This document shows, piece after piece, positions 1-35,704 of a stretch of 35,704 nt of DNA. The position numbers were made by a program, and so were the translations under genes. The notes beneath the pieces are model-generated. The model was not told the DNA's origin and made no database searches. It saw only the letters and a list, made by a program, of their open reading frames with translations. Position 1 is the first letter of the stretch, and each line of letters begins with the position of its first letter. Source of the stretch: a bacterium (GTDB lineage: Bacteria > Planctomycetota > UBA1135 > GCA-002686595); contig JAUHXY010000011.1 of NCBI GenBank assembly GCA_030426785.1, positions 1 to 35,704 on the forward strand, given 5' to 3'.

Positions 1-74
1 GCAGATCGTATTCCGGTTCTGCACCGCTCCGTCCGACCCGTTCGCGTCCTCGCCTTGCCATGGCCGGACACGCA

Positions 75-611
75 CTAGGGCTGGGAGTCGAGTGGCGGCG
101 GATCGCTATCCGGTACGCCGCTTTCCGGCACGGCTTCGAAGGCCGGCGGCGCGTCGATTTCGTCGCGGTTCTCCGCCACCTCTAGCATTTCGAAACGGCA
201 CAAGAGCACCGCGTTCGGCGGTACCAACCCTTCGATGCCCTCCGAACCGTAGCCTTGTTCCGGCGGGATTTCCGCCGTGCGGATGCCGCCGGCTCGCATG
301 CCCAGCAAGGCCTCTCGCCAACCGGGGATCGGCGCTTCGCTCATCAAGAAGGTGATGGGAATGCCTCGGTCGAAGCTCGAGTCCACGAGTTGCATGTCCA
401 CCAGGGTCATGCGGTAGTCGAGGGTGACCTCGCTGTAGGGCGTCACCTTGGGGCCCAAACCTTCCAGTTCGTCCTGGATCATGACCCCGGAAGGGGTGGT
501 CTCGATCGGGTGATCGACGGGAACGGGCCGATTCCAGCGGGGAATGCGGCACCCCGGCATGGCCGCTAAGGCGATAGCGGCTCCGATCCAAGTCCAAGCG
601 TAGCGGTTCAT
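75..611 (-). CDS. FKBP-type peptidyl-prolyl cis-trans isomerase, predicted lipoprotein
   Basis: 178-aa ORF. N-terminal signal with lipobox-like AMPGC. FKBP-like core ([64 protein letters not shown]). Start codon overlaps the upstream gene's stop (ATGA). Confidence 0.85.
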
Positions 612-1558
612 GAATGCAGGATCGCGGCGATACAGGCGACGTTGACGATGTCGTCGGCCGTGCAGCCCCGCGAAAGGTCCATGAAAGGGTGCGCGAGACC
701 CTGAATCAAGGGCCCGATCGCATGAGCTCCGGCGAGGCGCTGCGTGAGCTTGTAAGCGATGTTGCCCGAATCCAAATCGGGGAAAATTAAAACGTTCGCA
801 CGGCCTGCGAGGGGGGAGCGGGGCGTCTTGCGTTGAGCCACGTCCGGGACGATGGCGGCGTCGACCTGCAGTTCCCCATCCACGGTCAACTCGGGGGCAC
901 GCTCCCGCACGAAGGCGGTGGCTTGGCGCACCTTGTCGACCCGCGGGTGCTCGGCGGACCCGTGGGAGGAGAAGGACAGCAAGGCCACCTTGGGGGCCAG
1001 CCCGGTCAGGCTCTTGTGGCTGGCGGCGGTGGCGATGGCAATGTCCGCCAGTTGGCTCGCGTCGGGGTCAGGCACGACGCCGCAGTCCCCGTAGGTGTAG
1101 GTCCGGTCGGCCATCACCATCAAGAAGCACGAGCTGACCGTCTTCAGGCCCGTTTGCATGCCGATGATCTGCAAGGCGGCGCGCAGGACGTCCGCCGTGC
1201 TCGCGATCGACCCCGCCACACCTCCGTGGCAATCGCCCGAAGCCACCAGAGCGGCACCGAAGTGCAAGGGGTCCTGCAGTTGTTGCTGCGCGGCTTCCAG
1301 GGTCAGCCCCTTGTGCTTGCGACGTTCGGCCAAGGCCGCCGCGAACTGGGCCAAGCGTCCATCCCGCCGCGGATCGATCACTTCGACACCCGAGGGCACT
1401 GCCCCCATGCCCGGCGCCGCCACCAACACGGGTCGGCACAAGCCTTTGGCGGCGAGTTGGCCGGCCGCTTGCACGACGCGCTCGTCTCCGGCCTCGGGCA
1501 GAACGATGCGGCGGCCCAAGCGGCGGGCTTTTTCGTGCAACTCCAGCAGGACGTTCAT
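608..1558 (-). CDS. pta: phosphate acetyltransferase
   Basis: 316 aa. PTA/PTB family motifs: [95 protein letters not shown]. Confidence 0.93.
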
Positions 1559-1562
1559 GGGA

Positions 1563-1925
1563 TCAAACGCTGGCTGTGGCAGGATCGGGAGTCGCGTCCA
1601 GCACCTGGTCGGGCACGTCCATACGCAAGCGCAAGAGCGCCAAGCCGTGGGTTTTGCCCTGCGCGTCGGTGATCAACGAGGCGGAGCCGCCTCCGCCCAA
1701 GCTGTCCTCCAACAAGAAGTTCAACACGCGCATGTTGTCGGCGACAAAGCGCTCCACGCCGCCGTGGTTGATGGCGGCGAAGTGCTTTTGGACCACCTCG
1801 GCGGTCAAGTGTTCTTTCAAGAACTGGTAGGCGGCCTCCGAACGGGCGATCAGGCCGACGTTCGAGCCTTCTCCCTTGTCCCCGGAGCGAGCTTGCGCGA
1901 TGCGGTGCAGTGCGACGACGGTCAT
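1563..1925 (-). CDS. stand-alone AtuA C-terminal-like domain protein
   Basis: 120 aa, directly downstream of the AtuA/DUF1446 gene. Sequence [18 protein letters not shown]... resembles the C-terminal domain of acyclic terpene utilization AtuA proteins. Confidence 0.75.
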
Positions 1926-1933
1926 GGTGGCGA

Positions 1934-3310
1934 TTAGGATTGGAACAGGGACACGCGGGTTTCGACTTTGGATTTGTCCATCAAAGCCGGCCAGAAGCCA
2001 ATGATCTCGGTGGCTTTGGGTCGGCCGCCAGCGAAGCCGGTGACCCCGGGGGGGCCGCTGGTGACGAGCGGGACGAGTTCGGAGCCAAAGCGGGCGATTT
2101 TGCCTTTGTCGGGGCCTTTGACGCCCAACCGCAAGACCACTTCGGCCGGTTCAGGAGCCCCCGCTTCCAGGGTGCCCGCGTGGCAAACGCCAGCGCCGAC
2201 GAACTCGACGAGCTTTTCGGCTTCGCTGTACTCGAAACCGTCGTAGGCCAAGCGCGCCCAAACCACGTCGGCGCACAGTTTTGCTTTGGCCAGAGCATCC
2301 GGCCCGCTGATGGTGAGTTGCCCCACGGACTTCCAACCGTCGGCGTAGCTCATCGAAACCTTGTAGGTATGGGTAGCGGGCAAACCCTTCACGCCGGCCA
2401 CGCGCACGCGGTCGGGGCCTTCTTCGGTCATGGTGAAGCTGGTGAAATCCGCGATTACGTCTGGGGTGATGTAGTGGGCTGGGTCGCCCATCTCGTAGGC
2501 CAGTTGGTGGGTCACGGTAGCCCGATCGACGCGACCGCCGGTGCCGTCGTGTTTGGTGACCACGAACGACCCGTCGCGGTGGACTTCGATGATCGGGTAG
2601 CCGAGCATGGCCATGTTGGGGATGGTCTGCCAATCGGTGTAGTTGCCCCCGGTGCACTGCACGCCACACTCGACGATGTGCCCGGCGACGGTACCGGCGG
2701 CCAGGCGATCCCAATCGTCGGCTTTCCAACCGAACTCGTGAATCATGGGGCCCAACACGAGGCCCGGGTCCGTGCCGCGACCGGTGATGACGATTTGCGC
2801 GCCCTGGTCGAGGGCTTCGGCGATGGGGAAGGCGCCGAGATAGGCGTTGGCGCTGGTGACGCGGTCGCGCACCGCGGCGAGGCGCTCGCCCGTGTCCATG
2901 TTCTTAAACTCTTCCCCCGAGGCCATCAGGGAATCCAGGTCGCCCATCAGATCATCCCCTTCGACCACGGCGACGCCGATGCCGGTCTGGCCGTGCTTCT
3001 TGAGGACTTCCATGACCGCGTCCTTGCAGGCGTGGGGATTCACCCCGCCGGCGTTGGCGATGACCTTGATGTTCTTCTCCACCATGCGGGGGAGGATGCG
3101 GTCGATCAGTGCGACGAAGTCCGTCGCATAGCCCTTTTGCGGGTCCCGCGAGCGCAGCTTTTGCATGATGCTCATGGTGACCTCCGCCAAGTAATCTAGG
3201 GTGAGGTAGTCGAGCGGGCCCTCCTCGGTGAGCCGCACGGCCCCCAGGATCGAATCGCCCCAAAAACCTTGCCCGTTGGCCACCCGGATCATTTCCTTGC
3301 CTTGCGTCAT
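1934..3310 (-). CDS. acyclic terpene utilization AtuA (DUF1446) family protein
   Basis: ORF open from 3385. The preferred start is 3310 (MTQGKEMIRVANGQGFWGDS), because the upstream extension would overlap the divergent gene at 3384. DUF1446-like motifs: GFWGDSILGAVRLTEEGPLDYLTLDYLAEVTMSIM, IVITGRGTDPGLVLGPMIHEFGW. Confidence 0.85.
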   Translation of the reverse strand: MTQGKEMIRVANGQGFWGDSILGAVRLTEEGPLDYLTLDYLAEVTMSIMQKLRSRDPQKGYATDFVALIDRILPRMVEKNIKVIANAGGVNPHACKDAVMEVLKKHGQTGIGVAVVEGDDLMGDLDSLMASGEEFKNMDTGERLAAVRDRVTSANAYLGAFPIAEALDQGAQIVITGRGTDPGLVLGPMIHEFGWKADDWDRLAAGTVAGHIVECGVQCTGGNYTDWQTIPNMAMLGYPIIEVHRDGSFVVTKHDGTGGRVDRATVTHQLAYEMGDPAHYITPDVIADFTSFTMTEEGPDRVRVAGVKGLPATHTYKVSMSYADGWKSVGQLTISGPDALAKAKLCADVVWARLAYDGFEYSEAEKLVEFVGAGVCHAGTLEAGAPEPAEVVLRLGVKGPDKGKIARFGSELVPLVTSGPPGVTGFAGGRPKATEIIGFWPALMDKSKVETRVSLFQS

Positions 3311-3383
3311 GGATCTCCTTGCGAGGGGGTCCCTCGTCTCTCGGATTGGCCGAAGAGTATATCCCGTGGCCTGAGCCGCTCCC

Positions 3384-3980
3384 ATGCCCGATCCCTATCT
3401 GTTGATCACCGGCTTCGGTCCGTTTGAGGACGTGGCGCACAACGCCAGCGGAGAGCTCGCGCGTGCCCTGCACGGCCGACCCGGGTTGGTGGGACTCGAA
3501 TTGCCCACGGCCTACGAGGGCTCTGCGCAGGCGATCGATGGGTGGCTGCAGCGGGCGGAACACCCTCCTGCCGCGATTTTGGCCCTGGGCGTGCATCGGG
3601 GGGCCTTCTTTCGACTGGAGTCACGCTGCGCGAGCCGTCCGCCCTCGGATCGCCTCGATGTGACGGGGGCCGCATGGGGCCTGGGTCCCAGGCAACCCGG
3701 AGAAACCGCGTTTGATCTGGAGGCCTGTCGTGAGGTTTGCGCCGCGGTCTCCGAAGTCCCGGTGCGGCGCTCCGACGATGCTGGCGGCTACGTCTGCGAT
3801 GCGACCTACGAACATGTCCTGCGGCGCGGACGGGAGCGGGGCTTCGAGGCCCTCTTTCTGCACGTGCCGCCCATGGGGTTGGTGCCGGTCGCGCAGCAGG
3901 TGCCCGTAGTGCTCGCCCTCACCGACGAGCTGTGGCGTCAACTCCGGGCTGCCCAGAGCGCCGGGGACGCGCTACCCTAG
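3384..3980 (+). CDS. pyroglutamyl-peptidase I-like (C15 family) cysteine peptidase
   Basis: 198 aa. LITGFGPFEDVAHNASGEL start, Glu region FRLESRC, Cys in GGYVCDATYEHVL, His in FLHVPPMG, matching the order of the C15 catalytic residues. Confidence 0.8.
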   Translation: MPDPYLLITGFGPFEDVAHNASGELARALHGRPGLVGLELPTAYEGSAQAIDGWLQRAEHPPAAILALGVHRGAFFRLESRCASRPPSDRLDVTGAAWGLGPRQPGETAFDLEACREVCAAVSEVPVRRSDDAGGYVCDATYEHVLRRGRERGFEALFLHVPPMGLVPVAQQVPVVLALTDELWRQLRAAQSAGDALP

Positions 3981-3984
3981 CGGC

Positions 3985-4332
3985 ATGGCAAAACGCATCG
4001 ATTGGTACTACCACCGCAAGGGCTGAACGAGTTGCAAGCGCAGCGATGCCTTCCTGGAAGGCAAAGCGCCGACCATCCGTGAGATGGTCAACGCGAGCAA
4101 AGAACGCTACGGGCCGGATGATCTCGACGAGGTCCTCGACGGCGTCCGACACCTGATCGTCGCGAAGGGCAAGAAGGTCCTGCGCTTCGATCTGCAGCAG
4201 GACGAACCCGACGACGAAGCGCTTGTGAAAGCGATCATCGGACCCTCGGGCAACCTGCGGGCGCCCACGATCCGCACGGGCAAGACCATGCTCGTCGGCT
4301 TTTCGGAAGAGGCATACGAAGAGGTCTTCTAA
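3985..4332 (+). CDS. ArsC/Spx-family thioredoxin-fold protein, predicted selenoprotein (in-frame UGA at 4024-4026 read as Sec)
   Basis: One continuous frame from ATG 3985 to TAA 4332 apart from TGA at 4024-4026: MAKRIDWYYHRKG-U-TSCKRSDAFLEGKAPTIREMVNASKERYGPDDLDEVLDGVRHLIVAKGKKVLRFDLQQDEPDDEALVKAIIGPSGNLRAPTIRTGKTMLVGFSEEAYEEVF. U-T-S-C sits where Spx/ArsC-like proteins carry their redox CxxC. C-terminal NLRAPTIRTGKTMLVGFSEE matches the cis-Pro region of the fold. ATG is 4 nt after the upstream stop. Confidence 0.85.
4038..4069 (+). promoter_or_regulatory. candidate bacterial SECIS-like stem-loop
   Basis: Perfect 6-bp apical stem GCCTTC (4048-4053) / GAAGGC (4057-4062) with CTG loop. Possible lower stem GCGC (4038-4041) / GCGC (4066-4069). 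The apical loop begins 27 nt after the UGA. Confidence 0.6.
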
Positions 4333-4354
4333 CCACCCGTTCTTCCCAAACCGC

Positions 4355-4389
4355 CGAGGGGCCACTCAGCGTCGCTGAGCGGCCCCTCG
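4355..4389. terminator. strong hairpin between convergent genes (probable bidirectional terminator)
   Basis: CGAGGGGCC (4355-4363) pairs with GGCCCCTCG (4381-4389). CTCAGC (4365-4370) pairs with GCTGAG (4374-4379). One mismatch, 3-nt loop. Lies between the stops at 4332 (+) and 4414 (-). Confidence 0.75.
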
Positions 4390-4413
4390 TGCATACCATC
4401 GGAGTGGGGGAGA

Positions 4414-5514
4414 TCACTCGGTGGTGACTTCGAGCTTCATGTCGCCCGACATCTCCATGCTCATCTCCATCTCCATCTCCTGACCCATGGCGTCCATGGT
4501 CATAGACATTTCCATCGCCATGGCGAGGCGGCCTTCGTAGGTGAAGCTGTGCATCACGCCGGCGGAGCTGTCCCACAGGAGCACGCCCTTACCGTCCATT
4601 TCGGTGGTCATTTCCATCTGCCCGATTTCCGGCATGGAGGCGCCGGGGGGCAATTCGGTCTCTTCCATGGCAGCCTGCACGTACTCGAGCAGATCGGCGA
4701 CCGACTTGATGTCCAGGGTCACTTCGATGCGTTGGAAGGTCTTGCCGTCCACCTCTTTGGTGCCGGTGTACTTGCAGCGCAGGTCACCATCGATCGAATC
4801 GCTCAAGAGCGCGCGCAGGTTCGACATCATCTCGGGGTCGGGTCCGCCACCCATCGCGCTGTCGACATCACCACCCTCGATTTCCCATTGCAGGTTGCCG
4901 CCGGCGGCAAAGATGTCGGCCACGATGTCCTTCCTGGGGGTCCACTCGTCGTCGACGGAAACCTCTTTGCCCGCTTCCGGCAGGAGGCCGCGCAGGTCCA
5001 TGTCCTCGAGCAATTCACCCAGCAGTTCGGGCTCGCCAGCGCTGTCCTCGTGGAACTTGATTTCGTATTCGCCCTTTTCGTCGTTCCAGGTGAACACGAC
5101 TTTCTTGTCCTTGAGTTGCGAGGTGCCCTCCATCTCTTGGGACTGATCTTGGTTTTGGCCCATGACCGCGACCTTCACATCGACGTTCATGTCCATGGAT
5201 CCCTCTTTGTACTCGCGGATGAGCTTTGAGGGCTTGCCGTCGGCCATTCCCTCGTAGGTGTCGGTCACGGTCACCGTCTGAGTCATCTCCATGTCCATTT
5301 CCATTTCCATGGGGAAGTCTTCCCCATTCATGGCCATCGACATGTCATCGACGTTGAAGTTTTGCTCAAGGACGAAGCTCTTCGTGAGCTGCTTGCCCTC
5401 GGCGGGGGCGAAGGTGACCTTGTCGCCGGCCCGCTCGAACGAGAGCAGGAAGGGGCTCGCCAGCACAGCGCCGGCCAGGAGGGACTTAGCGGTCAGGAGT
5501 TGAGTGCGATTCAT
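4414..5514 (-). CDS. hypothetical exported methionine-rich protein
   Basis: ORF open to 5526; likely start MNRTQLLTAKSLLAGAVLASPFLLS (signal peptide) at 5514. Alternating Met tracts MEMEMDMEMTQ and MAMEMSMTMDAMGQEMEMEMSMEMSGDM. Confidence 0.75.
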   Translation of the reverse strand: MNRTQLLTAKSLLAGAVLASPFLLSFERAGDKVTFAPAEGKQLTKSFVLEQNFNVDDMSMAMNGEDFPMEMEMDMEMTQTVTVTDTYEGMADGKPSKLIREYKEGSMDMNVDVKVAVMGQNQDQSQEMEGTSQLKDKKVVFTWNDEKGEYEIKFHEDSAGEPELLGELLEDMDLRGLLPEAGKEVSVDDEWTPRKDIVADIFAAGGNLQWEIEGGDVDSAMGGGPDPEMMSNLRALLSDSIDGDLRCKYTGTKEVDGKTFQRIEVTLDIKSVADLLEYVQAAMEETELPPGASMPEIGQMEMTTEMDGKGVLLWDSSAGVMHSFTYEGRLAMAMEMSMTMDAMGQEMEMEMSMEMSGDMKLEVTTE

Positions 5515-5890
5515 GGGGGGTAGCAAGTGAAAGAGAGTCCCGGCGGGGCGCCGGTAGGACGCGGGGAGAACCCGCTGGGGATAAGCATCCAGAGCGCGCC
5601 GTGCGCAGGGTCGGAAGGACGAAGGTCCCCCGACTTAGAGGGCGACGACAGGCCTGGGTGGGGGCCGCTGGCCCGCCGAAACGGAGCGGCATCACACCCC
5701 TCCTACGAGCGGTCCAGCAAGAGATTTCCGGATTCGGATGACGTTTGCTTTACCTTCCGGAGGGGAAACACCCGTTTTTCGGCTCTCTGGGGGCACACCG
5801 CCCCCCAGGTAGCTGGGTGGAGCCCGGAAACCTCCCTTTCGCCGCTTCCGTGCGGCGTGTTCCGGGCGTGGTTCGTCCTCTCGGGGAGGG

Positions 5891-5989
5891 TCAATGGGCG
5901 GCGAAGGCCACCAGACCGATCACGAGGAGGAAGAGGAGAATGGTCGCAGAGATCGGTACGGAACCCGTTTTGGCGCTGAAGTGTTCCAT
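5891..5989 (-). CDS. possible small single-TM membrane protein (32 aa)
   Basis: MEHFSAKTGSVPISATILLFLLVIGLVAFAAH, lying at the end of a longer ORF (5891-6214). Hydrophobic helix, but no clear Shine-Dalgarno. Confidence 0.3.
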   Translation of the reverse strand: MEHFSAKTGSVPISATILLFLLVIGLVAFAAH

Positions 5990-6404
5990 GGGGGAGAGCC
6001 TGCCTGGAGTGGAGTGCGGCAGCGGATTAAGTATGGAGCAGCGGTGGATAAAACGGAAAGTTTGCTTCGGAATGTCACATTTTAATGCACGCCTCCGCCG
6101 GTCGGCGGTTCGAATGCAGCCACCTCTTTCAGAGCCAGAAAACCACGCAGTCTGCGGCCTCCAGGCCTCCTGGAACCCTGAGTGCTCGAGCCGCTCTTGA
6201 GGTACGAGCACCATCCTCGCGAGCGCTCGCCGGCCTCGAACAACGTTCGATGGATCGCCCTCGTTGCGGAGCAGAGCGCCGCGGTTTCTACCGAATCCTC
6301 ACCCAGGACTCATGGAAACCAGGTCTTCAGGCGAACTAAGAATTCGTACGGACGGGGAGGAAACCGCCCTTTCCAACCGACAGAATCATTCCCACCGCCA
6401 TCCC

Positions 6405-7871
6405 ATGTTGGATCGCCCACCCGAACACGACTCCCGGCAAGACCCGAACGCCGCCCGCACGCTCACCAAGGTGGTGGCCACCATCGGCCCCGCATCCGAG
6501 GACCGGGTGGGGGAACTGATCGACGCTGGCCTCTCGGTGGCTCGCCTCAACTTCAGCCACGGCACGGAGGAGGACCACCGCCGCCGGGTCCAGAAGATTC
6601 GGGTCGCCGCCCAAGAGCGTTTGACCGCCATCGGCATCTTGGCGGACCTGCCCGGGCCGAAAATGCGCACCGGGTCCTTCGCCCAGGGCCGCATCAACCT
6701 GGAGGAGGGTGAGACCGTGCGCCTGCGCAGCGGTTCGGGCCAAGCCATCGCCGGGGAGATCTTGATCGATGTACCCAGCCTGTCGGAGTACGTGCTGCCC
6801 GGCCACCGCATCTTCTTAAATGACGGGCAGGTCGAGCTCGTGTGCGAAGACCGCTACGGGGACACCGTGGTCGGCCGCGTGCGCAAACCCGGCCGGGTGG
6901 GGACGCGCAAGGGCGTGCACTTGCCCGATTCCGCCGTGCGCTACGAACTGCCGACCGAAGAGGATCGGCGCCTGATCCAACTCGGGAACGAGATGGGCGT
7001 GGACTTTTTTGGTATCAGCTTTGTCGGCCATGCCAGCGAAGTGAAGGAGATCCGGGAGCTGGCGGACGGCCAACACCTGATCTCCAAGATCGAACGGCTC
7101 ACGGCCGTCAACAACCTGAAGGAGATCCTGGAGGAGAGTGACGGCATCATGGTCGCCCGGGGGGACCTGGGGGTCGAGCTGCCCCTGAGCGAACTCCCCT
7201 TGACCCAGAAGGCCCTAATCGAAGCGGCGGTCAAGGAGGGTAAGTACGTCATCACGGCCACCGAAATGCTCGAGTCGATGATTCAGTCGAGCCGGCCGAC
7301 CCGGGCCGAGGTTTCCGACGTGGCCAACGCCGTGCTGGACGGCAGCGACGCGGTCATGTTGAGCGCGGAAACCGCGGTGGGCAGCTATCCGGTCGAAGCC
7401 GTGACCGCCATGTCCCAGGTGGCCCGGGCGGCCGAAGGATCGCCGCGCTACGCCCGCACGCCCAGGCTCAAGCTGTCCGAGGGCGAAGCCCACTTCTTCA
7501 ACGCGACGGCCATGGCGGCCGTGCAGGTCGCCTCCGCCCTCAACCTGCGCCGTATCGTCTGTTTCACCGAAACCGGCAACACGGTGCGCTTGATCTCGCG
7601 CTTCAAGCCCCGCGCGGAGGTCATCGCGCTGTGCCCGAACCAAGACGTGGTCAACCGCATGTCGATTCTCTCCCACGTGCGCGCACTGCTCTTCCGGCGC
7701 GAGCCGAGCCTGGAGGACATGATCTACATGGCCGCCGAGATGTTGGTGGTGCGCAACATCGCTGATTACGGCGAGCAGACCGTGTTCGTGGCGGGGGTGC
7801 CCCCGGGGGTGGCCCGTTCCACGAACGTGATGAAGCTGCACCGCATCGGCGAAGAGGTCAAGTTCAGCTAA
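6405..7871 (+). CDS. pyk: pyruvate kinase
   Basis: Likely start MLDRPPEHD at 6405. Motifs: TKVVATIGPAS, VARLNFSHG, DLPGPKMRTG, LISKIERLTAVNNLKEILEESDGIMVARGDLGVELP, TATEMLESMIQSSRPTRAEVSDVANAVLDGSDAVMLSAETAVG. Confidence 0.97.
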   Translation: MLDRPPEHDSRQDPNAARTLTKVVATIGPASEDRVGELIDAGLSVARLNFSHGTEEDHRRRVQKIRVAAQERLTAIGILADLPGPKMRTGSFAQGRINLEEGETVRLRSGSGQAIAGEILIDVPSLSEYVLPGHRIFLNDGQVELVCEDRYGDTVVGRVRKPGRVGTRKGVHLPDSAVRYELPTEEDRRLIQLGNEMGVDFFGISFVGHASEVKEIRELADGQHLISKIERLTAVNNLKEILEESDGIMVARGDLGVELPLSELPLTQKALIEAAVKEGKYVITATEMLESMIQSSRPTRAEVSDVANAVLDGSDAVMLSAETAVGSYPVEAVTAMSQVARAAEGSPRYARTPRLKLSEGEAHFFNATAMAAVQVASALNLRRIVCFTETGNTVRLISRFKPRAEVIALCPNQDVVNRMSILSHVRALLFRREPSLEDMIYMAAEMLVVRNIADYGEQTVFVAGVPPGVARSTNVMKLHRIGEEVKFS

Positions 7872-7950
7872 ACGACCGCTGCGGGTCTGGCCAAGCCCCG
7901 CTGGAACCAATCCGCATTGCCGTGCGCCTTCCAGCGCGTACGGGCACCAG

Positions 7951-7990
7951 AGGGGCTGCGCTAACTTCGTGGGCCTCGGCGCACGCCCCT
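7951..7990. terminator. hairpin downstream of pyk (possible terminator)
   Basis: AGGGGC+TGCGC (7951-7961) pairs with GCGCA+GCCCCT (7979-7990), one bulge. No immediate T-tract. Confidence 0.35.
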
Positions 7991-8245
7991 AACGCGATTT
8001 GTCAGGAGCGCAAGCCCTTTTTTGGTGGAGCTTCTTCGCTGTATGGGGAACGTGCGATGCCCCTCGGCGCAACTCTTGGGAACCGGTCCCCTTTGTGCGT
8101 TTTTTTTGCGCGGGAATCGGCGTCGTGCTTGAACGGGGGTCGTCGGGCTGCCTAGATTTGGAAACCAGGGCACCGCGCACGCTTGGATTCCTGCCGCCGA
8201 AAGTTTGCAGGTGCTCGACACTCCGGTTGCGGCCCCAGGTTCTCC

Positions 8246-9130
8246 ATGCTCAATCGCTTTCAATTCACTCGCCTGCGCCCCAAGGCGCGGCCCCAAGCTC
8301 CGGCTCCCACCCGCACCCCTTCCCGGAGCCAAGACCAAGCGCCCGCTCGGGTGATTTGCGTCGCCAGCGGTAAGGGCGGAACGGGCAAGAGCATCATGGC
8401 CTCCAACCTGGCCATCACGCGGGCGCGCATGGGGGAACGGGTACTGCTCGTGGACTTCGACGCGGGCTTGGCCAACGCGCACTTGCTGCTCGGGCTAGCC
8501 CCCGATTACGACCTGGGCCACGTCATGGAAGGGCGGGTTTCGGCGCGCGATGCGCTGGTGGAGGGTCCGCTCGGAATGAAGTTGCTTTCCGGCGGGGTGG
8601 GTCGCGATGCGCTCGTGAACCCGACGCGGCGCGAGTTGGACCGACTCTTCAAGGCCTTGCGCCCCATGGAGGAGATGTTCGATCTGATCATCATCGATCA
8701 CGGCGCCGGCCTCGGGTACAGCACCGTGGCGCACTTGGCCGCGACCTCGACGTTGATCTTGGTCACCAACCACGAGGTGACCGCACTCTCCGATGGTTAC
8801 GCGCTCTACAAGCGCGCCATGATGGTCAACCGCGGCATGCGCGTCGGGTTGGTCGTCAACCGTGCACCCGACGAACGGCTCGCGATGGCGGGTCGGGATC
8901 GCTTCTGCACCGCGGCTCAGCGCTTCTTGGGTTGCCAACCCGAGTTCATCGGCTGGGTACCGGTGGACCCAGAGGTGGGACAAAGCGTGCAACGACGGGT
9001 CCCCGTCACGTTGGGCGCTCCGAACTCCGCGGCCGCCAAAGCGATCGGCAAGATCGCGGAGTGGACGCCTATTGACCACGCCCGCACGACAAGTGCATTC
9101 TACGACAAGGCTCGCAAGTCGCTGCGCTAA
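8246..9130 (+). CDS. MinD/FlhG-like P-loop ATPase (ParA superfamily)
   Basis: ORF open from 8183; likely ATG at 8246. Deviant Walker A CVASGKGGTGKSIMASNLA, then VLLVDFDAGLANAHLLLG and DLIIIDHGAGLG. Confidence 0.88.
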   Translation: MLNRFQFTRLRPKARPQAPAPTRTPSRSQDQAPARVICVASGKGGTGKSIMASNLAITRARMGERVLLVDFDAGLANAHLLLGLAPDYDLGHVMEGRVSARDALVEGPLGMKLLSGGVGRDALVNPTRRELDRLFKALRPMEEMFDLIIIDHGAGLGYSTVAHLAATSTLILVTNHEVTALSDGYALYKRAMMVNRGMRVGLVVNRAPDERLAMAGRDRFCTAAQRFLGCQPEFIGWVPVDPEVGQSVQRRVPVTLGAPNSAAAKAIGKIAEWTPIDHARTTSAFYDKARKSLR

Positions 9131-9296
9131 AGGATCCGCGTGACCCTGGTTGCGCTCCCCCAAGCCAAGCTCGCGAGTCCCCCCCCGACAACCGCATCCG
9201 AACGAGAAGGCCGCTTAGGTCTTTGAGCCCGGCGCGGTCCTTCCCGCTCGCGACATGACCCAAACGCGCCATTCCCACTGTCAACCCGGTCAAGGC

Positions 9297-10208
9297 ATGC
9301 AGGTCTTGACCTTCGTGAACCAGAAGGGCGGGTGCGGCAAAACGACGACCGCAATCAACCTGGCCGGTGCGCTCGCCCGACGCGGGGAGCGCGTGTTGGT
9401 CGTCGACTTGGACCCGCAAGCCCATGCCACGATGGGCCTCGGCGTGTACGGCGCAGAGGGGCCCGGCGCGGTCGAAGTGCTGCTCGACGAAGCCTACATC
9501 GAGCAAGCCATCCGCGAATTGCCGTCGGGCTTGCACCTGTTGCCCGCGCAGCCGCGCTTGGGCGAGTTCGAGGAGGTGTCCGAGCGCATGATCCACCCCG
9601 AGCAACGCTTGCGCTTCGCGCTCGATGCCGTTCGGGATCGCTACGACTACGTGATCGTGGACTGCCCGCCGCGCACCGACGGGGTGTTGTGTGCCAACGC
9701 CATGTTCGCGTGCACGACCGCCATGTTGGTGGTGGAGACCGGAGCGTTCGCGTTGCAGGGCGCCCTACAAGCCCTGCGCGTGCTCGAAGAGGTGGGGGAG
9801 AACCAAGAGCGGCGCTACCCGATCCGCGTCGTTGGAACCCTGTACGATCGGCGCACGCGCTTCGCCCGCGAGTTGCTGGTGGCGCTGCACAGCCGTTTCG
9901 GAACCGCCATGTTCGACACCGTCATCCGCACGAGCGTGCGTTTGCGGGAAGCCCCTGCCTTGGGCGTCACCGTCGACGTGCTGGACCCCGATTGTCGCGC
10001 AACCGCGGACTTCGCCGCTTTGGCGGAAGAGGTTTGTTGCGCGTTTGCGGAGGGGGCGGAAGCGACTCCCCTGCACGCCGGCACCGTGCAGGAATCCAAC
10101 ACCGCTGATGCCGCGCTGCCCGCGTCCGCTTCCGAAGCCGCCGGACCATTTTCCGCGCCTTCCGAAGCCCTGGAACCCTCCGGCCCGAATCGGCGCCCCA
10201 CGCCCTAA
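9297..10208 (+). CDS. ParA family ATPase
   Basis: Likely start MQVLTFVNQKGGCGKTTTAINLAGALARRGERVLVVDLDPQAHATMGLG (ORF open from 9255). YDYVIVDCPPRTDGV and TLYDRRTRFARELL motifs. Confidence 0.92.
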   Translation: MQVLTFVNQKGGCGKTTTAINLAGALARRGERVLVVDLDPQAHATMGLGVYGAEGPGAVEVLLDEAYIEQAIRELPSGLHLLPAQPRLGEFEEVSERMIHPEQRLRFALDAVRDRYDYVIVDCPPRTDGVLCANAMFACTTAMLVVETGAFALQGALQALRVLEEVGENQERRYPIRVVGTLYDRRTRFARELLVALHSRFGTAMFDTVIRTSVRLREAPALGVTVDVLDPDCRATADFAALAEEVCCAFAEGAEATPLHAGTVQESNTADAALPASASEAAGPFSAPSEALEPSGPNRRPTP

Positions 10209-10279
10209 CCCGACCAACTCGATCCATCGAAGGGCCAACCCGCGCCCCTTCTTCCACCGCCAACCGCACAGGCACGCCC

Positions 10280-11974
10280 ATGGATTCACTCGCCCTGCTC
10301 TGCAACCTCCACGCTGATGGCCCGGCCACCCTGGGCCAACTCCGTCGCGCGGGTTGCCAATCCCTCGCCGACCTGCAGCGTCTCGCGCCCCAGGAACTTG
10401 CTGATTTGTTACAGGTGCCCCCGGCCATGGCGAGGCGCTTGAACCGGGAAGCGCGGATTTTGGCCGATCGGGTAGGGGAGGACCCCCTCGACCCGGAAGA
10501 AGCTCCCGAGAACGTGGCGGTCCCCTTCGTAGAAGCCGACCCCTCGCCGGCCCGCGGCAGCACGCAAGCCGCGGTGGAACGCCTGCGTCCCATCGATCGC
10601 GAGATCGTCGACCAGGCCTTGTCCCGGCAGCCGGCCTTCCGCTCGCATGCGGACCAGCCCAAAAACGGCCAAGCCGAGCCTCGCAACCAGCCGACTTGGG
10701 AGTGGGGCGATGCGAAGCAGACCCAACCGAACGTCGCGCAAAACGACGAGGTCGAGGCCGCCCCCGTGGTCCCGCCGCCCGCCTTGGCTCCCAAGCCTCA
10801 TCCTGGCGCCGCTTTGATCGGCGCGGTCGACGGTTTGGATCGTGTCGTGGCGGGTGCGTTGGCCGCTGCGGGCGTCAACACGATCGAAGACCTAATCGAT
10901 CGCGACGCAGGTCCTTTGGCGCGCCAAACCGGCTTGAACTTCAGCCGCGTCCGCCGCTTCCAATTCTTGGCCCGCCGTGCGCTTTTGTCCGAACACGAGC
11001 CGGCCCCGGCACCCAAGTCCGAACCGCTGCCGCCGCGTGCGCCACAATCTCCGGCGGCCCAAACCGAAGCCACCGAAGCCACCACCGCATCCCAGCCGGA
11101 ACCTTCCGTGCAAGAGATCGTGCCCGCGCCGGCACCGACGCCCAAATTCACGGCGCGCCACGACGTCGCGACCCCCTTTGGAGCCCCCCTGCTGCCAAAG
11201 GAGTTGCAAACGATCGCGGACGAGCCCATCCACCTGCCCGCGAAGTCGGAGAACATCGCAGAACAGCCGGCGTCGATCGACTTGCCCGATCACCCGGTCG
11301 CCGAATTCGAACCCCAGTCCGGTGGTCCGATGGTCGCGCCGCAAGCCCTCGACGCGCCTTGGCGTCCCGAAGAGTTAGGGGATGGCGAGGCCGCGCAAGG
11401 GGCCGCTGGGGACGAGGCAGCCGAAACGGTCCTCGACCCGAAGCCGGTCCAAGAAGAAGCGCCTTCGGTGGTCGAAGACGAACCGAACGTCGAAACGCCC
11501 GTGACGCCCCTGGGCCGTTGGGTCCCCCGGGCTCTACGCGGCGTGGAAGAGACGCCCATCGAGTGCGTCGAGCCCGAGCCGGTGCTCGTGCCGCCTCCGC
11601 CGCCGCGCCGCTTCTGGGAGCCCAAGCGCTTTTGGGAGGCCCGTAAGAATCGTCGCGAAAAGGCCGCGCTCGAAGCGCGCTCCGAGACGGAGAACTTGCC
11701 CGATCCCGAAGAAGCCGTCGCTTCGCCGGTTCTGCCGGAGGTGCCCCGGCCCACGCAAACCGACCGGCAACCGTCGGTGACACCGGCCACTCCGACCGAT
11801 GGCGCGGTGCCCTGGGACTTCAGCACGCCGGAAGGCTCGGCGCAAAACGCTGGGACGCGCGCTGCGATGTCGCGCAAGGACTCGACTCTGGAAGCGCCGC
11901 GAGGCAAAGGCTTCGAGTTCTCCGAAACCAACAAGGAAACGACCCGCGAAGACGCGTCTGGTCCGTTCGCCTAA
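10280..11974 (+). CDS. hypothetical protein with two helix-hairpin-helix-like segments and long disordered Pro/Glu/Ala-rich regions
   Basis: 564 aa. Folded-looking segments ATLGQLRRAGCQSLADLQRLAPQELADLLQVPPAMARRLNREA and LDRVVAGALAAAGVNTIEDLIDRDAGPLARQTGLNFSRVRRFQFLARRAL are separated and followed by low-complexity sequence. Contains RRFWEPKRFWEARKNRREK. Confidence 0.75.
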   Translation: MDSLALLCNLHADGPATLGQLRRAGCQSLADLQRLAPQELADLLQVPPAMARRLNREARILADRVGEDPLDPEEAPENVAVPFVEADPSPARGSTQAAVERLRPIDREIVDQALSRQPAFRSHADQPKNGQAEPRNQPTWEWGDAKQTQPNVAQNDEVEAAPVVPPPALAPKPHPGAALIGAVDGLDRVVAGALAAAGVNTIEDLIDRDAGPLARQTGLNFSRVRRFQFLARRALLSEHEPAPAPKSEPLPPRAPQSPAAQTEATEATTASQPEPSVQEIVPAPAPTPKFTARHDVATPFGAPLLPKELQTIADEPIHLPAKSENIAEQPASIDLPDHPVAEFEPQSGGPMVAPQALDAPWRPEELGDGEAAQGAAGDEAAETVLDPKPVQEEAPSVVEDEPNVETPVTPLGRWVPRALRGVEETPIECVEPEPVLVPPPPPRRFWEPKRFWEARKNRREKAALEARSETENLPDPEEAVASPVLPEVPRPTQTDRQPSVTPATPTDGAVPWDFSTPEGSAQNAGTRAAMSRKDSTLEAPRGKGFEFSETNKETTREDASGPFA

Positions 11975-12013
11975 GCTCGACCTAGAAGCGCGGAAGCAAC
12001 GTCCGCGCGCCAC

Positions 12014-12048
12014 GGGCCGGTCCTCGCCGCGGGGACCGGCCCTTTTTT
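12014..12048 (+). terminator. Rho-independent terminator
   Basis: GGGCCGGTCC (12014-12023) pairs perfectly with GGACCGGCCC (12033-12042), followed by TTTTTT (12043-12048). Confidence 0.9.
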
Positions 12049-12098
12049 GCAATCCGTGGGGCTGCCTCCAGGCGGGTCGTATACTGTTGGCTCGCCCT

Positions 12099-13403
12099 AT
12101 GAGCCAGCCCACCCATCGATCGACTCCCTCCCAGGCCCCTTCCTCTGCCTCCTCGTCCCCCGAGGGCGAGGTGCACGCGCTGATCGACTCCGCGCGCCAG
12201 CGACCGGCTCAGGACCCCATTTTCGCGATCCACGGGGAAGCCAAGCGCCGCGCCGCCCTAGGAGAAGACGTGATCGACGCGAGCCTCGGCACGTTGATGG
12301 ACGAGGAAGGGCGTTTGGCGGTCATGCCCACGGTCGTGCGTGCGCTCGGTCAGGTGGATCCGAGCAAGGCCGCCGCCTACGCCCCGATCGCCGGGGAAGC
12401 GACCTTCAACCGGGCGGTCATCGAGGACGTCTTTGGCCCGGCCGGGCTCGCGGAGGCCAGCGATTGTGTGGCGACGGCCGGCGGCACAGGGGCGGTGCAC
12501 CACGCCGTCTTGAACATGTTGGACCGGGGCGAAAGCCTCCTGACCACCGACTATCACTGGGCGCCTTACCGCACGATCGCGGACCAATCCGAGCGCGGCG
12601 TGCGCACCTTCCGCATGTTCAACGCGGAGCGCCGTTTCGACTTGGAAGCGTTGGAGCGCAGCCTGCACGAGACCGCTGCCGTGCAGAAGCGGGTGTTGCT
12701 GATCCTCAACTTCCCGTGCCACAACCCGACCGGGTACAGCTTGAACGAGCGCGAATGGGCGGAGGTCAACCGGATATTGCGCTCCCTTGACAAGCGCTTG
12801 CCCGTCTCGGTTTTGCTCGACTTGGCCTATGCCAAGTACGGCGCACCGGGCACGGATGCCTGGACGCGGTTCGTGGGGGAGCTCGCCGGCGACATGCCGG
12901 TGCTCGCCGCCTGGTCCGCGTCGAAAGCCTTCGCGCAGTACGGAGCCCGCGTGGGGGGCCTGGCCGTCGCGATGCACGACGAAGCGGAACGCAAGCGCAT
13001 CGCGGCCGCGTTCGCCTATTCCTGCCGCGCCACGTGGTCGAACTGCAACCACCTGGGCATGTTGGCCGTCACCCAGCTGTTAACCGACGGTGGGTTGCGA
13101 GCCGGGGTGGAGCAAGATCGGGCGGCTTTGTTGGCCATGCTCGATGAGCGCGTGCAGAAGTTCAACGACGCTGCGGCCGCTCAAAACCTGCAGTACCCGC
13201 GATACGAAGGGGGTTTTTTCGTCACGGTCTTCACGACGGATCCTCAAGAAACCGCACGCCGTTGCCAGGCGGAAGGCCTTTTCATCGTGCCGATTCAAGG
13301 AGCCGTGCGGGTCGCTTTGTGCGCCACGCCCCAGAACCAAGTGGAACGCTTGGTCGGCATCTTGGCCCGGGGCGTAGCCGGTTTGCAGGGAGTGCCGGCG
13401 TGA
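12099..13403 (+). CDS. PLP-dependent class I/II aminotransferase (aspartate/aromatic-like)
   Basis: Likely start MSQPTHRSTPSQ at 12099. LNFPCHNPTGYSL, DLAYAKYG, WSASKAFAQYGARVGGL (PLP lysine), SCRATWSNCNHLG. Confidence 0.9.
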   Translation: MSQPTHRSTPSQAPSSASSSPEGEVHALIDSARQRPAQDPIFAIHGEAKRRAALGEDVIDASLGTLMDEEGRLAVMPTVVRALGQVDPSKAAAYAPIAGEATFNRAVIEDVFGPAGLAEASDCVATAGGTGAVHHAVLNMLDRGESLLTTDYHWAPYRTIADQSERGVRTFRMFNAERRFDLEALERSLHETAAVQKRVLLILNFPCHNPTGYSLNEREWAEVNRILRSLDKRLPVSVLLDLAYAKYGAPGTDAWTRFVGELAGDMPVLAAWSASKAFAQYGARVGGLAVAMHDEAERKRIAAAFAYSCRATWSNCNHLGMLAVTQLLTDGGLRAGVEQDRAALLAMLDERVQKFNDAAAAQNLQYPRYEGGFFVTVFTTDPQETARRCQAEGLFIVPIQGAVRVALCATPQNQVERLVGILARGVAGLQGVPA

Positions 13404-14185
13404 GCTCGGGACTACTCGAACACGCCTACGGGCCGCGGGTGGCCGTTCTGGACAACCCCTTTTTGCACACGGCCCTGCTGCGCATCGGGCAAACGAACAC
13501 GCCCCACCCCGAGGTCTTGGCTCTCCTGCGTGCCAGCTACACCGTCTTGGCGGCCCACGGGTTTGGAGCTCATCTACCGCGGGTGTGGAGGAGCGAGCCC
13601 ACGCGCATGGCGGAAGCGCATGGGGAGCAGGGGCACTGGCAAGGCCAGGTGCTCGACCCCTCCGAGCGCGTCGTGATTCTCGATGTGATCCGCGGAGGCA
13701 TCGTGCCCGCGCAAGTCTGTTTTGAACTGCTGACCCACGTCTTGCCCCTCGAAAATCTGCGTCTCGATCACGTCAACATGGCGCGCCAGGCCGGGCCCGA
13801 CGGACACGTGCAAAGCGTGGATCTGACGGGCAGCAAGATCGGTGGGTCCACCGAAGGCGTGACCCTGGTGGTGCCCGATCCGATGGGGGCGACCGGCTCC
13901 ACCCTGGTGCGGGCTTTGGAGCACCTGCAAGAGTCCTTCGGACGCCCCGCCCGAGTCCTTGCGATGCCCCTGATCGCGACCCCGGAGTTCCTGGCGCGGG
14001 TGCTTCCGGCGCATCCCGAACTGTACGTGGTGGCCGGCCGCGTCGACCGCGGGCTGAGTCCGGCGGAGGTGCTCGAGACCCCGCCGGGTACCCATTGGGA
14101 CCAGGAACGCGGCCTCGACGAGCACGACTACATCGTGCCCGGAGCGGGGGGGCTAGGGGAGGTGCTCAACAACTCCTGGTGTTGA
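13400..14185 (+). CDS. upp: uracil phosphoribosyltransferase
   Basis: Probable GTG start at 13400, overlapping the previous stop (GTGA). LDVIRGGIVPAQ, VVPDPMGATGSTLVRALEHL (PRPP loop), YIVPGAGGLGEVLNN. Confidence 0.88.
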   Translation: MSSGLLEHAYGPRVAVLDNPFLHTALLRIGQTNTPHPEVLALLRASYTVLAAHGFGAHLPRVWRSEPTRMAEAHGEQGHWQGQVLDPSERVVILDVIRGGIVPAQVCFELLTHVLPLENLRLDHVNMARQAGPDGHVQSVDLTGSKIGGSTEGVTLVVPDPMGATGSTLVRALEHLQESFGRPARVLAMPLIATPEFLARVLPAHPELYVVAGRVDRGLSPAEVLETPPGTHWDQERGLDEHDYIVPGAGGLGEVLNNSWC

Positions 14186-14346
14186 GCCGAGACCGCGATC
14201 CGTCGCGTTTTTTCTGCCCCCAACCCTTGCTCCGCATCGGATACAGGGCGAAAAGGGGCCCGGAAAGGGCCGCTGTCGTGTAGACTTCGCGGCCTTGCTG
14301 TTCTCCGACCCCGATCGGATCCCCCTGTCGACCCCCCGATTCCTCC

Positions 14347-14685
14347 ATGACCTACGTCGTCACCGAGCCCTGCGTCAAGTGTAAGTTCACCGACTGCGTG
14401 GACGTATGCCCCGTCGATTGCTTTACCGAAGGGAAGAACTTCCTCGCGATCAATCCGGACGAGTGCATCGACTGTGGCGCCTGCGTTCCGGAGTGCCCCG
14501 TCGAGGCCATCTACGAGGAGTCGGAAGTGCCGGACAAGTGGGCTGAATACGTCGAGCTGAACGCCAAACTGGCGGAGTCTTGGCCGACCATCACTGGCCG
14601 CAAAGATCCGCTCGACACCGCCGAGGAATTCAAAGGCGTCGAAAGCAAGCGCGAACATCTGAGCGAGGAGCCCTTCGCGGGCTAA
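14347..14685 (+). CDS. fdxA: 7Fe-8S/4Fe-4S type ferredoxin
   Basis: 112 aa. [65 protein letters not shown], classic FdxA sequence. Confidence 0.95.
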
Positions 14686-14787
14686 GCCGCTCTGACCTCC
14701 CCAGCCACCCGGATCGATCCGGGGGGTGGGTACCCGGATCTTCCGGGACCTGCGCGTATCCTGTTGGATGCACGTGCCACAACTCGA

Positions 14788-14811
14788 GGGGCTACTGAGC
14801 CCCATTCTTTT
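14788..14811 (+). terminator. hairpin plus T-rich tail downstream of fdxA
   Basis: GGGGCT (14788-14793) / AGCCCC (14798-14803), ACTG tetraloop, tail ATTCTTTT. Confidence 0.6.
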
Positions 14812-14942
14812 CGTCGCCGGCAGGATCGTACGGGACTCTACGCTAGGCGTAGGGGCGTGCGGTAGGGGCCGGGACAGCGTCGTGCTCTCGATTGGGTTTT
14901 CTGGAGCTTGTCGCATTACCCGCAACCAGCGGAGAAACCCCA

Positions 14943-17282
14943 ATGAGTGATCCCACGCAACCGGATCCCCTCGAAGACGTCGAGGGTTCCGAAGAAAACG
15001 TTTTGTCCCCCTACGCGGCTGAGTCCGAGGCCGGCGAAGTCGAGAACGACGAGGAAACCGGCGCGGAAGTCGGACTCGAGCCGGAAGAAGACTCCGCCGA
15101 AGAGGATTCGGACGAGGAGTCCGGTCCGGACTGGTGGGGCCAAGTGCCCGAACCCTTGCAGCGCGCGCTGCTCGATCAGGAATACGACACCCTGACCGCC
15201 GTGCAGGAAGCGGCCGTGCAAGCCTTAGCCGAAGGCCGCGATCTGCGCATCACGTCGCAGACCGGTTCCGGCAAGACGGTGGCGCTCGGCTTGGCCATGG
15301 CGCCCACGCTGATCGAAGCGGCGGCCGAAAAGCGCTCTTCCAAGCGCACGCTCGGCCCCGTCGGCCTCGTGATCGCCCCGACCCGCGAACTGGCGGGACA
15401 GGTGCAGCGGGAATTGATGTGGCTGTACAAGCACATCAAGAACCTGCGCGTCGAATGCGTTACCGGCGGCACGCCGATCGGTCCGGAAGGCAAGCGTTTG
15501 GCGACCAGCCCGCTCGTCTTGGTAGGCACCCCTGGGCGCTTGCTCGACCATGTGCGACGTGGGGGCCTCGATCTGTCCCTCGTGCAGCAGTTGGTGCTCG
15601 ACGAAGCCGACCAGATGCTCGACTTGGGCTTCCGGGACGAGCTCGATGCCATTCTGGAAGGGACCCCGGCCGGGCGCCACACGCACCTCGTGTCGGCCAC
15701 TTTCCCCGAAGCGATCCAGCAGCTCGCCCAGCGCTACCAAGCCAATGCGCTGCACGTGGAAGGCACGCGCCTCGGTGCGGCCAACGCGGACATTGAACAC
15801 GTCGGCTACTGGGTGAACCGCGTGACGCGCTACGGCGTGCTGGTGAACCAGCTGCTCATGGCGGGCGATGAGCGCGCTCTGATCTTCGTCGCCACGCGGC
15901 GCGATACGGCCATGTTGGCCGATCAGTTGTGCAACGACGGTTTCTCGGCAGCCGCCCTTTCGGGCGACCTGCAGCAGAAGCAGCGCGATCGCACCTTGGG
16001 AGCTTTCCGTTCCGGCGCGGTGCGCATCTTGGTCGCCACCGACGTGGCCGCGCGCGGCTTGGACATTTCCGACGTGCCCCTCGTCATCCAAGGCGAGCCG
16101 CCCAGGGACGGCGAGGTCTACATCCACCGCTCCGGTCGCACCGGGCGGGCGGGGAACCGCGGTACCTGCGTATTGCTCGGCCCCTCGAACGGCAAGCGGC
16201 GCGTGATGCGCATGCTGCAGGACGCGGGCGTTTCCATGGAATGGCGCGACGTGCCCACGGCGGAGCAAGTGCGCGAAGTGCAACAAAACCGCACCGCCGA
16301 CCGCGTGCGCGGGCAGCTCGAAACCGCTCCGGACCCCACCGAAACGCACTTGGAGCTCGCTCGCGAGTTGCTGGACGATGCGGAGCCCGCCGAAGTGATC
16401 GCCCAATTGCTGGGGCAACTGCCTGGGCAAGGACCGGTGGAGCCTTACCAGGTGCAGAACGCGCCGACGAAGGGTTCGAAAAGAGACCGGGACGACCGGC
16501 CCGAGCGCTCCTTCGACCGCAAGGAGTTCTCGAATCAGCGCCGCGATTCTTCGTTCGGTTCCAAGTTCGCGATCAACTGGGGTCGCCAGCAGGGCGCCAA
16601 CGCGGGGCGCATCCTGGCGATCATCTGTCGTCGTGGCGGTATCCAGTCCAACGACGTGGGAGCGATTCGCCTGGGCCCCAGCTCCAGCACCTTCGAGATC
16701 GCGGATCACGTGGCGGCCAGCTTTGCGGAGCAGGCCAAGCAATTCGACCCCCGCGATCCCGGGATCCGTATCCGACCGGCCGGCAAAGGAACCGGCGGGC
16801 ACGGCAATCATGGCTCGCGCGATCGGTACGAGGAGGAGGAGCGCGGCGGCTTCGCTCCCCGGCGCGGTGGATTCGCTCGCCGTCGTGGTGGTCGCGGTCG
16901 CGGCGGTTCGCGCCGTGGCTTCGAGGGTCGCGACGATCGCTACGAGCGCCGGGATGAGGATCGCGGCGGCTACCAAGACCAAGATCGTGGTGGCTACGCC
17001 CCGCGCCGTGGTGGCTTTGGCGGTGGCCGGGGCCGAGGGCGCGGAGATCGTGACTACGGTCGCAGCGCGCGCTACCACTCCCAGGACGCTCCGCCGCCCC
17101 GTCACCCGGATGAACGTTCGCCCGACTCCTACGACCATGCGCAGAGCCCTTCGGTCTACGGTCGTCCTCGCGGTGGCCACGGGGGTGGAGCCCGGCGCGG
17201 TGGCCCGCGCCGAGGCGGTCCCCGGCGTGGCGGTGGTTTCCGACGCGGCGGCGGTCGTGGTCGGGGCCGCGGGCGCTACTAA
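14943..17282 (+). CDS. DEAD-box ATP-dependent RNA helicase with DbpA-like RNA-binding domain and RGG-rich C-terminus
   Basis: Likely start MSDPTQPDPLEDVEG at 14943. QTGSGKT, APTRELA, GTPGRLLDH, LDEADQMLDLGF, SATFPE, ATDVAARGLDISDV, HRSGRTGRAG. DbpA-like segment WGRQQGANAGRILAIICRRGGI. C-terminal RGG/RGR repeats. Confidence 0.95.
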   Translation: MSDPTQPDPLEDVEGSEENVLSPYAAESEAGEVENDEETGAEVGLEPEEDSAEEDSDEESGPDWWGQVPEPLQRALLDQEYDTLTAVQEAAVQALAEGRDLRITSQTGSGKTVALGLAMAPTLIEAAAEKRSSKRTLGPVGLVIAPTRELAGQVQRELMWLYKHIKNLRVECVTGGTPIGPEGKRLATSPLVLVGTPGRLLDHVRRGGLDLSLVQQLVLDEADQMLDLGFRDELDAILEGTPAGRHTHLVSATFPEAIQQLAQRYQANALHVEGTRLGAANADIEHVGYWVNRVTRYGVLVNQLLMAGDERALIFVATRRDTAMLADQLCNDGFSAAALSGDLQQKQRDRTLGAFRSGAVRILVATDVAARGLDISDVPLVIQGEPPRDGEVYIHRSGRTGRAGNRGTCVLLGPSNGKRRVMRMLQDAGVSMEWRDVPTAEQVREVQQNRTADRVRGQLETAPDPTETHLELARELLDDAEPAEVIAQLLGQLPGQGPVEPYQVQNAPTKGSKRDRDDRPERSFDRKEFSNQRRDSSFGSKFAINWGRQQGANAGRILAIICRRGGIQSNDVGAIRLGPSSSTFEIADHVAASFAEQAKQFDPRDPGIRIRPAGKGTGGHGNHGSRDRYEEEERGGFAPRRGGFARRRGGRGRGGSRRGFEGRDDRYERRDEDRGGYQDQDRGGYAPRRGGFGGGRGRGRGDRDYGRSARYHSQDAPPPRHPDERSPDSYDHAQSPSVYGRPRGGHGGGARRGGPRRGGPRRGGGFRRGGGRGRGRGRY

Positions 17283-17308
17283 GCGATCGTTTCCTTCGGG
17301 AAGCAACC

Positions 17309-17342
17309 CAGCGAGCCGGGTCCTCAAGGATCCGGCTCGCTG
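17309..17342. terminator. hairpin downstream of the helicase gene
   Basis: CAGCGAGCCGG (17309-17319) pairs with CCGGCTCGCTG (17332-17342), with an additional TCC/GGA inside. No T-tract. Confidence 0.5.
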
Positions 17343-17457
17343 CATTCACGCCCCATGCTGAGACGCGTGGGGGGCGGTTCACTTTCAGTCGGGAGCCTCC
17401 CCAGGCCGATGAGCCGAACGGGAATACGCCCAACGGCCCATCGACCCACAAGCCTCA

Positions 17458-17990
17458 TGTCCACCGCCACCTCCGCAAGCACCGAATCGACCACCGCGCC
17501 CTCCCAAGCCGATGAGGCGCGCCTGTTGGCCCGCTGCGTCACCGCCTTGGGTTGGTGCTTCGCCGCTCAAGTCGTGGTGATCGCCGGAGTGATGCGCGGC
17601 GTGGAGCCGACGCCCGCCCAGGCTGCCGTATGGGCCGGCGTAGCCGCTCTGTGCGTGCTCGGCGCCATCACCACCTTCGCCCGCGTGCGCGGTGGACACA
17701 CCGTCGCGCTAGCGATCTGCGGAACGATTCTCGGTGTCAATCTGACGGCCTTGGTCATCGAGGCGAGCGCGGGGGTCTCCGCCTTCGCACCGATCCCCGG
17801 TCCTCTGGGTACCCTCATCCTTCCGGCCTTCTTCGCCTTGGTATTGCACCACGCGGGCGAAGAGTTCCGCGCACAGCCCGGCGACCCGACCCCCGAACTG
17901 CCGACCGGTGCCCCCGAAACGTCCGAAGACAAAACGCCGGCGCGCCACGAGTCCGAAATCGACCGCACCCGCCGCTCGCGCGCAGCGTAG
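17458..17990 (+). CDS. hypothetical integral membrane protein
   Basis: ORF open from 17355; likely start MSTATSASTESTTAPS near 17458 (alternative ATG at 17410). About four hydrophobic segments. Confidence 0.65.
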
Positions 17991-18027
17991 GATTTATTTC
18001 TGACGCTTCCCTGCTGCGCTCGGGCAT

Positions 18028-18777
18028 TTAAGCGCGCCCTTCGACGTGAAGGAGTCGGGTGTGGTTTTTGAGGGTGCGGATCGTGGCATAGGCCAGGGCG
18101 CACAGACCAAAGCCCCACAGCCAAAGTCGATCCGGGATGGCGGCGCCCTTGTGGAACCAGTCACCCAGCCACTCCAGCGTGAAGAGGACGGCGATGAAGC
18201 CGAATGCGCTGGAATGTTCGCGCCGCAGCGCGGTGCGTAGGGAAAAAGGCGCGTTAGGCGCTTGGTACCGGGAACCCCAACGTGGGATCACCGCAGGAGT
18301 CTTGGCCGCCCAGAGACGGTATTCGTCTGCAAAGCGATCCAAGAGGAATTCCTCTTCGGCGAGGATGATGCGTTCATAAAGGATGAGAAAGATCGCAAGC
18401 ACCAGCGCCACCAGCACGGCGTTGTGCAGGAACATGGAGGCTCCCAGCCACAGGAAGAAGTTCCCCACATACAGAGGATTCCTCACCAGGGAGTAAAGGC
18501 CGGTTGTGTTGAGCGTTTCCGCTTGTTGGCCACCGCGGGTGTTGCGGCCCGAGGTCTTTCCCGGTACGTGCCCTGCCACGTGGATGCGAATTCCGAGACC
18601 GAGGGCGCCCACGAACATACAAATGCCCTCCCACAATAAGTCCGTTGCATGGCTGTTGCCCAAGTAGGCGAAGTGTCGCGTTTGCAAGGCGCAAAGCAGC
18701 ACCACGATGAGAGGGGTGTAGCTTCTCCAGCGGAAGAGCCAGTGACCCGATTGAACAAGTTTCTCTTGGGTGATCAT
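18028..18777 (-). CDS. isoprenylcysteine carboxyl methyltransferase (ICMT)/phospholipid methyltransferase-like membrane protein
   Basis: Likely start MITQEKLVQSGHWLFRWRSY at 18777, overlapping the previous stop (ATGA). TTGLYSLVRNPLYVGNFFLWLG and ERIILAEEEFLLDRFADEYRLW are characteristic of this family. Confidence 0.82.
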   Translation of the reverse strand: MITQEKLVQSGHWLFRWRSYTPLIVVLLCALQTRHFAYLGNSHATDLLWEGICMFVGALGLGIRIHVAGHVPGKTSGRNTRGGQQAETLNTTGLYSLVRNPLYVGNFFLWLGASMFLHNAVLVALVLAIFLILYERIILAEEEFLLDRFADEYRLWAAKTPAVIPRWGSRYQAPNAPFSLRTALRREHSSAFGFIAVLFTLEWLGDWFHKGAAIPDRLWLWGFGLCALAYATIRTLKNHTRLLHVEGRA

Positions 18778-20741
18778 TGTTCCACGTAGGGAGGTAGTTG
18801 GTAGGACTGCTCTTGGTAGAGCAGGGTGGGCAGGAGTGCGTGGGCTAGGGCGGTGCGACCGAAGGCGGGGTCCGCCGTGCTGGGCTGCAGAGCGTGGCCG
18901 TCCCACTCAAAAAACTCGGCCGGTAGGTGGGGTTGGTGAACCACAACCTGAGAACCCACGCGGTAGGCTTGGTTCGATCCGTATTGCATGATCGCCCGAC
19001 CCGGGTGATCGAGAGGAACGCGCGTCAGGTCCCAACCGATCATGGGGTGGTCGGCAGAAATCCCCAGCAAGGACAGCAAGGTGGGGGCTAGGTCCATCTG
19101 GCTCGCGACGCGTGCATCCCGGCGCACGGGGACTCCTGCGCCCAAGATCAGCGCGGGGATGTGGAAATGCTCGATGGGCACGAGCGATGCCCCGTAAACG
19201 CGCGAGTCGTGGTCGGCCACGACGAGAAAGATCGTGTTCTTCCAGTAGTCCGAAGCTTGGGCTTGTTCGAAGAACTGGCCGAGCGCGTAGTCCGCGTAGC
19301 GCACCGAGTTGTGGCGCGTGGCGGGCGGCTCGCCCTCATAGGGTTCGAACTTGCCGCTGGGATACTCCCAGGGGGAATGGTTCGACACGGTAAAAGCGAA
19401 CGAGAAGAGGGGCTTCCTGCGGGGCTGAGAGAGCTGGCGGTGCAGCATGGCGAACATGTCTTCGTCGCAGACGCCCCAGGATCCGGCAAAAATGGGGTCC
19501 TCGAAATCGTCCTGGTCGATGACCTCTTCAAAACCGTTTCCGGTGAGGAAGCTCTTCATGTTGTCGAAGTGACTCTCTCCGCCGTAGAGGAATTGGGTGT
19601 GGTAGCCGTGACGGCTGAGCAAATCGGCTAGTGAGAAGAAGCCGTGTTGGGATAGGCCCAGCTTGACCGTGGACCGGGCCGGGCTTGGAGGAAATCCGGT
19701 CACGACCGCCTCGATGCCGCGCGCAGAACGGGTGCCCGTAGCGTACAGATCTTCGAACCACCATCCTTGGTCCGCCAAGCGATCCAGATATTGCGTCACC
19801 GGTTTGCCCCCTAGAGCCCCCACGAATTGCGCGCCGAGACTTTCTTCCAGAATGATGACGAGGTTGAGGGGCTGCTCGGGAGTCGCACTCGCTGCTTGGT
19901 GGTGCAGGGTAGGGATGGCATCGCTGGGGAAACTCTGGAGCCCCTGCGCAGACATCGCTCCACGCACTTCGGCGAGGATTTCAGCACGGGGCATTTGCCC
20001 GTAGATGGCAGCTGCGTCGGCCTCATTGCTCATTTGGGAAACGGCATAGGCCACCGAATAGAGCGAACTGACGCACAGATCGTTCAGCAGGTGATCTCCG
20101 CTAAAAGCGACGGAGCTCGGGTTCGCAGGCCGGTGTTGCAGACTCGAACGGGCACCCAAAAACAAGAGCGGAACGAGGAGGATGCCGAGCAGCCCGCGCT
20201 GGAGAACGCCGACCGGCTTGGCGCTAGGAGATCGGAAGATTCTCCAAGCGGCGACAGCCGCCGTAGCGGTCAACGCACCCGTCAACACTAGTTCTAGTTG
20301 ATAGCCGCCCATCAGCATTCCGATGACCTCTTTGGGGTGCACGAGGTACTCCACAAAGAGCCGATTGGGCCGACTATCGAACTCTTGCACAAACGGTGGT
20401 GTGGCAATTTCCAAGTACAAGAAACCGGTCAGAGCGATGGTCAGATACGCACGCACCCCGTTGGCGACCCAGCCACCCAGGCGGTGGGTACCACCGGCCG
20501 CCAGCAACACCAGGACCGCGGGAGCAAGTAGGTAGCTAATGGCCACGGTGTCCATGCGCAGGCCACCCAGCAGGACGTGCTGCACATCCGACCAAGCCGT
20601 GACCCGATCATGTTGCCAAAGCAGCAGGAGCAGACGGGATAGGCTCAAACAAAGCAGCGTCACCCACGCAAAGCGCAGGGGAACTGCCAACAAGGAACGG
20701 GCCGGGGCGAAGCGGCTTCGGAACGAAGTTTCGGCGCTCAT
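18774..20741 (-). CDS. LTA synthase-like / sulfatase family membrane phosphotransferase
   Basis: 655 aa. N-terminal TM helices, then alkaline-phosphatase-superfamily domain: NLVIILEESLGAQFVGALGG, YATGTRSARGIEAVVTGFPP, FLYGGESHFDNMKSFLTGNGF, SNHSPWEYP, FLVVADHDSRVYG, HIPALILGAG, SQMDLAPTLLSLLGI. Confidence 0.9.
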   Translation of the reverse strand: MSAETSFRSRFAPARSLLAVPLRFAWVTLLCLSLSRLLLLLWQHDRVTAWSDVQHVLLGGLRMDTVAISYLLAPAVLVLLAAGGTHRLGGWVANGVRAYLTIALTGFLYLEIATPPFVQEFDSRPNRLFVEYLVHPKEVIGMLMGGYQLELVLTGALTATAAVAAWRIFRSPSAKPVGVLQRGLLGILLVPLLFLGARSSLQHRPANPSSVAFSGDHLLNDLCVSSLYSVAYAVSQMSNEADAAAIYGQMPRAEILAEVRGAMSAQGLQSFPSDAIPTLHHQAASATPEQPLNLVIILEESLGAQFVGALGGKPVTQYLDRLADQGWWFEDLYATGTRSARGIEAVVTGFPPSPARSTVKLGLSQHGFFSLADLLSRHGYHTQFLYGGESHFDNMKSFLTGNGFEEVIDQDDFEDPIFAGSWGVCDEDMFAMLHRQLSQPRRKPLFSFAFTVSNHSPWEYPSGKFEPYEGEPPATRHNSVRYADYALGQFFEQAQASDYWKNTIFLVVADHDSRVYGASLVPIEHFHIPALILGAGVPVRRDARVASQMDLAPTLLSLLGISADHPMIGWDLTRVPLDHPGRAIMQYGSNQAYRVGSQVVVHQPHLPAEFFEWDGHALQPSTADPAFGRTALAHALLPTLLYQEQSYQLPPYVEQ

Positions 20742-20902
20742 GGTGGGGCTGCAGGGTCCCGTTGGGGAGTCCTACCCAAGAGAGCCGCGGGACGGGGTCG
20801 TGGCACATTACCGGCGCGTAATCCCTGCCCGGTTGCAGCTTTGTCATCGCCGCGAGGCTATGGGGAGAACTGCGAGCGGATCTCTCCCGGCGCTGCGAAG
20901 TC

Positions 20903-22879
20903 TCAGCCCTGAGAACGATCGTTGGGAAACGCTGGGCCTCGGGTCTTCTTGCGAGGGCTGCGGGCGGTTTGGCGGTAACCCTTGCCCGAACTCTTAGAGC
21001 GGTTGGAACCGTGGGGTTGGCTGGCGCCTTTTTGCGCGGCCAGCGCTTCTTTGGGGGCTTTGGCGGGGATCAGGCACTCGGGGCCCGAACCGATCAAGTC
21101 TTGGCGGCCCGCATCGATTAGGGCCTTGCGCACCGTGAAGTAGTTTTCGGGCGCGAAGTACTGCATCAACGCGCGCTGCACCTTGCGATCGCGCAGCTTC
21201 TTGACCGTCGTGACCGGCTTCATGGTCATGGGATCGAGGCCCGTGTGGTACATGCAGGTCGCGATGTCCATGGGGGCGGGGATGAAGTCCTGCACCTGGC
21301 GGGGCTTGTAGCCGGCCGCTTTCAGATACTGGGCCAACTCGATCATCTCCGCGACTCCCGAGCCGGGGTGCGAGGCGATGTAGTAGGGCACCAGGTACTG
21401 CTCTTTGCCCGCGCGCTTCGAAGCTGCCGCGAACCGTTCGGCGAAGTGGTCGAAGGTGGCGGTGGCGGGCTTCTTCATGTGTTCGAGCACTTCATCGGAA
21501 GCGTGCTCGGGAGCCACTTTCAGGTGCCCACCCACGTGATGGCGCGCGAGGTCTTCCAGGTACTCGTCGTCGAAGCGCGCCAAGTCCATGCGGATGCCGC
21601 TGGCGATGTGAACCTTCTTGATGCCGGGCACTTCGCGCGCCTTACGCATCAGGTTCTTGGTGGCGTCGTGGCTCGTGTCGAGCAGCTTGCAGACCTTCGG
21701 GTGCACGCAAGAGGCGCGGCGGCAGATGGCCTCGACCTCGGGCTTGGTGCAGCGCATGCGGTACATGTTGGCGGTGGGGCCACCCAGGTCCGAAACCACG
21801 CCGGAAAAGCCCGGCTCCGCCGCCATGGTGCGCACCTCGTTCAGGACCGATTCCTCGCTGCGGCTTTGGATCGCGTTGCCTTGGTGCATCGTGATCGAGC
21901 AAAACGTGCAACCCCCGAAGCAGCCGCGCATGATCGTGACCGAGTCGCGGATCATCGCGTCGGCGGGGATCGGCTTGCGGTAGCTGGGATGACTCATGCG
22001 CGTGTACGGTAGGTCGTACAGCGCGTCGAGTTCGGGGGTGCTCAGCGCCAAGTCCGGAGGGTTGACCACCAACAGGCGATCGCCATGGGGTTGCACCAAG
22101 CGCACTCCGTTCTGCGGGTTTGTTTCCTGGTGCAGGATGCGGGTCATGTCCGAGAAGGCCTCCAGGTCCTGCTGCACGGCCTCGAAGGCGGGCAGTTCCC
22201 GGGTTGCGCGGACCGGTGCCCCGATGGGGCGCTCGAAAGCATGCTCGGGCAGCACGTCTTTCTTGCCCAACAGGTAGGCCACCCCGCGCAGGTCGCGGCA
22301 GTCGCGAATGCTGAGTCCCCGGTCCAAGCGTCGCGCGATCTCCACGATCTGGCGTTCGCCCATGCCGAAGCCGCACAGGTCCGCTTTGCTGGTCACCAGC
22401 ATCGACGGCTTGACCGTGTCCGACCAGTAGTCGTAGTGCGCGATGCGGCGCAAGGAGGCTTCCACGCCGCCGATCACCACCGGTACGTCGGAGAAGGCCT
22501 CACGACAGCGCTGGGCGTACACCGGCGTGGCCCGATCGGGGCGCAGGCCGATCTCTCCGCCGGGGGAATACGCGTCTTGGTTGCGGCGCTTTTTGTTGGC
22601 GGTGTAGTGGTTGATCATGGAGTCCATGTTCCCGCCACTGACCGCGTAAAACAGTCGCGGCCGTCCCATGGCGCGCCAAGCGTCCGCGTTCTTCCAATCC
22701 GGCTGGCACAGCATGGCCACTTTGAAACCGTGCGATTCCAACACCCGGCCCAGCAAGGCATTCGCGAAGGAGGGGTGATCCACGTAGGCATCGCCCGAAA
22801 CGAACACGATGTCGGGTTGCTCCCAGCCGAGGTCGCGCACCTCGTCGGGGGTCATGGGAAGAAAGTCCAGGGATCGCAT
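20903..22879 (-). CDS. ygiQ: YgiQ family radical SAM protein
   Basis: 658 aa. FVSGDAYVDHPSF, SGGNMDSMINHYTANKKRRNQDAYSPGG, RGCFGGCTFCSI (CxxxCxxC), QVQDFIPAPMDIATCMYHTGLDP. Confidence 0.95.
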   Translation of the reverse strand: MRSLDFLPMTPDEVRDLGWEQPDIVFVSGDAYVDHPSFANALLGRVLESHGFKVAMLCQPDWKNADAWRAMGRPRLFYAVSGGNMDSMINHYTANKKRRNQDAYSPGGEIGLRPDRATPVYAQRCREAFSDVPVVIGGVEASLRRIAHYDYWSDTVKPSMLVTSKADLCGFGMGERQIVEIARRLDRGLSIRDCRDLRGVAYLLGKKDVLPEHAFERPIGAPVRATRELPAFEAVQQDLEAFSDMTRILHQETNPQNGVRLVQPHGDRLLVVNPPDLALSTPELDALYDLPYTRMSHPSYRKPIPADAMIRDSVTIMRGCFGGCTFCSITMHQGNAIQSRSEESVLNEVRTMAAEPGFSGVVSDLGGPTANMYRMRCTKPEVEAICRRASCVHPKVCKLLDTSHDATKNLMRKAREVPGIKKVHIASGIRMDLARFDDEYLEDLARHHVGGHLKVAPEHASDEVLEHMKKPATATFDHFAERFAAASKRAGKEQYLVPYYIASHPGSGVAEMIELAQYLKAAGYKPRQVQDFIPAPMDIATCMYHTGLDPMTMKPVTTVKKLRDRKVQRALMQYFAPENYFTVRKALIDAGRQDLIGSGPECLIPAKAPKEALAAQKGASQPHGSNRSKSSGKGYRQTARSPRKKTRGPAFPNDRSQG

Positions 22880-22952
22880 GGACGAGGATTGTGGCCCGGA
22901 TGCGACCGCGCGTCAGCCCGCATTTGCGGAAATCGGAGGCACGGACCTCGTG

Positions 22953-24359
22953 TCAGGAGGGTTTCGTATCCGCCGGGCTCGCGCGGCGCTCCAGACGGCG
23001 GCCGAGCTTGCCGAGCCAGGTTTCGATGCCCGGCTGCCAAGTCGTCTCGGTACGGTCGGTTACCCAATCCCGCCAAGCGCGTTGGCGTGCGGGCGTCGCG
23101 TAGAAGCGAACCTGCGCCCACAGCCGCTCCGACCAGCGGTTCCCGTGGCGTTTGCCACCCACGGGTTCGAAGCGCACCTGGTGCAACGCGCTGCGTTGGG
23201 CGAAGTGGATGCTGCGCTCCCGTTCGCGAGGATCTTCGCGTTCGTAGCCCAAACCAAACACGCCGCGCAAGCGGATGCCTTGCTGGGCCAAAAGGCGAAT
23301 GCCGGCTTCGACGTCGTTCAGGTTGAGGTTGCGTCCCAACTCTTGCTGGATGCGCGGGGAGGCCGACCCGATGGGCAAATCCACCGCACGCAAGCCCGCT
23401 TGGCGCAACAGGGCCGCCAGCTCCAAGTCCATGCGATCCGCGCGCAGTCCATGAGCGAAGTGCAACTGCACCTCACGGTCGAGGGAGCGTAGCGTTTGTA
23501 CCCAAGCGCGCAGGAGCCGCTTCGCGCGCATGGGCTCGAAGTCGAAGACTTCATCCAGCACGGTGATGTGCTCGGCATGCTGATCGCGCACCAAGGATTC
23601 AAACTCTCGCTGCACCGCGGCCTCATCTCGCCGACGAAGAGTGCGCCCAAACGCGCCGTGGCAGGTGGGGCAGTCGGGCAAGCACACGAGCGAGGTCCGC
23701 AGGGCCAGCCGCGTCGGGTCCTGGGTGGTGCGCAAGTCCCATGCGGGCTGCGGCCCTGCGGGCAAGGTCGCATCGACATGCCAAGCGGGGTTGCTGCGAG
23801 GGTTTCCTCGTTCGTCCCGCCAGGTGAGCCCGCTGATTTGGGTCGGATCGCCCGCCCCGGTTTCCAGGTGATCGAGAATGCGCTGAGCGGCTGGGCCGGT
23901 GTCACCGGTCAGCAGGAAGTGGTACGGCCCGATGTCGGTAGGGCGCTGGCCTTGCAGGCCTCCTTCGCGGGCCACCACGATCCACAGGCGCGGACAACCC
24001 CGGTGGATCGCCTCCAACAGGTGCGCCAGTTTCGGCGGCGCGGAACCGTTGTCGGAAACGAGCACCACTTGCGCGCGCGCCATCGCCAAACGTTCGACGA
24101 CGGCGCTGTCCGGCAAGAGTTCGGTGTGGGCGTCGATCCAAGTGACCTTGGCGCTGCGCTGGTGACGAGCCCAAGCCAACAACTGCAACCCGTCGCACTC
24201 CCGTTCGAGTTCAAACGCTGCCCCGGAGCCGGCTTTTCCTGCGCGGGGCCGGACCACCGCGATGCGTTGCAGGGGCACAGCCCACGCGCTGGGTGCCGCA
24301 TCCGGGGCCTGGGCCTGCGCGCCACGGCGCTCCGGTCGATCGGGAGGGGCCAACGTCAT
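22953..24359 (-). CDS. divergent radical SAM protein, BchE/B12-binding-like organisation
   Basis: 468 aa. CLPDCPTCHG gives CxxxCxxC. Followed by HITVLDEVFDFEPMRAKRLLRAW, GLRADRMDLELAALLRQAGLRAVDLPIGSASPRIQQELGRNLNLNDVEAGIRLLAQQGIRLRGVFGLGYE, typical of a radical SAM barrel. Confidence 0.75.
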   Translation of the reverse strand: MTLAPPDRPERRGAQAQAPDAAPSAWAVPLQRIAVVRPRAGKAGSGAAFELERECDGLQLLAWARHQRSAKVTWIDAHTELLPDSAVVERLAMARAQVVLVSDNGSAPPKLAHLLEAIHRGCPRLWIVVAREGGLQGQRPTDIGPYHFLLTGDTGPAAQRILDHLETGAGDPTQISGLTWRDERGNPRSNPAWHVDATLPAGPQPAWDLRTTQDPTRLALRTSLVCLPDCPTCHGAFGRTLRRRDEAAVQREFESLVRDQHAEHITVLDEVFDFEPMRAKRLLRAWVQTLRSLDREVQLHFAHGLRADRMDLELAALLRQAGLRAVDLPIGSASPRIQQELGRNLNLNDVEAGIRLLAQQGIRLRGVFGLGYEREDPRERERSIHFAQRSALHQVRFEPVGGKRHGNRWSERLWAQVRFYATPARQRAWRDWVTDRTETTWQPGIETWLGKLGRRLERRASPADTKPS

Positions 24360-24471
24360 GCCGGTACGGTACGCAGGCCGAGACCGCCGATGCCACGATC
24401 GCCGGGGCCGTTGCAGGGACTGGGACGGGCCATTCCCGCGGATGGAGATGGGGCCACCTCGACCAACGCAG

Positions 24472-24497
24472 CGCGGGAAGCCCGAAGGCTTCCCGCG
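24472..24497. terminator. perfect 11-bp hairpin downstream of the 24546-26270 gene
   Basis: CGCGGGAAGCC (24472-24482) / GGCTTCCCGCG (24487-24497) with CGAA loop. No T-tract. Confidence 0.5.
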
Positions 24498-24545
24498 GCA
24501 CGCATCGAAGGGGTCGAAGGGGGGCGCTTGGGGCGCCGCGCTACC

Positions 24546-26270
24546 TTAGCGGGGCTGCCCGAGCACCACTCCGCTCTCCATGGCGCTTTGGATCTGTTCG
24601 GACATAGCTTTCAGATCCACCTTCATGCCCATGCGCCACTCTGTTTGGCCAAACGCCATGTAGGTGGTCGTCCAAGCGTTGCGGGCCCGTTCGGTGCCTT
24701 CCACCTCGGGCACCATGCCGGCGGCGAAGCTGGTGGCTAAGCGCTCCGCCAACCCGCCGCTCAAGCGCGTGCGCGAAATCACGACGGGGTTGGCGCCCTG
24801 GGCGCGCTCGAGGGCCCAGCTCACATCGGCGGGCATCGATCCTGATTCTTCCGTGGTGCGACGAGCGAAGGTATGCCCTTCTCCGACGGTCACCATGGTT
24901 TGGTGCAGGTTGCCGAGCATGCGCACGCGCAGGCGCGGCTGCCCGAAGGCCTTTTTGAAGTGCCGCACCGCCGGCGTGCCCGCGTTGGCGACCAGGTCGT
25001 ATTGGGCGAAGCGGCTGGACTCGTCTTGGCCCTTGCGCGGCGCCATCATGGTCAAGTCTTCCAGCTGCGACACGTGACTCTCCATGGCCCGCTCGAGCAG
25101 CGGAACCAGTTGAGCGCTGTCAAGTCCCATGAAAAACGCGGCGGCATCCGTCTCCGAAGCCGTGACCGCGAAGTCCACCTGGCCGTCCAGGATCATGCCG
25201 AGAGCTTGCTCGTAGGCGGTTCCCATGGTGTCCCGGCCGGCGCGACGTGCCATGTCATCCAGGAGCGCGACCACGGGGTCGGCCAGGAAGCGCAGGGAGT
25301 CCTCTCGCAAACTGCCCACGATGGCCTCGTCTTCGTCAAAGTCCACGAAGCGCAGCAGCGCGGCCAGGTCGACGGTTTCGTCGCTGCCGAACTGCGCGAG
25401 TTTCGATCCCGAGCGCAGGTGCGCCGAGCCCTCCACGATCAACTCCTCGGAGTCGATATCCACGGTCAGGCTCATGGTCTTGAGGCCCTTCGCCATGGCC
25501 ATCACCATGTCCATGCCCATCTCGGCGCCCTTGGTGAGGGGATCCTCTTGCGCATGACGGGACTTCGGCGCGGCGTTCATGGCCATCATTTGGGCCTCGA
25601 GCAGCGCACCGTAGCGATCCATCAACCGCGCGACGTCCACGCGCATGCCGAACAAGCCATCGTTGCGCGTTCCCGCGTACAACTCCGCCATTTCGGAGTC
25701 GGAGTCCGATTCGGTGCGGTTGCTGAAGACCACGTAGCCGCCCATGGCCATCGCGTTGGCCGGGCCACCCATGTCGTTGATCTGCGCCGCGGTCTCTTCC
25801 GCATCGCGCATGGGGATCATGGCGCTGAACTTGGGTTCGGTGACGCCGATCTCCAGGCTGAGCGCCACACCAAAGGGCTGGTCGCGCAACAATCGGTCGG
25901 TCGGCAAGCCCATCATCTGCAACAGCATCAGGGCGCTCTCCGGATCGGAAGCGCCGGGCGCGGCTCCTTGCAGCGCGTCCCCCACGGTGGCATCCATGGC
26001 CTCCACGATGGCGTCGAAGCTCTCGAGCTCGATCCACAGGAAGGTGTCCTCGGGGATCATGCTCGCCAACTCGGCGACGGCCTCGATGCCGGTCGTTTCG
26101 GACTCGGTCGTGGCGGCGGTCGGTTGCGCAGAGGCGGACGGGGTTTGTGCGGCGGGGCGAGCGGCCGGAGTCGGGGAAACCGGCACGTTGGCGGGATCTT
26201 CGCTCGGCTGGCAGCTCCACAAGGACAGGGCCAAACAAGCGGTCGTTAGGGTCAGGTGGCGAGAATTCAT
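24546..26270 (-). CDS. hypothetical lipoprotein (large exported protein)
   Basis: 574 aa. Signal peptide with lipobox-like LALSLWSC, Thr/Ala/Pro linker, then a long globular-looking region. Confidence 0.8.
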   Translation of the reverse strand: MNSRHLTLTTACLALSLWSCQPSEDPANVPVSPTPAARPAAQTPSASAQPTAATTESETTGIEAVAELASMIPEDTFLWIELESFDAIVEAMDATVGDALQGAAPGASDPESALMLLQMMGLPTDRLLRDQPFGVALSLEIGVTEPKFSAMIPMRDAEETAAQINDMGGPANAMAMGGYVVFSNRTESDSDSEMAELYAGTRNDGLFGMRVDVARLMDRYGALLEAQMMAMNAAPKSRHAQEDPLTKGAEMGMDMVMAMAKGLKTMSLTVDIDSEELIVEGSAHLRSGSKLAQFGSDETVDLAALLRFVDFDEDEAIVGSLREDSLRFLADPVVALLDDMARRAGRDTMGTAYEQALGMILDGQVDFAVTASETDAAAFFMGLDSAQLVPLLERAMESHVSQLEDLTMMAPRKGQDESSRFAQYDLVANAGTPAVRHFKKAFGQPRLRVRMLGNLHQTMVTVGEGHTFARRTTEESGSMPADVSWALERAQGANPVVISRTRLSGGLAERLATSFAAGMVPEVEGTERARNAWTTTYMAFGQTEWRMGMKVDLKAMSEQIQSAMESGVVLGQPR

Positions 26271-26409
26271 AGCGTCTTGACCTCCTGGCGGGTTGGAGGC
26301 ACCGGAGGTGCATCGAGTGCTCGAGGGGGGAGACCTAACGCGTTGCCGGATTTCTTCTTCCTACCGCGCAGGGCTCCCGCGGCCTGCCTCGAAGGGATAC
26401 GCTGGGGCC

Positions 26410-28017
26410 ATGCGAATCTCGATCCGAAGCACGGGCCGTATGGCGCCCTGGTCCTGGCTGGTTCTGCTGTTCGTCGGGTTGAGTGCCTGCCGTGGCCCGT
26501 TGGATTCCAGCGCCCCCCAGCCGGGTGCAGCGGACTCTCCCACCGGCCTGGAGGCCGCCGACCAGCACCTCATCATCCTGCACACCAACGACATCCACGG
26601 TCAGGTTTTGCCTCTACCGGCCACTTGGCTGCGCGACGTGCAGCCACAGCCGATGGTGGGCGGCCTGGAGCGCATGGCGCGCTACATCGACCAAACGCGG
26701 CGGGAGGCGCAGGAGCAAGGCTCCGACGTCCTCGTCATCGACGCGGGGGACTGGTTCCAAGGCACGCCCGAAGGACAACTGGGCCAAGGGCGCCCCGTCA
26801 TGGAGATCCTGGCGAGCATGGGGTACGACGTGTTGTGCGTAGGCAACCACGAGTTCGACCATGGCGTGCAAACCTTGGTCGATCACCTCGCGGCGGTGCC
26901 CATGCCCGCGCTGCTCGCCAACGTGCAGGAGCCCAGCGGGCGCTTACTGCCCGGGACCGAGCCTTACCGCATCTTCGAACGGGCGGGGAGCCGCATCGCC
27001 GTAGTCGGTTTGTTGACCACGCGCACTCCAGCGATCACGCACCCCAGCGCACGGGAATTGGTTTGGAACGACGAAGCCGAAACGCTGCGGTATTGGCAAC
27101 GGGAACTGGCGGATGAATGCGATTGGGTGTTGCCGGTGACCCACATGGGATTGGAGGACGACGTTGCGTTGGTGCAAGCCGTTCCGGATCACCCGCTGCT
27201 GATCGGCGGACACTCCCATTCCCTGCTGCGCGAAGGCCAACTCGAAGGCCAAACCTGGATCGCGCAAGCGGGCAGCAAAGGCCGCGGAGTGGGGCGCATC
27301 GATGTTTGGATCGACGGTCGCACGAAGCGTCCGAAATCCATCGAGATCCAAGTGGTGAACCTGTTCGAGGATACCGTTGCGGCTGGGCAGGCTCCGGAGG
27401 TCGCCGCTCTGTGCGCGCGCGCCGTGGCCGAAACGGCCGAACGCATGCGCGTTGTGATCGGTTCGATCACGGCCGATATGTCCCGCGGCCGCGAAGCCTG
27501 GACGTCCTCGCCGTTGGGGAACTGGGTGACCGAAGTGATGCGTGCTTCGGTCGGAGGGGACGTGGCGGTACAAAACCGGGGCGGACTGCGAGCCAACTGG
27601 AAGGCTGGGCCTATCTCCCGTCGCGATGTGTTCGCTATCTTGCCGTTCGACAACACGCTCGTGACCTTGACGATGAGCGGCCAGGAACTGTTCGATTTCT
27701 TTGCTGCGCGGGTCGCAGCGGGCGTCACCTTGGAGTTGAGTGGAGCGCTCTTGGAGATCGAGGCTGAGGAAAACGGGCATCGTTTGGTCGGTCTCGAGAT
27801 CGGTGGCCGTGCGGTGGACCCAAGCGCGACCTATCGGCTTGTGACCAATAACTATTTGGCCAATGGAGGCGATGGGATGGAGGAGCTCACCTGGATTCGT
27901 GAGCGACAAGATCACCTGGAATTGCATCGCGATGTGATCGAGCAGGAATTGCTGCGCGGCGAACCGATCGAGCCGGACGGACGCTCGCGCTACCGCATCC
28001 TGACCGCGGCGCGTTGA
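26410..28017 (+). CDS. 5'-nucleotidase/UshA-like metallophosphatase lipoprotein
   Basis: Likely start MRISIRSTGRM at 26410, lipobox GLSAC. HTNDIHGQV, DAGDWFQGTP, VGNHEFDHG, GGHSHSLL, C-terminal domain NRGGLRANWKAGPISRRDVFAILPFDNTLV. Confidence 0.92.
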   Translation: MRISIRSTGRMAPWSWLVLLFVGLSACRGPLDSSAPQPGAADSPTGLEAADQHLIILHTNDIHGQVLPLPATWLRDVQPQPMVGGLERMARYIDQTRREAQEQGSDVLVIDAGDWFQGTPEGQLGQGRPVMEILASMGYDVLCVGNHEFDHGVQTLVDHLAAVPMPALLANVQEPSGRLLPGTEPYRIFERAGSRIAVVGLLTTRTPAITHPSARELVWNDEAETLRYWQRELADECDWVLPVTHMGLEDDVALVQAVPDHPLLIGGHSHSLLREGQLEGQTWIAQAGSKGRGVGRIDVWIDGRTKRPKSIEIQVVNLFEDTVAAGQAPEVAALCARAVAETAERMRVVIGSITADMSRGREAWTSSPLGNWVTEVMRASVGGDVAVQNRGGLRANWKAGPISRRDVFAILPFDNTLVTLTMSGQELFDFFAARVAAGVTLELSGALLEIEAEENGHRLVGLEIGGRAVDPSATYRLVTNNYLANGGDGMEELTWIRERQDHLELHRDVIEQELLRGEPIEPDGRSRYRILTAAR

Positions 28018-28090
28018 GCGCGGCGGCGCTGCGCGTAGACGGAGGCCCGGGCAAGCGTTAGGCTGCCGCCCCGCAACCCTTGGACCCACC

Positions 28091-28915
28091 ATGCAAAACC
28101 TATCCGAACCGGAAACCATGCCCCACGAGCGCGTCACGTACGCGTCCGGTGGGGGTGTCGCCCTGTTGACGCTGACCTTCCCGCCCGCCAACGGCTACAG
28201 CCATGAAATGATGCGGGACTTGGACGAAGCGATTCTGCGCGCGCGCTTCGACGATGCCGTCCAAGTCATCGTCTTGGCCGGTGCGGGCGAGAAGTTTTTC
28301 TGCGCGGGCGCGGACATCGGCATGCTCGGCAACGTGACGCCGACCTTCAAGTACCAGTTTTGCCTGCACGCGAACGAAACTTTGTTGCGTTTGGAGCACA
28401 CCCCGAAGTTGGTCATCGCGGCCATCGGCGGGCACTGCGTCGGGGGCGGGCTGGAGATCGCGATGGCCGCCGACCTGCGTTGGGCACGGCGCGGTTCGGG
28501 CAAGTGTGGGTTGCCGGAAGTGGCCTTGGGCGTGCTGCCCGGTACGGGTGGGACGCAGCGTTTCGGGCGACTCGTGGGTGCGAGCCAAGCGATTTCGCTG
28601 ATGGCGCGCGGCGAAAACTTCGACTTCAATCGCGCGCAAGAGTTGGGAGTGATCGACGAGCAAATCGACGCCCAGAGCGAGGCGGAATTCCTGGACACGG
28701 TGCTCGCGCGCGCACGGGAGTTCTGCGCGCCGCAGCGGGCTTCCATGAGCGTGGGCTTGATCAAGCGCGCCATCCGCGGTGGTTTGGACCTGCCCTTGGA
28801 GTCAGGCCTCGCCTTGGAGCGCGAGCTGCAGCAACGCCTGTTCCAATCCGAAGACGCGCAAGAGGGCATCGCGGCCTTCAAAGAAAAGCGCAAGCCCAGC
28901 TTCCAAGGCCGCTAG
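28091..28915 (+). CDS. enoyl-CoA hydratase/isomerase family protein
   Basis: 274 aa. VIVLAGAGEKFFCAGADIGML, IGGHCVGGGLEIAMAADLRWA, LPEVALGVLPGTGGTQRFGRLVG. Confidence 0.93.
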   Translation: MQNLSEPETMPHERVTYASGGGVALLTLTFPPANGYSHEMMRDLDEAILRARFDDAVQVIVLAGAGEKFFCAGADIGMLGNVTPTFKYQFCLHANETLLRLEHTPKLVIAAIGGHCVGGGLEIAMAADLRWARRGSGKCGLPEVALGVLPGTGGTQRFGRLVGASQAISLMARGENFDFNRAQELGVIDEQIDAQSEAEFLDTVLARAREFCAPQRASMSVGLIKRAIRGGLDLPLESGLALERELQQRLFQSEDAQEGIAAFKEKRKPSFQGR

Positions 28916-28926
28916 GAGGACTTGCC

Positions 28927-29979
28927 ATGCTTCCCTCCACGATGAAAGCCGTGCGGATCCACCAACACGGTGGCCCCGAAGTCTTGCAACTCGATGAGAT
29001 CCCCGTGCCCGAGCCGGGGCCGGGCGAAGTGCTCTGCAAGGTGCTGGGCGTTTCGGTCAACCACCTGGATGTGTGGGTGCGCCGTGGTATGCCCGGTTTC
29101 CCGGTGCCCTTTCCGCGCATCCTCGGTTGCGACGGGACGGGGGAGGTCGTCGCGGTCGGGACCGAGACCCACACCGCGGCGGTGGGCCAGCACGTGCTAC
29201 TCGAGCCGGGATACAACGACGATCTGGAGTCCATCGAGGTCAAACGCGGGGAAGACTACCTCGCCCCCGACTACCAAATCCGCGGCGAGCACGGCGACGG
29301 CTTCGACTGCGAATACGTCGTGCTGCCCGAGCGCTACGTGACCCCCATGCCTCCCGGGCTGGATCCGGTCACGACCGCTGCGACGCCTTTGGTGTTCCTC
29401 GATGCATGGGGCATGTTGATGGAACGCGCGCGGGTGCGCGAAGGCGACGTGGTGCTGGTGCTCGCCGCCGGTTCCGGCGTGAGCTCTGCGGGCATCCAGA
29501 TCGCCAAAGCCGAAGGGGCGACCGTCATCGCGACCGGATCGACCCAAGCCAAGCGGGACCTGGCGCAGCAGCTGGGCGCGGACTTTGTGATCGACTCCAC
29601 CCAGGAGGGTTGGTCCCGCGAGGTCAAGGCCATGACCGCAGGCCATGGCGCCGACATCGTGTTCGAACACGTGGGGCCCGCTACGTGGGGCGAGTCCCTC
29701 AAGAGCCTCGCCCGCAACGGCCGCCTGGTGACTTGCGGTGGCACGACCGGTCCCATCGTCAAGATCAACCTGCCGCACCTGTTCATCAAAAACCAATCGA
29801 TCCTCGGTTCCACCATGGGGCCGCGCTCGGCGCTGCCTTTGATTTTGGAGCGCCTAGCAGCCGGTACTTACCGCCCCGTGGTGCACCAAGTGCTGCCCAT
29901 GAGCCGCGTGCAGGACGCCCACCGTTTGGTAGAGGGCCGCGAAGTGGTGGGCAAGGTCGTTATGATCCCCGGACAATAA
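28927..29979 (+). CDS. zinc-binding alcohol dehydrogenase/quinone oxidoreductase family protein (MDR superfamily)
   Basis: Likely start MLPSTMKAVRIHQHGGPEVLQLDEIPVPEPGPGEVL at 28927. VLVLAAGSGVSSAGIQIAKAEGATVIATGST nucleotide-binding motif. Confidence 0.92.
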   Translation: MLPSTMKAVRIHQHGGPEVLQLDEIPVPEPGPGEVLCKVLGVSVNHLDVWVRRGMPGFPVPFPRILGCDGTGEVVAVGTETHTAAVGQHVLLEPGYNDDLESIEVKRGEDYLAPDYQIRGEHGDGFDCEYVVLPERYVTPMPPGLDPVTTAATPLVFLDAWGMLMERARVREGDVVLVLAAGSGVSSAGIQIAKAEGATVIATGSTQAKRDLAQQLGADFVIDSTQEGWSREVKAMTAGHGADIVFEHVGPATWGESLKSLARNGRLVTCGGTTGPIVKINLPHLFIKNQSILGSTMGPRSALPLILERLAAGTYRPVVHQVLPMSRVQDAHRLVEGREVVGKVVMIPGQ

Positions 29980-29995
29980 CCAGCCCAATCTCTCC

Positions 29996-30865
29996 ATGAA
30001 CGCTATCGACATCCAACAAGCCACCGTGATCGGCGCGGGCACGATGGGTCACGGCATTGCGCAAGTGCTCGCGATGACCGGCATCACCACCCGCCTGTAC
30101 GACGTTGCGGAAGACGCCGTGCAACGCGGGCTTTCCGCCATTCAGGGCAACCTCGACAAGGGTGTCGCCCGCGGCAAGGTCAGCGAAACCGTGCGAGACG
30201 CCGCCATGGCGGCTTTGTCGGGGTCCACCGACCTGCAGGAAGCGGCGGCCGGTTCCCAAATCGTGATCGAAGCGGTGCCCGAGCGCATGGACCTCAAGCA
30301 AAACCTGTTTCGCACCGTGGGGGAACAGCTCGGCCCCAAAGCGCTCTACGCCAGCAACACCTCGTCCCTGTCCTTGACGCAGATCGCTGAAGCCAGCCCG
30401 CACCCCGAGCGGGTGGTGGGTATGCACTTCTTCAATCCGGTGCACATCATGAAGCTGGTCGAGGTTGTGCGCGCCGAGCAGACCGCGCCCGACGCGGCCC
30501 AGTGCGCTCTCGACTTGGCACGGCGCATGGGCAAAGAGCCCATCGACGTGCGCGACGCGCCGGGTTTTGCTTCGTCCCGTTTGGGTATCGCGATCGGCAT
30601 GGAGGCCATCCGCATGGTCGAAGAAAACGTCGCCAGCGCGGCGGACATCGACCAAGCCATGGTGCTGGGGTACGGCTTTCCGATGGGGCCGCTCAAGCTA
30701 ACGGACTTGGTGGGGCTTGACGTGCGCCTATCCATCGCGGAATACCTCGAAAAGACTCTGGGCCCGCGCTTCGCTCCGCCGCAATTGTTGCGGGACAAAG
30801 TGGCTCGTGGCGAGCTGGGTCGCAAGTCCGGGCAAGGCTTCTACGCGTGGGAGAACGGTGGCTGA
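29996..30865 (+). CDS. 3-hydroxyacyl-CoA dehydrogenase family protein
   Basis: 289 aa. ATVIGAGTMGHGIAQVLAMTG, SNTSSLSLTQIAEASPHPERVVGMHFFNPVHIMKLVEVV, GFASSRLGIAIGMEAIRMVEENVAS. Confidence 0.95.
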   Translation: MNAIDIQQATVIGAGTMGHGIAQVLAMTGITTRLYDVAEDAVQRGLSAIQGNLDKGVARGKVSETVRDAAMAALSGSTDLQEAAAGSQIVIEAVPERMDLKQNLFRTVGEQLGPKALYASNTSSLSLTQIAEASPHPERVVGMHFFNPVHIMKLVEVVRAEQTAPDAAQCALDLARRMGKEPIDVRDAPGFASSRLGIAIGMEAIRMVEENVASAADIDQAMVLGYGFPMGPLKLTDLVGLDVRLSIAEYLEKTLGPRFAPPQLLRDKVARGELGRKSGQGFYAWENGG

Positions 30866-31655
30866 GCCCGAATCGGAAGGCACTCCGGCGGACGCAACGG
30901 TCCCCGGTCGCAGCGGTTGGCAAATCGCATTGAGCACCGTGGGGCTGCTGGCCTTGGTCGGCATCGTGGCCTTCGTTTGGGGCCAGCGGCCGAAAGAGAC
31001 CCGCCTGGAGCAGGTTCTGGGTTCGGAATTGACCTTGGGGGACCTGCCATTTGGGCTCACTCTTCTGGAGGTCGAGACTTTGAAAGACGGCCGTCGGGTC
31101 GCCGTGCTCGGCCTAGCCGATGATGTTCCGCCCCTCGATGAGTTGGGGTCGATGCCCTCGAGCGGAGGGCGCGGGGGCGGTCCCGGCGGTGGAGGTGGCG
31201 ATTGGCGTCGACGCCGCTTCGGTGGGGGAGGCGGCATGATGGGAAGCTTCAACCCCGATAGCCCGTGGATTCGGTTGCCCGCAGGAGAAACAGGGCAACC
31301 ACCATGGCAGGTGGCGCTGGTGCGCTATCCCGCGTCGAGCGCTGAGGGCGTGTTGAGCGAACAGTTCGCTCGCATTCAATTCCAAGATCTGTCGCAAATC
31401 TCAGAGCGCGGTGGCGAGTCGGCGATCGATACCGGCCATCTTCTTTGGAACGGCTACCGTTTGCCGTGGGTTCGCACGCGGCACTTCCGCAAAGAGGACG
31501 GGAAAGCGGTGTTCCACGATTCGATTCGGGTAAACCTCACGCGCGGTCGGCAAGCGATCGTGCTCTACGCCCGCTGGCGGCCGGGGCAAAAGGGCGACAG
31601 CGAGGTCCTGCAGGAAGTGGTGCGCGCCGTGCGCTTGCTGCCGACCGAATCCTAG
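30858..31655 (+). CDS. hypothetical single-TM protein with Gly-rich linker
   Basis: Probable GTG start at 30858 overlapping the upstream stop. TM IALSTVGLLALVGIVAFVWG, then GGRGGGPGGGGGDWRRRRFGGGGGMMG linker. Confidence 0.6.
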   Translation: MAEPESEGTPADATVPGRSGWQIALSTVGLLALVGIVAFVWGQRPKETRLEQVLGSELTLGDLPFGLTLLEVETLKDGRRVAVLGLADDVPPLDELGSMPSSGGRGGGPGGGGGDWRRRRFGGGGGMMGSFNPDSPWIRLPAGETGQPPWQVALVRYPASSAEGVLSEQFARIQFQDLSQISERGGESAIDTGHLLWNGYRLPWVRTRHFRKEDGKAVFHDSIRVNLTRGRQAIVLYARWRPGQKGDSEVLQEVVRAVRLLPTES

Positions 31656-31674
31656 ACCTCTCCGAAAACCCTGC

Positions 31675-31813
31675 ATTGGGCAGGCACCCTTTGGGGCACC
31701 CAATCTCCGCGTTGCGTTTCCTTGCAGCCTTCCGAGGGGCAAGCCCTGTGCCTGCCGAGCAGGATGGAATGGCGCAGCGGGTGTTTCCCAAAGGGCCCTG
31801 CCGATCACAGGGC
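31675..31813. repeat. interlocking inverted repeats in a convergent intergenic region
   Basis: GGCAGGCAC (31679-31687)/GTGCCTGCC (31748-31756); CCCTTTGGG (31687-31695)/CCCAAAGGG (31787-31795); GCCCTGTG (31743-31750)/CACAGGGC (31806-31813); ATTGGG (31675-31680)/CCCAAT (31699-31704). Confidence 0.6.
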
Positions 31814-31826
31814 TATGGGAGAGGTG

Positions 31827-34310
31827 CTAGTCTTCGCCCCAATGCACGAAGGCCGCCCAGTCCCGGGATGGGTGTCCTTCCGCACGCAGGGCGAGCCTGG
31901 TGCGGCGCACCGCTTCCGAAGGCATCAGGCCGGCGCAAATGTGGGCGTGAAAGCGTTCGCCAAAAGCGCGCGCCCCTTCGTCGGAAACCGGCCACAGGGT
32001 CGCGACCACGTTGCGGGTTCCACCCGCCAAGAAGGCGTGCACGAGCCCCAAAGAGCCTTCTCCGTCGAGATACCGTCCTGTACCCGACGCGCAGGCACCC
32101 AGGTACACCAAGGGCAAGCGCGGTTGCCAAGCTGCGATGGTCGACGCACACAAGGTTTGATCGTCGGCCAGGACCAGCGCTTGCGCCTGCAGGGTGGGAT
32201 CCTCGCAGCCAGGCGCTACCACCAAGTGCGTCGCTAAGTGCAGCGGTCGATTGGAAGCGCAAGCGAACTCGACCGCGCTCGCGATGCAGTGCGGGCCGAC
32301 CTCCAAACTCGATTCGGGTTGCTCTGCGTGCAGTGCTGTGAGTTCTGCCCGGGCGGCCGGCAAGAGGGGCCAGGCTTGCGTCGTGGGCGCTCCGATCCAA
32401 AACCAAGGTCGCGCCAAGGCTCCGGGATCCAAGGCAGCTGGCTCGCGACCCAACGCTTTGCGCTGCACCAGGCGCACGCGCGTTTCGAGGGGTTCCCCAT
32501 GCCAAGCTAGACCGCCCAAAGCGATCTCCTCGAGCGGGCCGTGCATCATCACGTGCAGCGCGGCACGCTCCGGCAGCGGGCGAGCGGGCGGCAATCCCGC
32601 GGCGATCGCTGGGGGGAAGAGGGTTTGGGCTAGTTCGTGCTGCAAGGCTTGCGCGCGCTCCTGATCCCCGTCCTGCAAAGCCTGGCGAGTACGCTGCCAA
32701 GCGGTCTGCACTTGACCGCGCGTGATGGGGAGGCGCGCGAATTCTTGCCATCCGTCGGGGCCGAAGTGCAGCACGAGCGAGAACTCCGGGCCGAAAGCGA
32801 ACGTCATCCAGCCCAAGCCGTCCGCGCGCAGGGCGGCGATGCGCTGGGAGATCTCGTCGCGAGAAGCGCCGCCCCAGGAGCGCGCATAGCGGGTTTCGAT
32901 GCTGAGAGCGGCTTGCTCCAGCTGACCGCACTGGGCCAGCGCGTACGCTTCGAGCACCACCGCATGCCAACCAAGCCATTCACCCCACACGCTGCCGCTG
33001 CCGAGCCGCCGGGTTTGCCAAGCCTCCGCGGCTTGTCCCGCCGCTTGCAAGGGGGCCAGGGCGGCCTGGGCCTGCCCCAGTTGCAAACGCAGTTCGCCTT
33101 CTAGGATCCAGGCCTGCACGCGGCCTTGCGGCGACCAATGCAAGTCGCTCGAAGCGCTGAGCAATCCCTCCAAGGCATGGCGATGCCGGCCTTCGGCGGC
33201 GAGCTGCTGTGCCTCGGCCAGCGCCAACCGTTCGACTTCTTCGGGGGCTTCTTCCTGGAGCCGTTCGAGCGCTCGGCGCGCGGCCGGTAGATGTCCGCGA
33301 CGCCGCAGGGCGGCGGCCAACAAACCTTGCCATGCGATGCGCTCTTCCGGGCTGTCCGGTTGGCAGCGCCACAAGTGATCCAAGGCGGCTTGGACGCGAT
33401 CTTGGTGCAACAAAGCCAAAGCTTGCTCGTGGGCGAGGTCCCACGAGGTTTCCGGCGAGCTCCAGCTCGCCCAGCGTTCGAGCAAGCGTTGCAGGCGATG
33501 CACATCGCCGGATTCGCGCGCGAGGGCCACGCGCCCACGCAGGGCGCGCGCTCGATAGGTAGGTTGTTCGACCGCGACGGCCAGCTCTTCCAGGGCCGCG
33601 TAGCGGGCCGCCGCCGCCGAACGCGTGCCCGTCAAGCGCTCGCATTCGGCCAGGATCCACAGGGGTTCCAGTTGGGGCGTGCGAAGACCCGCGCGGTCGA
33701 AGTCGGCGAGAGCCGCCCGCGCGTGCTCTTGCACGGTCTGCGTGAGGTCCGCGCGCACCATCGGCGCCAAACCGGCATCGCGATCCAAGCGGGCCAGATC
33801 GAGTCGGGCCAGCAACGCGTGGGCTTGCGCGCGGGGCGTTGGGTCGCCATTCGGCTGGATGGCGGCGAGCACCGCGTGCAGTTCCGTTCGAATCGATTCT
33901 CGCTCCGTCGGCCAATCCTCGGGGGGCGCGTCCCCTTGCCAAGTGGCGGCGTAGGCGTCTTGCACGCGGGCGCGCAGGCCTAGGACGAGCTGTTCTTGTT
34001 CCCAACCACGCCGACGGGCTTCGGGACTGAGGGCTGCCGTGAAGCGTGCGATGATCAGCGCATCGGGTCGGCCTAAGTCGCTCAAGACTTGCGCGGCGGC
34101 GAGTAGCTCCGCCGGTTCCGACTGCACGCCCGAGCGGAAGGCTTGCCAAGCCTCTCCGAAGCGTCGACGCGCCGCCGCCCGTTCGGTGGCCGCGTCCTGG
34201 GGCGTGGTGGTGGTGGGGATCGTCGGGGTCCCGGGATCGAGGCGCAGGCCCGGAGCGCCCCAAACCACGCCCCCGCCCAAGGCAGCGAGGAGGCCAAGCC
34301 GAAGCAGCAT
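31827..34310 (-). CDS. TPR-like/CHAT domain-containing protein with predicted signal peptide
   Basis: 827 aa. N-terminal MLLRLGLLAALGGGVVWGAPG, Ala/Leu-rich helical repeats, C-terminal CHAT with His (RPLHLATHLVV) and Cys (LVYLGACASGTGRYLDGEGSLGLVHAFLAGGTRNVVATLWPVSD). Confidence 0.88.
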   Translation of the reverse strand: MLLRLGLLAALGGGVVWGAPGLRLDPGTPTIPTTTTPQDAATERAAARRRFGEAWQAFRSGVQSEPAELLAAAQVLSDLGRPDALIIARFTAALSPEARRRGWEQEQLVLGLRARVQDAYAATWQGDAPPEDWPTERESIRTELHAVLAAIQPNGDPTPRAQAHALLARLDLARLDRDAGLAPMVRADLTQTVQEHARAALADFDRAGLRTPQLEPLWILAECERLTGTRSAAAARYAALEELAVAVEQPTYRARALRGRVALARESGDVHRLQRLLERWASWSSPETSWDLAHEQALALLHQDRVQAALDHLWRCQPDSPEERIAWQGLLAAALRRRGHLPAARRALERLQEEAPEEVERLALAEAQQLAAEGRHRHALEGLLSASSDLHWSPQGRVQAWILEGELRLQLGQAQAALAPLQAAGQAAEAWQTRRLGSGSVWGEWLGWHAVVLEAYALAQCGQLEQAALSIETRYARSWGGASRDEISQRIAALRADGLGWMTFAFGPEFSLVLHFGPDGWQEFARLPITRGQVQTAWQRTRQALQDGDQERAQALQHELAQTLFPPAIAAGLPPARPLPERAALHVMMHGPLEEIALGGLAWHGEPLETRVRLVQRKALGREPAALDPGALARPWFWIGAPTTQAWPLLPAARAELTALHAEQPESSLEVGPHCIASAVEFACASNRPLHLATHLVVAPGCEDPTLQAQALVLADDQTLCASTIAAWQPRLPLVYLGACASGTGRYLDGEGSLGLVHAFLAGGTRNVVATLWPVSDEGARAFGERFHAHICAGLMPSEAVRRTRLALRAEGHPSRDWAAFVHWGED

Positions 34311-34313
34311 GGA

Positions 34314-35423
34314 CTAGCGTTGTTGCAAGGCGTTCAAAAACTCATCCCGCTCTGCACTGGCGGGCAGTTGCTGAGCTTCCCAACGCGCATCGGCATGCCA
34401 ACCGTTGGCGTACAGGTAGCGCACGCGCGCCACACCCCGCAAGGAGTCGAGGTGTTCCAAGGTGGCGGGGGAGGGGCGCACTTCAAACTCGCTGGCGGGA
34501 AGCGGAACTTCGAGCCCATCGCGCAAAGCGGCGAACTCGGCGGTGTAGTGACCGGGCGGCAAAGGAGCCGGCGGCGTCCAGCGAGGTTTGGTTTGCGTCC
34601 ACTGGCCGACCCGCTCACCTTGGTCGAAAGCGCTGCCGTCGTGGGCGTAGAGGCGCAGCAGGTAGGCATGAGCCCCCTCGACCTCCGCGGTTTCCAAGAC
34701 GCCGCTCCAGTGACCTTGGGGTGAACGCGCCAGGACGCGTCCGCGCGGCGTACTCGGCGAGCCGGCGGTGCCGCTGCGCAGGGTGGCGACTTCCGGCCAA
34801 GGACCGTTGGCGCTCACTTGGGTTCCCTCGCGGGCCGCAAGGAACCAAACCAGCGCAACTGCCGCCGCGCTCGCGACCCAAGCGCGCCAGGGGGTCGGTC
34901 CGCGCAGGACTGGAGCGAGTGGGGCAGCGCCTTCCGGTTCGCTGGGCTCGACCTTTTCAGGCCGCTCCATCGCCTCCTGCAGGAACGCTGGCATGTCCCA
35001 ATCGGCTTCCGACAGGAGCAAAGGCGATGGTGGGGGGGTGGTTAGGCTCTGGACCTCCGCTTCGCACGAAGGACAGATGGCGATGTGCGCGCGCAGCTCT
35101 TCACGCTGGGCTTCGTCGAACTCTTCCGCGGCTTGCGGGCCCGCGAGCGCGAACAGCGCTTCCGGCTCGGGGCAGCCTTGCGCGGCGAGCAACGATTCGT
35201 GCAGCCAAGCTTCCACGCGTTGCAGGTGCTGAAGGGCCGGACCCGCTTGCGGATCCTGGGCCATCCGCTCCCGGTCGCGGTCGTTCCATTCGTCCCAGTA
35301 AGCCAAGCGTTCTTGGTGCGTCTTGTGGTGCAGAGGGTGAGTCCGAGAGCCCGACGATGTATCCGCAGGGGTGGCGGGCAGGGGGGCACCTTTCGGGTCG
35401 AATTTTTCGGGATCCTGGGGCAT
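34314..35423 (-). CDS. zinc-finger anti-sigma factor-like membrane protein
   Basis: 369 aa. HIAICPSC (HxxxCxxC), one TM (WVASAAAVALVWFLAAR), lies directly after the sigma gene. Confidence 0.78.
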   Translation of the reverse strand: MPQDPEKFDPKGAPLPATPADTSSGSRTHPLHHKTHQERLAYWDEWNDRDRERMAQDPQAGPALQHLQRVEAWLHESLLAAQGCPEPEALFALAGPQAAEEFDEAQREELRAHIAICPSCEAEVQSLTTPPPSPLLLSEADWDMPAFLQEAMERPEKVEPSEPEGAAPLAPVLRGPTPWRAWVASAAAVALVWFLAAREGTQVSANGPWPEVATLRSGTAGSPSTPRGRVLARSPQGHWSGVLETAEVEGAHAYLLRLYAHDGSAFDQGERVGQWTQTKPRWTPPAPLPPGHYTAEFAALRDGLEVPLPASEFEVRPSPATLEHLDSLRGVARVRYLYANGWHADARWEAQQLPASAERDEFLNALQQR

Positions 35424-35426
35424 GGC

Positions 35427-35704
35427 CTAGACCTCCTCCAAAGCGTAGTTCTGCACCAGCACCTTGCGCAGGCTCACCGTGGCGCGCCGCAAGCGGTACT
35501 TGGTCTGTTCCAAAGAAATCGAGAGCTCTCCCGCGATGCCGCCGAGGGTCTTGCCCTGCACGTAGCGCATGTCGAGCAGGCTCTGCGCTTCGGGTTCTAA
35601 GGAGCCCATGGCAGCGCGTACGTATCCACCGATCTCATCGTTGCCCGCCAGTTCTTGGGGGCCGGGAGTCTCGTCGATCTGTTCGGGGACCTCCTCGGTG
35701 GGAC
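35427..35704 (-). CDS. RNA polymerase sigma factor (ECF/sigma-70 region 4), 5' end beyond window
   Basis: Frame stays open through 35704 (PTEEVPEQIDETPGPQELAGNDEIGGYVRAAMGSLEPEAQSLLDMRYVQGKTLGGIAGELSISLEQTKYRLRRATVSLRKVLVQNYALEEV), so the 35609 ATG in the ORF track is probably internal. Region 4 helix-turn-helix. Confidence 0.85.
   Translation of the reverse strand, partial: PTEEVPEQIDETPGPQELAGNDEIGGYVRAAMGSLEPEAQSLLDMRYVQGKTLGGIAGELSISLEQTKYRLRRATVSLRKVLVQNYALEEV

What the first reader, a model, noticed from the sequence alone, without database searches (positions are those of the whole stretch)
31827..35704. ECF sigma / zinc-finger anti-sigma / secreted TPR-CHAT protease-like cluster
Seen: three tightly packed minus-strand genes, with 3-nt gaps between adjacent CDSs. 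The CHAT protein keeps the caspase-like His (LHLATHLV) and Cys (YLGACASGTG), yet begins with a plausible signal peptide. The anti-sigma has one TM, so its C-terminal half would be extracytoplasmic. Known: CHAT is a caspase-like peptidase clade, and anti-sigma factors can be regulated by proteolysis. Inference: the CHAT protein could act on the anti-sigma ectodomain or be an envelope-stress effector controlled by the sigma factor.
Basis: partly seen in the sequence, partly recalled or inferred. Interest (0 to 1): 0.7.

Follow-up and report, generated by a model that had tools for sequence, protein, structure and literature searches.

The report
Stress-switch operon with secreted caspase-like protein
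In one family of uncultured Planctomycetota, a gene switch (an ECF sigma factor), its membrane-bound inhibitor and an exported caspase-like protein are inherited together as one operon, which suggests that the exported protein works on the inhibitor from outside the membrane, although no cleavage has been shown.

Summary
The three genes are real and placed as described; sigma is cut by the contig end. (1) The CHAT N-terminus is hydrophobic in nearly all orthologs. (2) The order sigma, anti-sigma, CHAT holds in 35 of 35 loci long enough to show it. Anti-sigma occurs in 62 and CHAT in 60 of 81 genomes of the family, CHAT never without anti-sigma. (3) His695 and Cys740 are invariant in 33 of 33 orthologs.

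An ECF-type promoter precedes sigma in 17 of 30 loci. An invariant Arg in a short, poorly modelled stretch just outside the membrane of the anti-sigma is a candidate cleavage site. A fourth, small exported protein with a conserved C-terminal tail occurs in 57 of 81 genomes, only where the operon is, but not in the window's genus. By fold, the CHAT protein's best solved match is Myxococcus DdvA, an anti-sigma factor that carries a CHAT domain in the same chain.

Verdict: a split, dyad-intact relative of the DdvA arrangement. One signalling module is well supported; proteolysis of the anti-sigma is plausible but unproven.

The parts
35427..35704 (-). ECF sigma factor, C-terminal 91 aa (region 4) only; 5' part lies off the contig
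   Evidence: Sigma70_r4 8e-9; same-genus ortholog L067 has regions 2 and 4; alignment A3
34314..35423 (-). membrane-bound anti-sigma factor, 369 aa
   Evidence: HxxxCxxC, one TM, conserved ectodomain in 31 orthologs; AF2 model
35064..35087 (-). zinc-binding motif HIAICPSC, residues 113-120 (cytoplasmic side)
   Evidence: at least 90% conserved in A2; position; lost in a few orthologs, e.g. L055, L154
34824..34889 (-). predicted transmembrane helix, residues 179-200
   Evidence: AF2 helix 179-200, hydrophobic sequence
34773..34796 (-). juxtamembrane motif PEVATLRS, residues 210-217; P210 and R216 invariant, 217 only G or S: candidate cleavage site LR/(G,S)
   Evidence: 31 of 31; residues 209-211 and 213-218 have pLDDT < 50; cleavage is inference
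34473..34742 (-). FN3-like beta-sandwich ectodomain, residues 228-317
   Evidence: AF2 pLDDT mostly above 90; Foldseek matches to FN3/Ig-like domains
34323..34469 (-). C-terminal helices of the ectodomain, residues 319-367, most conserved part of the protein
31827..34310 (-). exported TPR-CHAT protein, 827 aa
   Evidence: PF12770 4e-33; AF2 pLDDT 87, pTM 0.83
34251..34310 (-). hydrophobic N-terminus, residues 1-20 (signal peptide or anchor)
   Evidence: N-terminal segments exceed 95th percentile of internal windows in 92% of 37 orthologs
32831..34205 (-). helical solenoid (TPR-like), about residues 36-493
   Evidence: AF2 helices 37-495; profile matches solved TPR proteins
31836..32642 (-). 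CHAT peptidase domain, residues 557-825
32226..32228 (-). catalytic-type His695
   Evidence: 33 of 33 orthologs
32091..32093 (-). catalytic-type Cys740
   Evidence: 33 of 33 orthologs

Best explanation
The genes form one envelope-signalling module. The anti-sigma holds the ECF sigma factor in the cytoplasm through its N-terminal domain and reaches outside the membrane with an FN3-like domain and a helical tail. The TPR-CHAT protein is exported, meets that ectodomain, and, when its solenoid senses a cue, cuts the anti-sigma just outside the membrane, most likely at the invariant Arg of the PxxxxLR(G/S) motif. Further proteolysis would then free sigma, which switches on its own operon. In most relatives a small exported fourth protein, through its conserved C-terminal tail, probably serves as ligand, inhibitor or second substrate of the CHAT protein. 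Shown: gene order, co-occurrence, conserved dyad, hydrophobic N-terminus, promoter motif, conserved juxtamembrane motif. Inferred: export itself, physical contact, proteolysis, cleavage site, role of the fourth protein.
For: All 35 loci with enough sequence keep sigma, anti-sigma, CHAT in order on one strand, with small gaps. In 81 family genomes anti-sigma is found in 62 and CHAT in 60, CHAT never alone (Fisher p about 1e-16, not corrected for relatedness); the two exceptions have the anti-sigma near a contig end. His/Cys invariant 33/33 at about 35% identity. Hydrophobic N-termini. Invariant P210 and R216 in a low-confidence juxtamembrane stretch. Promoter TTG[AC]A[AT]-N16-[GC]TA 38-95 nt before sigma in 17 of 30 loci, 0.035 expected by shuffling; 17 of 20 sites in 0.92 Mb of strand-bases. 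The best solved fold match is the transmembrane anti-sigma factor DdvA, whose chain is named a CHAT domain-containing protein and keeps the His and Cys in the profile alignment: anti-sigma and CHAT joined in one chain. Diverged versions: adjacent anti-sigma and CHAT in another family of the order (L152; sigma not found), and CHAT-sigma-anti-sigma in Acidobacteriota (L105, L107).
Against: No cleavage or binding was tested, and a complex could not be modelled with the tools. The promoter motif was derived from the same sequences; it is missing in 13 of 30 loci, including the window's genus (L067), and whole-genome counts do not exceed the reversed-pattern control. The invariant Arg could be structural. 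Foldseek similarity to DdvA is global but loose (TM 0.45-0.47, rmsd 10.7). The fourth protein is missing from the window's genus, so it cannot be essential. CHAT could be an effector of the regulon.
Confidence: 0.5

Rival explanations
1. Non-proteolytic sensor: the exported TPR-CHAT protein is a detached sensory ectodomain of the anti-sigma, as in DdvA where both are one chain, and changes anti-sigma shape or oligomerisation without cutting it.
For: DdvA is the best fold match and carries the CHAT in the anti-sigma chain; the anti-sigma C-terminal helices are its most conserved region, as a docking surface would be.
Against: His695 and Cys740 are invariant in 33 of 33, which a pure scaffold does not need. 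DdvA keeps both residues too, so this does not separate the two readings fully.
Confidence: 0.25
2. Effector: sigma controls the CHAT protein (and the fourth protein) as envelope-stress effectors; the anti-sigma is released by another site-1 protease.
For: CHAT sits last in the operon, downstream of a conserved ECF-type promoter; the fourth gene is a possible substrate or partner.
Against: CHAT is never found without this particular anti-sigma; an effector would be expected to be swapped or lost at times. DdvA joins CHAT to the anti-sigma, not to an effector.
Confidence: 0.2
3. Cytoplasmic, Craspase-like defence module in which the N-terminal hydrophobic stretch is not a targeting signal.
For: TPR-CHAT, sigma inhibitor and ECF sigma also form the Csx29/Csx30/CASP-sigma set (PMC10028731); Csx29 is among the top fold matches.
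Against: Hydrophobic N-termini throughout; the anti-sigma has a TM and a conserved ectodomain; the window proteins scanned give no defence hits apart from a weak, short BovA match to the CHAT protein itself; the operon sits beside fatty-acid oxidation genes in many relatives.
Confidence: 0.05

Closest known systems
DdvS/DdvA of Myxococcus xanthus (ECF sigma and dimeric transmembrane anti-sigma; PDB 8rot, 8rw5; Bernal-Bernal et al. 2018 and 2024, cited in PMC12288465)
   Same: ECF sigma with a transmembrane anti-sigma coupled to a helical-solenoid-plus-CHAT protein; best solved fold match to our CHAT protein; His and Cys aligned in the DdvA chain.
   Different: DdvA is one 991-residue chain; here anti-sigma and exported TPR-CHAT are separate and the anti-sigma has its own FN3-like domain. 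DdvS controls a CBASS-CRISPR island; no such genes lie in this window. The two DdvA primary papers are not held and were not read.
Craspase accessory set: Csx29 (TPR-CHAT), Csx30, CASP-sigma (PMC10028731)
   Same: A TPR-CHAT protease, a sigma inhibitor and an ECF sigma; cleavage of the inhibitor is proposed to relieve inhibition of sigma.
   Different: RNA-activated through Cas7-11; here the CHAT protein has an export-type N-terminus and the inhibitor is membrane-bound.
ECF54 sigma factors with CHAT, subtilase and carboxypeptidase neighbours (PMC8999054)
   Same: ECF sigma genes with a conserved CHAT-encoding neighbour; proteolytic control proposed.
   Different: Proposed to act without an anti-sigma, in Actinobacteria; here an anti-sigma is always present.
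E. coli sigma-E/RseA/DegS (from general knowledge; summarised in PMC10028731)
   Same: Site-1 cleavage of a single-TM anti-sigma on its outer side frees an ECF sigma.
   Different: DegS is a PDZ serine protease activated by OMP C-termini; here a clan-CD-type cysteine dyad with a TPR-like solenoid.

Membership tests
CHAT domain (PF12770) | Pfam gathering score with His and Cys dyad | tested here: met
   115.5 bits against 24; dyad 33/33
ECF sigma with ZAS-type anti-sigma | sigma regions 2 and 4 only, adjacent anti-sigma with HxxxCxxC | tested here: met
   in the window itself only region 4 remains; a few orthologs lack the Cys residues
DdvA-type CHAT anti-sigma | anti-sigma domain, TM and CHAT in one polypeptide | tested here: not met
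   separate genes in every locus
DdvA-type CHAT anti-sigma | helical solenoid plus CHAT fold similar to 8rot/8rw5 | tested here: met
   best Foldseek match, E 2.8e-13, TM 0.47; CHAT profile E 6e-11
Craspase (type III-E CRISPR) | Cas7-11/gRAMP and Csx30 in the locus | tested here: not met
   Pfam scans of the main window ORFs show no cas genes; PADLOC gave nothing on the scanned neighbours and only a weak BovA match on the CHAT protein; not searched in the rest of the incomplete genome
ECF54 | no anti-sigma factor in context | tested here: not met
   anti-sigma adjacent in 38 of 38 loci with flank
ECF54 | assignment by the ECF classification models | not testable with these tools
   ECF group models not available; Casas-Pastor 2021 not held
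Active clan-CD cysteine peptidase | demonstrated cleavage dependent on His and Cys | not testable with these tools
   needs an assay
Sec-exported protein | signal peptide by a trained predictor or localisation | tested here: inconclusive
   hydropathy only; some orthologs look like anchors rather than cleaved signals

The most novel reading that the evidence does not exclude
A caspase-like (CHAT) protein works outside the inner membrane as the site-1 protease of an ECF sigma pathway, cutting the anti-sigma after an invariant Arg next to the membrane, and is tuned by a dedicated small exported protein whose conserved C-terminal tail docks on the TPR solenoid. DdvA would be the fused form of the same switch.
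Probability: 0.25. Interest if true: 0.8.

Novelty: new variant of a known kind. Interest (0 to 1): 0.58.

Why it matters
Substrates of bacterial CHAT proteins are mostly unknown. Here the candidate substrate, a candidate site, the promoter and a likely fourth partner follow from conservation alone, so the idea can be tested with a few point mutants. If true, it would link eukaryotic-type caspase/separase chemistry to envelope stress signalling and would suggest that Craspase reuses an older CHAT/sigma-inhibitor logic.

Tried and rejected
Scan of GTDB contigs with the single protein found no relatives; with alignment A1 it found 41 loci, mostly Planctomycetota. The phylum-wide anti-sigma search failed on the server and was replaced by family and order searches. 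No 16S in the incomplete genome, so taxonomy rests on record titles of relatives. No PDB hit with the single CHAT sequence; the whole-protein profile hit only TPR proteins and other helical repeats. No sequence similarity between CHAT and anti-sigma profiles. A wider sigma regulon was sought by the promoter pattern in ten genomes: counts do not exceed the reversed control; a conserved hit before a MAKRRDNMLEAF... gene in three genomes of one genus was not pursued. The promoter was not found before the fourth gene. Defence-island reading rejected for this window. The second CHAT protein of the genome (G000:C306, L002) is not a member of this family.

Full report
Observation. The window is one whole contig of a 366-contig genome, so sigma is cut after region 4. 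CHAT (PF12770, 4e-33), sigma region 4 (8e-9) and a sub-threshold zinc finger are found by Pfam.

Relatives. Full-length orthologs of the CHAT protein (29-47% identity) occur across many genera of the window's family. Relatives with named records are mostly uncultured Planctomycetota. I fetched about 40 neighbourhoods. All 35 with enough sequence carry sigma, anti-sigma and CHAT in that order on one strand; all 38 with upstream flank carry the anti-sigma next to CHAT. Among 81 family genomes, 62 have the anti-sigma and 60 the CHAT protein, CHAT never without anti-sigma; the two genomes with anti-sigma alone have it near a contig end. Over the whole order (154 genomes), outside the family the anti-sigma gives only one partial hit, and that locus again has an anti-sigma followed by a TPR-CHAT gene (L152). 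No sigma was recognised there.

CHAT protein. His695 and Cys740 are invariant in 33 orthologs. The stretch before the conserved part is hydrophobic in nearly all: 92% of 37 exceed the 95th percentile of internal windows, and many end in A-x-A-like sites. This is hydropathy, not SignalP. AF2 gives a helical solenoid followed by a caspase-like domain, pLDDT 87, pTM 0.83. The best solved match is DdvA of Myxococcus (8rw5, 8rot), then Csx29 of Craspase, then separase. The CHAT-domain profile finds DdvA by sequence too (E 6e-11), with His and Cys aligned. DdvA is a transmembrane anti-sigma factor whose chain includes the CHAT domain, and its sigma DdvS controls a CBASS-CRISPR island. The joined form is a strong hint that the two separate proteins here work together.

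Anti-sigma. Thirty-one orthologs share HxxxCxxC (in most), one TM, and an ectodomain, modelled as an FN3-like sandwich plus C-terminal helices with high confidence. The C-terminal helices are the most conserved region. Just outside the membrane, P210 and R216 are invariant (31/31) and residue 217 is G or S only, in a stretch with pLDDT below 50. Two further, more diverged copies keep the Arg (L153, L154). Clan CD peptidases include several that cut after Arg (general knowledge), so I propose LR/(G,S) as the site; this is inference.

Promoter. Upstream of sigma, TTG[AC]A[AT]-N16-[GC]TA[TCG] lies 38-95 nt from the start in 17 of 30 loci, against 0.035 expected; 17 of the 20 sites found in 0.92 Mb of strand-bases are these. 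The motif was derived from this set. It resembles ECF promoters (general knowledge) and suggests autoregulation. It is absent in 13 loci, including the window's genus, and no wider regulon stands out.

Fourth protein. A roughly 190-aa protein with a hydrophobic N-terminus, variable body and conserved tail (HVPVxxPx7PPxxExxxLPPV) is encoded downstream of CHAT on the same strand in 28 of the fetched loci. It is found in 57 of 81 genomes, all with the operon (Fisher p about 3e-14), usually within 3 kb of CHAT but 6-15 kb away in a few. It is absent from the window's genus. The three members tested have no Pfam match.

Wider spread. Acidobacteriota loci L105 and L107 carry a TPR-CHAT gene with a hydrophobic or lipoprotein-like N-terminus, then sigma, then a single-TM protein with HxxxCxxC. 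The arrangement is therefore not confined to this family.

Judgement. One module: about 0.9. CHAT acts on the anti-sigma in some way: about 0.7. By cutting it: about 0.5. At R216: about 0.3. Known relatives are DdvA (fused), Craspase (cytoplasmic) and ECF54 contexts (no anti-sigma). This is a new variant: split, with an export-type N-terminus, an intact dyad and an extra partner. I cannot exclude that the genome-wide ECF survey (Casas-Pastor 2021, not held) lists this context.

Noticed in passing
L034:9483-10058 (+) and 27 other loci; alignment A4: Small exported-type protein with a conserved C-terminal tail, downstream of CHAT; phyletically locked to the operon but absent from the window's genus.
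   Followed up: partly
L034, L035, L036, L041, L044, L054, L063, L067 upstream of sigma: Divergent thiolase, 3-hydroxyacyl-CoA dehydrogenase, acyl-CoA dehydrogenase and MeaB genes next to the operon in many relatives (Pfam checked on L067); the window has a related dehydrogenase at 29996-30865 downstream of CHAT.
   Followed up: partly
L105:2949-6867, L107:3033-6902: Acidobacteriota loci with CHAT, sigma and single-TM anti-sigma in a different order; anti-sigma juxtamembrane stretches also hold an Arg (TALRGQA, VAVRNQA).
   Followed up: partly
L106:15-7781: Rubrivivax locus with two TPR-rich genes (the first with a CHAT domain) flanking a sigma gene; no signal peptide evident on the first.
   Followed up: no
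L132, L141, L123: Promoter-like TTGAAAGCCC(C/T)(G)TTTCCCGGGCGTAG 51-54 nt before a MAKRRDNMLEAF... gene, conserved in three genomes of one genus.
   Followed up: no
G000:C306:2763-3575 (L002): Second CHAT protein of the genome with a C-terminal TM helix; not of this family.
   Followed up: partly
L055, L154 (genus g39): Anti-sigma orthologs that have lost the zinc-binding Cys residues.
   Followed up: no
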